A stretch of DNA of 64,000 nt, taken from assembly GCF_900105835.1 (NCBI RefSeq), contig NZ_LT629783.1, positions 4,486,501 through 4,550,500 of the forward strand. The letters run 5' to 3'. The notes under the pieces are model-generated. The model worked only from the letters and a program-made list of their open reading frames with translations, ran no database searches and had not been told where the DNA came from. The DNA comes from Pseudomonas fragi. GTDB lineage: Bacteria; Pseudomonadota; Gammaproteobacteria; Pseudomonadales; Pseudomonadaceae. Of the stretch, positions 1 to 64,000 are shown one piece after another; positions within the stretch are counted from its first letter, which is position 1; each line of letters begins with the position of its first letter. Position numbers and translations under genes: made by a program.

Positions 1-601
1 AGCCGTTGTCGGCTTCAACCGGGCGGAAGTTCAGGCCCAGGCGGGTGAATACGTTGCAGTAGGCCTGGTGCATGCGGTCATAAGTGACCTGCAGCGAAGC
101 GTTATCGGCGTGGAACGAGTAGGCGTCCTTCATGATGAATTCGCGGCCGCGCATCAAGCCGAAGCGTGGGCGGATCTCGTCACGGAATTTGGTCTGGATC
201 TGGTACAGGTTGATTGGCAGCTGTTTGTAGCTGTTCAACTCATTGCGGCACAGGTCGGTGATCACTTCTTCGTGGGTCGGGCCCACGCAGAACTCACGAC
301 CGTGGCGGTCTTTAAGGCGCAGCAGCTCCGGGCCGTATTCTTCCCAGCGCCCCGATTCCTGCCACAGTTCGGCTGGCTGGATGCTCGGCATCAGCACTTC
401 CAGAGCGCCTGCAGCGTTCATTTCTTCACGAACAATGGCTTCGGCCTTGCGCATGATCCGCAGGCCCATGGGCAGCCAGGTGTACAGGCCCGAAGCAAGT
501 TTGCGAATCATGCCGGCGCGCAGCATCAGCTGATGGCTGATAACGACCGCATCTGAAGGCGTTTCTTTCTGTGTGGCGAGCAAATATTGACTGGTGCGCA
601 T
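1..601 (-). CDS. proS: Prolyl-tRNA synthetase, N-terminal part (runs off left edge)
   Basis: Class II aminoacyl-tRNA synthetase that charges tRNA-Pro in the cytoplasm. Only the first 200 residues are present; the rest lies beyond base 1. Reading the complement from the ATG at 599-601 gives [19 protein letters not shown] follows near residues 107-112 and the class II motif 2, FRDEIRPR, at 139-146, then FGLMRGREF. This is the usual start of the long bacterial-type ProS, whose editing domain would come next. The gene is read away from ampG, and the 102-base gap between them holds a G/C-rich hairpin but no clear terminator. The identification is firm; only the missing C-terminus is unseen. Confidence 0.96.
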
Positions 602-703
602 GGTTAGCCGTTGCCGTGCTGGTGACTAGATATGACTGAGCATTGTACGGGCGAGACGTGCCTGCGTACAGGGTGGGCGGGGGAGAGGGGCTCCCCCCCG
701 TGT

Positions 704-2248
704 TTACGGGTGTTTTTCCAGGTCTACCGCTGGCTTGTGGCGGGCCCGGCGGCTCTCCTGGTACCAGTGCAGGCTGATCAGCAGCAGTGTGGGGATGCCC
801 ATCACCGCGGTGATGATAAAGAAGTTGTGATAACCGAACTTCTCCACCATGACCCCCGAGTATCCTCCCATCAAACGCGGCAGCAGCAGCATGATCGAAC
901 TGAGCAGGGCGTACTGGGTGGCGGAAAACTTGAGGTTGGTCAGGCTGGACAGGTAGGCCACGAACGCCGAAGTGGCGAGGCCGGAGCTGAAGTTGTCGAG
1001 GGAAATGGTGACAATCAGCATCTGCAGATTCGGCCCCATATCGGCGAGCAGCATGAACAGCAGGTTGGTGCCTGCCGATGCTGCGCCGCCGATAAGCAGG
1101 ATCGGCAGTATGCCGAAACGCACAATCAGCAAGCCGCCCATGCCCGCCCCGACAAGGGTCATGATCAGGCCGAAAATCTTGCTGACCCCGGCAATCTGGT
1201 CCTTGGTAAAGCCCTGGTCGATATAAAACACGTTGGCCATGACGCCCATGACCGTGTCTGACATCCGGTAGGTGGCAATCAACCCCAGCAGCAGCAGGGC
1301 TTGCCAGCGATAGCGCACAATAAAGTCGTTTACCGGCGTTAGCACCGGCGCCAGGCCGCGTCGGCCAATGGATGACAGGCACAATACCGTCAGCAGGGTG
1401 TACAGGATGGCACGCAGAAAGGCCCGGTCTTCCAGCACCAGGGTGATCGGGCTCACGCCTTCGAATAACACGCCGGCAAAATCGGTGTTGTAGAGCTGGG
1501 TGAACATGGCCGGCACGGATACCAGCAATACGATCAGGACGAAAACCGACGCCAGCTGGTGGCCGAAACTGTAGCGCCCGGCTGACAGCTGGGTACGCAA
1601 CGGCACGGGTGGTTCGCGCATAAACAGGGTGGTGAGCAGCGCGGGCACCATCAACAGGCCGAACAGCACGTAGGTGCCGGTCCAGGCCGAGTGCTTGTAG
1701 TTGAAGCCCGTCGAACCAAAGCCCTCGGCAAAGAACAGGGCGCCCGCCGTGGCCAGCAGGGCGGCCACGCGATAGCCGGACATGTAACTGGCGGCGAGCG
1801 CGGCCTGACGGTTGTCTTCGGCGATTTCCAGGCGATAGGCATCGACGGCAATGTCCTGGGTGGCCGAAGCGAAGGACACCACAACCGCAATGGCAATCAG
1901 CCAGGACAGATGTTTTTGCGGGTCACAAAAGCCCATGCCGATCAGGCCCAGAATGACCAGCGATTGCGACAGCACCAGCCATGAGCGACGCCGGCCCAGT
2001 TTGCCGAGCAATGGCAGGCGCCACTGGTCCAGCAGCGGCGACCACACCCACTTGAAGGCATAGGCCAGCCCGATCAGGCTGGCATAACCAATGGTTTCGC
2101 GGGCCACGCCGGCTTCGCGCAACCATACGGAGAGCGTTGAAAACACCAGCATGTACGGCAAACCGGCGGCAAAACCGAGCAGCAACAGCACGAGGGTCGA
2201 GGGGCTGGAATACGCAGCTAGCGCTTCGCGCCAGGTTTTACGGGGCAT
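704..2248 (-). CDS. ampG: AmpG-type muropeptide permease (MFS)
   Basis: Inner-membrane permease of the major facilitator superfamily, 514 residues. AmpG proteins import GlcNAc-anhydroMurNAc peptides released during wall turnover, feeding recycling and the AmpR signal for beta-lactamase induction. The N-terminus (PRKTWREALAAYSSPSTLVL) and the segment SASATQDIAVDAYR-like around residue 130 (here FASATQDIAVDAYRLE) match the AmpG family. Hydrophobic helices continue to about residue 490, followed by a short basic tail. The ATG at 2246-2248 has only a weak Shine-Dalgarno. Paralogues of AmpG exist in pseudomonads (AmpP), so the exact substrate range is inferred. It is read in the same direction as proS. 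Confidence 0.9.
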   Translation of the reverse strand: MPRKTWREALAAYSSPSTLVLLLLGFAAGLPYMLVFSTLSVWLREAGVARETIGYASLIGLAYAFKWVWSPLLDQWRLPLLGKLGRRRSWLVLSQSLVILGLIGMGFCDPQKHLSWLIAIAVVVSFASATQDIAVDAYRLEIAEDNRQAALAASYMSGYRVAALLATAGALFFAEGFGSTGFNYKHSAWTGTYVLFGLLMVPALLTTLFMREPPVPLRTQLSAGRYSFGHQLASVFVLIVLLVSVPAMFTQLYNTDFAGVLFEGVSPITLVLEDRAFLRAILYTLLTVLCLSSIGRRGLAPVLTPVNDFIVRYRWQALLLLGLIATYRMSDTVMGVMANVFYIDQGFTKDQIAGVSKIFGLIMTLVGAGMGGLLIVRFGILPILLIGGAASAGTNLLFMLLADMGPNLQMLIVTISLDNFSSGLATSAFVAYLSSLTNLKFSATQYALLSSIMLLLPRLMGGYSGVMVEKFGYHNFFIITAVMGIPTLLLISLHWYQESRRARHKPAVDLEKHP

Positions 2249-2290
2249 GGACTGGAGTCTGCCTCTGGTTGCGGAAACAAAGGGCGCACT

Positions 2291-2644
2291 CTAACCGCAG
2301 TGCTCTATCTGGCGCCAGCCATGACGGTGCATATCCACGCGATTATTCATGATGCTCACCCCTTCAGCGCGCAAACGCGCCCGTTGCTCATCACCCGAAG
2401 GACTGCCTGCTGGCAAACTGATACGCCCGCCGGCAGCGAGAACCCGGTGCCAGGGCAGGCGCGTACCTTCCGGGAGCTGGCTCAGGGTGCGCCCGACCCA
2501 ACGCGCTGCGCGCCCCAGCCCGGCCGCTTCGGCAAGTTGACCGTAAGTAACCACATAACCTGCGGGCACCATCATCAAGGTTGAGTACAGCGCCGTGCGC
2601 CGAATCTCGGCAGGGGTTTGAAGGATGTCTGGCGGTGTATTCAA
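2291..2644 (-). CDS. MGMT/ATL-family DNA-binding protein lacking the acceptor cysteine
   Basis: Small protein of the methylated-DNA-protein-cysteine methyltransferase family. The family's acceptor motif PCHRV reads PWHRV here, so the cysteine that accepts the alkyl group is replaced by tryptophan. Such alkyltransferase-like (ATL) proteins bind O6-alkylguanine and are thought to hand lesions to nucleotide excision repair. I prefer the TTG start at 2642-2644 (117 residues) because AGAAG lies six bases upstream. An ATG at 2699-2701 would add 19 residues (MCRSSFYSSV) that look unlike the family. The gene ends 42 bases before the ampG start and is probably co-transcribed with it. Confidence 0.8.
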   Translation of the reverse strand: MNTPPDILQTPAEIRRTALYSTLMMVPAGYVVTYGQLAEAAGLGRAARWVGRTLSQLPEGTRLPWHRVLAAGGRISLPAGSPSGDEQRARLRAEGVSIMNNRVDMHRHGWRQIEHCG

Positions 2645-2783
2645 GGTGCACTTCTGGGTAAGAGGGGGGGTTACAGAACTATAGAATGAACTCCGGCACA
2701 ATGAGCCGGTCTTTCTTCCTCAAGGGCGTGTCCATCGGGATAATGCCGGCATTCTTTCGCTTTTCTGAGTCTCGCACCTGCTT

Positions 2784-3797
2784 ATGTTGTCCAGAACCCT
2801 GCTATGCCTTGTTGCCATGTGCCTTGCCACACCTGTGTTTGCCGATACGGTGTGGTTGAAAAACGGCGACCGCCTGAGCGGCAAGATCAAAGTCTTTGAT
2901 GGCGGCAAGCTGCTGATCCAGACCGACTATGCCGGTGCCGTGCCGATTGACTGGAAACAGGTCAAAACACTCGAAAGCGATCAGGAGCTACTGGTCAAAC
3001 AGGATGCCTGGACCGGTGAAAAGGCCAAGTCGTTGCAGGCGGCCGAAGACGGCAGCGTCACCCTGGCCAACGGCGAAGCACCAAAAACCGTAGCACTGGC
3101 CAGTATCCAGCAAATCATCAAGCCCAAGCCGCTGGTTGAAGACATGGTCTGGAAAGGCAATGTTGACGTGGCGATGGACTACAAGCGGGCGGACAAGGAT
3201 ACCGACGACTACGATCTCGATTTCAAGACCACTGCCCGCCACGGCGCCTGGCGTCATCACGCAGAGGGTGAATACAACCGCGAGTTTCAGAACGATGTTG
3301 TCACCACGGACAACTGGACTGCCGAGTACGCGCTCGACTACTTCATCGATGAAAAGTGGTACTGGCAAGGTCGCTTGACCTACAACCGCGATCGGGTCGA
3401 AGACATCTCCCGCCAGCGCACGGTCGGTACTGGCCCTGGCTATCAGTTTTGGGATGACGAACTGGGCGCGTTCTCGCTCGGCTCACTGCTCAATCGCACC
3501 GACTACGAATACTCTGACGGCAAGAAAGACAACTTCTACTCGCTAGCCATGAAATGGGACTACAACCGCTACCTGATGGGCAAAACGGTCTCATTCTTTA
3601 CCAATGGTGAATTGGGCAAGTCGCTGGAAGGGGAGTCGGACTACAGTCTCGATTCCGAAATCGGCTTGCGCTACAAGGTGACGGAATGGGCATCGCTGAA
3701 CCTCAAGGCCGAGAAAGACTTGATCGGCAGCTCGACCGGTTCCGATAACTCCCTTAACAAAACCCGCTATACCGTGGGGTTTGGGGTGGTCTGGTGA
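2784..3797 (+). CDS. DUF481 outer-membrane protein (YdiY-like)
   Basis: Exported protein of 337 residues with a clear Sec signal peptide (MLSRTLLCLVAMCLATPVFA, about 20 residues). A short beta-rich N-terminal segment (TVWLKNGDRLSGKI) follows, then a C-terminal DUF481 region rich in alternating aromatic and charged strands and ending in VGFGVVW. A final aromatic residue is typical of outer-membrane barrels. Related proteins (E. coli YdiY) are salt- or acid-induced outer-membrane proteins of unknown function. It is transcribed alone, divergent from the MGMT-like gene and convergent with the SDR gene. No strong ribosome-binding site is seen before the ATG, but the signal peptide fixes the start. 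Confidence 0.85.
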   Translation: MLSRTLLCLVAMCLATPVFADTVWLKNGDRLSGKIKVFDGGKLLIQTDYAGAVPIDWKQVKTLESDQELLVKQDAWTGEKAKSLQAAEDGSVTLANGEAPKTVALASIQQIIKPKPLVEDMVWKGNVDVAMDYKRADKDTDDYDLDFKTTARHGAWRHHAEGEYNREFQNDVVTTDNWTAEYALDYFIDEKWYWQGRLTYNRDRVEDISRQRTVGTGPGYQFWDDELGAFSLGSLLNRTDYEYSDGKKDNFYSLAMKWDYNRYLMGKTVSFFTNGELGKSLEGESDYSLDSEIGLRYKVTEWASLNLKAEKDLIGSSTGSDNSLNKTRYTVGFGVVW

Positions 3798-3808
3798 TCA
3801 CTCACGCC

Positions 3809-3952
3809 GTAGCAGCTGCCGAAGGAACGAGGCTGCGTTCGGCGGCGAAGCCGTCGTAAAACCTGTGAACTCAATAAATCTGGCACACCGAGTTGCCTGA
3901 TTCACGACGACTGCGTCGCCGAACGCAGCCTCGTTCCTCCGGCAGCTGCTAC
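3809..3952. repeat. REPIN-like long palindrome, family A copy 1
   Basis: A 144-base unit between two convergent genes. It begins GTAGCAGCTGCC and ends GGCAGCTGCTAC. Each arm continues with GAACGAGGCTGCGTTCGG or its complement, around a 50-60 base centre. Four other copies in this window share the arms and parts of the centre (14445, 29891, 37069, 49381). Pairs of inverted REP arms moving as one unit are known as REPINs in Pseudomonas; no RAYT transposase is in the window. Confidence 0.85.
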
Positions 3953-3960
3953 AGTTTGCT

Positions 3961-4719
3961 CTAGATCCGCAGCCCGCCATCGAGCTCCAGTATCCGCCCG
4001 GTGTAGTAGTCGTTTTCAAAAATATACGCCGCCGAATGGGCGATTTCTTCAACCTTGCCCATGCGCTTGAGCGGGATGCCCGAGGTCATTTTTTCCAGGG
4101 CTTCGGGCTTCATGCCCAGGGTCATTTCGGTTTCGATAAAGCCAGGTGCAATCCCGGCTACCCGAATGCCGTAGCGCGACAGCTCCTTGGCCCAGGTCAC
4201 GGTTGCCGCCGCAACCCCGGCCTTGGCCGCCGAGTAGTTGGTCTGGCCGACATTGCCGGCACGGGATATCGACGAAATATTGATGATCGCGCCCTGGCTG
4301 TTGAGCTCGATCATTTTCGCCGCCACCTCACGGGTGCACAGGAACACCCCGGTCAGGTTGACGTCGATCACTGCCTGCCATTGCGCCAGGCTCATCTTGG
4401 TCATGACGCCATCCTTGACCTTGAGCAGCAGCCCGTCACGCAAGATTCCGGCGTTGTTGACAAGACCATTGATCGCGCGAAAATCTTCTGCAATCTGGGC
4501 CACGGTTTGCGTAACCTGTTCTTCGTCAGCGACATTGCACAGGTAAGCGCGAGCCTCGACACCGTGTGCCTGACAGGCCGCAACGGCCAACTCGAGCTTT
4601 TCCGGGTTGAGGTCGACCAGTGCCAGTTTGGCGCCCTTGGCCGCCAGGTACTCGGCCATTGCACGGCCCAGGCCCTGGCAGCCGCCAGTGATAATGATTA
4701 CTTTGTCTTTTAGTTGCAT
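3961..4719 (-). CDS. SDR family oxidoreductase (FabG-like)
   Basis: Short-chain dehydrogenase/reductase of 252 residues. It has the N-terminal NAD(P)-binding motif TGGCQGLG (the TGxxxGxG class), the NNAG motif after ADE-like residues, the serine of IINISSISR, and YSAAK with the catalytic Tyr-Lys pair. The C-terminus LDGGLRI is typical of FabG-type ketoacyl reductases, but many paralogues with other substrates share it, so the substrate is not assigned. It is divergent from the HugZ-type gene; only 52 bases separate the two starts and must hold both promoters. Confidence 0.85.
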
Positions 4720-4771
4720 GTGTGCCCTGATCTCGACCGTTAAATGCGGATTTTTATTAAGGAGTCATAAG

Positions 4772-5497
4772 TTGAGCGTTGAAGCTGCCAAGCATGCCCG
4801 AGAATTATTGCTCAAGGAATACCGTGGCGCCCTGGCTACCCAGTCCAAGGCCATGCCGGGTTTCCCGTTTGGCTCCGTGGTGCCGTACTGCCTGGACGAG
4901 CAGGGGCGGCCGCTGATCCTGATCAGCCGCATTGCCCAGCACACCCATAACCTGCGCAAGGACCCCAAGTGCTCCCTGATGGTGGGCGAGCGCGGGGCTG
5001 AAGATGTGCAGGCGGTCGGCCGCCTTACCGTGCTGGCCGAAGCCGAACAACTGAGCGATGCCGCCGCCATTGCCGCCGCCGCCGAGCGTTACTACCGCTA
5101 TTTCCCCGAAGCGAAGGGCTATGACATTGCCCATGATTTCGACTTCTGGGTGCTCAACCCGGTGCGTCACCGTTACATCGGCGGCTTTGGTGCCATTCAC
5201 TGGCTGGACCAGGTCACGCTGGCCAACCCCTTTGCCGGGCAGGTCGAGGTGCGCATGGTCGAGCACATGAACAGCGACCACGCCAATGCCATCGAACACT
5301 ATGTCGAAATGACCGGGCTGCCCCGCACAGCGCCAGCTACGCTGGTGGGCATCGACAGCGAAGGCATGCACTTGCGCATCGGCGAAGGGCTGCACTGGCT
5401 GGCCTTTCCTGAGCCTTGCAACACTTCGACACAGGTGCGCGAAGCTCTGGTTTTGCTGGCCCGAGCCAGTGAATGGCCGAAAAAACAGACGGTCTGA
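4772..5497 (+). CDS. HugZ/pyridoxamine-phosphate-oxidase-fold protein with DUF2470
   Basis: Protein of 241 residues with an N-terminal split-barrel flavin/haem-binding fold (PFGSVVPYCLDEQGRPLILIS, then HTHNLRKDPKCSLMV). A C-terminal DUF2470 domain starts near VRMVEHMNSDHANAIEHY. This architecture is shared with HugZ-type haem-binding proteins, some of which degrade haem; activity here is inferred only. I chose the TTG start at 4772-4774 because AAGGAG sits seven bases upstream (4759-4764). Longer readings lack a ribosome-binding site and run into the opposite gene. The next gene, fxsA, follows after 71 bases. Confidence 0.82.
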   Translation: MSVEAAKHARELLLKEYRGALATQSKAMPGFPFGSVVPYCLDEQGRPLILISRIAQHTHNLRKDPKCSLMVGERGAEDVQAVGRLTVLAEAEQLSDAAAIAAAAERYYRYFPEAKGYDIAHDFDFWVLNPVRHRYIGGFGAIHWLDQVTLANPFAGQVEVRMVEHMNSDHANAIEHYVEMTGLPRTAPATLVGIDSEGMHLRIGEGLHWLAFPEPCNTSTQVREALVLLARASEWPKKQTV

Positions 5498-5568
5498 CCT
5501 TGAATTTGTACAGGCGCGCCGTCATCTAGTCTTGGTTGGAAGATATTCTTCCGGAGAGGAATCATTTG

Positions 5569-6039
5569 ATGCGCGCTTTTCTATTGCTCTTTCTGTTGTT
5601 TCCAGTGCTAGAGCTGTACGTCTTTTTCAAGGTCAGCACCGCTATCGGGTTTTTCCCCGCGTTGTTGCTGATCATTGCCGGCTCCATGCTCGGTGTACTG
5701 GTTGTTCGCGTCGCAGGCCTGGCCACGGCGCTCAAGGCGCGTGAAAGCCTTAACCGCGGCGAACTGCCTGCCCAGCAAATGCTTGAAGGCCTGATGCTGG
5801 CGCTGGGTGGTGGCCTGTTGGTTCTACCAGGTTTTATCAGCGATGCGGCCGGTCTGCTGTTGCTGTTCCCGCCAGTTCGCCGGTTTCTGGTCAACCGCCT
5901 GCGCAAGCGTGCTGAAGAACAGGCGATCCGCCAGCGTGCGTTTGCCGAAGATTTCGAAGCCGCACGACCACGCTCCCATCAGCCTTTGGGGCGTGAGCCC
6001 AATGTGATCGAAGGCGAGTTCGAACACCGCGACAAATAA
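5569..6039 (+). CDS. fxsA: FxsA family inner-membrane protein
   Basis: Membrane protein of 156 residues. It has three or four hydrophobic segments (about residues 1-20, 25-50 and 75-105) and a basic, hydrophilic cytoplasmic tail from about residue 110. The opening MRAFLLLFLLFPVLELYVFF and the GSMLGVLVVR segment are characteristic of FxsA, a protein linked to phage exclusion in E. coli and often found beside groES-groEL, as it is here. The ATG at 5569 is preceded by GGAGAGG. A strong terminator follows 15 bases after the stop, so it is transcribed separately from groES. Confidence 0.9.
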   Translation: MRAFLLLFLLFPVLELYVFFKVSTAIGFFPALLLIIAGSMLGVLVVRVAGLATALKARESLNRGELPAQQMLEGLMLALGGGLLVLPGFISDAAGLLLLFPPVRRFLVNRLRKRAEEQAIRQRAFAEDFEAARPRSHQPLGREPNVIEGEFEHRDK

Positions 6040-6054
6040 GGCTTTGGCATGAAC

Positions 6055-6086
6055 AACACGGCACCCAGGGTGCCGTGTTTGTTTTT
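6055..6086 (+). terminator. Rho-independent terminator after fxsA
   Basis: A stem of about ten base pairs (AACACGGCACC pairing with GGTGCCGTGTT) with a tiny loop, followed by a T-rich run. It closes the fxsA transcript just ahead of the groES promoter region. Confidence 0.85.
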
Positions 6087-6120
6087 GGCGAGGCGCCAGG
6101 TTAAAAAATTCCTGGGCGTG

Positions 6121-6151
6121 CCCTTGTAATAAGTGGATGCGCCCTTATGTA
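6121..6151 (+). promoter_or_regulatory. Candidate sigma-32 heat-shock promoter of groESL
   Basis: CCCTTGTAA at 6121-6129 and CCTTATGTA at 6143-6151 resemble the sigma-32 elements (CTTGAAA and CCCCATNT) with 13 bases between them, and lie about 130 bases before groES. No CIRCE inverted repeat is visible, which fits sigma-32 rather than HrcA control. The match is partial. Confidence 0.5.
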
Positions 6152-6280
6152 ACGGACACCGCAGGGTTTTACTGGCAACAGCAAAACTCCAACCGCGAAT
6201 CGCCCCCGGCATTTCCGGACTCGTAAACCCAGCCGGTATTGACACCGGCCGATGAACACCTCAATTAGGAGAGATCGACA

Positions 6281-6574
6281 ATGAAGCTTCGTCCTCTGCA
6301 TGACCGCGTCGTAATCCGTCGCAGCGAAGAAGAAAAGAAAACCGCTGGTGGTATCGTTCTGCCGGGTTCTGCTGCTGAAAAAGCTAACAGCGGTGAAGTG
6401 ATCGCCGTTGGTACGGGTCGCGTTCTGGACAACGGTGAAGTGCGTGCACTGGCCGTTAAAGTGGGTGACAAGGTTGTGTTCGGCCCTTACTCCGGCAGCA
6501 ACACTGTAAAAGTCGACGGCGAAGACCTGCTGGTTATGGCTGAGAACGAGATTCTCGCTGTAATCGAAGGCTGA
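6281..6574 (+). CDS. groES: Co-chaperonin GroES (Hsp10)
   Basis: Ninety-seven residues, the standard GroES length, starting [14 protein letters not shown]. The mobile-loop segment is [17 protein letters not shown] around residues 15-32, and the protein ends EILAVIEG. It forms the heptameric lid of the GroEL folding chamber in the cytoplasm. TAGGAGAG lies eight bases before the ATG. groEL follows after 49 bases in the same transcript. A heat-shock-type promoter candidate lies upstream. Codon use is strongly biased toward optimal codons compared with neighbouring genes, as expected for very highly expressed proteins. Confidence 0.98.
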
Positions 6575-6611
6575 TTTCCCGCTCCTTTTCCCGTTACTAC
6601 AAAGTATTTAA

Positions 6612-8264
<1,653 letters not shown>

Positions 8265-8285
8265 GCCAGCCTTACCCCGATACGC

Positions 8286-8322
8286 AAAAGCCCCGCCTGA
8301 GTGATCAGGCGGGGCTTTTTTG
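8286..8322 (+). terminator. Rho-independent terminator of groESL
   Basis: AAAAGCCCCGCCTGA pairs with TCAGGCGGGGCTTTTTT across the short loop GTGA. It is a strong GC-rich stem with a T run, 21 bases after groEL. Confidence 0.93.
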
Positions 8323-8337
8323 TGGGTCTATTAAAAG

Positions 8338-8479
8338 CCCCTCACCCTGGCCCTCTCCCAGAGGGAGAGGGGATTGACCGAGCCGATGCAGGATTCAACT
8401 CAATGCATTCAGGCTGCAGAGATTCTGCAATATCCCCCAATCAGCCCCCTCTCCCTTTGGGAGAGGGTTGGGGTGAGGG
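8338..8479. repeat. Long inverted repeat, family C (CCCTCACCC arms)
   Basis: A 142-base unit with terminal inverted repeats: CCCTCACCCTGGCCCTCTCCC at the left and its near-complement ending GGTTGGGGTGAGGG at the right. Each arm also folds on itself (CCCTCTCCC with GGGAGAGGGG). It lies between the groESL terminator and the 3' end of the converging sulfatase-fold gene. A shorter single-arm relative is at 26737-26774. Confidence 0.8.
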
Positions 8480-8490
8480 TCGCAAGGCAA

Positions 8491-10440
8491 TTACCGTTGC
8501 GAAACCTGCCCCGCTTCGACCTGCACCGGCTTCCAGCCCAGCAACTGCTGCTTGAAGCCATGACTGGCGCCCTGATAGTAGGCAATCGCCCGCTCAATCA
8601 ACGGATCAGTCGCCGGTACTCGCGATTCAATACTGGTGCTCAGCGCATCATCATGGCGGCGCAGCCCTTGGCGCGGGCTGAGAATGGCCAGGTCTTGGCC
8701 GTCAAACAACCCCAGGTGCTGGTAGTTGCCCACCACCACTCGCGGTGGCAACGGGTTGTCCTGCAACAGGTTGCGGCCAAAGAAGGTTGACTGGTAATCC
8801 AGGTTCAACAAGCCGAGCAAGGTGGGCGCCAGGTCGATCTGGCTGGCCAGTTGCGAGTTCTCACGGGCCTCTATCAGTTTTGGCGCATAGATAAACAACG
8901 GGATCTGGTAGTTGGTGATCGGCAAGTCTTCCTTGCCGGCACTGCCTGCCGTGTGGTCAGCCACGAAGACGAAGATCGTGTTATCGAACCAGGGTTTTTT
9001 ACGCGCATCGTTAAGGAATTGGCCGATGGCGTAGTCGGTGTATTTCACTGCGCCGTCGCGACCATTGCCCGACTTGATGTCGATCCGGCCTTCAGGGTAG
9101 GTGTAAGGACGGTGGTTGGAGGTGGTCATCAACTGCAGCAAAAACGGCTTTTGTTGCGCGTAATTGGCGTCGGCCAGTTTCAGGGTTTCGCGGTACAGGT
9201 CTTCGTCAGCCATGCCCCAGGCATTTTTGAAGTGGATATCGGCTTCATTCACGCTGCTTTGGTCGACAACGCGGTAACCGTTGCCACTGAAAAAGGCGTT
9301 CATGTTGTCGAAGTAGCCGCGCCCGCCATACACGAACACGCTGTCATAGCCCACGCCATTGAGCTGCTGGCCGAGGCTGGCAAAGCCGCTTTCACGGCCG
9401 ATACGCTTGACGATGGAGCGCCCCGGTGTCGGCGGAATGGCCAGGGTGATGGCTTCCAGGCCGCGGTCGGTACGGGTGCCGGTGGCATAGAAGTTGTTGA
9501 AGTACAGGCTCTCCTTGCGCAGTTGGTCCAGGTTCGGCGTCAGGTTGCGGCCGTCACCGTTGCTGCCCAGGTACTTGGCACTGAGGCTTTCGATGGTCAC
9601 CAGCACGATGTTGGGTTGGCGCGCAGTGCCGGGGTTGTCGATATTGCGGCGGATATCCAGCGGGTCCTGGCCAACGAAGGTGGCGTTGGGTTCGGTCAGT
9701 TCTGCGCGCAGCTGTTTGGCCACTACGTCTGTGGGCAGGCTGGCGTAAAACTGCTGGTAATCCAGTTCGTTGTTACGGAACGCAGCGAAGAACTGGTACG
9801 GGCCATTGCTCGCCAGTTCATGTTGGTAGGCGTTGCCGCCCTGGCCGCGCGGGCCGTCCTGGTCCAGCAGTTGCAGGCTCAGGCCGGCAACCAGCAACAG
9901 GCCAGCAAAGGTCGCCAGACGACCGCCAAAAGAGGGTAGCGGTGCGTTCATCGCAGCTTTGAACGGCTTGCGCAGCACCAGGCTCAACACTATGGCCGCC
10001 AGGGCGATGGCGCTGAGCAGGATGCCGATCGGGTAGGATTCCAGTACGTTGTTCAGTACTTCGTCGGAGTAGACCAGGTAGTCCACCGCGATAAAGTTGA
10101 AGCGCACCCCAAACTCATCCCAGAACAGCCACTCGGCGACGGCGGTGAACAGCATGGCAAACAGGCTGACGGTCAGCAGGCCTTGCAGAAACCACTGATG
10201 GCCACGGCGGCGCCACAGCGCAGGCGGACAGAGCAGCAGGTACAGGCCCAGGGGCACAGCGGCATAGGTCAAGAAGCCAAGGTCGTAAAGCAGGCCAATC
10301 CCGAACACCGGCAGCCAGTTGTTGCCAGCCTCACCCAGGTGGGTGACCAGCAGGACGCCTCGGGTGATCAAAAAAGTCGCCAGCCAGCAGCCAGTCAACA
10401 ACAGGAGGTAGCGCATAGGCGCAGTGTGCAGCAGACGCAT
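8491..10440 (-). CDS. LTA synthase family protein (membrane sulfatase-fold phosphotransferase)
   Basis: Inner-membrane enzyme of about 649 residues. Five hydrophobic segments lie in the first 190 residues, followed by a large periplasmic alkaline-phosphatase/sulfatase-fold domain. Family motifs seen are IVLVTIESLSAKYLG, with the putative nucleophile serine and metal ligand, and FVFVADHTAGSAGK, with the C-terminal Asp-His metal pair. Relatives include lipoteichoic acid synthases and OpgB-type phosphoglycerol transferases; in a Gram-negative the substrate is more likely periplasmic glucan or another envelope glycan. MRLLHTAP starts at 10440, and an internal ATG (MRYLLLL) is also possible. It is divergent from colRS, a system that protects the envelope. 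Confidence 0.85.
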   Translation of the reverse strand: MRLLHTAPMRYLLLLTGCWLATFLITRGVLLVTHLGEAGNNWLPVFGIGLLYDLGFLTYAAVPLGLYLLLCPPALWRRRGHQWFLQGLLTVSLFAMLFTAVAEWLFWDEFGVRFNFIAVDYLVYSDEVLNNVLESYPIGILLSAIALAAIVLSLVLRKPFKAAMNAPLPSFGGRLATFAGLLLVAGLSLQLLDQDGPRGQGGNAYQHELASNGPYQFFAAFRNNELDYQQFYASLPTDVVAKQLRAELTEPNATFVGQDPLDIRRNIDNPGTARQPNIVLVTIESLSAKYLGSNGDGRNLTPNLDQLRKESLYFNNFYATGTRTDRGLEAITLAIPPTPGRSIVKRIGRESGFASLGQQLNGVGYDSVFVYGGRGYFDNMNAFFSGNGYRVVDQSSVNEADIHFKNAWGMADEDLYRETLKLADANYAQQKPFLLQLMTTSNHRPYTYPEGRIDIKSGNGRDGAVKYTDYAIGQFLNDARKKPWFDNTIFVFVADHTAGSAGKEDLPITNYQIPLFIYAPKLIEARENSQLASQIDLAPTLLGLLNLDYQSTFFGRNLLQDNPLPPRVVVGNYQHLGLFDGQDLAILSPRQGLRRHDDALSTSIESRVPATDPLIERAIAYYQGASHGFKQQLLGWKPVQVEAGQVSQR

Positions 10441-10659
10441 GGGTTGTTTTTCCTTAAACGCGGGAGGCTTTATCGCGGGGGGAGCGGGAGTGTGCGCGCG
10501 CCACTGTATTGAGTTTGTGAACCGATAGTAAAAAAAATGTCATTTCTGTGAGAGCTATAACTAAATTGTCTGAGCGCCCTGTGGTGCTGGCCCTGCGCGG
10601 TTGTTGGCCTTAAGCTGCGCGGGCCAAGACGGCCGTAACTGTGAACGGAGAGAGTGCCC

Positions 10660-11343
10660 ATGCGAATTCTATTGGTTGAAGACAACCGCGATATCCTCGC
10701 CAACCTTGCCGACTACCTGGGCCTGAAGGGCTACACCGTTGACTGCGCGCAAGATGGTTTGTCGGGCCTGCACCTGGCGGCCACCGAGCATTACGACCTG
10801 ATTGTGCTCGATATCATGTTGCCCGGCATCGACGGCTATACCCTGTGCAAGCGCCTGCGTGAAGATGCCCGGCGCGATACGCCGGTAATCATGCTGACTG
10901 CCCGCGATCAGCTGGACGACCGCCTGCAAGGGTTCAAGTCAGGTGCCGATGACTATTTGCTAAAACCCTTTGCCCTCTCGGAACTGGCCGCCCGGATCGA
11001 AGCGGTATTGCGTCGCGCCCAGGGCGGCGGGCGACGTGAGCTGCAGGTCGGCGAGTTGCGCTATGACCTCGATACCCTGGAAGTCACCCGTGAAGGCCGT
11101 CTGCTCAAGCTCAACCCGGTGGGCTTGAAATTGCTGGCAGTACTGATGCAGAAAAGCCCCCATGTGTTACGCCGCGAAGTGCTGGAAGAAGCCTTGTGGG
11201 GCGATGATTGCCCGGACAGCGACAGCCTGCGCAGCCACGTCCACCAATTGCGCCAGGTGATCGACAAACCATTCGACAAGCCTCTGTTGCACACCGTACA
11301 TGGCGTGGGCTACCGCCTCGCCGAGGTTCGTGATGGAGTTTAG
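10660..11343 (+). CDS. colR: ColR response regulator (OmpR family)
   Basis: Two-component regulator of 227 residues. The receiver domain has D8 and the phospho-acceptor D51 (IVLDIMLPG) with the conserved K in YLLKPF. A C-terminal winged helix ends TVHGVGYRLAE. The sequence agrees closely with ColR of P. putida and P. fluorescens as I remember it. ColR controls envelope-maintenance genes and responds through ColS to excess zinc, iron and other metals. The ATG at 10660 follows GGAGAGAG; a GTG six bases earlier is possible. The gene overlaps colS by 11 bases. Confidence 0.95.
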   Translation: MRILLVEDNRDILANLADYLGLKGYTVDCAQDGLSGLHLAATEHYDLIVLDIMLPGIDGYTLCKRLREDARRDTPVIMLTARDQLDDRLQGFKSGADDYLLKPFALSELAARIEAVLRRAQGGGRRELQVGELRYDLDTLEVTREGRLLKLNPVGLKLLAVLMQKSPHVLRREVLEEALWGDDCPDSDSLRSHVHQLRQVIDKPFDKPLLHTVHGVGYRLAEVRDGV

Positions 11344-12613
11344 GCAAAGTCTTTCCCAGCGGATCATCATCGCTTTTGCCTTGATGAGCGCGCTGGTGGC
11401 AGGGACATTCGCTGTGGGCATTATTGCCACCGTGCACCTGGTCGAAGAGAAACTCATCTCGGCAGGGCTGGGCGGGGATTTGCAGCGCCTGCTGCTGATG
11501 GACAACGGCGCAGAGTGGAATCATCGTCCCAAGCCAAGCCAGCTGTTTTATTTCAGTGGCGGGCGTGGCGACTTTGCCCTGCCCAAGGACCTGCGTCACC
11601 TGGACCCGGGCTTTCATGAGGTGTTTCGCGATCAGTTGTCTTATCACGCGATGGTGGAAGTGGTCGATGGCCGGCGCTACGTCCTGTTGCAAGACCAGAG
11701 CGATTTTGAAGAGCGCGAGCGCGTACTGTTTGCCGTGGTTGCCGTCGGTTTCGTTCTCGCGCTGGCACTGGCGGTATTTTTGGGCTGGACCCTGGCCCGG
11801 CGGGTGATGGCACCGGTGATCCGCCTGGCCCGTCAGGTTCGTCATCGCGATCAGTTGCTGGGGCTGGCGCCGCCATTGGCCCCGGATTATGCGGCCGATG
11901 AAGTGGGCGAACTGGCAGTGGCGTTCGATGCCACTCTGGGGCGCTTGCGCGACACCCTGACGCGCGAACGTTTGTTCACCAGTGATGTAAGTCACGAGTT
12001 ACGTACTCCGCTTATGGTGTTGGCCAGTTCCTGCGAGTTGTTGCTGGAAAGCCCGTCACTGGATCAGCGCAGTCGCTCGCAGGTCGAGCGTATTTCCCGC
12101 GCCTGTGAGGAAATGCGCGAACTGGTGCAAACCTTCCTGATGCTGGCCCGTGCCCAGCATGAGGATGCCAGCATGTCGCCAACGGTGACCCTGAGCACCG
12201 TGGCCGAAGGCCTGATCAGCCTGTGGCGCGAACCCATCGAGGCCAAAGGCCTCAAGCTGATCTATGACCCCGGCAACCCGCTGGACACACGGTACAACGC
12301 CACCTTCCTGCACGCCGTCATGGGCAACTTGCTGCGCAATGCCTTGCACTACACCGACACCGGCTTTATCCGCTTGACCCTTGAGGCCAGCGGTTTTGTG
12401 GTGGAAGACAGCGGCGTGGGGATCCCGGAAGAAAAACGCCAGGCGATGTTCCAGCCATTTGTGCGCGGCAGCGAAAAACGCGGTGAAGGTCTCGGGTTGG
12501 GCCTGTCACTGGTGCAGCGTATCTGCGATAGCCAGGGTTGGCGCGTGACCCTGACCACGATGGAACCCAACGGCTGTCGTTTTCGCGTCGAACTGGCTCC
12601 GGCCGACGTCTGA
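11333..12613 (+). CDS. colS: ColS metal-sensing sensor histidine kinase
   Basis: Membrane kinase of 426 residues: transmembrane helix about 11-33, periplasmic loop 34-135, second helix about 137-160, HAMP, dimerisation box FTSDVSHELRTPL, and an ATPase domain with GEGLGLGLSLV. The residues I recall as important for metal sensing in P. putida ColS are all present at the same numbers: H35, E38, E96, and the ExxE pair E126/E129 (EERE). I start it at the ATG 11333, inside the end of colR, because the longer in-frame reading from 11300 is only colR sequence. A methyltransferase/kinase operon follows. Confidence 0.95.
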   Translation: MEFRQSLSQRIIIAFALMSALVAGTFAVGIIATVHLVEEKLISAGLGGDLQRLLLMDNGAEWNHRPKPSQLFYFSGGRGDFALPKDLRHLDPGFHEVFRDQLSYHAMVEVVDGRRYVLLQDQSDFEERERVLFAVVAVGFVLALALAVFLGWTLARRVMAPVIRLARQVRHRDQLLGLAPPLAPDYAADEVGELAVAFDATLGRLRDTLTRERLFTSDVSHELRTPLMVLASSCELLLESPSLDQRSRSQVERISRACEEMRELVQTFLMLARAQHEDASMSPTVTLSTVAEGLISLWREPIEAKGLKLIYDPGNPLDTRYNATFLHAVMGNLLRNALHYTDTGFIRLTLEASGFVVEDSGVGIPEEKRQAMFQPFVRGSEKRGEGLGLGLSLVQRICDSQGWRVTLTTMEPNGCRFRVELAPADV

Positions 12614-12726
12614 TCCCCTCCCGTGGCCTGCGCTCTGCAGGCCGCTCTCCCTGCGCATTAGTCGATACATGGCCCTGCGCCAGTATTTTCGCCCTGTAAA
12701 ACCTTGCAATGTTTATGTGGAATGCC

Positions 12727-12742
12727 CTGACAGAATTTTCAC
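12727..12742 (+). promoter_or_regulatory. Candidate ColR-binding site upstream of the methyltransferase operon
   Basis: CTGACAGAATTTTCAC carries the TTTTCAC core and the upstream YYNAS element I recall for ColR sites, but with one extra base between them. It lies about 70 bases before the first gene of an operon that ColR activates in P. putida. It is a plausible but imperfect match. Confidence 0.45.
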
Positions 12743-12809
12743 CTGTTGATGACCTGATGCAAACGTTCGGCTGATTAAGGTAGTGCTCATTAGCTTCAGG
12801 AGCACTGAT

Positions 12810-13490
12810 ATGAGCCCGATCATCAAACTCAAATTTTCTGAAAAGTACGATCAGCAGCACGCTACGCAATACCTGATCAAGCATCAGGACGGCCTGGCCC
12901 GGCGTTTGTCGCACAAACGCGATGAACAATTGGCGCGCCGTGCATTGCAGTTGGCTGGCGAGCCTCAGGTTGTCCTCGATTTGCCTTGTGGTGCGGGCCG
13001 TTTCTGGCCGTTGCTGGCGCAAATGCCAAGCCGTGAAATCATCGGTGCGGACAACTCGGCGTCGATGCTGGAGGTGGCTTCGTTGGCGCAACCGGCCGAT
13101 GTGGTTAAACGGGTACGGCGTTTGCAGATGTCAGCTTTCGAAATAGATATGCCTGACAACTCGGTTGACAGTGTTTTCTGCATGCGCTTGCTGCACCACA
13201 TTGGTGATGCAAGCCACCGGATGGCTCTATTGCGGGAGCTTCATCGCGTTAGCCGGGACAGTGTGATTATTTCATTGTGGGTTGATGGCAATTTCAAGGC
13301 CTGGAAACGCAAGCGTCTTGAGCGTCAACGCGCTGCAGAGGCAGAGCAATTCGGTTACCAAAATCGTTTTGTGTTACCTGCTGCTACAGTGGAGGCGGAA
13401 TTCAAAAAGGCAGGCTTCACCGTTCAGGACCATTTGGACTTTATTCCGCTCTACGCGATGTGGCGGGTTTACGTATTACGAAAGAGATAA
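12810..13490 (+). CDS. Class I SAM-dependent methyltransferase (colRS-linked operon)
   Basis: Methyltransferase of 226 residues with the SAM-binding glycine loop VVLDLPCGAGRFWP (about 55-68), acidic motif II IIGADNSASMLEVA, and motif IV-like SVDSVFCMRLLHHI. In P. putida and P. fluorescens the gene directly after colRS is a methyltransferase followed by a WapQ-type kinase, and ColR activates the pair; this arrangement is the same. The target is probably an LPS or other envelope component, but this is inferred. AGGAGC lies seven bases before the ATG at 12810. The next gene starts four bases after its stop. Confidence 0.85.
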   Translation: MSPIIKLKFSEKYDQQHATQYLIKHQDGLARRLSHKRDEQLARRALQLAGEPQVVLDLPCGAGRFWPLLAQMPSREIIGADNSASMLEVASLAQPADVVKRVRRLQMSAFEIDMPDNSVDSVFCMRLLHHIGDASHRMALLRELHRVSRDSVIISLWVDGNFKAWKRKRLERQRAAEAEQFGYQNRFVLPAATVEAEFKKAGFTVQDHLDFIPLYAMWRVYVLRKR

Positions 13491-13493
13491 CTC

Positions 13494-14210
13494 ATGACCG
13501 TTGATTTTGTACAGCAAGCTCCCTCTGCGACTGACGACCCATTCGAGTTCTACTGGAATCGGCAAGGCGAATGGGTTGAAGAGCCCAACCAGCGTCGCGG
13601 TGGGGAGAGCGGTGTACAACGGATACATGACGCCGATGGGCGCTTGCTCTACGTCAAGCGACAGGTCGGGCATACCTACCGCAGCTGGCGTTACCCGCTG
13701 GGCCGCCCGACGGTTTTGCGGGAGCAGGATGCGTTACTGGCCTTGAGCCGTTTGGCGGTGGGTGTGCCTGAGCTGGTGTACTGCGGGGCGCAGCAAGCGG
13801 CAGATAAACAATGGCGTGCATTGCTGGTGACCGTGGGCCTGGAAGGCTTTGTCGAGATCGACAACTGGTACGCCGCAGGTGAGCGCGAGCGTCACGGTGA
13901 AGCGGTGCATGACCGCGTGCTTGAAGCGATCGGTCAGACCTTGGCCCGCATGCATCTGGGCCGTTGGCAGCACGGCTGCCTGTACGCCAAGCATGTGTTT
14001 GTGCGGGTGACGGGGCAGGGCGAAGGGGCAGTGATTGATGTGGCTTTGCTGGACCTGGAAAAAAGCCGGCAACGCCTGACGGCCCAAAAAGCCGCTTCCC
14101 ACGATCTTAAACAATTGCGCCGCCATTCGTCGTGGAGTGCCACAGAGTGGGACAGACTGATCTACTTTTATAAGACAGTGTTTGGCAGCGCTATCAAAGG
14201 TTTACGGTGA
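13494..14210 (+). CDS. Lipopolysaccharide core kinase-like protein (InaA/WapQ family)
   Basis: Protein of 238 residues from the InaA/WaaP/WapQ kinase-like family. The active-site region reads ARMHLGRWQHGCLYAKHVFV (about 143-162), followed by ALLDLEKSRQR. These correspond to the kinase catalytic loop and metal-binding segment found in LPS heptose kinases. It is the second gene of the ColR-linked operon and probably phosphorylates a sugar of the LPS core or another envelope substrate. Its stop codon overlaps the start of the next small gene (TGATG). The family is clear; the exact acceptor is not. Confidence 0.85.
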   Translation: MTVDFVQQAPSATDDPFEFYWNRQGEWVEEPNQRRGGESGVQRIHDADGRLLYVKRQVGHTYRSWRYPLGRPTVLREQDALLALSRLAVGVPELVYCGAQQAADKQWRALLVTVGLEGFVEIDNWYAAGERERHGEAVHDRVLEAIGQTLARMHLGRWQHGCLYAKHVFVRVTGQGEGAVIDVALLDLEKSRQRLTAQKAASHDLKQLRRHSSWSATEWDRLIYFYKTVFGSAIKGLR

Positions 14211-14431
14211 TGAAGCGAGAAATAGCACGAAGTTTGTTTCTGCTGGGCGCCTTGGTCATTGCTGGCGTGGCGTTTGCCGCTTGGGAACAACCGGTGACAC
14301 AAGTGTTGAGCGGGCCCCAAATGGGGGCTCATTGCCCGTTGCCGCGGGTGGTTAAAGCGGCGGTAGCGACCCGGCCCGATCATGATTTGTTGCTGTTTAT
14401 GTTTGGCATGAGCCAGGGGCTGAAGAAGTAA
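14210..14431 (+). CDS. Small exported or membrane-anchored protein, third gene of ColR-linked operon
   Basis: A 73-residue protein beginning MKREIARSLFLLGALVIAG. It has one hydrophobic segment (about residues 8-25) ending at FAAWEQ that could be a signal peptide or membrane anchor, then a short segment with a single cysteine (GAHCPLPR). The start overlaps the kinase stop by one base, so the three genes appear translationally coupled. I do not recognise the family. In P. putida the corresponding operon also has a third small gene. A REPIN-like repeat follows, with no separate terminator seen. Confidence 0.7.
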   Translation: MKREIARSLFLLGALVIAGVAFAAWEQPVTQVLSGPQMGAHCPLPRVVKAAVATRPDHDLLLFMFGMSQGLKK

Positions 14432-14444
14432 TAGCCAAATCCCT

Positions 14445-14591
14445 GTAGCCGTTGACGAGCTGTGCGAGGCTACGTTCGGCTGCGCAGCAGTCGTAAAACC
14501 ATCCAGCGTTGGTGTTTCTGATACACCATGCCCACCGGCTTTACGACTGCTGCGCAGCCGAACGCAGCCTCGTTCCTTCGGCAGCTGCTAC
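14445..14591. repeat. REPIN-like long palindrome, family A copy 2
   Basis: Same arms as the copy at 3809, though the left arm is diverged (GTAGCCGTTGACGAGCTGTGCGAGG) while the right arm is intact (CCTTCGGCAGCTGCTAC). It lies between two converging genes and may act as a bidirectional stop or buffer. Confidence 0.8.
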
Positions 14592-14605
14592 AGGTTTTTT
14601 TGGTT

Positions 14606-15703
14606 CTACATGATATGTAGATGGTTGTCCCAAAGCCCCGACGGCAAATCCAGAGGCTTGGCAATCAGGTCGTTCTGACGGCAATCGTAGAAACGGCAGC
14701 GGCCCTGGCCGGACGTGACCACAAACCCATCCTTCACCGCACCCACCCCCGCACAATCCGGCAACGGCGCATCCAGGCGCAAGGCGCCGCTGTCCAGGTC
14801 CCAGACGAAAAAACGGTTGCCCCGTGGCGCCGTCAGCGCGACCAGACGCAACTCGCTGTGGACCGCGACGCTGGCCGTGTAATGGCCCATTGCTCGCAGT
14901 TGTGCTTCGGCCACCGGGAAGGGCTCAAATGGCTGGCCGGGACGCTTGATGGCCAGCAATTCGGACAACTCATGGGCATCGCCCATAAATTGCTGGCAGG
15001 CGACGATGGTGCCGTCACTGGCAATGCCCAAGTGGCGCACGCTGTTCATTTGCTGGCTCAGGGTTTCCTTGCTGAGCAGGGTGCCATCACGCTGCATCAG
15101 CACCAGGCTGGGTTCCATCGCGTTGAGGTTCATCTCGACCCGGCTTTCGGCTTCGGTACGAATTCCGCCGTTGGCCACCACCAGTGTTTCACCGTCAGGC
15201 ATCCACGACACCTGATGCGGGCCGACGCCGTGGGTGGGGATTTCGCCGCTGTGAACCAGGCGCTCGCCCTCAAAGCGATAAACCCCTAGCAGGCCACGGC
15301 CCGGATCAGTGGTGTCGTTTTCAGTGGTGTACAGCCACTCGCCATCTTTATGGATCACGGCGTGACCATAAAAATGCCGGTTGGGCAGGGAGGTCAGGGT
15401 TTGCAGCAGCTGCCCGTCGGTCAGGCTGATCAGGTAGCTTTCGGTACCGGGGCGCCGGGCCACGAACAAGGCGATGGGCAGCGTCGGGTGGTTGATGATG
15501 TCATGGCAGCGCTGGCCGACCCGGGTGCTGAACACCCGGGTGCCATCGAGTCGATAGCCGACGGCAAAGTGATTGCCGTCTGCATCGTCGCGGGCACTCA
15601 GCAGCAGCGGGCTTTGGCCTTTTTGTTTAAACAGCGACCAACCGCCCAGCGTCATTGCACTGAGCAGTAAACCACCAAGCTTGAGTGCTTGCCTGCGCAT
15701 CAT
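14606..15703 (-). CDS. DUF1513 periplasmic protein (beta-propeller-like), iron-cluster member
   Basis: Protein of 365 residues with an N-terminal twin-arginine-like leader (MMRRQALKLGGLLLSAM) and a DUF1513 body. The body looks like repeated beta-propeller strands, for example HGVGPHQVSWMPDGETLVVANGG-like segments near the middle. It is the last gene of a three-gene run (DUF1111, imelysin, DUF1513) that is conserved in pseudomonads and resembles EfeO-type iron-uptake arrangements. I prefer the ATG at 15701-15703, after AAGGAAGG. An upstream ATG at 15721 would overlap the preceding gene. Function is unknown; the context suggests the periplasm. Confidence 0.82.
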   Translation of the reverse strand: MMRRQALKLGGLLLSAMTLGGWSLFKQKGQSPLLLSARDDADGNHFAVGYRLDGTRVFSTRVGQRCHDIINHPTLPIALFVARRPGTESYLISLTDGQLLQTLTSLPNRHFYGHAVIHKDGEWLYTTENDTTDPGRGLLGVYRFEGERLVHSGEIPTHGVGPHQVSWMPDGETLVVANGGIRTEAESRVEMNLNAMEPSLVLMQRDGTLLSKETLSQQMNSVRHLGIASDGTIVACQQFMGDAHELSELLAIKRPGQPFEPFPVAEAQLRAMGHYTASVAVHSELRLVALTAPRGNRFFVWDLDSGALRLDAPLPDCAGVGAVKDGFVVTSGQGRCRFYDCRQNDLIAKPLDLPSGLWDNHLHIM

Positions 15704-15717
15704 CGAACCTTCCTTTA

Positions 15718-16782
15718 TCAATCGCCGTCGTTGGCGTTAAAGCCCAGCTGGATACCCAGGGCCTTGGCCAGTTCGCCTTCGTGCAGGCGGTGAACCACGT
15801 TGAGGCTGTCGTAGATGGCATTCAGCTGGGCGCGCCCGGCATCGTCCGCCAGCAGCTCATTGAGCGTGCGCTGGTTGTCGTTGAACAACTTGAGCGAGGT
15901 GGCGTAGGCCGCGTCGATCTTGTCAGCCAGTGGCTTTTGTTCGGCAGGCAACAGGCTGCGCAAGCCCTTGTTGTCGACACCGGCCCAAACAGTCTGGGCA
16001 GCGGCCAGGCTGGCGGCCAGGCTCTTGAGTGACGACTCGCTGCGCCAGGCATCGGCCTGGAACGGTTGCGGAATGCCCTTGCTCTGGCGGCCCATTGGCG
16101 TGCCGAGTTTTTTCTTCAGGGTATCCAGCGCAGTCACCTGCACACGCAGCACGTCAGCGATGGCTTCGTGGGAGTCGGCATACCGCTGGTTGGGGAACTT
16201 GCTCATTTGCGCGAGCATGCCGTCGGTGCTGTTCCAGCTGGCCAGAATCTCTTCGGCCAGTTGCTTCTGACGTTCGCCGATGGCGGTCAGCAGCGGGCAG
16301 TAACGGGCTTTTTGCGCATCGTCAGCCAGGTTGATATTGCTGTCGAACAGAATGTATTCGTAAGCCGACAGGCCTTGCACCACAACGCTGGACTTGGCCA
16401 GGGCGGCAGCATCGATCTGCGGCTGGGCAACCACCAACTGCTCGACCTGACGGCCGACCAGGTTCTTTTTGTCCGGCCAGAACTGTACCTGCCACGAACG
16501 ATTGCCTTCAGCCAAAGGCCCGATCAGCAGCGGTTGCAGCTCGGCCCAGGCCTTTTGCGCGTGCAGGAAGTCGGCACGGGCGGTTTCCAGGCTTTCCTTG
16601 CCCTGGCAATAGGCCAGGGCACTGACCGCCAGCTGGCGGTCAGCTTCAACCCAGCGGCTGTAGGTAGGCAGGATCACTTGTTTGGCGATGGCTGCCGAAG
16701 TGACGGCCTGCGGGTCTTGAGGCGAGCAGGCAGCCAGGGCGATGGCGGCAAGGCTGGTGAACAGAAGCTTGGGTCGAAACAT
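15718..16782 (-). CDS. Imelysin family lipoprotein with degenerate GxHxxE motif
   Basis: Lipoprotein of 354 residues: signal peptide with lipobox LAAC (Cys19), then an imelysin-like helical domain. Imelysins are iron-regulated periplasmic or outer-membrane proteins related to the EfeO family. The family's GxHxxE signature reads GLSAYE at residues 137-142, so serine replaces the metal-type histidine. The paralogue 1.8 kb upstream (18550-19896) keeps it. The gene sits 26 bases after the DUF1111 gene and 14 bases before the DUF1513 gene, clearly in one operon. A changed or lost metal site is an inference. Confidence 0.86.
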   Translation of the reverse strand: MFRPKLLFTSLAAIALAACSPQDPQAVTSAAIAKQVILPTYSRWVEADRQLAVSALAYCQGKESLETARADFLHAQKAWAELQPLLIGPLAEGNRSWQVQFWPDKKNLVGRQVEQLVVAQPQIDAAALAKSSVVVQGLSAYEYILFDSNINLADDAQKARYCPLLTAIGERQKQLAEEILASWNSTDGMLAQMSKFPNQRYADSHEAIADVLRVQVTALDTLKKKLGTPMGRQSKGIPQPFQADAWRSESSLKSLAASLAAAQTVWAGVDNKGLRSLLPAEQKPLADKIDAAYATSLKLFNDNQRTLNELLADDAGRAQLNAIYDSLNVVHRLHEGELAKALGIQLGFNANDGD

Positions 16783-16808
16783 GTCGGGGTCCCCGATCTT
16801 GTAAGGCG

Positions 16809-18239
16809 TTAAAGAGAGTTCAGGAACGCCAGCAACGCAGCGCGCTGCTCGGCATTAAAACGTAAAACCTGCTGCCTGGCCGGTTCGGCCTCGCCGCCAT
16901 GCCACAGCACGGCTTCAAGCAGGTTGCGGGCACGTCCATCGTGCAGAAACTGGGTGTGGCCACTCACCGCCTGGGTCAAACCAATCCCCCACAGCGGTGG
17001 CGTGCGCCAGTCGCGGCCGCTGGCGGCGAACTCGGTGCGGTTGTCGGCAAGGCCCGGGCCCATATCATGCAGCAGCAGGTCGCTGTAGGGGTGGATGACC
17101 TGATTGGCCAGTTCGGGCTCGGCAGCGCTGGCCGATGTCGTGAAAGTCGGTGTGTGACAGGCGCTGCAGCCTGCCTGATAGAACAGGTTTTTACCGGCCA
17201 GCACCTGGGGCGCGCCGACATCACGGCGGGCGGGCACAGCCAGGTTGCGGGTGTAGAACTCCACCAGGCGCAGAATGTTGTCGCTGACCTCGGGTTCGCC
17301 ATCCGGGCCATTGCCGTTGGGCGCCTCGAGGCAGGCAGTTTGGGCCTTGGTGCAGTCATCGAAGGGTCTCAGGGAAGTCGTGAGGCCCATATCACCAGAA
17401 AAGGCGTGAACATTTTGTTGATTGAGATTCGGTTGTCCGGCTTTCCAGCCAAAACGGCCCAAAACCGTCTTTTGTTGCGCGTCATCCCACACCCAGTTCG
17501 GACGCCCGGCCACGCCGCCAGCGGTTTTTCGCTGGGCATCGGCATTGGCCAGGATCGCCTCGTTGGGGATGGCTTCGAGCAGCCCCAGGCCAATCATCGG
17601 CGGCGCGATGCGGGCTGACATGCGGGCATCGGGGTGCATCGGGCCATAGCCCAACTGGGTGATTTGCAGCGTGGGCTTGCGCAGCTCGACTTCAGTGCCG
17701 TCCTTGAAACGCACGGTCACGGGTTCGTAATCGACTCGCACCTTGCCCTCGGGGACTACACCGGGAACCGACATATCCTGCAACTGGCCGCCATAGACCG
17801 GCTCGGGCACGATGCCAGCCTGTTCGATCAGCGTGGCATAAGTCGGGTCGTTGGGGATCGACAGGCGTACCAGCATCGACACCGAATTTTTGGCGCCGGG
17901 GGCGGGCGGGTGGCCGCGACCATCCTTGATATGGCAGTTCTGGCAGGCGTTGGTGTTGAACAGCGGGCCCAGGCCGTCACGCGCGGTGGTGGTTGACGGA
18001 GCGATGACCCAGGGGCTGCGAAAAAAACTGTTGCCGACACTGAAATCCAGACGCCGGGTGGGCGAAAGGTTGGCTGATGGCATGGAAAAGGCGTTGTGAT
18101 CGCTTTTACGCACCGTAGTCGCGCCGCCGGAGCGGGCTTCGCCGGGCTCGGGTTTGGTAAAGCGCGGGGCATCATCACAGCCGCCAAGGCCCAGGGCCAC
18201 TAGCAACAGAGACAGGCGAAGAGGCAACGAAGGCATCAA
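16809..18239 (-). CDS. Di-haem oxidoreductase lipoprotein (DUF1111 family)
   Basis: Protein of 476 residues with a lipoprotein signal peptide (lipobox LGGC, Cys21) and two c-type haem motifs: CQNCH at 99-103 and CSACH at 358-362. The spacing and the surrounding GPLFNTNACQ and LFYQAGCSAC segments match the DUF1111 thiol-oxidoreductase-like di-haem proteins, distantly MauG/cytochrome-c-peroxidase-like. It should be exported and given covalent haem in the periplasm. It heads the three-gene run with the imelysin and DUF1513 genes. A redox role in iron handling is plausible from context but unproven. Confidence 0.87.
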   Translation of the reverse strand: MMPSLPLRLSLLLVALGLGGCDDAPRFTKPEPGEARSGGATTVRKSDHNAFSMPSANLSPTRRLDFSVGNSFFRSPWVIAPSTTTARDGLGPLFNTNACQNCHIKDGRGHPPAPGAKNSVSMLVRLSIPNDPTYATLIEQAGIVPEPVYGGQLQDMSVPGVVPEGKVRVDYEPVTVRFKDGTEVELRKPTLQITQLGYGPMHPDARMSARIAPPMIGLGLLEAIPNEAILANADAQRKTAGGVAGRPNWVWDDAQQKTVLGRFGWKAGQPNLNQQNVHAFSGDMGLTTSLRPFDDCTKAQTACLEAPNGNGPDGEPEVSDNILRLVEFYTRNLAVPARRDVGAPQVLAGKNLFYQAGCSACHTPTFTTSASAAEPELANQVIHPYSDLLLHDMGPGLADNRTEFAASGRDWRTPPLWGIGLTQAVSGHTQFLHDGRARNLLEAVLWHGGEAEPARQQVLRFNAEQRAALLAFLNSL

Positions 18240-18299
18240 GCGTCCAGATCAGTGAGCAAAATCGAGGGCGTAAAGTCTAGCAGGGAAGGTGAATTGAAA

Positions 18300-18496
18300 T
18301 AAGAGGGATTAGCGTTTGCTGTGACTTGGGGCAGACAAATGGCCCTTCTGCTTTTGATCTGTTTTTTGATTTTGATCTACCAGCCCCATCGGGAGGCCGA
18401 GAGGAGGTTCTGCGCAGTGGGTCTCCCGGCATGGATGCCGGGAGAGCCGCGATGGGCCATGGATGGCCCGTGGCGGCTGGCGCGGCGTCCTGCCGC
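18300..18496. repeat. Block of nested palindromes (repeat remnant) between icmP and the DUF1111 operon
   Basis: Two near-perfect palindromes stand side by side: TCTCCCGGCATGGATGCCGGGAG (18422-18445, quoted in part) and GGGCCATGGATGGCCC (about 18453-18468), separated by a short GCCGC-type linker. Both share a CATGGATG core. Similar blocks recur, as far as I remember, in fluorescens-group genomes. No convincing gene lies here. The 310-base gap holds this block plus the icmP terminator. Confidence 0.6.
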
Positions 18497-18524
18497 AAAA
18501 AAAGGCGACCCGAAGGTCGCCTCA
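18497..18524 (-). terminator. Rho-independent terminator of icmP
   Basis: Read on the minus strand, AGGCGACC-TTCG-GGTCGCCT is followed by a run of seven T. The perfect stem with a stable TTCG loop lies 26 bases after the icmP stop. Confidence 0.9.
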
Positions 18525-18549
18525 TTACTCAGTCACTCAGCGCCGCAGA

Positions 18550-19896
18550 TCAAAAATCGTGATCGGCGTTGTCCGGGTTCAGGTCGCTGATACCCAGCTT
18601 GCCGGCAGCTTGCTCGATGGCACCGGTCTGCTTGACCAGCGCTGCAATGGCATCACGTACCACCTGGTTGCCCGCAGCGTTGTCCGCAGCGATCAACTGG
18701 TCGTAGTGCTCGCCCTTGTTGGCGCGATCAACCATGACCTGGATCTTGGCTTCAGTGTCGGCCAGGTCGGACTTGAGCGTGGCGTCGGTAGCCGGGTCGA
18801 TGACCACCACCAGCGACGACAGGCTAGGGCCGGTCATTTTTGTGCCGTCGGCCCGCACGTACTCGCCCAGGTACACGTTGCGGATGCCCTTGGCATCGTA
18901 GAAGTGCGAGTTGTGGGTGTTGTCGCTGAAGCAGTCCTGCTCGTCTTCAGGCGAGTTGGCTTCCAGGGACACTTTCATGCGCTCGCCGGCCAGTTCGCCC
19001 AGCGACAGGCTGCCCATGCCGAACAGCATCTTGCGCAGGCCGTTTTGTACCGGCTCGGCTTCCAGCGTGGCGCGGTAGTTGTCGGCCACGTTCGGTGCCC
19101 AGTTGCCGACCATTTCATTGAGGTCGTTGACCAGCAGCTGGGTTACGGCTTTCAGGTAAGCGCGACGGCGATCGTTATGACCACCGGTGGCGCCTTCGCC
19201 TTCCAGGTAGTCCGAAGCAGGACGGTTGCCTGCGCCCGGGCCGGTGCCGTTGAGGTCCTGGCCCCACAGGAGGAATTCGATGGCGTGGTAGCCGGTGGCT
19301 ACGTTGGCTTCGGAACCGCCCAGCTCGTTGAGGCTGGCCAGGGTTTCCGGGGTGATTTCGGTGACGTCGACCTTGTCTTCGCCGACCTGGATCTGGGTGT
19401 TGGCAATGATGTTGGCATTGGCACCCGGGTTGCCCAGTGCGCCGGCGTAGTTGGCGTCAACGTAGTCGATCAGGCCTTCGTCCAGCGGCCATGCGTTCAC
19501 CTGGCCTTCCCAGTCGTCGATGATGGTGTTGCCGAAGCGGAACACTTCGCTTTGCAGGTATGGCACGCGGGCTTCAACCCAGGCGGCGCGAGCGGCCTTG
19601 AGGGTGTCGTCGTTCGGTTTGGCCAGGAACGCATCGATAGCGGTCTGCAGTTTTTTGGCGGTGCTTTCGGCATCGCTGTACACGGCATGAACCATGTCGG
19701 CGTAATGGGCCACGACAGCCTTGGCAGCAGCTTCGTCGACTTTTGCCGCGGTGACGTCAGTGGCTGGCGTCGCAGTGCTGGTGGCGGCTGCCGGGGTCGG
19801 CGCCGCAGCGGTTTTTTCCTTGTCCTTGTCGCCACAGCCGGCGAGTGAGATAGCAATGGCCAGCAGACTGGCGGTAGCCAGGGGCATACGAATCAT
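18550..19896 (-). CDS. icmP: Imelysin family lipoprotein (IcmP/IrpA-like)
   Basis: Lipoprotein of 448 residues: short leader with lipobox LAGC (Cys21), an Ala/Pro/Thr-rich linker (about 28-55), then the imelysin domain with the intact signature GYHAIE at 202-207 (GxHxxE). P. aeruginosa IcmP (PA4370) is an imelysin in the same neighbourhood, close to bifA and sodB, and has been reported as a metallopeptidase; imelysins are commonly iron-regulated. I start at the ATG 19894-19896, which gives the signal peptide and has AGGA upstream; an in-frame ATG at 19974 adds residues unlike a leader. A terminator follows, so it is transcribed apart from the next operon. Confidence 0.88.
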   Translation of the reverse strand: MIRMPLATASLLAIAISLAGCGDKDKEKTAAAPTPAAATSTATPATDVTAAKVDEAAAKAVVAHYADMVHAVYSDAESTAKKLQTAIDAFLAKPNDDTLKAARAAWVEARVPYLQSEVFRFGNTIIDDWEGQVNAWPLDEGLIDYVDANYAGALGNPGANANIIANTQIQVGEDKVDVTEITPETLASLNELGGSEANVATGYHAIEFLLWGQDLNGTGPGAGNRPASDYLEGEGATGGHNDRRRAYLKAVTQLLVNDLNEMVGNWAPNVADNYRATLEAEPVQNGLRKMLFGMGSLSLGELAGERMKVSLEANSPEDEQDCFSDNTHNSHFYDAKGIRNVYLGEYVRADGTKMTGPSLSSLVVVIDPATDATLKSDLADTEAKIQVMVDRANKGEHYDQLIAADNAAGNQVVRDAIAALVKQTGAIEQAAGKLGISDLNPDNADHDF

Positions 19897-19959
19897 GGCG
19901 AAAATCCTGCTTCGAGAGGTGGGACAAGCGTGCGGCTGCACGCAAAACTGCCACATGAT

Positions 19960-19978
19960 GCGAAAGATATGCATTTTC
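19960..19978. promoter_or_regulatory. Candidate Fur box upstream of icmP
   Basis: GCGAAAGATATGCATTTTC matches the 19-base Fur consensus (GATAATGATAATCATTATC) at 13 positions by eye. It lies about 65 bases before the icmP start, in a promoter-like position with TTTACA just upstream on the minus strand. This fits iron repression of an imelysin. Confidence 0.5.
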
Positions 19979-20057
19979 TGTAAAGGGCTACGGTTGGAAA
20001 TATTTCTTGTTTACTTGCGCTCTGCGCCGGGGCTTTAGTGAATCTCGAAATATGGAC

Positions 20058-22109
20058 TTACAGAATGACTGCCTTGTTACGCTTCGCCTGCTTCAGATAA
20101 GCGACCAACTCCCGTGCGCCAAGGGGTTTGCTGTACAGGTAGCCCTGGCCTTCATGGCAGCCTTCGGCAATGACATAGGCTTCCTGTTCGGCGGTTTCGA
20201 CGCCTTCGGCGATCACCTGCATGCCCAGGCTTTTACCGAGCTGGATGATGGCGCGCACGATGGTGGCGTCGTCACCGTCATCGATCAGGTCCTGGACAAA
20301 GCTTTTATCGATCTTGATCTTGTCCAGTGGCAGGCTCTTGAGATAGCTCAAGGATGAGTAGCCGGTGCCGAAGTCATCAATGGCAATCAGCGCACCGGAG
20401 CGGCGCAGGCTGAGCAGGTGCTGGGCGGCCGTGCTGATGTCTTGCATCAGGCTGGTTTCGGTGACTTCCAGCTCCAGGCTGCGCGGCGGCAAGCGGTAGC
20501 GCTGCAACAGATTGTTGACTACCCGCGGCAGTTCGACGTGGTGCAATTGCACAGTGGACAGGTTGACCGCCATGCGCAGCTCGCTGAAGCCCTGGTCGTG
20601 CCATTCGCGCAGTTGGCGGCAGGCCTGGTCCAGTGCCCATTCGCCGATGGCAATGATACTGCCGTTTTTTTCCGCCAGCGGGATAAACAGATCGGGCGGG
20701 ACCATGCCGTGCTGCGGGTGCTGCCAGCGCAACAGGGCCTCGACGCCGACTACGCGGTGGTCGCTGTAGCGGATTTGCGGCTGGTAGACCAGGTGCAGCT
20801 GGTTGCACAAGAGGGCTTCGCGCAGGTCTTTTTCCAGCTCGCGCATGCGCCGCATCTCGCGGTCGACGCTGGCGATATAAAACTGGTAGCGGCTGCGCGA
20901 ATAGCTTTTGGCCAGGGTCATGGTCTGCTCGGCCTTTTGCAGCAATTGCTCGGTAGTGTCGCCATCTTCGGGGAACAGGGTGATGCCGATGGTGGCGCGC
21001 AGGCGGATGCTTTGCTGATCGAGGCTGAACGGTGATTCGAGGTCATCGAGAATGCTCTGGGCCAGCTCGGCGGCCTCGTAAGGCTGCTCGATATGGGCCT
21101 GCACCAGGGCAAACTGATCGCCGCCCAGACGGCCAAGCGCACCGAGGCTGCCGCTATGGGCGCGCAAGCGGTCGGCCAGGGCCTGGAGCAACTGGTCGCC
21201 GGTTTGATAGCCGAACTGTTCGTTGATGCCCTTAAAGTCGTCCAGGCCCACGCACAGCACGGCGACCCGGCGCTGCAAGCGGCCTGCATCGGTGAGGATC
21301 TTGCCCAATTGCCCCTGCAATTGCTGGCGGTTGGGCAGCCCGGTCAAAAAGTCGTACTGGGCCATGCGCAGCAACGAGCTTTCGGCTTCGTGGCGCAAGC
21401 GGTTGTTGCGCTCGATCGAAGCCAGCAACTGATTGGATGTATTGACCCACACCCCCAGTTCGTTGTGCTCATGGCCCTTGAGCAGGGGGATCACATGCTC
21501 GCTGGGGCGGTCGGGGTTGATGCTGGTCAGGTGGCCAATGATGTTGGACAGCGGCTTGGTCAACAGCCAGTGATAGACCAGATACAACACCAGCCCCATC
21601 AGCAGGGCGCGCAACAGGCCGGAAAACAGCATGACGGCGGAGTCGGTCAACAGGCCCTGGCCGTAAGTGGCAGTATCGAGGGTAATGCTCAGGTCGCCGT
21701 AGTACTCGCTGTAGGGCCCCTGGCCCACCAGCGGGATACTGAACGTGTGCTCGCGACCCAAAATCATGTCGGTCACCCAGCGGCTTGATGAACTGTGCAA
21801 TGCCCGGGCTTTTTCGGCGAGGGCCGCTTCATTGGGGTGGCCGATGGATGCCTTGCGCACAGCCGGGTCCTGGAACAGGCCTTCGATGACTTGCATGGCC
21901 ATGTCACGGTCCAGGCTATAAAGCGCCTGGGTCGAGGGGTCGCGAAACATGTCGAGGATGCGCCCGGCATCGGTCGTGACGGCCTGTCGGACTTTGTAGG
22001 CATCGAACACGATTTGTGCGCAACTCAGCACTCCTCCGACAACCAGTGCCGACAGCAGCACGATCCGGAGCAACTTGAGTGACAAGCTGTTTTTGAATTG
22101 CCGCTTCAA
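20058..22109 (-). CDS. bifA: BifA cyclic-di-GMP phosphodiesterase (degenerate GGDEF plus EAL)
   Basis: Inner-membrane protein of 683 residues: transmembrane helix about 12-36, periplasmic region to about 155, second helix about 158-182, a GGDEF-like domain whose signature reads GGDQF at 329-333, and an EAL domain with VGVEALLRW at 455-463 and DKIKIDKSFV. In P. aeruginosa BifA is a c-di-GMP phosphodiesterase that controls biofilm and swarming, and its GGDEF site is likewise altered to GGDQF. Position between sodB and icmP matches PA4366-PA4370. It starts at the ATG 22107-22109 and is probably transcribed alone. Confidence 0.94.
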   Translation of the reverse strand: MKRQFKNSLSLKLLRIVLLSALVVGGVLSCAQIVFDAYKVRQAVTTDAGRILDMFRDPSTQALYSLDRDMAMQVIEGLFQDPAVRKASIGHPNEAALAEKARALHSSSSRWVTDMILGREHTFSIPLVGQGPYSEYYGDLSITLDTATYGQGLLTDSAVMLFSGLLRALLMGLVLYLVYHWLLTKPLSNIIGHLTSINPDRPSEHVIPLLKGHEHNELGVWVNTSNQLLASIERNNRLRHEAESSLLRMAQYDFLTGLPNRQQLQGQLGKILTDAGRLQRRVAVLCVGLDDFKGINEQFGYQTGDQLLQALADRLRAHSGSLGALGRLGGDQFALVQAHIEQPYEAAELAQSILDDLESPFSLDQQSIRLRATIGITLFPEDGDTTEQLLQKAEQTMTLAKSYSRSRYQFYIASVDREMRRMRELEKDLREALLCNQLHLVYQPQIRYSDHRVVGVEALLRWQHPQHGMVPPDLFIPLAEKNGSIIAIGEWALDQACRQLREWHDQGFSELRMAVNLSTVQLHHVELPRVVNNLLQRYRLPPRSLELEVTETSLMQDISTAAQHLLSLRRSGALIAIDDFGTGYSSLSYLKSLPLDKIKIDKSFVQDLIDDGDDATIVRAIIQLGKSLGMQVIAEGVETAEQEAYVIAEGCHEGQGYLYSKPLGARELVAYLKQAKRNKAVIL

Positions 22110-22305
22110 AGCGCTATTCCTTGTTTCTCGCCGTTAATGCCTGTTGGGGGGACAAGTATGCAAGCCGTCAGCACACGCTGTTCACGATCGCCACTGTGTC
22201 GGTATTCTGACTTCGAACTTGAGGCGCGCAATAAAAAAAACCAACGCTTTCATACTAGCTGGCCCGGATTGTGCGCAAGGGTCTTTTGGCACTTTTCACG
22301 CGGCC

Positions 22306-22337
22306 AAAAAAAAACCCGGCAATGCCGGGTTTTTTTA
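22306..22337 (-). terminator. Rho-independent terminator of sodB
   Basis: AAAAAAACCCGGCA-AT-GCCGGGTTTTTTT: a GC stem flanked by A and T runs, 14 bases past the sodB stop on the minus strand. The symmetric A/T runs could stop transcription from both sides. Confidence 0.9.
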
Positions 22338-22350
22338 TCTGGAGCGAGGC

Positions 22351-22947
22351 TTAGGCAGTGAAGGTCTTGCCTTCGAACTGCTCAGCCACGAACTTCCAGT
22401 TAACGAGGTTCCAGAACGCTTCTACATACTTCGGACGCACGTTGCGGTAGTCGATGTAGTAGGCGTGTTCCCAAACGTCGCAGGTCAGCAGCGGGGTGTC
22501 GCCGCTGGTCAGCGGGTTGCCGGCGCCGATGGTGCTGGCCAGGGCCAGGGAACCGTCAGCTTTCTTCACCAGCCAGCCCCAGCCGGAGCCGAAGGTGCCG
22601 ATGGAAGTCTTGCTGAATTCTTCCTTGAACTTGTCGAACGAACCGAAGGCAGCGTTGATGGCATCAGCCAGCGCGCCAGTCGGTTGGCCGCCGGCGTTTG
22701 GCGCCAGGCAGTTCCAGTAGAAGGTGTGGTTCCAGACCTGAGCGGCGTTGTTGAAGATACCGCCCGAAGAGGTTTTAACGATCTCTTCCAGGGTTTTGCC
22801 TTCGAACTCGGTGCCTGGCACCAGGTTGTTCAGGTTCACGACGTAGGTGTTGTGGTGCTTGTCGTGGTGAAACTCCAGGGTTTCTTTGGAGATGTGCGGC
22901 TGCAGGGCATCGTGTGCGTACGGCAGCGGCGGCAATTCGAAAGCCAT
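22351..22947 (-). CDS. sodB: Superoxide dismutase [Fe]
   Basis: Cytoplasmic iron superoxide dismutase of 198 residues. It starts [20 protein letters not shown], with metal ligands in [10 protein letters not shown] (His27 region), NHTFYW (His about 74), and [13 protein letters not shown] (Asp/His near 157-161). The FeSOD-type GSGWGWLV and the [16 protein letters not shown] region are also present. It converts superoxide to peroxide and oxygen. I take the ATG at 22945-22947 with AGGAGAATC upstream rather than the upstream ATG at 22995. It has its own terminator, and its neighbour bifA matches the P. aeruginosa order. Confidence 0.96.
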
Positions 22948-23131
22948 GATGATTCTCCTAATCAGGTCAGTTGCGATGAGCGCAAGGCCGATCACGGGCG
23001 GCCAAACACGCGCCGATGAGTTTTTACTCTTTGCGGCGCAGGGTCAGGATCATAGCACCGGGGTGACCGCTTAACCACGCGACAACTGTGTGGGATAGAC
23101 GTTTCAGCAGGTGTGGGACTATTTTTTTTAG

Positions 23132-23220
23132 CTGTGGGAGCGGGCTTGCTCGCGATGATATCGCTGGGGTTTGTCTGACAGACTGCGCCGTCTGCATCGC
23201 GAGCAAGCCCGCTCCCACAG
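23132..23220. repeat. REP pair, family B copy 1 (GTGGGAGCGGGCTTGCTCGCGA)
   Basis: Two inverted REP arms face each other: CTGTGGGAGCGGGCTTGCTC at the left and its complement at the right, about 40 bases apart. The copy lies between the sodB start side and the argO 3' end. Five other copies occur in this window. Confidence 0.9.
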
Positions 23221-23229
23221 GTTTTGCGC

Positions 23230-23832
23230 TCAGCCCGAAACTATCAGTTGCACCGCCACCGCATACATCATCACCGCCACCAGCAAATCGAGGATGCGCC
23301 AGGTGTTTGGCCGTGCCAGCCACGGCGCAAGCCAGGCAGCGCCCAGGGCCAGGGTGAAAAACCACATCAGCGAAGCACTGGCCGCGCCCACTACATAGGC
23401 GCCGGGCACGCTTTGTTGAGCACCAAGGGAGCCGATCAGCAACACTGTATCGAGATAGACATGGGGGTTGAGCAGAGTCACGGCCAGCGCACTGAGCATC
23501 ACTGCCTTGAGCGAGCGCGCCGTCTGGCCGGCAGATTGTTCAAGGCTCGACTGGGAAAACGCCCGACGCAGTGCCTGGGTGCCGTACCACAACAAAAACA
23601 CCGCGCCGCCCCAGCGTGCCACGCTGAGCAATAACGGGTTTTGTGCCAGAAGGGTGGCCAGGCCGAACACCCCGGCGGCCACCAGCAAGGCATCGCTCAC
23701 CACGCAAAATGCGGCCACGGGCAGGTGGTGTTCACGGCGCAGGCTTTGTGCCAGGACGAAGGCATTCTGGGTGCCGATGGCCATGATCAGGCCGAACGCG
23801 ACCAACAGGCCATTAAGGTAGCTTTGCCACAT
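23230..23832 (-). CDS. argO: LysE/ArgO-type amino-acid exporter
   Basis: Inner-membrane exporter of 200 residues with about six hydrophobic helices. It starts MWQSYLNGLLVAFGLIMAIGTQ and contains IGTQNAFVLAQSLRREH, the LysE-family signature, and TLLNPHVYLDT. ArgO proteins export arginine (and lysine analogues) and are activated by the LysR-type regulator ArgP, which is encoded divergently 103 bases away. That pairing strongly supports the call. The REP pair 10 bases after the stop may serve as the transcript end. Confidence 0.92.
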   Translation of the reverse strand: MWQSYLNGLLVAFGLIMAIGTQNAFVLAQSLRREHHLPVAAFCVVSDALLVAAGVFGLATLLAQNPLLLSVARWGGAVFLLWYGTQALRRAFSQSSLEQSAGQTARSLKAVMLSALAVTLLNPHVYLDTVLLIGSLGAQQSVPGAYVVGAASASLMWFFTLALGAAWLAPWLARPNTWRILDLLVAVMMYAVAVQLIVSG

Positions 23833-23935
23833 AAGGATTACTCGTTGTACTGCAGGCGGGGTTGCTGCTGGCTATTGTCCTGCCCTTGGCTGTATAAGAA
23901 AAACCAATATTGCTGATCGCTCATTAGGAAAACTG

Positions 23936-24829
23936 ATGTTCGACTATAAATTACTCTCGGCCCTCGCTGCAGTGGTGGAACAAGCCGGATTTGAGCGGGC
24001 GGCGCAGGTGCTTGGGCTGTCACAATCGGCCATCTCCCAGCGCATCAAATTGCTTGAGGCCCGTATCGGCCAGCCGGTGCTGGTGCGCGCCACGCCACCG
24101 ACCCCGACCGAGATCGGCCGGCGCCTGCTCAACCATGTACAGCAAGTGCGTTTGCTGGAGCGTGACTTGCAAAGTGCGGTGCCGGCGCTGGACGAAGACG
24201 GTTTGCCGGAGCGGTTGCGGATCGCCTTGAATGCCGACAGCCTGGCCACCTGGTGGGCGCAGGCCGTGGGCGATTTTTGTGCCGAGCAACACCTGCTGCT
24301 GGATATGGTGGTTGAGGATCAGACCGTTGGCCTCAAACGCATGCGTGCCGGTGAAGTGGCAGCCTGCCTGTGCGCCAGTGAGCGCCCGGTTGCCGGGGCT
24401 CGCAGTGTGCTGCTGGGGGCCATGCGATACCGTGCGCTGGCCAGCCCGGCCTTTATAGCGCGGCATTTTCCCCATGGGGTGAGTGCCGTGCAGTTGTCAA
24501 AAACGCCGGCCCTGGTGTTCGGCCCGGATGATTTTCTGCAGCACCGCTACCTTGCCGCACTGGGCGTCGAAGAGGGTTTCGAGCACCATTTGTGCCCGTC
24601 CTCAGAGGGCTTTATCCGCCTCACCGAGGCCGGCCTGGGGTGGGGGCTGGTGCCTGAACTGCAAGTGCGCGAACAATTGGCAAATGGCAGCCTGGTGGAG
24701 CTTTTGCCAGATAAACCCATCGACGTGCCACTGTACTGGCATCATTGGCGCAATGGCGGACAACTGCTGGGGCAACTGACCGAACATTTATCGCGTTCGG
24801 CAGCCCGCTGGTTAGTGCCTTTGGCCTGA
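23936..24829 (+). CDS. argP: ArgP (IciA) LysR-family regulator of argO
   Basis: LysR-type activator of 297 residues: N-terminal winged helix-turn-helix (residues 1-60, FERAAQVLGLSQSAISQRIKLLE) and a substrate-binding domain from about residue 90. The sequence MFDYKLLSALAAVVEQAGFE is ArgP-like. In E. coli ArgP activates argO with arginine and blocks it with lysine. It is divergent from argO, sharing a 103-base control region that must hold both promoters and the ArgP sites. The ATG at 23936 has TTAGGAAAAC upstream. Confidence 0.92.
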   Translation: MFDYKLLSALAAVVEQAGFERAAQVLGLSQSAISQRIKLLEARIGQPVLVRATPPTPTEIGRRLLNHVQQVRLLERDLQSAVPALDEDGLPERLRIALNADSLATWWAQAVGDFCAEQHLLLDMVVEDQTVGLKRMRAGEVAACLCASERPVAGARSVLLGAMRYRALASPAFIARHFPHGVSAVQLSKTPALVFGPDDFLQHRYLAALGVEEGFEHHLCPSSEGFIRLTEAGLGWGLVPELQVREQLANGSLVELLPDKPIDVPLYWHHWRNGGQLLGQLTEHLSRSAARWLVPLA

Positions 24830-24881
24830 TAACCGGCGTTTAAAGAGCAAGCAGCACGAATTACAGCATTTGGAGTGATTG

Positions 24882-25880
24882 ATGAAGATTCTGGTCACCG
24901 GCGCAAGCGGCTTTATTGGCGGACGCTTTGCGCGTTTTGCCCTGGAGCAGGGCTTTGACGTACGGGTCAGCGGGCGTCGGGCCGAAGGTGTCGAACACCT
25001 GGTGCGACGCGGGGCTGAATTTATCCCGGGGGATTTGACCGATGGCTTGCTGGTGCGCGACTTGTGCGTCGATGTCGATGCGGTGGTGCATTGTGCGGGG
25101 CATGTGGGCGCCTGGGGGCGTTATCAGGACTTCCACCGTGACAACGTGCTGGTGACCGAAAACGTGGTTGAAGCCTGCCTCAAGCAGCGGGTGCGGCGCC
25201 TGGTGCACTTGTCTTCGGCAGCGTTGTACTTCGATGGCCGCGACCACAACGACCTGACCGAGGAGCAGGTGCCCAAGCGCTTCAGGCACCCCTATGCCGC
25301 CACTAAAAACCTGGCAGAGCAGAAGGTGTTTGGTGCCCAGGAGTTTGGTCTTGAAGTGGTTGCCCTGCGCCCCAGTCTGGTTACCGGGGCAGGGGACATG
25401 AGCCTCTTCCCGCGATTGCTCAAGCAGCAGCGCAAGGGCCGGCTGGCCATTGTCGGCAACGGTCTGAACAAGGTCGACTTCACCAGCATGCAAAACCTCA
25501 ATGAGGCGCTGATGAGCAGCTTGCTGAGCAGCGCTGCGGCGTTGGGCAGGGCCTACAATATAAGCAATGGCACGCCGATACCTTATTGGGATGTGGTCAA
25601 TTATGTGATGCGCCAAATGAACGTGGCGCAAGTGACCCGTTACCGGGGCTACACCCTGGCCTACTGCCGAGGAGCGCTTAACGAAGCGGCCTGCAAGCTG
25701 TGGCCGGGGCAGCCTGAGCCGTCACTCTCGCGTTTGGGCGTGCAGATCATGAACAAAGACTTTACCCTCGACATCGGCCGCGCCCGGCATTACCTCGATT
25801 ACGATCCCAAGGTGAGTCTGTGGGCCGCGCTTGATGAATTCTGCGGCTGGTGGAAAGCTCAGGAATCCCCTTACCGCTAA
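24882..25880 (+). CDS. NAD-dependent epimerase/dehydratase (extended SDR)
   Basis: Extended short-chain dehydrogenase of 332 residues. It has the N-terminal NAD-binding motif VTGASGFIGGRF (TGxxGxxG class), HCAGHVGAWG in place of the usual NNAG region, and the catalytic YAATKNLAE (YxxxK). Similar proteins include 3-beta-hydroxysteroid dehydrogenase-like and sugar epimerase-like enzymes; the substrate cannot be told. GGAG lies six bases before the ATG at 24882; the TTG just before it is an unlikely start. The next gene, a coiled-coil membrane protein, starts 28 bases after the stop and is probably in the same transcript. Confidence 0.84.
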   Translation: MKILVTGASGFIGGRFARFALEQGFDVRVSGRRAEGVEHLVRRGAEFIPGDLTDGLLVRDLCVDVDAVVHCAGHVGAWGRYQDFHRDNVLVTENVVEACLKQRVRRLVHLSSAALYFDGRDHNDLTEEQVPKRFRHPYAATKNLAEQKVFGAQEFGLEVVALRPSLVTGAGDMSLFPRLLKQQRKGRLAIVGNGLNKVDFTSMQNLNEALMSSLLSSAAALGRAYNISNGTPIPYWDVVNYVMRQMNVAQVTRYRGYTLAYCRGALNEAACKLWPGQPEPSLSRLGVQIMNKDFTLDIGRARHYLDYDPKVSLWAALDEFCGWWKAQESPYR

Positions 25881-25908
25881 CCGCTGCCGCCATTTTTAAA
25901 GGTTTACG

Positions 25909-26730
25909 ATGCGTAACGATGCCCGCGACGACTTTGACAATGTGCCGACCCTGCGCGCCGATGCCCATGATCATGATGAGCCGCAGGCCAGCCCTGGTGC
26001 CCGTGAGCGCACCACGGTGTACTCGCGCAACACGCCGGTGATCAAGGTCAAGGGCCCGAGCACCGGGCCTTTGTGGACCTTGATCTGTGCCTTGCTGGTG
26101 GCCGTTGGCGGGTTGGCCTGGTGGAGCTTTCAGCAGATTTCGCTGATGGAGCAACAGTTGGTGGCCACCCAGGAGAGTTTTGCCCGTATCAGCGAAGAAG
26201 CTGCCGGGCGCCTGCAGGCCATTTCCGGCAAGGTGGTTGCCAGTGAGTCGACGATCAATACCGGCAGCGAAGCCTTGAAGATGCAGATCAAGCAGCTTGA
26301 AGAACAGTTGCTTGAGCAGAGCAAGCGTCAGCAAGGGTTGGTGGCGGGGCAGCAGGGGGATCTGGATCAGCGCTTTGAGCAAATCAATGCGGCCATGTTG
26401 CTGCAAGTGACGGCGCAGAAAGAAAACCAGGCCAAGCTCGAAACCGAAATCAAGAACCTGGGCACTGAGCTGGCCACGCTCAAGGCGGGTGTCGCCCAGC
26501 AGGTCGCAGAGGTGGCGGCCTTGAAGAAACAGGGCAACCCGAGCGCGGCAGTGGAGCGCCTGGAGCAGGACATGATCGTGCTCAAAAGCGAACTCGAAAA
26601 TCGTCCGGCTCCGGCTCAAGGCGCCAATGCGGCCGAGTTTGACGTGTTCCGTGCGCAGATGACGCGCAACATCAACACCCTGCAAAGCCAGATTCAGAAC
26701 CTGCAAAAGCAGATCAGCGCTCGACCTTGA
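25909..26730 (+). CDS. Single-pass membrane protein with long coiled coil
   Basis: Protein of 273 residues: hydrophilic N-terminal tail (about 1-58), one transmembrane helix (LWTLICALLVAVGGLAWW, about 60-78), then an almost continuous coiled coil rich in Glu, Gln, Lys and Leu to the end (for example QIKQLEEQLLEQSKRQQG). The type II topology would place the coil in the periplasm. I do not recognise a named family; it is annotated only as a hypothetical or ATPase-like protein in relatives I remember. It follows the epimerase gene closely. Confidence 0.8.
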   Translation: MRNDARDDFDNVPTLRADAHDHDEPQASPGARERTTVYSRNTPVIKVKGPSTGPLWTLICALLVAVGGLAWWSFQQISLMEQQLVATQESFARISEEAAGRLQAISGKVVASESTINTGSEALKMQIKQLEEQLLEQSKRQQGLVAGQQGDLDQRFEQINAAMLLQVTAQKENQAKLETEIKNLGTELATLKAGVAQQVAEVAALKKQGNPSAAVERLEQDMIVLKSELENRPAPAQGANAAEFDVFRAQMTRNINTLQSQIQNLQKQISARP

Positions 26731-26736
26731 CGGTTT

Positions 26737-26774
26737 TCCCCTCACCCCAACCCTCTCCCGCAGGGAGAGGGGGC
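26737..26774. repeat. Single-arm copy of repeat family C
   Basis: CCCCTCACCCCAACCCTCTCC followed by GCAGGGAGAGGGGG: one arm of the element seen twice at 8338-8479. It can fold as a hairpin and may end transcription of the coiled-coil gene. Confidence 0.75.
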
Positions 26775-26812
26775 TGATGTCTGGCGTCAGGCAGATCTGG
26801 ATTTGCCTGTCG

Positions 26813-26857
26813 GCGGATTTCCGCTTATTCCTGCGCTGAAAGTCAGCGGATTCCCGC
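26813..26857. promoter_or_regulatory. Paired upstream activator sites of the kgtP-like gene
   Basis: GCGGATTTCCGC at 26813-26824 and GCGGATTCCCGC at 26846-26857, each followed by TTAT, centres 33 bases apart (about three helical turns). The same motif pair occurs before dctA (49555 and 49596). They lie about 50-90 bases upstream of a sigma-54 promoter, so they are probably enhancer sites for a sigma-54 activator. Confidence 0.65.
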
Positions 26858-26899
26858 TTATCCATCTCCCGCAAGCCATGTAAACCGTGGCTTCAAGCG

Positions 26900-26916
26900 T
26901 TGGCACAAGTCCTGCT
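26900..26916 (+). promoter_or_regulatory. Sigma-54 promoter of the kgtP-like gene
   Basis: TTGGCACAAGTCCTGCT matches TGGCAC-N5-YTGCW with the required GG-N10-GC spacing (GG at 26902-26903, GC at 26914-26915). It lies about 65 bases before the start codon and downstream of two enhancer-like palindromes. Confidence 0.8.
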
Positions 26917-26979
26917 ATAGCCCTGCAAGCTCGCGTTTTGACGCGCTATAAAAAAACAAATAAAAGAAGGATCCATTCA

Positions 26980-28302
26980 ATGGATAACTCCAGCACCCTG
27001 CCTGCCGGGGCCGTGTCTGCGGCGCCTAAAGAAAAGACCACCTCCAGCCGCATCAAATCGATTTTCAGTGGTTCCGTCGGCAATATGGTCGAGTGGTACG
27101 ACTGGTACGTTTACGCCGCGTTCTCGCTGTATTTCGCCAAGGCTTTTTTCCCTAAGGGCGACACCACCGCACAACTGCTCAACACCGCTGCGATCTTCGC
27201 CGTGGGCTTTTTGATGCGCCCCATCGGTGGCTGGCTGATGGGCCTGTACGCTGACCGCAAAGGCCGTAAAGCCGCACTGATGGCCTCGGTATTGCTGATG
27301 TGCTTCGGTTCGCTGGTGATCGCGCTATCGCCGGGTTACGAAACCATCGGCGTCTGGGCACCGATCCTGCTGGTCTTCGCCCGCTTGCTGCAAGGCTTGT
27401 CGGTGGGCGGTGAATACGGCACTTCGGCCACTTACCTGAGTGAAATGGCGACCAAGGAACGTCGCGGTTTCTTCTCCAGTTTCCAGTACGTGACCCTGAT
27501 CTCGGGCCAGCTCATCGCCCTGGGCGTGCTGATCGTGCTGCAACAGACCCTGACCGAAGAACAGCTTTACAGCTGGGGCTGGCGCGTGCCGTTCGTGATC
27601 GGCGCCCTGTGTGCCGTGGTCGCGCTGTATCTGCGTCGTGGCATGGAAGAAACCGAGTCGTTCAAAAAGACCAAGGTCAAGCCTAAAGAAAGCGCCATGC
27701 GCACCTTGCTGCGTCATCCCAAGGAGCTGATGACCGTCGTCGGCCTGACTATGGGCGGCACCCTGGCGTTCTACACCTACACCACCTATATGCAGAAGTA
27801 TCTGGTGAACACGGTGGGCATGAGCATCTCGGACTCCACCACCATTTCGGCCGCTACATTGTTCCTGTTCATGTGCATCCAGCCGCTGGTGGGCGGGCTT
27901 TCGGACAAGATCGGCCGTCGTCCGATCCTGATCGCCTTCGGTGTACTGGGGACCCTGTTTACCGTGCCGATCCTCACCACCCTGCACACCATCACCACCT
28001 GGTGGGGCGCGTTCTTCCTGATCATGGCCGCACTGATCATCGTCAGCGGCTACACCTCGATCAACGCCGTGGTCAAAGCGGAACTGTTCCCCACGGAGAT
28101 TCGCGCACTGGGCGTAGGTTTGCCTTACGCACTGACCGTGTCGATTTTTGGTGGTACGGCTGAATATATCGCGCTGTGGTTCAAGAGCGCAGGTATGGAA
28201 ACCGGTTACTACTGGTACGTTACGGCTTGTATTGCCTGCTCGCTGGCGGTGTATGCCACCATGAAAGACACCCGCAAGCACTCGCGCATCGAGACTGACT
28301 GA
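26980..28302 (+). CDS. kgtP: MFS dicarboxylate/alpha-ketoglutarate permease (KgtP-like)
   Basis: Proton symporter of the metabolite:H+ branch of the MFS, 440 residues with about 12 helices. The conserved VEWYDWYVYAAFSLYFAKAF start, the GWLMGLYADRKGRK loop between helices 2 and 3, and VGGEYGTSATYLSEMA are those of the KgtP/PcaT/ShiA group. Its sigma-54 promoter and shared activator sites with dctA favour a C4/C5-dicarboxylate such as alpha-ketoglutarate. I place the start at the ATG 26980 (AGAAGGA upstream); an earlier in-frame ATG at 26887 lies ahead of the promoter and is unlikely. A-rich AAAAACAA before the start could be a Crc/Hfq site. Confidence 0.86.
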   Translation: MDNSSTLPAGAVSAAPKEKTTSSRIKSIFSGSVGNMVEWYDWYVYAAFSLYFAKAFFPKGDTTAQLLNTAAIFAVGFLMRPIGGWLMGLYADRKGRKAALMASVLLMCFGSLVIALSPGYETIGVWAPILLVFARLLQGLSVGGEYGTSATYLSEMATKERRGFFSSFQYVTLISGQLIALGVLIVLQQTLTEEQLYSWGWRVPFVIGALCAVVALYLRRGMEETESFKKTKVKPKESAMRTLLRHPKELMTVVGLTMGGTLAFYTYTTYMQKYLVNTVGMSISDSTTISAATLFLFMCIQPLVGGLSDKIGRRPILIAFGVLGTLFTVPILTTLHTITTWWGAFFLIMAALIIVSGYTSINAVVKAELFPTEIRALGVGLPYALTVSIFGGTAEYIALWFKSAGMETGYYWYVTACIACSLAVYATMKDTRKHSRIETD

Positions 28303-28317
28303 CGGCCTACCCAGTGG

Positions 28318-28404
28318 TGTGGGAGCGGGCTTGCTCGCGATTGAATCGCTGCGCTGCAACTGAAACACCGCAGCGCCTGCATCGCGAGCAAGCCCGCTCC
28401 CACA
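28318..28404. repeat. REP pair, family B copy 2
   Basis: TGTGGGAGCGGGCTTGCTCG and its complement face each other across about 40 bases, filling the gap between two converging genes (kgtP and the four-repeat membrane protein). Confidence 0.9.
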
Positions 28405-28408
28405 GGGG

Positions 28409-29176
28409 TTAGCCGATGCTGCTACCCGACAGGCTGGCCGATTGGCCGGCCTGTTTGTTTTTCAGATACGTCGCCCCGCCAATCATGACCACCAATATCC
28501 CCGCCAGCACCAGCGATGAGCCGATGGTGCCGAAGTCCAGCCCGCCCTTGTCCAGGGGTTTGGTCAGGAAGTCGCCCAGGGTTGCGCCGAACGGGCGCGT
28601 CAGCACGAATGCGACCCAGAACAACACCACCGGCGAGATTTTGCTGAAGTAGCGCGCCAGCACCACCACCCCGATAGTCGCCCCGATAAACAGCGCGCCA
28701 CCCGCAAAACCCAGCCCCGAATCATCCGCCAGGTAGTCACCCAGGGCAGTGCCCAGAGTGTTGGAAAACAGAATCGCCATCCAGTAGAACATCTCGCCGC
28801 GTCGGCTCTGCACCTGGCTGACATTCAGTGACTCACCGCTCCATTTCCACAGCGCGAATATCGCCACCAGTATCGACACCAGAATCAGCGAGCCCGTGGC
28901 ATAGCCCAGGCCGAGGGTGCGGTCCATAAAGTCAGACAGGGTGGTGCCGGCGGTGCTGGTGGACAGAATCACCAGCCAATACAGCACGGGGTTGTAGGTT
29001 TTGGAGGACAGCTGAGTCAGCAAGGTCAGCACAAACACGCTGATAAGCAGCATCGAGCTGACGGCATAGCCGACATTGAGGGTCATCGACAGCAAGTCGC
29101 CCGCGGTTTCGCCCAGGGTCGTGGCGCAGATTTTCATCACCCAAAACGCAAGGGTAATTTGAGGAAGTTTGTTCAT
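28409..29176 (-). CDS. COG4705-type membrane protein with fourfold internal repeat
   Basis: Membrane protein of 255 residues with about eight hydrophobic helices arranged as four repeats of roughly 40 residues. Each repeat starts with Phe/Tyr-Trp and contains a T-x-G-x-T-x-G/S-D core: ATTLGETAGDLL, STAGTTLSDFM, NTLGTALGDYL and RPFGATLGDFL. The acidic residue and glycine of each core would sit together in the membrane, as in a transporter or channel. The family has no firm function that I know. The leader contains a hairpin (29205-29232). The gene converges on kgtP across a REP pair. Confidence 0.8.
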   Translation of the reverse strand: MNKLPQITLAFWVMKICATTLGETAGDLLSMTLNVGYAVSSMLLISVFVLTLLTQLSSKTYNPVLYWLVILSTSTAGTTLSDFMDRTLGLGYATGSLILVSILVAIFALWKWSGESLNVSQVQSRRGEMFYWMAILFSNTLGTALGDYLADDSGLGFAGGALFIGATIGVVVLARYFSKISPVVLFWVAFVLTRPFGATLGDFLTKPLDKGGLDFGTIGSSLVLAGILVVMIGGATYLKNKQAGQSASLSGSSIG

Positions 29177-29556
29177 TCGGTCGAGGCTCCAGTGTTTATG
29201 GGGGGCAAAGCCGTTTTTGGGATCGGCTTTTTTGCCCGCGGAAGACTGGTGCTCGGGGGGTGAAAAATAGGTAATGGACAGATGAAAAGCCTGTCTGTGA
29301 ATACGATTTTTCCCAATTAATTGTCAGTTAATACTGTTAGCCCACTATCAATCTCAGCAACGCCTGTGGGCCGGCTGAAGTGCTAAGCCACCCTGCGCAA
29401 CGATGGACAGCCTGTACAACCTGTTTTTGTGCGGGCCTATACATCGAATTAACTGATTTGTTTGTGCTGTTTTTTGCGCTTTTTAATCAAATTAATCGGC
29501 GTAGTCTTAAACCCATAGCCACTCAACATCCCAAACACGAAACAAGGAACTTGATC
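29177..29556. other. Intergenic region between the COG4705 gene and the repeat-protein gene
   Basis: A 380-base divergent control region. Near 29205-29232 is a hairpin with a T run when read on the plus strand (AGCCG and CGGCT), which lies in the leader of the minus-strand gene. At 29260-29274 the minus strand reads TTACCTATTTTTCAC, close to the ColR-type core. The stretch 29310-29340 is AT-rich and may hold the promoter of the repeat-protein gene. No other gene is visible. Confidence 0.5.
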
Positions 29557-29814
29557 ATGAAAACCAAACTTATCCTCGCTGCTGCTTTCTCTGTCCTGGC
29601 TTTCAATGCTGTTGCCGCCGACGGTTTCGATAAAACCCATTCGTCGAGCTTTGCTGAAGATGGCTACAGCCGCACAGGTTCTGCTGCCGTGGCTGCCGAC
29701 GGTTATGACCGCACAGGTTCGGCCACATTTGCCGAAGACGGTTTCAGCCGCACCAAATCGGCTACCTTCGCCGCTGACGGTTACGATCGCACCGAAGGCG
29801 CCCGGTTCAGCTAA
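29557..29814 (+). CDS. Small secreted protein of five tandem 13-residue repeats
   Basis: An 85-residue protein: a 20-residue Sec signal peptide (MKTKLILAAAFSVLAFNAVA), then exactly five 13-residue units to the end: ADGFDKTHSSSFA, EDGYSRTGSAAVA, ADGYDRTGSATFA, EDGFSRTKSATFA and ADGYDRTEGARFS. Odd units begin ADG[FY]D and even units EDG[FY]S, so there is also a 26-residue super-period. There is no cysteine. AAGGAAC precedes the ATG by six bases. A terminator follows 19 bases after the stop, so it is a single-gene unit. I know of no characterised function; similar repeat proteins occur in other pseudomonads as hypothetical proteins. Confidence 0.82.
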   Translation: MKTKLILAAAFSVLAFNAVAADGFDKTHSSSFAEDGYSRTGSAAVAADGYDRTGSATFAEDGFSRTKSATFAADGYDRTEGARFS

Positions 29815-29833
29815 CCGCTGAAACAGGCACTCC

Positions 29834-29864
29834 AGCCCGGCCTTGGCCGGGCTTAGTTGTTTTT
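29834..29864 (+). terminator. Rho-independent terminator after the repeat-protein gene
   Basis: AGCCCGGCC-TT-GGCCGGGCT is a perfect nine-pair stem followed by a T-rich tail (TAGTTGTTTTT). Confidence 0.85.
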
Positions 29865-29890
29865 GGGGGGGAGGAAATGGCGATCCACTT

Positions 29891-30035
29891 GTAGCAGCTG
29901 CCGAAGGAACGAGGCTGCGTTCGGGGACGTAGTCGTCGTAAATCCTGAGTACCGGTTTTAACTGGCGCACCCCATTGTCTGATTTTGCGACGGCTTCGCC
30001 GCCGAACGCAGCCTCGTTCCTTCGGCAGCTGCTAC
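29891..30035. repeat. REPIN-like long palindrome, family A copy 3
   Basis: Starts GTAGCAGCTGCCGAAGGAAC and ends with its complement. The centre resembles copies 1, 4 and 5 (segments like CTGGCGCACC and CTGATTTTGCGACGG). It lies just after the repeat-protein terminator and before the flavin reductase. Confidence 0.85.
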
Positions 30036-30130
30036 GAAAGCCTCGCAATTCGCCATGGAAGCTTTTGTAATCAACCCAAATGCCTTGCACTATATGGGCC
30101 CTCTATCTCAGCCGTTTGCGGACTCTTCCC

Positions 30131-30751
30131 ATGTATGACGATATCCATTTCTATGAACCATCCCAGGGCCACGGCCTGCCCCATGATCCGTTCAATGCCA
30201 TCGTCGGTCCGCGCCCCATCGGCTGGATTTCGTCACAGGACGCCCAGGGCCGCTTGAACCTTGCGCCCTACAGCTTTTTCAACGCATTCAACTACATCCC
30301 GCCGATCATCGGGTTTTGCAGTGTAGGTCGCAAAGACAGCCTCAATAACATCGAACAAACCGGCGAGTTCGTCTGGAACCTCGCCACCCGGCCGCTGGCC
30401 GAGTCCATGAACCAAAGCTGTGCCATGGTCGCGCCCGAGGTCAATGAGTTCGAGCTGGCCGGGCTGACCACCGTACCGTCACGGGTGATCAGTGTGCCGC
30501 GCGTGGCCGAAACGCCGGTGTCGTTTGAATGCAAGGTCACCCAGATTATCCAGCTGCAACGGGCAGACCAGGAACTGGTGCCAAGCTGGCTGATTCTGGG
30601 GGAGGTGGTGGCGGTGCATATTGCCAGGCACCTGCTCAAGGACGGGATTTACGATACCGCCGCCGCCGAGCCGATCTTGCGCGGCGGCGGCCCGGCGGAT
30701 TACTTCCAGCTGGGCCCCGAAGCATTGTTCAAGATGCATCGCCCACGCTGA
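30131..30751 (+). CDS. Flavin reductase family protein
   Basis: Protein of 206 residues with the flavin reductase-like split-barrel fold. Family segments seen are PRPIGWISSQDAQGRLNLAP and SFFNAFNYIPPIIGFCSVG (about 25-65), the FMN-binding region, and FECKVTQIIQL in the core. Such enzymes reduce flavin for a partner monooxygenase or bind FMN for their own reaction; the partner is unknown, although an ABM-domain gene is close. The ATG at 30131 has no strong ribosome-binding site, so the exact start is moderately sure. It converges on a 77-residue gene whose stop codon immediately follows. Confidence 0.84.
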   Translation: MYDDIHFYEPSQGHGLPHDPFNAIVGPRPIGWISSQDAQGRLNLAPYSFFNAFNYIPPIIGFCSVGRKDSLNNIEQTGEFVWNLATRPLAESMNQSCAMVAPEVNEFELAGLTTVPSRVISVPRVAETPVSFECKVTQIIQLQRADQELVPSWLILGEVVAVHIARHLLKDGIYDTAAAEPILRGGGPADYFQLGPEALFKMHRPR

Positions 30752-30985
30752 TTACCACACCAGCTCGGCGTCCTCGGTGACGCCTTGCAGGGCTTCAAGT
30801 TGCTCGGCTGCAGCGGCATCGGCGGCGGTCGCAGTCTTGAAGGTCTGCTCGATGAGAATTTTGTGAAAGCGCGGGGTTCCACCTTCGTACAAGGCTTTGA
30901 CCGCAATTGCTGCGTGATAAACACCCGGTTCTACCGGGACTACAGCGGATACCGCTTCAAACTGTGCAAATTCCTTACGCGCCAT
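30752..30985 (-). CDS. Conserved small hypothetical protein
   Basis: A 77-residue acidic soluble protein beginning MARKEFAQFEAVSAVVPVEPG and ending TEDAELVW. It has an alanine-rich helical middle (TATAADAAAAEQLEALQG). GGGAG is seven bases before the ATG. Codon use resembles nearby genes, and its stop abuts the flavin reductase stop, so I think it is real. I recognise no domain; no function is proposed. Confidence 0.6.
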   Translation of the reverse strand: MARKEFAQFEAVSAVVPVEPGVYHAAIAVKALYEGGTPRFHKILIEQTFKTATAADAAAAEQLEALQGVTEDAELVW

Positions 30986-31017
30986 GCGCCAACTCCCGGC
31001 AGTGAAAAACCGCCATT

Positions 31018-31332
31018 CTACCTCTTCGGCCCGCCTGCATCGCTGTAGGTCTGAAAATCGAGGCTGTCCACCACTTGCTGGTGTACCAGGGTGCCGTAGA
31101 TATCCATCAGCGCTGAGTTGAAGTAGGCCTGCATCGAGGGTTCATCCTGCCAGTAGCCAGCAACCTGCCACAGCAGCGGATCGTTATCGCAATGCTGCAA
31201 GGCAAAGTGCAGGCAGCCGGGGGTTTGCAGGCTCGGTTCGATCAGTTGGCTCAGGCAGGCCTCGACCTGGGCCGAGCACCCGGCGCGGGCGCGAACCACG
31301 GTCATATGACTGACGGCATTGGGCTGGGGCAT
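31018..31332 (-). CDS. Antibiotic biosynthesis monooxygenase (ABM) domain protein
   Basis: A 104-residue protein of the dimeric ferredoxin-like ABM fold: SHMTVVRARAGCSAQVEACL at the start, then PGCLHFALQHC and LLWQVAGYWQDEPSMQAYF, the usual core. Small ABM proteins act as quinol or haem-type monooxygenases or in stress responses; substrate unknown. The ATG at 31330-31332 with GTGGAG upstream is preferred over an earlier ATG at 31374. It is likely the first gene of a short minus-strand unit with the 77-residue gene. The divergent AraC regulator lies 312 bases away. Confidence 0.8.
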   Translation of the reverse strand: MPQPNAVSHMTVVRARAGCSAQVEACLSQLIEPSLQTPGCLHFALQHCDNDPLLWQVAGYWQDEPSMQAYFNSALMDIYGTLVHQQVVDSLDFQTYSDAGGPKR

Positions 31333-31644
31333 GCTGGCCTCCACAAAGGAAAGTGGTGTTGGGGGGAGGTTCAAAGCTTAAGGGGCGCAGCAACTGACCG
31401 TTAGTCGATTCCTGCCCGAGGCTTGCACGATCCTGCAAACCCCCGCCTGCCAGCCGCCCGCCCGGACAATCGGGCAAACGGCCTGGCTATCAGGGTTTCG
31501 AGCAAGGTTGTGCGTCTGCGCCGGGTTCGGCGGGGGGCTGCTCCCGGGCTTTGACAGGATCAGGCAAGACAACGGCAGAAATTAGCTACCCCTTGGCCTT
31601 GCACAAACTTAAGCTGTGCCATCACTGCAAGAAGGATGCGCCCC
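31333..31644. other. Divergent control region of the ABM and AraC genes
   Basis: A 312-base gap with no gene. A weak hairpin (GCCCG-N6-CGGGC) lies around 31457-31472. Nothing else is clear by eye apart from ribosome-binding sites at each end. Confidence 0.5.
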
Positions 31645-32574
31645 ATGTCCCTGCTGGAACCGCCGCGGCCCGCGCTCGACCCCGCCTTTGAAACGCAGCG
31701 GGTGGAACTGGCCGACCTGATTTTTCGTCACGCCCCGCAAGACGGCTCGTTCACCACCGGCGTCGAGGCGCTGTTCGTGTCGCGCTACAGCCAGCCCAGC
31801 GGTTTCTCTCCGAGCCTGCCCAAACCCGCTTTGTGCATCATGGCCCAGGGGCGCAAAGAGGTACGCCTGGCAGACGAATACTTCGCCTACGACCCGCTCA
31901 ATTACCTGGTGGTTTCGGTGTCGATGCCCATCAGTGGCCGGGTGCTGGAAATATCCCCCGAGCACCCGGTACTGGCTTTGCGCTTGGACATTGACCCGGC
32001 CGAGATCGCCACGCTGATCAGCGAGGCTGGCCCCATGGGCGTGCCATCACGACCTACCGGGCGCGGGCTGTATGTCGAACCCATCGACCCGTTGATGCTC
32101 GATGCACTGCTGCGTCTGACACGTCTGCTCGATACGCCCAAAGACATCGCCATGCTCGCGCCATTAATTCGCCGCGAGATTCTCTACCGGCTGCTACGCA
32201 GCCCGCAGGGCCATCGGCTGTATCAGATCGCCAGCGAGAACAGCCAGAACCACCGCGTCAGCCGGGCGATTTCCTGGCTTAACGGTAACTTTGAGCAGCC
32301 GTTGCGCATCGACAGCCTGGCACGCGAAGCCAATCTCAGCGTGTCGACCCTGCACCACCGGTTCAAGGCCATGACCGCCATGAGCCCGCTGCAATACCAA
32401 AAGCAACTGCGCCTTAACGAAGCCCGCCGATTGATGCTCAGCGAAGGCCTGGATGCGTCGGCCGCGGGCTATCGCGTGGGCTATGAGAGCCCGTCGCAAT
32501 TCAGCCGCGAGTACAGCCGCCAGTTTGGCGCGCCACCGGTGCGGGATCTGGCGCGCCTGCGCATGAGCTTATAG
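31645..32574 (+). CDS. AraC family regulator (AraC_N type)
   Basis: Regulator of 309 residues: an N-terminal ligand-binding AraC_N domain (SGFSPSLPKPALCIMAQGRK, about 50-70) and two C-terminal helix-turn-helix motifs, ending in the AraC signature AAGYRVGYESPSQFSREYSR. The ligand is unknown. GAAGGA lies eight bases before the ATG at 31645; an ATG nine bases earlier lacks one. The gene overlaps the 3' end of the converging TPP-dependent decarboxylase gene by six bases. Its divergent neighbour, the ABM gene, is a candidate target. Confidence 0.87.
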   Translation: MSLLEPPRPALDPAFETQRVELADLIFRHAPQDGSFTTGVEALFVSRYSQPSGFSPSLPKPALCIMAQGRKEVRLADEYFAYDPLNYLVVSVSMPISGRVLEISPEHPVLALRLDIDPAEIATLISEAGPMGVPSRPTGRGLYVEPIDPLMLDALLRLTRLLDTPKDIAMLAPLIRREILYRLLRSPQGHRLYQIASENSQNHRVSRAISWLNGNFEQPLRIDSLAREANLSVSTLHHRFKAMTAMSPLQYQKQLRLNEARRLMLSEGLDASAAGYRVGYESPSQFSREYSRQFGAPPVRDLARLRMSL

Positions 32575-34200
32575 GCCCAGAGATTGCTGCCAGCGCAGCT
32601 CATCGATTTCAATCACGCTGGGCCCCTGGCGGTCGCCGGCGCTGGCCAGCGCTGCGCGCAATTGCGCTTCATCCCCGACCGCCTGCGCGGCACAACCCAG
32701 GGCCTTGGCCACACCGATAAAGTCCGGGGTGTAGATGTCCACGCCAACAGGCTCGATGGCGCGATTGAGCATGTATTTCTTGATCTCGCCGTAGCCCTGG
32801 TTGTTCCACAGCAGCACGATGATCGGCGTTTGCGCCTCCACTGCGCTGGCCAGTTCGGCCAGGGTAAATTGCAGGCCGCCATCACCAATCAGGCACAGCA
32901 CCGGGCCGCCGGGTTTGCCTTCGGCACGACGCCCCAGCCAGGCCCCCACTGCCGCGGGCAGGGCGTAGCCGAGCGTGCCGTAGCCCGTCGATGAGTTGAA
33001 CCAGCGCCGCGGCTGTTCGGGGTTGAAGGTCAGGTTGCCGGTGTACACCGGCTGGGTCGAATCGCCGACGCACACGGCATCCGGCAGCACCTCGAAAACC
33101 GTCTGCAAAAAAACCGTCTGGGCACGGGTCGGGGCATCCCACTCGGTGGCCAACTGCGCCTGCAGACGGCTGACCCGCACAGCTCCCCACTGCGGATCTC
33201 GTAATGGCAACGGCGCAAGGCTTGCCAGTAGAGCCTCGCTCGCCACGTTGGCATCGGCTACCAGCGCCAGTGTCGGCGGGTAATTGCGTACGGTCTGGTC
33301 GGGGTCGATATCAATACGCAGCAGTACGCCGGGGATCTCGAAGCCGCCGGCAAACGTCACGTCGTAATCGGTCTCGGCCAACTCTGTGCCGATTGCCAGC
33401 ACCACATCGGCCTCGGCCACCAGCGCCCGTGTGGCGACCAGGCTTTGCGTCGAGCCGATCAACAGAGGGTGAGAGGAGGGCAGCATGCCCTTGGCGTTGA
33501 TGGTCAGGGCCACCGGCGCGCCGAGGCGCTCGGCCAGTTGCGTCAGTGCCGGCGCCGCATCGATCGCACCGCCGCCAGCCAGAATCAGCGGTCGCTTGGC
33601 CTGGGCCAGACGCTGGCTCATCTGCTCAATCGCAGCAGGCGCGGGGCCGGGGCGGGCAATGCTGACGGGCAGGCTGGCAAGCAGCGCATCGGCGTTTTCC
33701 ACCAGCACGTCCAGGGGGATTTCGATATGCACCGGGCGTGGGCGCCCGGCCTGAAATAGCGCAAAGGCCCGCGCCAGCACGGCCGGCAACTCAGCTGCCG
33801 ACATCAGGGTATGGGAAAACGCCGCGACGCCAGCGACCAGTGCGCTTTGGTTGGGCAGCTCGTGCAACTTGCCGCGCCCGCCACCCAACTGGCTGCGTGA
33901 CTGCACACTGGAGATCACCAGCATCGGGATCGAGTCGCCGTAGGCCTGGCCCATCGCCGTGGTGATATTGGTCATGCCCGGCCCGGTGATGATAAAACAT
34001 ACACCCGGTTTGCCACTGGTGCGGGCATAGCCGTCGGCCATAAAGCCTGCACCCTGCTCATGACGCGGGGTGATGTGGTTGATCGACGAGCCCGCCAGCC
34101 CGCGATACAGCTCAACGGTATGCACCCCCGGAATGCCGAACACCTGCTCGACCCCGTAGGCCTCCAGCAACTTGACCAATACCTCGCCGCACGTCGCCAT
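32569..34200 (-). CDS. Thiamine-diphosphate decarboxylase, 5-guanidino-2-oxopentanoate type (AruI-like)
   Basis: Enzyme of 543 residues from the acetolactate synthase/pyruvate decarboxylase superfamily. The N-terminal domain has the catalytic glutamate in ITPRHEQGAGFMADGYAR (about 43-60), a central domain, and the C-terminal TPP/Mg motif GDGGLQFTLAELASAVEAQ with LLWNNQGYGE. The closest named group I recall is AruI, which decarboxylates 2-ketoarginine in the arginine transaminase route; benzoylformate-type or other keto acids are also possible. The ATG at 34198-34200 with AGGAA upstream is preferred to one 60 bases earlier. A divergent LysR gene lies 111 bases away and may control it. Confidence 0.84.
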   Translation of the reverse strand: MATCGEVLVKLLEAYGVEQVFGIPGVHTVELYRGLAGSSINHITPRHEQGAGFMADGYARTSGKPGVCFIITGPGMTNITTAMGQAYGDSIPMLVISSVQSRSQLGGGRGKLHELPNQSALVAGVAAFSHTLMSAAELPAVLARAFALFQAGRPRPVHIEIPLDVLVENADALLASLPVSIARPGPAPAAIEQMSQRLAQAKRPLILAGGGAIDAAPALTQLAERLGAPVALTINAKGMLPSSHPLLIGSTQSLVATRALVAEADVVLAIGTELAETDYDVTFAGGFEIPGVLLRIDIDPDQTVRNYPPTLALVADANVASEALLASLAPLPLRDPQWGAVRVSRLQAQLATEWDAPTRAQTVFLQTVFEVLPDAVCVGDSTQPVYTGNLTFNPEQPRRWFNSSTGYGTLGYALPAAVGAWLGRRAEGKPGGPVLCLIGDGGLQFTLAELASAVEAQTPIIVLLWNNQGYGEIKKYMLNRAIEPVGVDIYTPDFIGVAKALGCAAQAVGDEAQLRAALASAGDRQGPSVIEIDELRWQQSLGL

Positions 34201-34311
34201 GTGTCCCGTTCCTTTTTTGTTCTGGAAAAGACCATTGAAGCGGTCGGATGTGGTGCGCACAACGCAAACGTGCTCATACTAGCCATGTCCTGGACTCATG
34301 GCTGACCACTG

Positions 34312-35196
34312 ATGAAACGCCTCCCGCCGCTTCCCGCACTGCATACTTTTCTGATCACGGCCCAATGCTGCAACTTCACCCGTGCCGGTGAGCAATTGCA
34401 TATCACCCAAGGGGCGGTCAGCAGGCAAATTTCCGGTCTGGAAGAGCATCTGGGTTACTCGCTGTTCCATCGTCAGGCCCGTGGTCTGAGCCTGACCGAG
34501 CAGGGCCAGGCGCTGTACCCGCGTATCGAGCAGGTGTTTGACTTGATCGGCGAGGCTGTCGAGCATGCGAGCGTTCGCCGCAGCCCGCTGCAAATCAAGG
34601 CCCCTACCTGCATGCTGCGCTGGCTGTTGCCCAAGTTGCTGCACTGGCAAGAACTGCGCCCGGACGTGCCGGTTGAGCTGACCAGCAGTGTGCAGCACGG
34701 GGTGGATTTTCGCCGCGAGGCATTTGATGCTGCGGTGGTCTACAGCCCGCAACCGGGGCCCAAGCGTCAGGGGCGCCACCTGTTCGACGAACAGCTGACA
34801 CCGGTCTGCGCCCCGCATCTGCTGGATGGCAGCGGCGCTATCAACCAGCTGGGCGATCTGGCACAACACACCCTGCTGCACCCCAGTCGCGACCAGCAGG
34901 ACTGGACCCACTGGCTGAGTGCGGCGGGGGGCGATGTATCGGCCATCCGCAAGAGCCAGTACTTCGACACCCTGGACCTGGCCATGACCGTGGCCGCCCA
35001 GGGCAACGGCGTTGCCATAGGCGACTGGTCACTGATAGGCGATGACCTGAAGGCTGGCCGCCTGGCCATGCCCTTTGACTTCAAGGTGCGTACCGGCGGC
35101 GCGTACCTGCTGGTGTGTTCACCACGCCACGAGGCATCGGCGCCGTTGCTTGAGTTGCTGGACTGGTTGGTGGCGCAGGCACATGGCGCAGATTAA
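34312..35196 (+). CDS. LysR-type regulator (GcvA-like)
   Basis: Regulator of 294 residues: N-terminal winged HTH (residues 1-65, FTRAGEQLHITQGAVSRQISGLE) and a substrate-binding domain from about residue 90. The opening MKRLPPLPALHTF is typical of the GcvA subgroup. It is divergent from the AruI-like decarboxylase gene, a common arrangement for a pathway-specific LysR regulator. The small gap would hold both promoters. A run of twelve C follows 14 bases after the stop. Confidence 0.88.
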   Translation: MKRLPPLPALHTFLITAQCCNFTRAGEQLHITQGAVSRQISGLEEHLGYSLFHRQARGLSLTEQGQALYPRIEQVFDLIGEAVEHASVRRSPLQIKAPTCMLRWLLPKLLHWQELRPDVPVELTSSVQHGVDFRREAFDAAVVYSPQPGPKRQGRHLFDEQLTPVCAPHLLDGSGAINQLGDLAQHTLLHPSRDQQDWTHWLSAAGGDVSAIRKSQYFDTLDLAMTVAAQGNGVAIGDWSLIGDDLKAGRLAMPFDFKVRTGGAYLLVCSPRHEASAPLLELLDWLVAQAHGAD

Positions 35197-35210
35197 CTGC
35201 GGACCGATAA

Positions 35211-35222
35211 CCCCCCCCCCCC
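35211..35222. repeat. Homopolymer of 12 C
   Basis: Twelve consecutive C just after the LysR gene and before the fic operator array. Long C tracts slip in replication and are also assembly error-prone. Confidence 0.8.
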
Positions 35223-35260
35223 GATTTTCCTGATGCGACAAAAAGCGCTGTAACAGTTTT

Positions 35261-35336
35261 AATGGGGTAATTCTTCCTTAAATGGGGTAAAAACAACCAA
35301 TAAAACCCTATTTGATCTTTTGAATTACCCTATTTA
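35261..35336. promoter_or_regulatory. Four-copy operator-like array upstream of fic
   Basis: The motif AAAT(A/G)GGGTAATT occurs four times in 76 bases: AATGGGGTAATT (35261), TAAATGGGGTAA (35279), and in inverted orientation AAACCCTATTT (35303) and AATTACCCTATTTAA (35323). The array ends 10 bases before the fic start. Fic carries a C-terminal winged helix, so it may bind here and control its own gene. Confidence 0.6.
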
Positions 35337-35346
35337 AAGGACGCTT

Positions 35347-36399
35347 ATGCACTCGCTCACCGTCGAACTACTGGCCCAACTCCGTTATGACGGTTTGCAG
35401 CTTTCAACCTTGAGGGCGTTGGGCGAGTACAGGGGCAAGCAAAAGCTGTTTGTCGCGCAATCGGCAGAAGCACTGGCAGACCTGAAGCAGCAGGCCGTGA
35501 TCGAGTCCGCCGAATCATCCAGCCGCCTGGAGGGCGTCGTCGTTTCGCCCTCCCGTCTGAAGTCCTTGATGGTCAAAAATGCCCAGCCTAAAAGTCGCTG
35601 CGAACAGGAAGTTGCCGGCTATCGGGATGCCCTGTCGCTGATCCACGAAGCCTGCGATGCCATGCCCGTCTGCGAAGGCACGGTGCGCCAGTTACATACG
35701 ATTCTCTATCGTTACTTGCCACAAGAGGGTGGCAACTGGAAATCAACCAATAACGACATCATTGAACGCCATCCTGATGGCAGTCTCAGGGTGAGATTCA
35801 CACCTACTCCCGCTCATCTGACGCCGATGGCCATGAGCGATCTGCTAACCCGCTTCCACAACGCCAATCAGCAAAAACTTGCCGACCCACTGGTGCTGGT
35901 TCCGCTGTGTATTCTGGACTTTTTGTGTATCCACCCCTTTGCCGACGGGAACGGCCGTGTTGCCCGCCTGTTGACTTTGTTGCTGCTCTATCAGTTTGAT
36001 TACGCCGTAGGCCGTTTCATCAGCCTTGAGCGGATTTTTGAAGACAGCAAAGAGAGCTATTACGAAACCCTGGAGGCCAGCTCTGTTAATTGGCATTCAG
36101 GCACCCACGATGTGGGGCCCTGGCTCAATTATTTTTGGGGCGCACTGATCAAGGCTTACAAAGAGTTTGAAGCCCGGGTTGGAACCATCGAGAAAAAACA
36201 CGGTAACAAGAGCAGCCGTGTCCGGATTGCCGTGCTGAACCGCTCGCTACCCTTTTCAATCAGCGAGATCGAACTGGCATGCCCCGGCACGAGCCGGGAC
36301 ACGGTGCGCCTGGTGTTACGAACGTTGAAGTCCGAAGGCGTGATTGAGTCCACAGGCAAGGGGCGAAGTGCGAAATGGCGCAATTGCCCCTTACCCTGA
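35347..36399 (+). CDS. Class II Fic (AMPylase-type) protein with C-terminal winged helix
   Basis: Fic-domain protein of 350 residues. The active-site motif HPFADGNGR (196-204) is intact with the catalytic His196. The N-terminal inhibitory helix carries SSRLEG (58-63), the (S/T)xxxE(G/N) autoinhibitory motif, which makes it class II. A Fic_N-type domain precedes it, and the C-terminus (about 285-345, SISEIELACPGTSRDTVRL) is a winged-helix DNA-binding segment. Such proteins AMPylate or otherwise modify targets and can autoregulate. AAAGGACGC lies just before the ATG. The upstream operator array and its isolated position fit autoregulation. Confidence 0.9.
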   Translation: MHSLTVELLAQLRYDGLQLSTLRALGEYRGKQKLFVAQSAEALADLKQQAVIESAESSSRLEGVVVSPSRLKSLMVKNAQPKSRCEQEVAGYRDALSLIHEACDAMPVCEGTVRQLHTILYRYLPQEGGNWKSTNNDIIERHPDGSLRVRFTPTPAHLTPMAMSDLLTRFHNANQQKLADPLVLVPLCILDFLCIHPFADGNGRVARLLTLLLLYQFDYAVGRFISLERIFEDSKESYYETLEASSVNWHSGTHDVGPWLNYFWGALIKAYKEFEARVGTIEKKHGNKSSRVRIAVLNRSLPFSISEIELACPGTSRDTVRLVLRTLKSEGVIESTGKGRSAKWRNCPLP

Positions 36400-36401
36400 A
36401 C

Positions 36402-37019
36402 TCAATACCCCACGGTAAACCGCTGGCGGGAATGCTGGGGCTGTTCGACTTCATCGAGCATGGCGATGGCAAAGTCGGCAAAGCTGATCCAGCTTTTGCC
36501 TTCGCTGTTGATCAGCAGGCGGTCTGTGCCCAGGCGGAACTTGCCCGTGCGCTCGCCTTCGACAAACTCGGCTGAAGGTGACAGAAAGGTCCAGTCCAGC
36601 TCTTTTTCGGCGCGCAAGGTGTCAAGGTAGACGCCGCCTGCCGTGGCTTCTGGCCGGTATTCGTCAGGGAAGCCCGGGCTGTCGATGACTTTGGTGTCGC
36701 CTGGCAGCAACAGTGAGCCTGCACCGCCCACAAACAGCAGGCGTTTGACCCCGGCCTTTTTCACCGGCTCGATAATGGCCGAGGCCGGCAGGGTCGAGAA
36801 ATGCGCGGCGCTGAGCACCACGTCATGGCCCGTCACGGCGTCTTGCAGGGCCTGGGCATCGTTGACGTCAACGTCCTTGACCACCACGCCCGCCCGCTCG
36901 CCCAGTTTTTTCGAGGCATTGCGGGCAATGGCCGTGACACTGTGGCCACGACGCAGGGCTTCTTCCAGCAGTTGGCTGCCAGCACGGCCGGTAGCCCCGA
37001 TAATTGCGATCTTGCTCAT
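36402..37019 (-). CDS. NAD(P)H-binding atypical SDR
   Basis: Protein of 205 residues with the Rossmann motif IAIIGATGRAGSQL (GxxGxxG) and an NmrA/NAD(P)-binding-like fold: VVKDVDVNDAQAL, LLFVGGAGSLLLPG, and no YxxxK catalytic pair. Such proteins are flavin reductase- or quinone-reductase-like, or act as redox sensors. It starts at the ATG 37017-37019 with GGAGAACATC upstream. It ends three bases from the fic stop (convergent), with no terminator between them. A REPIN-like repeat lies upstream, then the MBL-fold gene. Confidence 0.82.
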   Translation of the reverse strand: MSKIAIIGATGRAGSQLLEEALRRGHSVTAIARNASKKLGERAGVVVKDVDVNDAQALQDAVTGHDVVLSAAHFSTLPASAIIEPVKKAGVKRLLFVGGAGSLLLPGDTKVIDSPGFPDEYRPEATAGGVYLDTLRAEKELDWTFLSPSAEFVEGERTGKFRLGTDRLLINSEGKSWISFADFAIAMLDEVEQPQHSRQRFTVGY

Positions 37020-37068
37020 GATGTTCTCCAGTGAGTAGGTAGTAACGTCAAACATTCAGTTCAGGCCC

Positions 37069-37228
37069 GTAGCAGCTGCCGTAGGAACGAGGCTGCGTTC
37101 GGTTGCGCAGCGACCGTAAACCCTGGAATCCGGATCTGACTGGCACACCGCAGTATCTGATTTCACGACGGCTGCGTCGGGGTGCCGCCTTACGTCGGAC
37201 GCAGCCTCGTTCCTTCGGCAGCTGCTAC
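37069..37228. repeat. REPIN-like long palindrome, family A copy 4
   Basis: Begins GTAGCAGCTGCCGTAGGAAC and ends CTTCGGCAGCTGCTAC. It lies between the start of the NAD(P)-binding gene and the end of the MBL-fold gene. At 160 bases it is the longest copy; a 14-base insertion (GGTGCCGCCTTACG) lies inside the right arm. Confidence 0.83.
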
Positions 37229-37241
37229 GCAGGTTCTGCAT

Positions 37242-38126
37242 TCACCACTTCATTTCGCCCTTGGCCACCTTGGCGCTCAGTTCCAGCGAAGACTCTTCGC
37301 CCAGATCCGGGTAGCGTTTTTTCATGGCTGCAATCAGTTCGCCCGAGTTGCTGGCCTTTAGCGCCTCTTCATCGAACGCCTTGATGTAGTCGCGGGTGAA
37401 ATACACCGCTTTCATCGATCGGTCGCTGTCACCCAGGTAATGGCCCGGTACCACGATTTTCGGTTGCAGGCTGTCGATACGTTTAAGGGTGGCCAGCCAT
37501 TGCTTGTGCGATTGCGGGGTCTGGGTGTCGGCCATCCATACATGCAGGTTGTCAGCCACGACCACGCCACCGACCACCGCCTTGATCGAAGGGATCCACA
37601 CAAAGGTACGGTCCGGCTGGCGCCCGCTCAGGCCGACGATATCCAGTTCATGCCCTTCAAGGTCCAGGGTGTTGCCCTTGAGCACCTGCGGCACGATCAG
37701 CTTTTGCGGCATATCGGCGCCCATTTGCGGGCCCCAGAATGCCAGTTTGGCGTCTTTGGTCTGGTTGATATGCTCGACCACCGGCCCCGGGGCAACCACT
37801 TTGGCATCCGGGAACGCCTGGGTCAGGGTCTCCAGGCCGAAATAGTAGTCCGGGTCGCCGTGGCTGATGTAGATGGTGGTCAGGTGCTTGCCACTGGCGC
37901 GAATCTTGTCGACCACTTGCCGGGCCTGGGCCTTGCCAAATTGGGCGTCGACCAAGATGGCGTCCTTGTCGCCACTGACCAGCACTGAAGACACCGGGAA
38001 AATCGCCGCCGCCCCCGGGTTGTAAACGTCCAGGGTCAAGGGCGCCGGAGCCGCCGCAGCATGGGCGGCAAAGCCCAGCATCACAGCGCTGAGAACAAAA
38101 CGGCGAAGGGTGGAAAATCCGCTCAT
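37242..38126 (-). CDS. Exported MBL-fold metallohydrolase with altered metal motif
   Basis: Protein of 294 residues: Sec-type signal peptide (about 1-26, ending AAHAAAAPAP) and a metallo-beta-lactamase fold. The HxHxDH metal motif of the superfamily reads HGDPDY at 89-94, so the second and last histidines are Asp and Tyr. VVPGHYLGDS near residue 225 keeps a later His. Subfamilies with this pattern exist, so it may be a native variant rather than a dead enzyme. The ATG at 38124-38126 gives the signal peptide. It is divergent from a LysR gene, its likely regulator. Confidence 0.84.
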   Translation of the reverse strand: MSGFSTLRRFVLSAVMLGFAAHAAAAPAPLTLDVYNPGAAAIFPVSSVLVSGDKDAILVDAQFGKAQARQVVDKIRASGKHLTTIYISHGDPDYYFGLETLTQAFPDAKVVAPGPVVEHINQTKDAKLAFWGPQMGADMPQKLIVPQVLKGNTLDLEGHELDIVGLSGRQPDRTFVWIPSIKAVVGGVVVADNLHVWMADTQTPQSHKQWLATLKRIDSLQPKIVVPGHYLGDSDRSMKAVYFTRDYIKAFDEEALKASNSGELIAAMKKRYPDLGEESSLELSAKVAKGEMKW

Positions 38127-38238
38127 GGGTGATTCCTGAGTCAATGGCCAAAATCGGCGATGGACAGAGCTTAGTTGCCCGATCAAGAACTAAAAATGCG
38201 ATGCTTGAACATAGTTTGTTTCAGATATCGGGCAGATC

Positions 38239-39144
38239 ATGGATCGTCTTATTGCAATGCGGGTGTTTGTCACCGTCGTCGACCTTGGCAGCCAGTCAGC
38301 CGCTGCTGATCACCTGGACCTGTCGCGCCCGGTGGTTTCGCGTTATCTGGCGGAGCTTGAAGAATGGGTGGGGGCACGCTTGATGCACCGCACCACGCGC
38401 AAGCTGAGCCTGACCGCCGCCGGCAATGAAACCCTGCCGCGCTGCCGGCAGTTGTTGGAGCTGGCCGACGACATGCAGGCCGCCGTGGATGTGCCCAGTG
38501 ATGCACCACGGGGGTTGTTGCGCATCAGCGTCAGCACCTCGTTCGGCCAGGCGCAACTGGCGGCGGCAGTCACCGACTATGTACGGCTTTACCCGCAGGT
38601 CAGTATCGACCTGCAGATGCTCGATCGCACGGTCAATCTGGTGGATGAACGCATTGATCTGGCGATTCGCACCAGCAATGATCTGGACCCGAGCCTGATC
38701 GCACGCAAGCTGACCGTTTGTCGCTCAGTGCTTTGCGCATCCCCGGCCTATTTGCGCGAACACCCGGCGCCGCAACAGGTCGATGACCTCAGTGGGCACA
38801 ACTGCCTGACCCATTCCTACTATGGCAAAAGCCTGTGGCATTTCACTTGCGCGGGTGAGGAAGTGTCGGTACCGGTGCAGGGCAATATCAGCGCCAATGA
38901 AGCCAGCACCCTGTTGAGCGCTACATTGGCCGGTGCCGGGGTTGCGCTGCTGCCCAGCTATCAGGCGGGGGTTTTTGTGCAACGCGGTGAACTGGTGCCC
39001 CTGCTGCCCGAAGCAGAGCCGCGCTTGATGAACATCTACGCGGTGTACGCCTCGCGCAAGCACATGCCGGCCAGCTTGCGCAGCATGCTCGACTTCCTCG
39101 CCGAGCGCTTTACCGACGAACCGGTGTGGGATAAATACCTGTAG
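38239..39144 (+). CDS. LysR-type regulator
   Basis: Regulator of 301 residues, beginning MDRLIAMRVFVTVVDLGSQS, with the HTH in residues 15-60 and the LysR substrate-binding domain thereafter. It belongs to the large CrgA/AaeR-type group. It is encoded divergently from the MBL-fold protein across 112 bases and probably controls it. A short hairpin (39142-39172) follows the stop and may terminate transcription. Confidence 0.87.
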   Translation: MDRLIAMRVFVTVVDLGSQSAAADHLDLSRPVVSRYLAELEEWVGARLMHRTTRKLSLTAAGNETLPRCRQLLELADDMQAAVDVPSDAPRGLLRISVSTSFGQAQLAAAVTDYVRLYPQVSIDLQMLDRTVNLVDERIDLAIRTSNDLDPSLIARKLTVCRSVLCASPAYLREHPAPQQVDDLSGHNCLTHSYYGKSLWHFTCAGEEVSVPVQGNISANEASTLLSATLAGAGVALLPSYQAGVFVQRGELVPLLPEAEPRLMNIYAVYASRKHMPASLRSMLDFLAERFTDEPVWDKYL

Positions 39145-39172
39145 CCGCTGCGCTCCTCAGCGGCTACAGGAT
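39142..39172. repeat. Short palindrome after the LysR gene
   Basis: TGTAGCCGCTGCG and the complementary arm CAGCGGCTACAGG form a hairpin overlapping the LysR stop. The arm GTAGCCGCTG also occurs in the family D repeat at 51801. It may act as a weak terminator. Confidence 0.6.
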
Positions 39173-39288
39173 TTACATGCATAGTCCATTTGAAGGATGA
39201 AATCGGGCGCAACCACTCGTACAACTGATATGGCAAGAACCTGTGTCTGAACTAGCCTCAAAGCTGTGACGTCAAGGGAGCCAATGCC

Positions 39289-39456
39289 ATGACTACCAAA
39301 ACAAAAACAACATGCATGACCGTTTTTATCGTTTTCGCTGCCGCTGTCCTGTTTGCAAGCGCTTGCTACCGCGCCGAGCAAACCCGCCAGGCAGCCGGAT
39401 TGACCGCCAGTTGCAATGGCGCGCACTGCACTGCCATGTTCAGCGCTCTGAGGTAG
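39289..39456 (+). CDS. Small exported peptide, 55 residues
   Basis: Reading from the ATG at 39289 gives MTTKTKTTCMTVFIVFAAAV followed by a short mature part. A basic start, a hydrophobic core (about 10-25) and ASAC around Cys26 resemble a lipoprotein or Sec signal. The mature part, about 30 residues, has two more cysteines (SCNGAHC) in a CxxxxxC-like spacing. AAGGGAG lies nine bases upstream. It stands alone between a LysR gene and pobR. No family is recognised. Confidence 0.6.
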   Translation: MTTKTKTTCMTVFIVFAAAVLFASACYRAEQTRQAAGLTASCNGAHCTAMFSALR

Positions 39457-39470
39457 CAAACACCAGAGTG

Positions 39471-40352
39471 TCAGGGCGGGCTGATCATGTCAGTCCGCCC
39501 TTCTCGAAACGCACTGGGCGATGTCCCGCTCAAGCGTCGGAAAAATCGCGCAAAATACGCCGGGTCTGCAAACCCCAGGCTGTCAGCCACTTCGCTGATG
39601 GTTAGCGGTGTATAGATCAAATGTCGCTTGGCCTCCAATAACAGTCGCTGATGGATGATCTGCAACGCCGACTGCCCCGCCAGTTCGCGGCAGATGCTGT
39701 TCAAGTGCGCCACTGAAATGCCCACCTGATGTGCCAGCTGCTCAACACCGGGTTGCTGGCGGAACTGCGCCTCGACCTGCTGATTGAACAGGCCCAGATA
39801 CTCGCGCCCCCTTGGTAACAACTGCCGCGCCTCACGACGCTGGATCACCTGGCGCGCCACCCATACCAGCAGCACACTGATCAACGATTGCAAGAGCATG
39901 TCGCGGGCAGGCTGTGCGCCGACATATTCGCGTTGCACCTCACTGAACAGGTTGTTGAGGTAATCACTGTCCTTGCCTGCGGGGTAACTGGCGACCCGCT
40001 GCAACAGACTGATGTTGCCGCCCAGTTGGGCTTGCAACTGCGCCACCAGCGGCGCGGCCAGGGTCAGGACAAAGCCTTCCACGTTCGGCGAAAACTGAAA
40101 CCCGTGGACGCACAGAGGCGGGATGACCTGAATCGCCGATTGCTCCAGAACATGGCGCTGGCCCTCGACTTCAACCTGCGCTCGGCCCTTGTGCACATAG
40201 AGCAACTGGCACAAGTCAGCATGCCGATGGGGGCGGATCTCCCAATCGTGGACGCGGCTGCGCAGCGAGATGGTTTCGCAGTGCAACAGGTCGGGGCTGA
40301 GCCAGTCCTGCTGCTCACCGTAAAGCTTGAACACCGGGATTGAAGGAATCAT
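39471..40352 (-). CDS. pobR: PobR, AraC-family activator of pobA
   Basis: Regulator of 293 residues: N-terminal cupin-like ligand domain (EIRPHRHADLCQLLYVHKG, about 38-56) and a C-terminal AraC HTH pair ending EVADSLGFADPAYFARFFRR. It is encoded divergently from pobA across 173 bases, the standard pobR/pobA arrangement in Pseudomonas, where PobR activates pobA in response to 4-hydroxybenzoate. The start is the ATG 40350-40352; a longer frame from 40526 would run into pobA. Two near-direct 12-base repeats in the gap are candidate PobR sites. Confidence 0.92.
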   Translation of the reverse strand: MIPSIPVFKLYGEQQDWLSPDLLHCETISLRSRVHDWEIRPHRHADLCQLLYVHKGRAQVEVEGQRHVLEQSAIQVIPPLCVHGFQFSPNVEGFVLTLAAPLVAQLQAQLGGNISLLQRVASYPAGKDSDYLNNLFSEVQREYVGAQPARDMLLQSLISVLLVWVARQVIQRREARQLLPRGREYLGLFNQQVEAQFRQQPGVEQLAHQVGISVAHLNSICRELAGQSALQIIHQRLLLEAKRHLIYTPLTISEVADSLGFADPAYFARFFRRLSGTSPSAFREGRTDMISPP

Positions 40353-40381
40353 TGGCGCCGTACCTGTTGTCGGGTTGTAAG

Positions 40382-40405
40382 CCGATAATCGCACCGATTG
40401 GCGAA
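40382..40405. promoter_or_regulatory. Candidate PobR operator (direct repeats)
   Basis: CCGATAATCGCA and CCGATTGGCGAA are adjacent 12-base near-repeats (8 of 12 identical) in the pobR-pobA gap, similar in form to AraC-type half-sites. Weak evidence. Confidence 0.3.
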
Positions 40406-40480
40406 AAGTACCGGTAATGCCGTGGTTATCACCTTCATTTGCTGCGCTCGCAAGCGAAAAATACAAGCACAAACCTATAA

Positions 40481-41710
<1,230 letters not shown>

Positions 41711-41769
41711 GATCCTATCGAGTACACTGAGGGCCATCCGATACAAGCTCCGCGCCTACAGGTGTCCCC

Positions 41770-43287
41770 GTGACCAGTCTGAACCAGCCTCCCCAGGCCA
41801 AACCGGCCATTCGCAGCATTCTGATCGCCCTGATGCTGGCGATTTTTCTGGGGGCGCTGGATCAGACCATCGTCGCCGTCTCCATGCCCGCCATTTCTGC
41901 CCAGTTCAAGGATGTCAGCCAGCTGGCGTGGGTGATTTCCGGTTATATGGTGGCGATGACCGTCGCGGTGCCGATCTACGGCAAGCTCGGTGACCTGTAC
42001 GGGCGCCGGCGCCTGATGCTGTTCGGCATGGGCCTGTTTACCCTGGCCTCGCTGTTTTGCGGGCTGGCGCAAAACATGGAGCAGCTGGTACTGGCGCGGA
42101 TCATTCAGGGCATTGGCGCCGGCGGCATGATCTCGGTCAGCCAGGCGATCATTGGCGATATCGTACCGCCCCGCGAACGCGGCCGTTACCAGGGTTACTT
42201 CAGCAGCATGTATGCCCTGGCCAGCGTTGCCGGGCCGGTGCTGGGTGGCTATATGACCGAGTACCTGTCATGGCGCTGGGTGTTCCTGATCAACCTGCCA
42301 CTGGGGCTGGCGGCCTGGTGGATTTCCCACCGTACCCTGGTCGGCCTGCCCGTGCCGCAGCGCAAACCCATTATTGATTACCTGGGCACGATGCTGATGA
42401 TCGTCGGCCTGACGTCACTGCTGCTGAGCATCACGTTTATCGGTCAGGGCCAAAGCTGGCGTGACCCGCAAGTGGCAGGTTTTCTGGTGGTGGCGCTGAT
42501 CGCCCTGGCGCTGTTTGTCCGGCATGAACGGCGCACGCCAGAGCCGTTGCTGCCCATGCACCTGTTTGCCAACCGCAATGCGGTGCTGTGCTGGTGTACG
42601 GTGTTTTTCACCAGCTTCCAGGCCATTTCCCTGATTGTGCTGATGCCGCTGCGCTATCAGAGCATCACCGGTGCCGGTGCCGACAGTGCGGCCCTGCACC
42701 TGTTGCCGCTGGCCATCGGGTTGCCGATGGGGGCCTACTTCGCCGGGCGCATGACTTCGGTGACCGGGCGTTACAAGCCGATGATCCTGAGCGGGGCGGT
42801 GCTGATGCCCCTGTCCATTCTGGGCATGGCCTTCAGCCCGCCCGGCGCCGAATGGTTGAGTGGCGTGTTTATGCTGTTCAGCGGGATTGCCAGCGGCATG
42901 CAGTTTCCGACGTCGCTGGTGGGCGCGCAGAATTCGGTGCAACAGCACGATATTGGCGTGGCGACCAGCACCACCAACCTGTTCCGTGCGTTGGGCGGGG
43001 CGATGGGGGTGGCGTTGATGTCAGCCCTGTTGCTGGCGCTGCTGCACGGTTCATTGCCGGCGCCGGTCATGGGCCAGCCGCTGATTGGCGAAGGCAGTTC
43101 GGGCAATGTGCTGCTCGACAGCCTCAGCCAGGTTCAGGGCCCGGCCCTGCAAAGCCTGCGGGCAGAGCTGCTGCTGACTTTCCGTCAGTTGTTGAGCATC
43201 AGCGCGGCGGTGTCGTTGCTGGGGCTGGCGGCGGCACTGGCGATGCCCAACCAGGTACTGCGCGGGCGTGAGGACAAGGCACGCTAG
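41770..43287 (+). CDS. DHA2-type multidrug efflux MFS transporter
   Basis: Membrane transporter of 505 residues with about 14 hydrophobic helices, as expected for the DHA2 (EmrB/QacA) group. Features are IFLGALDQTIVAVSMPAISA (helix 1), the GKLGDLYGRRR loop motif between helices 2 and 3, and GGYMTEYLSWRWVFLINLPLG. It exports drugs or metabolites; whether it relates to aromatic-acid catabolism next door is unknown. Expression may continue from pobA (59-base gap) or from its own promoter. A GTG or the ATG 41770 start is plausible. A terminator lies just beyond the stop. Confidence 0.88.
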   Translation: MTSLNQPPQAKPAIRSILIALMLAIFLGALDQTIVAVSMPAISAQFKDVSQLAWVISGYMVAMTVAVPIYGKLGDLYGRRRLMLFGMGLFTLASLFCGLAQNMEQLVLARIIQGIGAGGMISVSQAIIGDIVPPRERGRYQGYFSSMYALASVAGPVLGGYMTEYLSWRWVFLINLPLGLAAWWISHRTLVGLPVPQRKPIIDYLGTMLMIVGLTSLLLSITFIGQGQSWRDPQVAGFLVVALIALALFVRHERRTPEPLLPMHLFANRNAVLCWCTVFFTSFQAISLIVLMPLRYQSITGAGADSAALHLLPLAIGLPMGAYFAGRMTSVTGRYKPMILSGAVLMPLSILGMAFSPPGAEWLSGVFMLFSGIASGMQFPTSLVGAQNSVQQHDIGVATSTTNLFRALGGAMGVALMSALLLALLHGSLPAPVMGQPLIGEGSSGNVLLDSLSQVQGPALQSLRAELLLTFRQLLSISAAVSLLGLAAALAMPNQVLRGREDKAR

Positions 43288-43289
43288 GG

Positions 43290-43323
43290 CAAATCAAAAG
43301 CCCCTGAATACGCTGAGGGGCTT
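43290..43323 (-). terminator. Terminator of dctD
   Basis: AAGCCCCT-N10-AGGGGCTT at 43298-43323 overlaps the end of dctD on the minus strand and is followed there by TTTTGATTT. On the plus strand the T run is poor, but it may also slow transcription from the efflux gene. Confidence 0.7.
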
Positions 43324-44656
43324 ATTCGGCATTTAAAAACGCTTCACGCACCAGGCCGTGGCGCTGCATTTTTTCATTCAGGGTACGCCGCGGCAGTTGC
43401 AGCTCATGGAGTACGGCCTTGATATCGCCCTTGTGCCGGGTCAGTGCCGCGCGCAGGCATTGCGCCTCAAAGGCTTCCTGTTGTGCCACCAGCGATTGCC
43501 CCACGTCGGTGTCGGGCAGTTGCGGTTCGCCCAACCCCAGTACATCCCGCTCGGCCACGTTGGCCAGTTCGCGCACGTTGCCTGGCCAGGCGTGGCAGAG
43601 CAAGCGCGACAGCTGCGGGCCGCTCAGCACTTGTAGGCTGCGCCCGAGGCGTTCAGCGGCTTGGCGGGAAAAGGCGTCGTACAACAAGGCAATGTCCTCG
43701 CGCCGCTCCCGCAGCGGTGCCAGGCGTAACTCGGCCACAGTCAGGCGATAGGCCAGGTCTTCACGAAAGCGTCCGGCGCGGGCTTCGTCGAGGAGGTCGG
43801 GTTTGGTCGCGGCAACCACCCGCAAATTCACGCTGATGCTCTGGTTGGAACCCAGGCGCTCGAGCTTCTGCTCCTGCAGCACCCGCAGCAATTTGGCTTG
43901 CTGGGCCAGCGGCATGCTTTCGATTTCATCCAGAAACAAGGTGCCACCATCGGCGTATTCCAGCTTGCCGATGCGCTTGCCCTGGGCGCCGGTAAAGGCG
44001 CCGCTTTCGTGGCCAAACAACTCGGCTTCAAACAACTGCTCGGGGATGGCCGAGCAATTGAGGGCGACAAAGGGCTTGTCGGCCCGTGGACCAAAATCAT
44101 GCAGGCAGCGGGCGACCAGTTCCTTGCCGCTGCCGGTCTCGCCGCGAATCAGCACATTGACCGGCAGCGGCGCCAGCTCCAGCACCTGGCGGCGCAAGGT
44201 CTGCAAGCTGCGCGAGACCCCCAGCAGGCGCCCGTCGATCTGCTCACGCAGGTCGGCCTGTTCGTGCAAGCGACGGTTCTCCAGGATCAACTGACGTTTT
44301 TCCAGCGCGCGGCGCAGGCTGCCAAGCAATGCTTCGGGGCTGAAGGGCTTTTCCAAAAAGTCGTAGGCACCTGCGCGCATGGCCTCCACTGCCATCGGCA
44401 CATCGCCGTGGCCGGTCAGCAGGATCACCGGCAAGTCTGCATCCAGTTGCTGCAAGCGGTTGAGCAGGGCCAGACCGCCCATGCCCGGCATGCGCACATC
44501 GCTGACAATCACCCCGGCAAAGTGCGCAGGCAACTGGCCAAGACAGTCTTCGGCGCAGGTGAACAACTGCACGTCAAAGCCGCTCAGGCTCAGCCACTGC
44601 TCCACTGCATTGCGAATACTGGCCTCGTCATCGACCACGATCACCGAATTGAGCAT
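43322..44656 (-). CDS. dctD: DctD-type sigma-54-dependent response regulator
   Basis: NtrC-family regulator of 444 residues: receiver domain with D53 (IVSDVRMPG), AAA+ domain with Walker A GETGSGKE (172-179) and the sigma-54 contact motif GAFTGA (219-224), and a C-terminal Fis-type HTH. It pairs with the membrane kinase directly upstream. DctBD systems control C4-dicarboxylate uptake; the related MifSR pair controls alpha-ketoglutarate uptake. The sigma-54 promoters and shared palindromes before dctA (49 kb) and the kgtP-like gene (27 kb) are likely targets. The start at 44656 lies three bases after the kinase stop. Confidence 0.9.
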   Translation of the reverse strand: MLNSVIVVDDEASIRNAVEQWLSLSGFDVQLFTCAEDCLGQLPAHFAGVIVSDVRMPGMGGLALLNRLQQLDADLPVILLTGHGDVPMAVEAMRAGAYDFLEKPFSPEALLGSLRRALEKRQLILENRRLHEQADLREQIDGRLLGVSRSLQTLRRQVLELAPLPVNVLIRGETGSGKELVARCLHDFGPRADKPFVALNCSAIPEQLFEAELFGHESGAFTGAQGKRIGKLEYADGGTLFLDEIESMPLAQQAKLLRVLQEQKLERLGSNQSISVNLRVVAATKPDLLDEARAGRFREDLAYRLTVAELRLAPLRERREDIALLYDAFSRQAAERLGRSLQVLSGPQLSRLLCHAWPGNVRELANVAERDVLGLGEPQLPDTDVGQSLVAQQEAFEAQCLRAALTRHKGDIKAVLHELQLPRRTLNEKMQRHGLVREAFLNAE

Positions 44657-44659
44657 GTT

Positions 44660-46453
44660 TCAAGATTCCTGTGCGATGGGCAGCGTCAGCGTGAATTGCG
44701 CACCATCCGCGTGGTTGCAAGCAGTCAGGCGACCGCCGATTTCGTGAACAATGGCGTAAGACACCGCCAGCCCCAAGCCCAATCCGTCGCCCACGGGCTT
44801 GGTGGTGAAGAACGGGTCGAAGATTTTACCCAAGTGCTGCTCGTCAATCCCGCCGCCGCTGTCGGTCACGGTCAGGCACCACAGTTGCTGGTCGGCTTCG
44901 ATGCGGATCTCAAGGTGCTTGCGCGGTTTGTCGCGCATGGCGTCCAGGGCATTGCGCAGCAGGTTGATCAGCACCTGCTCCAGGCGGATGGCATCGCCGC
45001 GTACCCAGGCCGGGCGTTGCAGGTTGACCTGCAGGTCGATCTGCTCGTCCTTCAGACGCGGCTCCAGCAGTTGCAAGGCTTGATCCACCACAGTGGCCAG
45101 ATCCAGCTTTTCGCGCAGGCCGCTGGGGCTTTGCCTGGCGTAGGTTTTCAGGTGGCCGGTGAGGGCCGCCATGCGCGTAAGCATCTGCTCCAGGGGCGCC
45201 AGGGCTTTATAAGCATCGTCGATGCGGCCGTGGTCGAGCAACAGGCGCAAGGTCGCCAGTTGCATGCGCTGGGCGGTAAGGGGCTGGTTGATTTCGTGGG
45301 CCAGCGCCGCCGACATTTGCCCCAGTGCCGCGAGTTTCGCTGATTGCACCAGGCCATCTTGGGCGGTTCGCAAGTCCCGGGTACGGGCTTCGACCAGTTG
45401 TTCAAGTTCTTCACGATTACGCTGGCGCAAACGTGCCAGGCGCCAACGCTGAAGTAAAAACAGGCCCAGAAAAACCACGGTCAGCCACAGACCTGCCCCC
45501 GCCAGGGCTGCATTGCGGATGTCTTCTGCGACGTTTGCCGGGCGCCGCAACAGGTGCAGGGTCCAGCCTTCGGGGCTCAGTGGCAGAGAGCCCCACAAAT
45601 AATCCGCCGGCCCGTCCGGGCCCTCGACGCGGGTCAGTGAGCTGTTTTCAGCGAAGCTGCGCAAGGTGTGGGTGTTCATCAAGGTCAGCGGTTGATTGTG
45701 GTATTGGCGGGTAACGCTGATTTCGTTGCGGTCGCTGTCATCCAGCGGCCGCAACAGGCGATAGCGCCAGCCGGGCTGATTGGCAATAAACACGATGCCC
45801 CGCGCATCGCTGACCAGCAGGATATCGTTGCCGTGGCTCCATTCGCGTTCAAGCTGGGGGAACTCGAGTTTGACCACCATCGCCCCGAGGAAGCGGCCGT
45901 CCGCATCGAGCACAGCGCTGGACAGAAAATACCCCGGGATGCCACTGGTCACGCCCACCGCGTAAAAGCTGCCGCTGCCCTGGCTGCGGGTCTGGCTGAA
46001 GTAGGGCCTGAAGCCGTAGTTGTGGCCCACATAGCTGTTGGAGGTGTTCCAGTTGCTGGCGGCCACTGCCAGCCCGCTGCTGTCGAGCAGTTCCAGGGTC
46101 GAGGACTGCGCCGCGCCGTTGATGCGTTCCAGTTTGCGGTTGAGGGCGGCCTGTACCTCGGGCGTGACCGGGTTGCTCAGGGCGTTGACCAGTTCGGCGT
46201 CCAGCGCCAGCACGGCCGGTAGGGCGCGATAGCGCTCGATCAGGGTGTGCAGTGAGTTGGCATACAGGCTCAGTTGCTCTGGCCCGCGTCTGGCGCTTTC
46301 TTCCAGGGCATGGCGCTCGGCCTGACGCATCGCCCAGCCGCCAGCCAGAGCCGCGCCGGCCAGGATCAACAGGCAATACAGCGCCATACGCAGGGCGCGA
46401 GATGTCACAGGCATGCTGGCAAACCGCTCAAACAGGGGGGCGAACGATAGCAT
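44660..46453 (-). CDS. dctB: DctB-type dicarboxylate sensor kinase
   Basis: Membrane histidine kinase of 597 residues: helix about 18-40, a periplasmic double-Cache sensor (about 45-320, with the DctB-like [10 protein letters not shown] segment), second helix about 322-345, coiled-coil linker, H box [19 protein letters not shown], and an ATPase domain with [12 protein letters not shown]. It senses dicarboxylates in related proteins and phosphorylates DctD. An internal ATG 39 bases later (MPVTSRAL) is an alternative start. Substrate specificity (succinate versus alpha-ketoglutarate) is unsettled. Confidence 0.9.
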
Positions 46454-46488
46454 GGCAGGCGTATCCAGCGGCCAACGGCCAGCAGGGG

Positions 46489-47214
46489 TCAGGCTTTTAT
46501 CGCCACCACGCTGAGCAATTGCCCGTCAACCAGAGCAAACTGCGCATCCAGTTCGCTGCCGTGTTGCCAGTCGGTAGACAGGTCGGTGAGCAGGCGCAGG
46601 CGCACATGACCTTCGGGCGTCCAGCTGAGCACTTCGGCGTGTTCAAAGTAGAAGCGTTTTTGCACCAGCGGGTAGAGGGCCTTGAACAGGCTTTCCTTGA
46701 CTGAAAAGGTCAGGGTGACCAGCAGCGCGATCTGCTCGGCAGGCCCGGCGAGCATGCGCGCAAGCTCATCCGGGGTGAGGATTTCCTTGGCCAGGCGCTG
46801 GGCGCGTTCGGGGCTGAGCAGGGTTTCCAGATCGATGCCCAGGCCTTGCCAGTCGCGCCGCAATGCTACCAGGGCCGCGGCGCGGCCTTTGCTGTGGGTA
46901 ATGGCGCCGCAGATATGGGCGGGCCAAACGGGGGCGCGGTCTTCGCCCATGCCGGGGGTGGCCAGAGTGCCATCCAGTTGCAGCATGGCTGCACGGGCAC
47001 ACAGGCGCCCGGCCAGAAATTCGGCCTGGCGTTTGGCCACCGAGCGTTGAATACTCGCTGGCATGTCGATGTTGCTGCGGGCAAAGTCATCGTCTTCCAG
47101 CTGGGCAGGGATAAAGTCGGTGCTTAGCCAGGTACTGGCAGGCAGCGTGGCTGGCAAGGGCCAGTCGGCGCGCAGCGGCGTGCAGCAGGCAGGCAGGGCG
47201 GGGAGTCGGTTCAT
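46489..47214 (-). CDS. pcpS: 4'-phosphopantetheinyl transferase PcpS
   Basis: Sfp-type phosphopantetheinyl transferase of 241 residues, near the 242 of P. aeruginosa PcpS. It attaches the pantetheine arm to carrier domains of fatty-acid synthase and of peptide and polyketide synthetases. The metal/CoA motifs are visible: GIDLETL (Asp-Leu-Glu) around 131-137 and FSVKESLFKALYP (the WxxKEA-like segment) near 180-192. I take the ATG at 47212-47214; an upstream ATG at 47250 is less likely. It is divergent from phoP, an order also seen in other pseudomonads. Confidence 0.92.
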   Translation of the reverse strand: MNRLPALPACCTPLRADWPLPATLPASTWLSTDFIPAQLEDDDFARSNIDMPASIQRSVAKRQAEFLAGRLCARAAMLQLDGTLATPGMGEDRAPVWPAHICGAITHSKGRAAALVALRRDWQGLGIDLETLLSPERAQRLAKEILTPDELARMLAGPAEQIALLVTLTFSVKESLFKALYPLVQKRFYFEHAEVLSWTPEGHVRLRLLTDLSTDWQHGSELDAQFALVDGQLLSVVAIKA

Positions 47215-47251
47215 GGCGCCATTGTGCCGGGGCTTGGCCCGGCTGTGCAAT

Positions 47252-47268
47252 TGTTCAGAGTCTGTTCA
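47252..47268 (+). promoter_or_regulatory. Candidate PhoP box (TGTTCA direct repeat)
   Basis: TGTTCA-GAGTC-TGTTCA: two identical hexamers with exactly five bases between them, the spacing of PhoP boxes (direct hexamer repeats). It lies 78 bases before the phoP start, suggesting autoregulation. Confidence 0.55.
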
Positions 47269-47345
47269 GGGCACACGACTTACTGTGTAGCTAGGCTGTA
47301 TAGGACACACGTCCTTAGAGACGCGGATTGGCTTGGGAGAGCGCG

Positions 47346-48023
47346 ATGAAATTGCTGGTGGTTGAAGATGAGGCGTTGCTGCGCCATCACTTGCAAACCC
47401 GTCTGACAGAAAGTGGCCATGTGGTCGAAGCGGTGGCCAATGCCGAAGAGGCGTTGTACCAGACCGAGCAGTTCAACCATGACCTGGCGATGATTGACCT
47501 GGGCCTGCCGGGGCTTGGCGGCCTGGAACTGATTCGCCAGTTGCGCGCCCGGGGCAAGACGTTTCCGATCCTGATCCTCACTGCGCGTGGCAATTGGCAG
47601 GACAAGGTCGAAGGGCTGGCAGCGGGTGCGGACGATTATGTGGTCAAGCCGTTCCAGTTCGAAGAACTGGATGCGCGGCTCAATGCGTTGCTGCGCCGCT
47701 CCAGTGGCTTTACCCAACCGACGATAGTGGCCGGTGCGCTGGTGCTGGACATCAACCGCAAACAGGCGGTGCTCGACGGTGAGCCGCTGGCGCTGACCGC
47801 CTATGAATACCGGATTCTTGAATACCTGATGCGCCATCACCAGCAAGTGGTGGCCAAGGACCGACTGATGGAACAGCTGTACCCGGATGACGAGGAACGT
47901 GATCCGAATGTGATCGAGGTGCTGGTCGGGCGCCTGCGACGCAAGCTGGAGGGGGCAAACGGTTTTAAGCCAATCGATACAGTGCGCGGCCTGGGGTACT
48001 TGTTTACTGAGCGCTGCCGATGA
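47346..48023 (+). CDS. phoP: PhoP response regulator (OmpR family)
   Basis: Regulator of 225 residues: receiver domain with phospho-acceptor D51 (MIDLGLPG) and conserved Lys in DDYVVKPFQFEE, and a winged helix ending TVRGLGYLFTERCR. The sequence agrees with P. aeruginosa PhoP over nearly its whole length as I remember it. PhoPQ controls Mg2+ starvation responses, LPS modification and resistance to cationic peptides. GGGAGA precedes the ATG at 47346. It overlaps phoQ by four bases. Confidence 0.95.
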   Translation: MKLLVVEDEALLRHHLQTRLTESGHVVEAVANAEEALYQTEQFNHDLAMIDLGLPGLGGLELIRQLRARGKTFPILILTARGNWQDKVEGLAAGADDYVVKPFQFEELDARLNALLRRSSGFTQPTIVAGALVLDINRKQAVLDGEPLALTAYEYRILEYLMRHHQQVVAKDRLMEQLYPDDEERDPNVIEVLVGRLRRKLEGANGFKPIDTVRGLGYLFTERCR

Positions 48024-49366
48024 TTCGTTCGCTTCGCGTTCGATTGATGCTGGCGGCAACCCTGTTGGCCGTGTTGTTTATGCTGGCGTTGCTGCCGGCG
48101 ATGCAGGGAGCGTTCAGTCTGGCGCTCAAGGACGCCATCGAGCAGCGCCTGGCGTCAGATGTCACCACGCTGATTTCAGCGGCAAAGATGGAAAAGAACC
48201 GGCTCAAGATGCCGGCGCTGCTGCCTGATGAGCAGTTCGACCTGCCGGACAGTCGCCTGCTGGGCTACATCTATGACCGTGACGGGCAACTGGTGTGGCG
48301 CTCACGCGCCACCCAGGAAGAAACCATCAACTACAAGCCGCGCTATGACGGGCGCGGCAACGAATTTGCGAGCATTCGCGAGGCCAACGGCGAAGAGTTC
48401 TTTGTCTACGACGTGGAGGTCAAGCTGCTAGGCGGCAAAAGTGCGGCCTTCAGCTTTGTCGCCCTGCAACCGATGCGCGAATACAACCGCACGCTGGAAG
48501 GCCTGCGGGAAAATCTTTATCTGGGGTTCGGCGCAGCTTTGATTGTGCTGCTGGCATTGCTATGGATTGGTCTGACGTGGGGGTTACGCGCCTTGCGACG
48601 TTTGAGTCAGGAACTGGATGAAATCGAAACGGGCACTCGCCAGAGCCTCAGCGAGCAACACCCGCGCGAGCTGCTGCGCCTGACCGGCTCGTTGAACCGC
48701 TTGCTGCAAAGCGAGCGCGAGCAGCGCACGCGCTATCGTGATTCCCTCGACGACCTGGCCCATAGCCTGAAAACCCCGCTGGCGGTGTTGCAGGGGGTAA
48801 GCGAAAGCATGGCCCAGCGCCCGGCCGACCGTGAACAGGCCTGGGTGCTGCAAAGTCAGATCGAGCGCATGAACCAGCAGATCGGCTATCAGTTGCAGCG
48901 TGCCAGCTTGCGCAAGAGCGGCCTGGTGCGTCATCAGGTCGAAGTGCTGCCCGTGGTACAGAGTCTGTGCAACACGCTGGACAAGGTGTACCGCGACAAG
49001 GGCGTCAAGGTCAGCTACGACATCCCGGAACTGAGCCATCTGCCGATCGAGCAAAATGCCTTGCTGGAGTTGCTCGGCAACCTGTTGGAAAACGCCTATC
49101 GGCTGTGCCTGAGCCAGGTACGCATCAGCCTGCACCGCAATGCCCACGGCATAGAAGTCTGCGTGGAGGACGACGGCCCGGGCGTGCCGCCGGATCAGCG
49201 TGCGCGCATCTTGCAGCGCGGCGAGCGCCTCGACCGCCAGCATCCGGGGCAGGGCATAGGCCTGGCGGTGGTCAAGGACATCATTGAAAGTTATGACGCC
49301 ACCTTGACCCTGGACGACTCGTCATTGGGCGGGGCGGCCTTCAGGATTCATTTCCCGGCGGGGTGA
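48020..49366 (+). CDS. phoQ: PhoQ sensor histidine kinase
   Basis: Membrane kinase of 448 residues: helix about 7-30, an acidic periplasmic sensor domain (about 35-160), second helix about 165-187, H box DSLDDLAHSLKTPLAVL, N box NLLENAYRLC, and GQGIGLAVVKDI in the ATPase domain. PhoQ responds to low Mg2+ and envelope stress. It overlaps phoP by the ATGA junction, so the two are translationally coupled. A REPIN-like repeat directly follows and may mark the end of the operon. Confidence 0.95.
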   Translation: MIRSLRVRLMLAATLLAVLFMLALLPAMQGAFSLALKDAIEQRLASDVTTLISAAKMEKNRLKMPALLPDEQFDLPDSRLLGYIYDRDGQLVWRSRATQEETINYKPRYDGRGNEFASIREANGEEFFVYDVEVKLLGGKSAAFSFVALQPMREYNRTLEGLRENLYLGFGAALIVLLALLWIGLTWGLRALRRLSQELDEIETGTRQSLSEQHPRELLRLTGSLNRLLQSEREQRTRYRDSLDDLAHSLKTPLAVLQGVSESMAQRPADREQAWVLQSQIERMNQQIGYQLQRASLRKSGLVRHQVEVLPVVQSLCNTLDKVYRDKGVKVSYDIPELSHLPIEQNALLELLGNLLENAYRLCLSQVRISLHRNAHGIEVCVEDDGPGVPPDQRARILQRGERLDRQHPGQGIGLAVVKDIIESYDATLTLDDSSLGGAAFRIHFPAG

Positions 49367-49380
49367 GCGATGCCCCCCCT

Positions 49381-49526
49381 GTAGCAGCTGACGAGCGGAG
49401 CGAGGCTGCGTTCGGCGGCGCAGCCGTCGTAAACCTGAGTCCCGGGTTTTCCTGACACAACCATGTACCTGACTTCACGACGGCTGCGCCGCCGAACGCA
49501 GCCTCGCTCCGCTCGTCAGCTGCTAC
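49381..49526. repeat. REPIN-like long palindrome, family A copy 5
   Basis: Begins GTAGCAGCTGACGAGCGGAG and ends CTCGTCAGCTGCTAC. Compared with the other copies both arms carry the same paired change (GACGAGCGGAGCGAGG in place of GCCGAAGGAACGAGG), so the hairpin is kept. It lies between phoQ and the dctA control region. Confidence 0.85.
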
Positions 49527-49553
49527 AGGTATATGGGGGTACGGTGGCGTTTA

Positions 49554-49608
49554 GGCGGATATCCGCCACCTCCTGCACTTCAACACGCCTAATGGGCGGA
49601 TTCCCGCC
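49554..49608. promoter_or_regulatory. Paired upstream activator sites of dctA
   Basis: GGCGGATATCCGCC (49554-49567, a perfect palindrome) and GGCGGATTCCCGCC (49595-49608), centres 41 bases apart, about four helical turns. They share GCGGAT-NY-CCGC with the two sites before the kgtP-like gene. They lie 81-136 bases upstream of the sigma-54 promoter. Confidence 0.7.
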
Positions 49609-49687
49609 AAGGGCTGTCCTGCAAAAACAATACGTAAAGTCCTACAAGTTCAGGCGCTACGGGCCATTGCGCAGCTTTAACGCAATG

Positions 49688-49703
49688 TGGCCCACGGCTT
49701 GCA
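49688..49703 (+). promoter_or_regulatory. Sigma-54 promoter of dctA
   Basis: TGGCCCACGGCTTGCA matches TGGCAC-N5-TTGCA with the required GG-N10-GC spacing (GG at 49689-49690, GC at 49701-49702), 132 bases before the dctA start. Its activator is probably the DctD-type regulator nearby. Confidence 0.82.
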
Positions 49704-49834
49704 ATAAGTGCGAGAGGTCTGCCGTAAGAGCAGCCCCAAAAACAAATCCCTCCAAGTACAGGAGGGTTCGCGCTTTAGGTGTCACCAGTCTCAGACGGAA
49801 TGATGATTGAGTGATGCACTTGAGGAACTTTGCA

Positions 49835-51169
49835 ATGACGACTCGTCAGCCACTGTACAAATCCCTGTATGTGCAAGTAATCGTAGCGATCGCTATCGGT
49901 ATCTTGCTGGGCCATTACTACCCGGAAACCGGTGTCGCTCTCAAGCCGCTGGGTGATGGCTTTATCAAACTGATCAAGATGGTCATCGCGCCCATTATTT
50001 TCTGTACGGTGGTCAGCGGTATTGCCGGCATGCAGAGCATGAAATCGGTCGGCAAGACCGGCGGTTATGCCTTGCTCTACTTCGAAGTCGTGTCGACTAT
50101 CGCGCTGTTGATCGGCCTGATCGTGGTTAACGTGGTTCAGCCTGGCGCTGGCATGCATATTGACGTGTCGACCCTGGATGCCAGCAAAATTGCCGGTTAC
50201 GTGTCGGCAGGCGCAGACCAGAGCATCGTAGGCTTTATCCTCAATGTAATCCCGTCGACCATTGTTGGCGCCTTCGCCAATGGCGATATCCTGCAAGTGC
50301 TGATGTTCTCGGTGATCTTCGGTTTCGCCCTGCATCGCCTGGGTGCCTACGGCAAGCCGGTACTGGACTTCATCGACCGTTTCGCCCATGTGATGTTCAA
50401 CATCATCAACATGATCATGAAGCTGGCGCCACTCGGTGCGCTGGGTGCGATGGCCTTCACCATCGGCGCTTACGGCGTAGGCTCGCTGGTGCAGCTGGGT
50501 CAGTTGATGATCTGCTTCTACATCACTTGCGTGCTGTTCGTGCTGATCGTGCTGGGCGGTATTGCCCGCGCTCACGGTTTCAGCGTGTTGAAGCTGATCC
50601 GCTACATTCGTGAAGAGCTGCTGATCGTACTGGGTACGTCCTCGTCGGAATCGGCGCTGCCACGCATGCTGGTGAAAATGGAGCGCCTGGGCGCGAAGAA
50701 ATCGGTAGTGGGCCTGGTGATCCCGACCGGTTACTCGTTCAACCTCGACGGTACTTCGATCTACCTGACCATGGCCGCCGTGTTTATCGCCCAGGCGACT
50801 GACACCCATATGGACATCACCCATCAGATCACCCTGTTGCTGGTGCTGTTGCTGTCGTCCAAAGGTGCTGCGGGCGTAACCGGTAGCGGCTTTATCGTGC
50901 TGGCGGCCACCCTGTCGGCTGTAGGCCACTTGCCGGTAGCTGGTCTGGCGCTGATCCTGGGTATCGACCGCTTCATGTCTGAAGCCCGTGCCCTGACCAA
51001 CCTGATCGGTAACGCCGTGGCAACCCTGGTGGTGGCCAAGTGGGTTAAAGAGCTGGACACCGACACCCTGCAGACCGAGCTGAACTCCGGCGGTCGCCCG
51101 CTGGAAGATACCCGCCCGCAAGATGACCTGGGCGTGGCTGAAGGCCCGGCCCCGGTGCTGCTCAAGTAA
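49835..51169 (+). CDS. dctA: C4-dicarboxylate:H+/Na+ symporter DctA
   Basis: Inner-membrane transporter of the DAACS family, 444 residues. It has the helical-hairpin signature [32 protein letters not shown] (substrate/Na site) and [17 protein letters not shown], all DctA-typical. It takes up succinate, fumarate and malate. I place the start at the ATG 49835 after TTGAGGAAC; an in-frame ATG at 49811 is less suitable. A long leader runs from the sigma-54 promoter and contains AAAAACAA, a possible Crc/Hfq motif. It ends with a strong bidirectional terminator shared with the sprT-like gene. Confidence 0.96.
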
Positions 51170-51181
51170 GTCTGAGCGCAT

Positions 51182-51207
51182 AAAAAACCCATCTTCGGAT
51201 GGGTTTT
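51182..51207. terminator. Bidirectional terminator between dctA and the sprT-like gene
   Basis: AAAAAACCCATC-TTCG-GATGGGTTTTTTT: a stable stem with TTCG loop and symmetric A and T runs, ending transcripts from both sides. Confidence 0.93.
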
Positions 51208-51218
51208 TTTATGCCTGC

Positions 51219-51713
51219 TTATTCGACCCGCGTCAGGCCGCTGAACACCAGCGCGTTACGGCAGCGTCGGCACAGATAGCCGCGGCCTTGCTTGACCAGG
51301 GCGTGGCGCTGGGCGGAAAAGGCAAAGTCGCTGTCCGGGCACGGGCAACGGTAGATATAGCGCGTGGCGCTGCGCCGTTTGATGGCGTAGGTATGGCAGC
51401 GATTGGGCGGCAGTTCGTACACCCCGCGCATGATCAATTGCCATTCTTCGCCGTGGGGCGCGATACGTTCGCCAAACAACTGATGGGCAACCAGGTGCGC
51501 CACTTCGTGGGGCACGGTCTGCCTGAGGAAGTCTTCGCTGTTTTCACGGTACAGCTGGGGGTTGAAGCGCAGCAGGTTTTCATGCAAATGGGCGACCCCG
51601 GCTTTTTGCCCGCGCAGTTTGAAACTGACGACGGGGCGCTTGAAGGGGCGTTTGAAAAACACTTCGGCCTGTTGGAAACAGTCTTCGACGCGGGTATTGA
51701 GCAACTCGGGCAT
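51219..51713 (-). CDS. SprT family zinc metalloprotease-like protein
   Basis: Protein of 164 residues with the zinc metallopeptidase motif HEVAHLVAHQLFG (HExxH, about 74-86) and a C-terminal zinc ribbon: CPCPDSD near 123-129 and CRRC near 151-154. SprT proteins are the bacterial relatives of the Spartan DNA-protein crosslink proteases; the exact role in bacteria is unclear. The ATG start at 51713 (MPELLNTRVED) is plausible. It converges on dctA across a shared terminator. Confidence 0.85.
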   Translation of the reverse strand: MPELLNTRVEDCFQQAEVFFKRPFKRPVVSFKLRGQKAGVAHLHENLLRFNPQLYRENSEDFLRQTVPHEVAHLVAHQLFGERIAPHGEEWQLIMRGVYELPPNRCHTYAIKRRSATRYIYRCPCPDSDFAFSAQRHALVKQGRGYLCRRCRNALVFSGLTRVE

Positions 51714-51800
51714 GCGGTTCGGTTCTCCAGAGCCGAGGATTATGCCGCAAGCGGTGGGGGTTCCGAAGTGTCGAGGTGCCGAGCGGTCACGATGCGAACG

Positions 51801-51894
51801 CTGTAGCCGCTGCCGCAGGCTGCGATGGGTTGCGTAGCGACCCGCTCTTGAAGGTCCTGCGCCCCTTATCGCAGCCTGCGGCAGCGACTACAGG
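51801..51894. repeat. Inverted repeat, family D (GTAGCCGCTGCCGCAGGCTGCGA)
   Basis: TGTAGCCGCTGCCGCAGGCT and the complementary arm AGCCTGCGGCAGCGACTACA face each other over about 94 bases. A similar arm is at 39142. It sits between the Yip1 gene end and the sprT-like gene start. Confidence 0.8.
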
Positions 51895-51903
51895 TAGTGC
51901 CGG

Positions 51904-52506
51904 TTAATTGGTATACACCGGCCCGACACCCAGGCCCCAGACGATCACGGTAAAGGCCATGATCGCCACCAGCACCACCAGGCCCACTGCCAGCACCGAG
52001 CTGGAAAACAGGAAGCCTTCATCCGGGTCTATGTTCATAAAGGTCGGCAGGCCCACATACAGCAGGTACACCGTGTAGCAAATGGCGGCGGTACCCACCA
52101 TCATGCCCAGCCACATATGCGGGTACAGCGCTGCCAGCCCGCCAATAAACAGCGGTGTAGCGGTGTAGGTGGCAAAGGCCACGCAACGCTGCAGGCTGGG
52201 TTGTGCATCGTAGGTACGCGCCATCCAGTGGATAAATGCGCCCATTACGCCCACGCCCACCAGCATGGCGGCGTAGGACAACAGGGTCATCCACAAGGCA
52301 CTGTCCAGGGTCAGCATCACCGGTGCGCGGTTACCGATCACCCAGCCCACCTGGGTTGTACCGATAAACGCAGAAACGGCCGGAATCGCTGCCAGAATTA
52401 ACGTATGCGTGAAATACATATGACCGATGCTTTCTTCGGCATCTCCACGGATTTCGCGCCATTCTTTATCGGGGTGGGTGAAAAGGCCCACAACGTGATG
52501 GATCAT
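51904..52506 (-). CDS. Yip1-domain inner-membrane protein
   Basis: Membrane protein of 200 residues with about five hydrophobic segments. The Yip1-like opening MIHHVVGLFTHPDKEWREIRG, then ILAAIPAVSAFIG and VGTAAICYTVYLLYVGL, match the bacterial Yip1 family (DUF1282-like) of uncharacterised membrane proteins. The ATG at 52504-52506 has AGGAGCGAC upstream. It is transcribed alone, divergent from ttcA with a 268-base gap that holds no other gene I can see. Confidence 0.85.
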   Translation of the reverse strand: MIHHVVGLFTHPDKEWREIRGDAEESIGHMYFTHTLILAAIPAVSAFIGTTQVGWVIGNRAPVMLTLDSALWMTLLSYAAMLVGVGVMGAFIHWMARTYDAQPSLQRCVAFATYTATPLFIGGLAALYPHMWLGMMVGTAAICYTVYLLYVGLPTFMNIDPDEGFLFSSSVLAVGLVVLVAIMAFTVIVWGLGVGPVYTN

Positions 52507-52774
52507 GGCTGTCGCTCCTGTATAAGACGCATCGCCTCCAGTGGGACGCGTGCCGGTCGCGCAGCCAAAACGTATTGGGAAGAAAAGAGGCGTGCGGCCT
52601 TGGTGACAAGTATAGGAAACCTGTCGGCCCTTATATCCGGCTCCTTAGAGCTTATTGTGCTGTCAGCTGCGGGCTTATTGCATTGGCGTCTTTAGGCGGG
52701 CAAGGGGTTCGTCGGCCGGGTTTTTTTCGGTAAAATCACCGGCTTTTGGTCTTAACTCGCGGAATTGAAGCGCT

Positions 52775-53599
52775 ATGGGCACTCACTCGGTCTCTCAAAT
52801 CAAACTCCAGAAACGCCTGCGTCGATTGACCGGTGAGGCAATTGCCGACTTCAACATGATTGAGCATGGCGACAAGGTGATGGTCTGCCTGTCGGGCGGC
52901 AAGGACAGCTACACCCTGCTCGATGTGTTGCTGCACCTGCAAAAAGTGGCGCCGATCCAGTTCGAGATCGTGGCGGTGAACATGGACCAGAAGCAGCCGG
53001 GTTTCCCCGAGGACGTGCTGCCGGCCTACCTCAAGTCGCTGGGCGTGGAATATCACATCGTTGAAAAAGACACTTACTCGGTGGTCAAGGAACTGATCCC
53101 CGAAGGCAAAACCACCTGCTCGCTGTGTTCGCGCCTGCGCCGTGGCACCTTGTACACCTTTGCCGATGAGATCGGCGCGACCAAGATGGCCCTGGGGCAT
53201 CATCGCGATGACATCGTTGAAACCTTCTTCCTCAACATGTTCTTCAACGGCACACTCAAGGCGATGCCGCCCAAGCTGCGCTCCGATGACGGGCGCAACG
53301 TGGTGATCCGCCCGCTGGCGTACTGCAACGAGAAGGACATCCAGGCCTACTCCGACTGGCAGCAGTTTCCGATCATTCCGTGCAACCTCTGTGGTTCCCA
53401 GGAAAACCTGCAACGCCAGGTGGTCAAGGACATGCTCCAGGAGTGGGACCGCAAGACGCCGGGCCGCACCGAGAGTATCTTTCGCAGCCTGCAGAACGTG
53501 ATCCCGTCGCAATTGGCGGACCGTAACCTGTTTGATTTTGCGAGCCTGAAGATCGACGAAAGCGCCACGCCGCGCTTCGTCAACCTGCTCAACCTGTAA
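52775..53599 (+). CDS. ttcA: tRNA 2-thiocytidine synthetase TtcA
   Basis: Iron-sulfur PP-loop ATPase of 274 residues that thiolates C32 in certain tRNAs. The P-loop [12 protein letters not shown] is at about 34-45, and two CxxC pairs that bind the [4Fe-4S] cluster are present: [10 protein letters not shown] and [22 protein letters not shown] is also conserved. The start [13 protein letters not shown] fits the family. The Tag-like glycosylase gene follows 18 bases later. Confidence 0.95.
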
Positions 53600-53617
53600 T
53601 TGCCAAGAGGAGAGGGC

Positions 53618-54289
53618 ATGCGCGACTACAAATGGCTGCACGGATACTGTTTGAACCGCTTTGGTTCGTCAGCCGCACTTGAAGCCCAATTGCCCGTCCC
53701 GAAAACCGCGGAACAATTGCGCCGGATCAGCGACGATCGCTACCTGTCGACCCTGGCCCTGCGCGTCTTCCGTGCCGGGCTCAAGCACAGCGTGGTCGAT
53801 GCCAAGTGGCCAGTATTTGAAGAAGTGTTCTTTGGTTTTGACCCGGAAAAAGTGGTGCTGATGGGCGCCGAGCACCTGGAGCGGTTGATGCAGGATGCGC
53901 GGATCATCCGCCATCTGGGCAAGCTTAAAAGCGTGCCGCGCAATGCCCAGATGGTGCTCGATATCGCCCACGAGCACGGCAGTTTCGGCGCGTTTATCGC
54001 CGACTGGCCAGTGACCGATATCGTCGGGTTGTGGAAGTACCTGGCCAAGCATGGGCATCAGCTGGGCGGTTTGTCGGCTCCGCGTTTTTTGCGCATGGTC
54101 GGCAAGGACACTTTTGTGCCCAGCTATGACGTGGTGGCCGCGCTGAACGCGCAGAAGCTGGTGGACAAGGCGCCGACCAGCCTGCGCGACCTGGCGATTG
54201 TGCAGAACGCCTTCAACCAGTGGCACGCCGAGAGTGGCCGGCCAATGTGCCAGCTGTCACAGATGCTGGCGTTTACGGTGAATCACTAA
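53618..54289 (+). CDS. DNA-3-methyladenine glycosylase I-like protein
   Basis: Protein of 223 residues from the Tag/HhH-GPD superfamily. It contains Tag-like segments DRYLSTLALRVFRAGLKHSVV and VFEEVFFGFDPEKVVLM (about 38-85), ARIIRHLGKLKSVPRNAQ, and a C-terminal HhH-like region. Tag removes 3-methyladenine from DNA, but this subgroup lacks the usual N-terminal Cys/His zinc arrangement, so activity is inferred. GAGGAGAGGGC precedes the ATG at 53618. It is almost certainly co-transcribed with ttcA. A REP pair follows. Confidence 0.82.
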   Translation: MRDYKWLHGYCLNRFGSSAALEAQLPVPKTAEQLRRISDDRYLSTLALRVFRAGLKHSVVDAKWPVFEEVFFGFDPEKVVLMGAEHLERLMQDARIIRHLGKLKSVPRNAQMVLDIAHEHGSFGAFIADWPVTDIVGLWKYLAKHGHQLGGLSAPRFLRMVGKDTFVPSYDVVAALNAQKLVDKAPTSLRDLAIVQNAFNQWHAESGRPMCQLSQMLAFTVNH

Positions 54290-54315
54290 CCAGGCTTTGT
54301 GAGCGGCCAAAAGCC

Positions 54316-54403
54316 TGTGGGAGCGAGGCTTGCCCGCGATGGCAGCGCCTCGATGTACCTGATACACCGAGTCGTCTGCCTCGCGAGCAAGCCCGCTCCC
54401 ACA
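54316..54403. repeat. REP pair, family B copy 3
   Basis: TGTGGGAGCGAGGCTTGCCC and the complementary arm ending GCCCGCTCCCACA face each other across about 40 bases between two converging genes. Confidence 0.88.
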
Positions 54404-54412
54404 ACAGCTGCA

Positions 54413-55768
<1,356 letters not shown>

Positions 55769-55894
55769 GTGCGGGTCGCATCTTGCGTAAGGTGGCGGCT
55801 ATTCTACCCGCCTGACGGGCGCGCCTGAACCGTATGCGGTAAATGGCCGCTCGCTAATGGCTTTTTGTTTGTATTTACCGGGAAGGATCAACGC

Positions 55895-56359
55895 ATGTTA
55901 AAGCGACTCATGGCAGTAGCTGCCGTTTCCGCCACGTTATTGCTGGCTGGTTGCGGAAATGATTATGGGGTCGATCAGCACGGACAGAAGATCGCGTCGG
56001 AGCGTCTGGACAAGCAGTGGAAGATTATCAACTACTGGGCCGAGTGGTGTGGCCCGTGCCGCATCGAGATTCCTGAACTCAACTCCCTGGAAAAACAGCT
56101 GCAGGGGCAGTCGGTGGGGGTGTTCGGGGTCAATTTCGATGGCTTGCAGGGCAAGGAGCTGAGCGACGCGAGTGCTGCGCTGGGCATCACCTTCACCGTG
56201 CTGGCGCAGGATCCGGCGGAAGTGTTCGATTTACCACGCAGTGAAGCGCTGCCGGTGACCTATATCCTTGATGAGAAGGGCAAGGTACGGGCGACCTTGA
56301 TGGGCGAGCAGACTGCGGCCGGGCTGCTGGCCAAGATCAAGGAACTCAGGGGGGCCTGA
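55895..56359 (+). CDS. TlpA/ResA-like thioredoxin lipoprotein
   Basis: Redoxin of 154 residues with a lipoprotein leader (lipobox LAGC, Cys20) and the redox centre WCGPCR (about 52-57) in NYWAEWCGPCRIEIPEL. The cis-Pro segment EALPVTYILDEKGKVR follows. It would act in the periplasm, attached to a membrane, reducing disulfides in cytochrome c maturation or another pathway. GGAAGGATCAACGC precedes the ATG at 55895. It is divergent from the arsC-like operon and converges on a META lipoprotein across a REP pair of the opposite arrangement. Confidence 0.86.
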   Translation: MLKRLMAVAAVSATLLLAGCGNDYGVDQHGQKIASERLDKQWKIINYWAEWCGPCRIEIPELNSLEKQLQGQSVGVFGVNFDGLQGKELSDASAALGITFTVLAQDPAEVFDLPRSEALPVTYILDEKGKVRATLMGEQTAAGLLAKIKELRGA

Positions 56360-56368
56360 GTCGCAGCC

Positions 56369-56431
56369 ATCGCGAGCAAGCCCGCTCCCACAGGTTGACG
56401 CCAACCTTGTGGGAGCGGGCTTGCTCGCGAT
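56369..56431. repeat. REP pair, family B copy 4, outward arrangement
   Basis: Here the arms are in reverse order compared with other copies: ATCGCGAGCAAGCCCGCTCC comes first and its complement GGAGCGGGCTTGCTCGCGAT second, with about 20 bases between. The other five copies have the arms the other way round. Confidence 0.88.
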
Positions 56432-56448
56432 TCAAACGCCGCGCTGTA

Positions 56449-56853
56449 TCAGCCTTCTTCCGGCCAAAGCCGCAGCGGCTTGCCTTCGGCAGGCCAGAAG
56501 CGCACCTGCTCGATCGGCGAAATGTCCCAGCGCTGGACGGTTTGCAGGGCTTCGAAGAATCGATGCTCCTGCTCCATCAGCGCCGGTGCACAGGCTTTGC
56601 GGGTGCTGCCCACGCCACTAAAGGTCAGCTTGTCGCCTTCCAGGGTGTAAGGCGCGAACCAGTGATTGCAACCGCCACTGCCATAGGCCCGGCCAGCATC
56701 GTCCAGGGTGACGGTCAGGTGGCTGTTGTCGATCAGCGGTCGCTCGCCGATCCACTCCAGTACATAGGTGTGGTTCTGCTGCAGCTTCACCGGGTCACCC
56801 GCGCAGCCCGCCAGGCTTGCGCCCAGTACGGCCAGCAGGATCAAACGTTTCAT
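56449..56853 (-). CDS. META/HslJ-like lipoprotein
   Basis: Lipoprotein of 134 residues: leader MKRLILLAVLGASLAGC (lipobox LAGC, Cys17) and a compact beta-domain of the META/HslJ type with GRAYGSGGCNHWFAPYTLEG and STRKACAPALMEQEHRFF. The two Cys (GCNHW, KACAP) are a common disulfide pair in the family. Function unknown; HslJ-type proteins are linked to novobiocin or heat responses. Its start overlaps the end of the next upstream gene by four bases, so both are in one operon. Confidence 0.84.
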   Translation of the reverse strand: MKRLILLAVLGASLAGCAGDPVKLQQNHTYVLEWIGERPLIDNSHLTVTLDDAGRAYGSGGCNHWFAPYTLEGDKLTFSGVGSTRKACAPALMEQEHRFFEALQTVQRWDISPIEQVRFWPAEGKPLRLWPEEG

Positions 56854-57287
56854 TGCGCAGCCTTTTGGCATTGCGGGCACACATGCTTGCTGCCTTCAGT
56901 GCTCCAGCCCAGCTCGGCAATGCGCGCCGTGGCTGCAGGCTTTTGGGCCTTGGTGCCGAGTTTGGCGTCGACCGCGAACTCGAATTTCAGCTCCTTGGCG
57001 CAAGCATCGCAGTTGACCTGCCATTCATGTATCGCCAATTCGCCGAAAACCGGCCCCTTGGTTACGGCAACCCACTGGCCGCGCGGGTTGATCAGGTGAC
57101 GGACCTTGTCGACGCTCAAGCGCATGGACAAGGTCTTGCTGCCCTTGAGGGACACAATCAGCACGTCACCGGCTTGAATCGAGCCACCGTTACCGGTGAC
57201 TTGATACAGGCCCGGCGCCAGAGCGCGGCATTCAATCAGGGTGTGCTGCGGGTTAAGCAGGCTGTAGCGAAAATCGTGTTCGACCAT
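56850..57287 (-). CDS. Conserved hypothetical protein with two CxxC pairs
   Basis: Soluble protein of 145 residues. An N-terminal beta-rich part (MVEHDFRYSLLNPQHTLIEC) resembles PilZ-like or small beta-barrel proteins. Then come VNCDACAKELKFEF (CxxC, about 92-95) and a final HVCPQCQKAAQ (CxxC, 137-140), which together could bind zinc. I recognise no named family. It overlaps the META lipoprotein gene by four bases and starts 52 bases before the ldhA end. Confidence 0.75.
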   Translation of the reverse strand: MVEHDFRYSLLNPQHTLIECRALAPGLYQVTGNGGSIQAGDVLIVSLKGSKTLSMRLSVDKVRHLINPRGQWVAVTKGPVFGELAIHEWQVNCDACAKELKFEFAVDAKLGTKAQKPAATARIAELGWSTEGSKHVCPQCQKAAQ

Positions 57288-57338
57288 GGGTCCTCCAAGT
57301 AAGTCGCTATGCTAGCACGCAGGCATCAAAGTCCAGAC

Positions 57339-58328
57339 TCAACCTTCGATCAGGTTTTGCGCCACGCCGTTTTTCCAGGCCGCGATATTGCTCAGGGTAG
57401 TGGCTGCAATCGCGTTCAGCGCCTCGCGGGTCAGAAACGCCTGATGAGCGGTAATGATCACGTTGGGAAAGGTCAGCAGCCGCGCCAGCACATCATCCTG
57501 CAAGGGCAGGTCGGAGCGGTCCTCGAAGAACAGCTGGGCCTCTTCCTCGTACACATCCAGCCCCAGATAGCCCAACTGGCCGCTCTTGAGTGCTTCGATC
57601 AGCGCCGGCGTATGGACCAGTGCGCCGCGCCCGGTGTTGATCAGCATGGCGCCATGTTTGAGGGTGGCCAGGCTGGTGGCGTTGATCAGGTGCTTGTTGT
57701 CTGCGGTCAGCGGGCAATGCAGGGAGATGATGTGCGAACCGGCCAGCAGCTCGGGCAGGGTGACGTATTGCGCGCCCAGTGCCAGCAGTTCGGCGTTGGG
57801 GTAGGGGTCGAAACACAGCAGCTTGCAGCCGAAACCGGCCATGATCTTGCCGAACGTGGCGCCGATCTGGCCGGTGCCCACCACGCCCACGGTTTTGCCC
57901 ACCAGGTCGAAACCGGTCAACCCGTGCAGGGTGAAGTCACCTTCGCGGGTGCGGTTATAGGCGCGATGCAGGCGACGGTTGAGGGCCAGGATCAGGGCCA
58001 CGGCATGTTCGGCCACGGCATGGGGCGAGTAGGCGGGTACGCGCACCACACTCAGGCCCAGGCGCTTGGCGGCGGGCAGGTCGACATGGTTGTAGCCGGC
58101 CGAGCGCAAGGCGATCAGGCGGGTACGGCCAGCGGCCAGTTGCTCCAGCACGGGGGCACTGAGGTCGTCATTGATAAACGGGCAGACCACTTCGTAGTCA
58201 TGGGCCAGCGCCGCGGTGTCCAGGGTCAGGCGCGCTGGTTGGAAGTGCAGCTCGTTGCCGTCGTCTTGTGCGGCCGCGGTAAAGCTGTCGCGGTCGTAGG
58301 TCTGGCTGCTGAAAAGAATCGTGCGCAT
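57339..58328 (-). CDS. ldhA: D-lactate dehydrogenase (fermentative, LdhA-type)
   Basis: D-2-hydroxyacid dehydrogenase of 329 residues: Rossmann motif GVVGTGQIGATFG (about 148-160), catalytic Arg in NTGRGALVHT, Glu in the LDVYEEEAQLF region, and catalytic His in ITAHQAFLT near 297. It interconverts pyruvate and D-lactate with NADH. In P. aeruginosa ldhA lies next to gacS, as here. I use the ATG at 58326-58328 after GGAAGACCCC. A REP pair separates it from gacS. Confidence 0.92.
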   Translation of the reverse strand: MRTILFSSQTYDRDSFTAAAQDDGNELHFQPARLTLDTAALAHDYEVVCPFINDDLSAPVLEQLAAGRTRLIALRSAGYNHVDLPAAKRLGLSVVRVPAYSPHAVAEHAVALILALNRRLHRAYNRTREGDFTLHGLTGFDLVGKTVGVVGTGQIGATFGKIMAGFGCKLLCFDPYPNAELLALGAQYVTLPELLAGSHIISLHCPLTADNKHLINATSLATLKHGAMLINTGRGALVHTPALIEALKSGQLGYLGLDVYEEEAQLFFEDRSDLPLQDDVLARLLTFPNVIITAHQAFLTREALNAIAATTLSNIAAWKNGVAQNLIEG

Positions 58329-58364
58329 GGGGTCTTCCTTAGTGTGTAACCACAAATCGGCATG

Positions 58365-58450
58365 TGTGGGGGAGGGCTTGCCCGCGATTCAGGCGGCGCT
58401 GTGTGCCGGGTAAACCGGGGCGATGCCCTCGCGAGCAAGCCCGCTCCCAC
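58365..58450. repeat. REP pair, family B copy 5
   Basis: TGTGGGGGAGGGCTTGCCCG and the complementary arm ending GCCCGCTCCCAC lie between the ldhA start and gacS end. The left arm is diverged. Confidence 0.83.
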
Positions 58451-58462
58451 GCAATGATGTTG

Positions 58463-61228
58463 CTATGCGGTACTGCGTGCTTCTTTGGCCAGGCGTGTGA
58501 TGGCTAGATCCAGCTCGTCCAGGGCGGTAGCAGCGTTGGGGCTGGTTTGCTTGAGCAGGGTCTCGCTGCGCTGGCAGGCCGCGCGCAGTTGCGGCACGCC
58601 GCAGTAACGCGTGGCGCCGTGCAGGCGGTGGACGCGTTCGATCAGCGCGTTGTTGTCTTTGGCGTCGCGCGCCTGGCGAATGGCGTCGCGGTCGGCTTCC
58701 AGCGAGGCCAGCAGCATGGCCAGCATGTCGATGGCCAGGTCGGCCTTGCCTGCGGCCAGACGCAGGCCTTCTTCGTGATCCAGAACTGGCAATTGCGCGT
58801 TATGGCGCTGCGGTTCGTGAGGGTTGTCGCTGGTCTGATTGCGCAAGGCCAGCCCTGTCCACTTCAACACCACCTGGGCCAATTGGCGTTCACTGATGGG
58901 TTTGGTCAGGTAGTCATCCATGCCGCTTTGCAGCAGGGCACGTTTTTCGTTGGCCATGGCGTGGGCCGTCAGTGCGACCACCGGCAGCGGTGTGCATTGG
59001 CGCTCGCTTTCCCATTGGCGTAACACCTCCGTGGTTTCACGCCCGTCCATGCCGGGCATTTGCACATCCATCAGCACCAGGTCGAAGTCTTGTGTCTTGA
59101 CCGCATCAAGGGCGGCATAACCGCTGTCCGCTGCTGCCACTTTGGCGCCCATGCCTTCCAGCAGGGTTTGCACCAACAGCAGGTTGGCCGGGTTGTCATC
59201 CACGCACAGGATGCGCGGCGCACGGCTGGCCAGCGGTTCGCCAGGCTCGCTGCGGGGCTGGCGCGGGTTGATCAGGTCGGCCAGGGCGCGGCGCAATTTA
59301 CGGGTGCAGGCGGGCTTGGCCAGCAGTTGGCTGTGCGGGTTGGTCACCACAGGATTGAACAGCCCCTGCTCGGTGGTTGGGCACAGCACCAGCACCTTGC
59401 AGCCCAGGTGCTCAAGGTCCCAGATATGCTGGTTGAGGCGCTCGGGGGGCATGTCGTTGGCCGTCACCCCGAGCACCGCCAGGTCAATCGCCTGCGCGGT
59501 CTGGTGGGCGCCGGTGACGCAGTTGGTGAGGTTTTCCAGGGTGGTGCAGGGCGTGACTTCCAGGCCGCAGTCTTCCAACTGGTGGTGCAGGGCCTGGCGG
59601 GCCAGGTCGTGTTTTTCCAGAATGGCGACACGCCGGCCCAGCAGCGGGGCGCCGGGCAAGTCTTCGACATCATCGCGGGCCTTGGGCAGCTTGACGCTGA
59701 TCCAGAACACCGAACCTTCGCCGGGGGTGCTTTCCACGCCGATTTCGCCGCCCATCTGCTCCACCAGTCGCTTGGAAATCACCAGCCCCAACCCGGTGCC
59801 GCCGGGCTGGCGGGACAGCGAGTTGTCGGCCTGGCTGAAGGCCTGGAACAGGGCGCGGATATCCTGAGCGGTGAGGCCGATGCCGGTGTCTTGCACGCTG
59901 ATGCGCAATTGCACGCTGCCATCGGTTTCGTTTTCGTCCTGGTCTTCAAGCATGGCGCGTACGGCAATGGTGCCTTCACGGGTGAACTTGATGGCGTTGT
60001 TGACCAGGTTGGTGAGGATTTGCTTGAGCCGCAGCGGGTCACCCACCAGCGACAGCGGCGTGTCGCGATAGACCAGGCTGACCAGTTCCAGGCCTTTGTC
60101 GTGGGCCGAGGGCGCGAGAATGGTCAGGGTGTCCTGCAGCAGGTCGCGCAAATTGAACGGAATGTTGTCCAGCACCAGCTTGCCGGCTTCGATTTTTGAA
60201 AAGTCGAGAATCTCGTTGATGATGCCCAGCAGGCTGTCAGCTGATTTTTCGATGGTATTCAGGTAGTCGAACTGGCGCGGCGTCAGCTCACTTTTTTGCA
60301 GCAGGTGGGTAAAACCGAGGATGCCATTGAGCGGCGTGCGGATTTCATGGCTCATGTTGGCCAGGAATTCGGACTTGATGCGGCTGGCCTCCAGTGCTTC
60401 CTTGCGGGCCAGGTCAAGTTCCAGGTTCTGGATTTCAATGGTTTCGAGGTTCTGGCGCACGTCTTCGGTGGCCTGGTCGACGCTGTGTTGCAGTTCTTCC
60501 TGGGCATTGTGCAGGGTTTCGGCCATGCGATTGATGCCCGAGGCCAGTTCGTCCAGCTCGTGGCTGCCCAAGGGCGGCAGACGGGTTTCCAGGTGCCCGT
60601 CCTTGAGCTGGGCCACGGCTTGCTTGATCTGGCCCAGCGGTGCGTTGATGGTGCGGCTCATGCGCAAGGCCAGCAGGGTGGTCAGTACCAGCCCGGTGGC
60701 GATCAACAGCAGGCTGGCAAACAGGTTGCGATAGCTGCGCAGCAGCATGCCGTTGTGTGACAGTTCCAGCTCCACCCAGCCCAGCAGGCGATGGGCTTCG
60801 TTAGGGATCACATCCCCGGCCAGGTTGCGGTGGCGGCCGAACACCGGCAACAGGTAACGCGTGGCATCGTTGTCGGTACGCTGTTGCAGTTGGGTGCTGC
60901 TGCCCAGCGGGGCCCGGTTGAGCATGATCGGCCCGGCATGGGCGAGGGGCTCGTGGTTGGCGTTGAGGAACGCCACGGCGCGCACGTCCTGCTGCTCAAG
61001 GGATTCGGTGGCGATGCGGGCCAGCAGGGCGGTGTCATGCCGGCCCATCGCCGGGGCCACCAGCGGCGCGAGCTGCTCGGCGATCATTTCGCCGCGCTGC
61101 AGCAACTGCGATTGCAGTTCGGACTGTTGCAACCAGGTGAAGTAGCCGCCCAGCACCGTTGCCATCAGGCTGACGGGTAAAAGCGTCAGCAGCAATACGC
61201 GGCCTTTGATACCGAGGTTTTTAAGCAC
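58463..61228 (-). CDS. gacS: GacS hybrid sensor kinase
   Basis: Unorthodox sensor kinase of 921 residues: helix about 8-30, periplasmic loop, second helix about 168-190, HAMP, H box EFLANMSHEIRTPLNGIL with His294, ATPase domain with GGTGLGLVISKRL, a receiver domain with DLVLMDVQMPGMDG, and a C-terminal HPt domain with RVHRLHGATRYCG. It drives GacA and through it the Rsm small RNAs that switch on secondary metabolism and biofilm genes. His294 agrees with the known position in other GacS. It is divergent from the PirRS-like pair. Confidence 0.97.
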   Translation of the reverse strand: MLKNLGIKGRVLLLTLLPVSLMATVLGGYFTWLQQSELQSQLLQRGEMIAEQLAPLVAPAMGRHDTALLARIATESLEQQDVRAVAFLNANHEPLAHAGPIMLNRAPLGSSTQLQQRTDNDATRYLLPVFGRHRNLAGDVIPNEAHRLLGWVELELSHNGMLLRSYRNLFASLLLIATGLVLTTLLALRMSRTINAPLGQIKQAVAQLKDGHLETRLPPLGSHELDELASGINRMAETLHNAQEELQHSVDQATEDVRQNLETIEIQNLELDLARKEALEASRIKSEFLANMSHEIRTPLNGILGFTHLLQKSELTPRQFDYLNTIEKSADSLLGIINEILDFSKIEAGKLVLDNIPFNLRDLLQDTLTILAPSAHDKGLELVSLVYRDTPLSLVGDPLRLKQILTNLVNNAIKFTREGTIAVRAMLEDQDENETDGSVQLRISVQDTGIGLTAQDIRALFQAFSQADNSLSRQPGGTGLGLVISKRLVEQMGGEIGVESTPGEGSVFWISVKLPKARDDVEDLPGAPLLGRRVAILEKHDLARQALHHQLEDCGLEVTPCTTLENLTNCVTGAHQTAQAIDLAVLGVTANDMPPERLNQHIWDLEHLGCKVLVLCPTTEQGLFNPVVTNPHSQLLAKPACTRKLRRALADLINPRQPRSEPGEPLASRAPRILCVDDNPANLLLVQTLLEGMGAKVAAADSGYAALDAVKTQDFDLVLMDVQMPGMDGRETTEVLRQWESERQCTPLPVVALTAHAMANEKRALLQSGMDDYLTKPISERQLAQVVLKWTGLALRNQTSDNPHEPQRHNAQLPVLDHEEGLRLAAGKADLAIDMLAMLLASLEADRDAIRQARDAKDNNALIERVHRLHGATRYCGVPQLRAACQRSETLLKQTSPNAATALDELDLAITRLAKEARSTA

Positions 61229-61308
61229 GCAACTCTCCAGCCCTGCATTTTTAAGAATGGCCCGGGCATCCCGCCCGGCCCAGGTGGCAGTGTAGCCATA
61301 TGGTGACC

Positions 61309-61349
61309 GGCAAATCTTTGAAAATTTGCCATCAGTTTCTGATTATCAG
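61309..61349. promoter_or_regulatory. Two palindromes in the gacS-pirR gap
   Basis: GGCAAAT-N8-ATTTGCC (61309-61330) and CTGATTATCAG (61339-61349) lie between the two divergent genes and could be operators for either promoter. Confidence 0.4.
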
Positions 61350-61428
61350 ACCGGGTAAAGGCCATGCCGGTTGCCCGCAGTGGCTCAATCTTGAATAATC
61401 GCCGATTGAGAATTACTTGCAGACGCTA

Positions 61429-62148
61429 ATGAATCCCGTAGCTGTTAGCCCTTCGCGCCTTCTGACCATTGAAGACGACCCCGTTCTGGGTGCCTACCTG
61501 CACGAGCAGTTGGGGCGCTGCGGGTTTGACGTTATCTGGTGCCAGAACGGCCAGGAGGGTCTGGCCCGCGCCCGGCAGGAGCATTTTGACGTGGTGCTGA
61601 TGGATATCCTGCTGCCCGGCATGAATGGGTTGCAGGTGCTTACGCAACTGCGCCAGACCCACGCCTTGCCGGTGATCCTGATGTCTGCGCTGGGCGCCGA
61701 GGCCGACCGCATCAGCGGGTTCCAGCTGGGCGCCGACGACTACCTGCCCAAGCCGTTCAGCATGGCCGAACTGCGGGTGCGCATCCAGGCCATCCTGCGC
61801 CGCGTGGCCCTGGACCGCATGCCCGGTGTGGCGCAGCCGACAGCCCCTGAACATGGCCTGTGGTTCGATGAACAGGCCAGTGACGTGCGCTGTGGCGAGC
61901 AATGGGCCGGGTTGACCCGCAGCGAGTTCCGCTTGCTCGACACCTTGCAGCGCAATGCCGACGAGGTACTGAGCAAGGCGTTCCTCTATCAGCAGGTGTT
62001 GCAACGCGGCTATGCCGCCCACGACCGTAGCCTGGACATGCATATCAGCCAGATCCGGCGCAAACTCAAGACCATCGGCTACCACCAGCGCGAAGTGCGC
62101 ACGGTATGGGGCAAGGGCTATGTGCTGAGCGCCAGCGATGCCCTGTAA
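61429..62148 (+). CDS. pirR: PirR-like response regulator (OmpR family)
   Basis: Regulator of 239 residues: receiver with acidic pair IEDD at 14-17, phospho-acceptor D59 (VVLMDILLPG), Lys in DDYLPKPF, and a winged helix ending RTVWGKGYVLSASD. Its place between gacS and cysM matches P. aeruginosa pirR-pirS, which activates a ferric-enterobactin receptor, but no pirA receptor gene follows here, so another target is likely. The ATG at 61429 has no strong ribosome-binding site; a TTG 12 bases earlier is an alternative. It overlaps the kinase gene by 11 bases. Confidence 0.82.
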   Translation: MNPVAVSPSRLLTIEDDPVLGAYLHEQLGRCGFDVIWCQNGQEGLARARQEHFDVVLMDILLPGMNGLQVLTQLRQTHALPVILMSALGAEADRISGFQLGADDYLPKPFSMAELRVRIQAILRRVALDRMPGVAQPTAPEHGLWFDEQASDVRCGEQWAGLTRSEFRLLDTLQRNADEVLSKAFLYQQVLQRGYAAHDRSLDMHISQIRRKLKTIGYHQREVRTVWGKGYVLSASDAL

Positions 62149-63499
62149 GGTGCCCGGCAAAAACTCGGTGTTCTGGAAGCTGGCCTGTTTGCTGGTGGTG
62201 TTCTGCTTGCTGATGATCTGGCTCAGCTGGTCCTGGGGCCGCTACATGGACAAACGCACCGGGTTTTTGTCCGAGCAGGCCCACGGCACCCTGGTGCGCT
62301 ATGCCGGTGAGGCCGAGCGCGCCTGGGAGACCGGCCAGCAAACCGGCGTCGACCAGTGGCTGCAAGGCATGGGGCGCCGGGAACCCGGCTGGGTCGGGGT
62401 GATTGGCCAGGACCTGCAATCGCTGAGCAGCTACCCGCTGAGCGAGCGAGAAAGCGAGCGCCTGACCTTTTTGCGCGGCCTGGACTGGCCCATCAGCCAT
62501 ATGAAAACGGCACGGCCGTGGATCAAGGTGCCCTTTCCCCGGGACCCGTCCTTGGGCAGCCTGGTTATCGAGTTACCGCAGCGCTTTATGCCCGGACGCT
62601 CCCAGGTGGTCTGGCGGATTGTGACCAATGGTGTGATTCCGGGTTTGCTTACGCTGCTGCTGTGCGTGGGCCTGTACCGCGTGCTTATTGTGCCGCTCAA
62701 CCATCTGCGCGAGCAGGCCAACGCCTGGCGGGCTGACCAGTTGGGGGCAAGGCTGTCGAGCCAGACCACCAGCCGTCAGGACGAACTGGGCGAACTGGCG
62801 CGGGCGTTCGATCAAATGTCCGAGCGTTTGCAGAGCACGGTGTCGCAACAGCAGCAATTGCTCCGTGACCTGTCCCATGAACTGCGCACGCCCTTGAGCC
62901 GTTTACGGGTGGCCTGTGACAGCGAGCAGGGGGTCGAGGCCTTGCGCGAGCGTTTGAGTCGCGAAGTGGACGGCATGCAGCGGCTGGTCGAGGACACCCT
63001 GCAACTGGCCTGGTTGGACGCCGAGCGCGGCCCGCTGCCGGTGGAAGACATCCAGGTGCAGGCGTTGTGGGAAATGCTCACCGAAAATGCCCGCTTTGAA
63101 AGCGGCTGGCCGCAATCGCGGCTGCCTTGCCGGGTGGATGAGCAGTGCTGGGTGCGCGGGCACCTCAACAGCCTGGCCCAGGCGCTGGAGAATATCCTGC
63201 GCAATGCCATCCGCCATTCGCCGCCTGACGGCATCGTCAGCCTCAGCGGCCAGCGCGAAGGCGACATGTGGCATCTGTGGCTCGACGATCAGGGCGGCGG
63301 GGTGGCGCCTGAAGAACTGGAGCGGATTTTTGCGCCCTTTACCCGCCTCGACGGGTCGCGCCCTGGGGATGGCGGCTTTGGCCTGGGCCTGAGCATTGCG
63401 CGCAATGCGCTGCGCCTGCAGGGCGGCAGTTTGTGGGCCGAGAACCATGCTGGCGGGTTGCGGGTGCATGTTCGTTTGCCGGCAGGGCATGTGGTGTAA
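62138..63499 (+). CDS. pirS: PirS-like sensor histidine kinase
   Basis: Membrane kinase of 453 residues: helix about 9-30, a short periplasmic domain (about 35-165), second helix about 166-186, HAMP with DELGELARAFDQMSERL, H box LLRDLSHELRTPLSRL, and an ATPase domain with GDGGFGLGLSIAR. The start overlaps the regulator gene (ATG at 62138; a GTG 12 bases later is possible). Synteny supports PirS, but the missing pirA makes the inducing signal uncertain. A REP pair follows before cysM. Confidence 0.82.
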   Translation: MPCKVPGKNSVFWKLACLLVVFCLLMIWLSWSWGRYMDKRTGFLSEQAHGTLVRYAGEAERAWETGQQTGVDQWLQGMGRREPGWVGVIGQDLQSLSSYPLSERESERLTFLRGLDWPISHMKTARPWIKVPFPRDPSLGSLVIELPQRFMPGRSQVVWRIVTNGVIPGLLTLLLCVGLYRVLIVPLNHLREQANAWRADQLGARLSSQTTSRQDELGELARAFDQMSERLQSTVSQQQQLLRDLSHELRTPLSRLRVACDSEQGVEALRERLSREVDGMQRLVEDTLQLAWLDAERGPLPVEDIQVQALWEMLTENARFESGWPQSRLPCRVDEQCWVRGHLNSLAQALENILRNAIRHSPPDGIVSLSGQREGDMWHLWLDDQGGGVAPEELERIFAPFTRLDGSRPGDGGFGLGLSIARNALRLQGGSLWAENHAGGLRVHVRLPAGHVV

Positions 63500-63529
63500 A
63501 CGCTCTGGCCGCCGGTATGCATACATCCC

Positions 63530-63617
63530 TGTGGGAGCGAGCTTGCCCGCGAGGGTATCAGCCCGTTTTAACTGACAGAGCGCGGTGTCAGCATCGCGGG
63601 CAAGCCCGGCTCCCACA
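63530..63617. repeat. REP pair, family B copy 6
   Basis: TGTGGGAGCGAGCTTGCCCG and the complementary arm GGGCAAGCCCGGCTCCCACA face each other across about 45 bases, between the PirS-like kinase and cysM. Confidence 0.88.
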
Positions 63618-63743
63618 GGAATTATTGTGAAGGGCTTGCGGCGCTTATAGCCTTTAACCATAAGCACCACACTTTGCGTGATATGGGCTCCGGGCGTTTG
63701 TCGGTATGATGTGCGGCCCCGCGGTCTGGATTGCGAATACGCC

Positions 63744-64000
63744 ATGACATTGCAGTACCCAACTATCGCCGATTGCGTCGGCAACACCCCTCTGGTGCGC
63801 TTGCAGCGCCTGGCCGGGAACACCTCCAACACCTTGTTGCTCAAGCTCGAAGGGAATAACCCTGCAGGCTCGGTCAAGGACCGTCCGGCTCTGTCGATGA
63901 TTGCCCGCGCCGAAGCGCGCGGCCAGATCCAGCCCGGCGATACCTTGATCGAAGCCACTTCGGGCAATACCGGTATTGCCCTGGCGATGGCGGCGGCGAT
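63744..64000 (+). CDS. cysM: Cysteine synthase B, N-terminal part (runs off right edge)
   Basis: PLP enzyme that makes cysteine from O-acetylserine (or S-sulfocysteine with thiosulfate). Only the first 85 residues are present: MTLQYPTIADCVGNTPLVRL, then LLLKLEGNNPAGSVKDRPAL with the PLP-binding Lys (NPAGSVKDR) and ATSGNTGIALAMAA, the phosphate/substrate-binding loop. The position downstream of the gacS-pirRS block matches other Pseudomonas. No strong ribosome-binding site is obvious before the ATG. The rest lies beyond base 64000. Confidence 0.95.
   Translation, partial: MTLQYPTIADCVGNTPLVRLQRLAGNTSNTLLLKLEGNNPAGSVKDRPALSMIARAEARGQIQPGDTLIEATSGNTGIALAMAAA

Follow-up and report, generated by a model that had tools for sequence, protein, structure and literature searches.

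Activators of sigma-54 promoters, once phosphorylated, assemble on paired sites and remodel the closed polymerase complex by DNA looping. In rhizobia, the DctD site TGTGCGgnnntCCGCACA, which has the same core as the sites analyzed here, is described in multiple copies upstream of dctA (PMC11077940, citing Ledebur and Nixon 1992 and Scholl and Nixon 1996 for the tandem enhancer). In Pseudomonas aeruginosa, the use of C4-dicarboxylates is reported to depend on DctD and that of C5-dicarboxylates on MifR (PMC7962211), and mifSR mutants retain growth on succinate, fumarate and malate (PMC4482717). The latter work reported in the promoter P-PA5530 the motif GATCGGCGGATTTCC, the left part of a kgtP-type site as defined below; in the accessible passages of that paper, the palindrome is neither described as a DctD-type site nor compared with dctA. 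A third regulator, AauR, has sites TTCGG-N4-CCGAA upstream of aatJ, known from work on P. putida (PMC7962211). P. fluorescens SBW25 also has genes named dctD, mifR and aauR (PMC10482368).

Results

Tandem palindromes and a sigma-54 promoter ahead of dctA

We analyzed a window of 64,000 nucleotides of the P. fragi genome. The region upstream of dctA contains the following features:

49554..49567, + strand: predicted distal DctD-type enhancer site GGCGGATATCCGCC; palindrome position, pair spacing kept in 77/79 named dctA upstream regions
49595..49608, + strand: predicted proximal DctD-type enhancer site GGCGGATTCCCGCC; conserved, distance to the distal site 41 bp
49688..49703, + strand: sigma-54 (-24/-12) promoter element TGGCCCACGGCTTGCA; TGGCCC-N5-TTGCA, GG-N10-GC
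49835..51169, + strand: dctA, C4-dicarboxylate symporter; NCBIfam DctA 727 bits (cut-off 513), Pfam SDF

The initial annotation had described two palindromes spaced 41 bp apart and a promoter with GG-N10-GC spacing ahead of dctA, and all of these positions and distances proved correct. The centres of the palindromes are 41 bp apart, and 79 bp separate the end of the proximal one from TGGCCC-N5-TTGCA. What is expected of a DctD-dependent sigma-54 promoter, namely tandem palindromes with the core GCGG-N4-CCGC and a -24/-12 element, is therefore found ahead of dctA. As in the rhizobial enhancer, at least two such palindromes lie upstream of dctA and the activator belongs to a DctB/DctD family. 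Unlike in rhizobia, the edges are GGCGG..CCGCCA instead of TGTGCGG..CCGCACA, dctBD is located far from dctA, and kgtP and aatJ have sister sites. Because the full rhizobial consensus TGTGCGG-N4-CCGCACA does not occur at dctA (G..C-A, not TGT..ACA), we filed the pair as the Pseudomonas form of the DctD site.

The core GCGGAT-NY-CCGC is common to the dctA sites and to a second pair ahead of kgtP, where the matches start at 26813 and 26846, also as first annotated:

26812..26825, + strand: predicted distal kgtP site of the MifR type, TC-GGCGGATTTCCGC-TTA; pattern search and edge model
26845..26858, + strand: predicted proximal kgtP site of the MifR type, TC-AGCGGATTCCCGC-TTA; 33 bp from the distal site, pattern search and edge model
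26901..26916, + strand: kgtP sigma-54 promoter element TGGCACAAGTCCTGCT; sigma-54 pattern
26980..28302, + strand: kgtP, alpha-ketoglutarate-type MFS permease; NCBIfam PRK10406 571 bits (cut-off 550)

This pair (26812-26858) with its sigma-54 promoter resembles the MifSR/PA5530 (kgtP) system of P. aeruginosa (PMC4482717). Matches to kgtP, 88-93% identical, were found in 47 of 58 other genomes.

The window has 4 places that match the pattern GCGGATNYCCGC, against 0.18 expected (5 rows, one palindrome being matched on both strands), and none of 100 shuffles of the window reached 5 rows. The whole genome of 5.07 Mb contains 12 places, among which the dctA and kgtP pairs are the only close pairs; the backward control gave 0. 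Matches to the sigma-54 pattern by itself, 3 in the window against 1.9 expected, did not exceed chance. A site and a promoter in the right arrangement were found once in the window (0.00 expected from shuffles), and the dctA-type arrangement occurs once genome-wide, at dctA. Single sites were rejected as evidence: GGCGGNNNNCCGCCA gave 15 genome matches (13 places) against 11 in the backward control, and GCGGNNNNCCGCTNA gave 26 against 22. Since these counts are close to the control, only the pair together with the promoter is informative.

Other elements were observed in the same region. Between the dctA enhancer and the gene of a phoQ-like kinase (48020-49366), a long near-perfect inverted repeat occupies positions 49380-49527. 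It resembles a repetitive extragenic element, and arms related to it are present at 3817/3904, with 8 mismatches of 41, and at 14454, with 5. The six matches of an Rfam search over 49300-49900 all fell below the threshold; five were to the inverted repeat. Between promoter and start, the A-rich stretches 49738-49749 (dctA) and 26950-26969 (kgtP) resemble Crc/Hfq targets; tight Crc/Hfq control of P. aeruginosa dctA is mentioned in PMC8871633.

Conservation of the dctA pair

Comparison across Pseudomonas dctA upstream regions, suggested in the initial annotation as a check, found the pair strongly conserved. Among 80 named dctA loci, 79 were usable (L056, with 39 bp of upstream DNA, was dropped); 77 of them have a pair of perfect-core sites with a spacing of exactly 41 bp, and the remaining 2 have one site. 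All 156 sites have G before the core and CA after it, and a sigma-54 element is present in 79/79. By DctA, P. bubulae (100% identity) is the nearest of the named relatives. As the dctA promoters share descent, such site counts are to be read as non-independent events.

In a genus sample, perfect-core sites were found in 52 of 55 dctA upstream regions (100 sites) and in 42 of 48 kgtP upstream regions (48 sites). The six kgtP upstream regions outside this set have one-mismatch sites (G001, G030, G031, G045) or only two-mismatch sites near the promoter (G043, G056). Where two perfect sites were counted, the dctA spacing was 41 bp in 45 genomes and 42 bp in one (46/55 upstream regions, a count that leaves out G020 with its third, spurious site), and the kgtP spacing was 32-33 bp (6 genomes). 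In the 46 anchored upstream regions, the mean frequency of the top base reached 0.92 and 0.91 in the two dctA sites versus 0.45-0.57 around them, and the conservation of the sites does not extend to the DNA upstream of the distal one. Over 59 genomes of the genus, the dctA-type site and promoter pattern gave 57 matches, 48 of them at dctA as assigned by coordinates, with 2 in the backward control; the nine others include one in G012, some 130 bp ahead of a dctP paralogue. The kgtP-type pattern gave 37 matches (25 at kgtP, 2 at TAXI genes and 10 elsewhere), with 9 in the control.

Two site classes distinguished by their edges

The sites of both promoters have the family core GCGG-N4-CCGC, and their edges differ consistently: GGCGG-N4-CCGCCA at dctA versus TNRGCGG-N4-CCGCTNA at kgtP. 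Of the 100 perfect-core dctA sites, 96 have G/C as the outer pair and 99 have A at +13. At the 48 kgtP sites the outer pair is A/T in 33, G/T in 12 and A/C in 3, the distal site of P. fragi having a G left edge. The right edge is T at 45/48 kgtP sites and C at 99/100 dctA sites. Scoring by the edge letters alone, with one genome left out at a time, separated 99/99 dctA sites from 48/48 kgtP sites, one spurious C/A-edged G020 site having been removed beforehand (from 100 to 99 sites); the scores nearest to zero were 9.0 bits for dctA and 7.6 bits for kgtP.

With their own genome left out, the two dctA sites of the window favoured the dctA class by log-likelihood ratios of +15.2 and +10.4 bits; read in the reverse direction, they scored +5.4 and -0.5 bits, the negative value belonging to the proximal site. 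The MifR-class edges (TNR..TNA), which membership of dctA in the MifR regulon would predict, were not found at the dctA sites. The rhizobial DctD consensus, with its T/A edges, fell on the kgtP side of the two-class model, so the edge preference is not fixed for everything called DctD.

Three sister regulators

A sigma-54 activator and its kinase are encoded in the window:

43322..44656, - strand: mifR, sigma-54 activator (receiver, AAA+, Fis-type HTH); domain search, orthologue near kgtP elsewhere
44660..46453, - strand: mifS, sensor histidine kinase; adjoins mifR, dCache match below Pfam's cut-off

This activator had been annotated as the only one of its kind in the window, which is correct; across the genome (5.07 Mb, one contig), the sigma-54 activator domain is matched 24 times, strongly in 19 cases. 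In P. fragi, mifR is 15 kb from kgtP and 5 kb from dctA. Of the 48 kgtP-bearing genomes, 43 have the mifR orthologue (a 67% relative in the case of G001) no more than 1.5 kb from kgtP, and we therefore identified the product of 43322-44656 as MifR. Two sisters, 51-52% identical over nearly the full length, were found in the genome, and none other was near in score. The first, at C1:3008628-3010016, has a kinase gene directly upstream, as in a DctB/DctD pair, and lies near genes that we take to be cysQ and nudE. Because its orthologues adjoin dctP TRAP genes in six sample genomes, we assigned it as DctD. The dctD gene is about 1.5 Mb from the MifR/dctA region of the window, and DctD orthologues (at least 78% identity) are present in 58/59 genomes. 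The second sister, at C1:4368k, adjoins an ABC transporter, presumably of the acidic-amino-acid type, preceded by AauR-type sites, and for these two reasons was assigned as AauR. Upstream of aatJ, P. fragi has TTCGGTTTTCCGAA, an imperfect second copy 32 bp further on and then a sigma-54 element. AauR sites share the CGG-N4-CCG centre and the paired arrangement with the dctA and kgtP sites; they differ in having T instead of G next to CGG, and AauR has another recognition helix.

The recognition helices are near-invariant within DctD or MifR and different between them: LG[IV]PRKTLHDKLRKH was found in 30/30 DctD loci and LQLPRRT[FL]NEK[ML]QRH in 30/30 MifR loci. These counts come from a loose P-loop pattern, a narrow one having missed 29/30 DctD loci. 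In the one AauR examined, the helix differs from those of both sisters.

The same edges at dctP and TAXI-TRAP genes

A family-type site precedes a sigma-54 element in 7 of 28 dctP loci, with dctA-type edges in 7/7 and a perfect core in 5/7, and dctP adjoins dctBD in 6 of these seven. The corresponding arrangement was found in 5 of 19 TAXI loci, with kgtP-type edges in 5/5 and a perfect core in 4/5; all five TAXI genes adjoin a MifR-like activator that shares 65-66% identity with MifR, and the MifR recognition helix was recovered in four of the five (the four from which the helix was extracted). No family-type site before a sigma-54 element was detected in the other 21/28 dctP and 14/19 TAXI loci. 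The dctP survey left out L368 and L369 (32% and 31% identity), and weak sigma-54-like matches at dctP of G046 and G030 were taken as chance, G030 having a one-mismatch site 181 bp before. Applied to this outside material (8 dctP and 5 TAXI sites), the edge model placed 8/8 dctP sites with dctA and 5/5 TAXI sites with kgtP, one of them weakly. Outside the scored set are further candidates with one mismatch each: a second site, dctA-like, in each of G008, G014 and G042; three more dctP sites in G001, of which one (TAAGCGGATTCCTGCCGA) has kgtP-like edges; and another TAXI site, also in G001. For G027, the permease site next to MifR was assigned to neither class.

The dctP homologue of P. fragi itself (C1:363082-364065; L361/L401), considered as a second DctD target, was rejected: it has no sigma-54/enhancer arrangement. 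This homologue, which shares 75% identity with the protein of G012, is probably regulated otherwise.

In the loci L283-L287, which have a MifR-like activator beside TAXI-TRAP genes, a KgtP orthologue was not found in 4/5 genomes, which suggests that the transporter was replaced under the same regulatory code. The kgtP upstream regions (e.g. L124, L137, L139) also contain a block, approximately CCCyTCTAAACCGGsCC, some 10-30 bp ahead of the -24 element, which in the kgtP consensus lies between the MifR-type site and -24. A similar block precedes two TAXI genes, and it is degenerate in the P. fragi genome.

Genomes lacking MifR or the Pseudomonas DctD

The MifR orthologue is absent from 5/59 genomes (best match at most 54%), four of which have dctA. 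If dctA depended on MifR, its sites might be lost there; all four keep a pair of dctA-type sites with at most 1 mismatch per site, spaced by 22 bp in three and by 41 bp in one. These pairs are weaker, 2/8 sites being perfect-core and one of the 8 being near zero in the orientation-averaged score, and they were chosen from longer lists according to their position and mismatches (in G028, two more sites have one mismatch). The spacings of 22, 32-33 and 41 bp come to about two, three and four turns of the helix, as would suit sites on one face of the DNA. G027, without the Pseudomonas DctD, has a 63% identical DctA near a different activator with the helix LGIPRKTFYDKLARHG (L400, G027:C6:235500-241600), and its dctA is preceded by imperfect sites with TGTGCGG-like edges, as in the rhizobial sites. 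This single link between another DctD-like activator and rhizobial-like edges is suggestive only.

Discussion

The palindromes very probably form the tandem DctD enhancer of the sigma-54 promoter of dctA, the kgtP pair being read separately by MifR. We infer the action of DctD at dctA from the class of the sites, the presence of DctD and the published P. aeruginosa genetics. Phosphorylated DctD would dock on both dctA sites, on the same side of the helix and about four turns apart, and would loop to the sigma-54 RNA polymerase at 49688-49703, turning on dctA in response to succinate, fumarate or malate. The pair of kgtP would be read by the sister regulator MifR. The regulators would share the centre CGG-N4-CCG and be told apart by the outer bases, GGCGG..CCGCCA for DctD, TNRGCGG..CCGCTNA for MifR and TTCGG..CCGAA for AauR.

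DctD might be the main activator and the common core might still let MifR act on dctA, or DctD on kgtP, at physiological levels. The cores are identical, the G left edge seen at a quarter of the kgtP sites (12/48) includes the distal site of P. fragi, which could serve as a bridge, and two paralogous response regulators of Desulfovibrio are reported to have identical sites and overlapping targets (PMC3333781). However, the split of the right edge into T at kgtP and C at dctA held across the genus sample, and we would not expect it to persist if sharing were useful or harmless. Such cross-regulation appears rather improbable to us.

The initial annotation had proposed that one DctD/MifR-type activator, encoded 5 kb from dctA, serves both promoters through one motif and so ties C4 to C5 uptake. 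The sigma-54 enhancer, the DctD-family activator and the kinship of the sites with those of kgtP are supported; the assignment of the neighbouring activator to both promoters is not, for this activator is MifR, a separate DctD is encoded and the edges differ. The shared GCGGAT-NY-CCGC core and the proximity of mifR to dctA speak for a single activator. Against it, the class edges track the two regulators at other genes, dctA-type sites persist in genomes without MifR, and P. aeruginosa can use C4 acids even when mifSR is mutated (PMC4482717). We give this proposal very little credence. Least credible is that the palindromes serve another regulator, such as a repressor, or are chance or REP-derived sequence: the large inverted repeat at about 49380-49527 lies just upstream, but it is unrelated to the sites, does not overlap them and falls in a stretch unconserved across 46 genomes, while the fixed spacing, the conservation and the sigma-54 linkage match the known DctD type.

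An ordinary DctD enhancer at dctA is thus well supported, and a single C4/C5 switch is unlikely. Beyond this assignment, we somewhat favour the view that three sisters in one cell, DctD, MifR and AauR, use the same centre and the same paired layout and are kept apart only by 1-3 bp beside the centre, read by the helix residues HDKLRK, NEKMQR and FDKVKK, respectively. The code would travel with the regulator and not with the transporter, and in some Pseudomonas the MifR-like protein probably governs the adjacent TAXI-TRAP genes that have the kgtP site type. We found no description of such an edge code in the open-access literature searched, a scope outside which most subscription papers fall.

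The case of dctA corrects the plausible inference that the nearest activator is the regulator. The edge rule can be used in Pseudomonas for telling likely DctD targets from likely MifR targets. An edge code may keep the three sister regulators apart, and with three paralogues, three edge codes and one core, they offer a natural test set for the insulation of duplicated sigma-54 activators.
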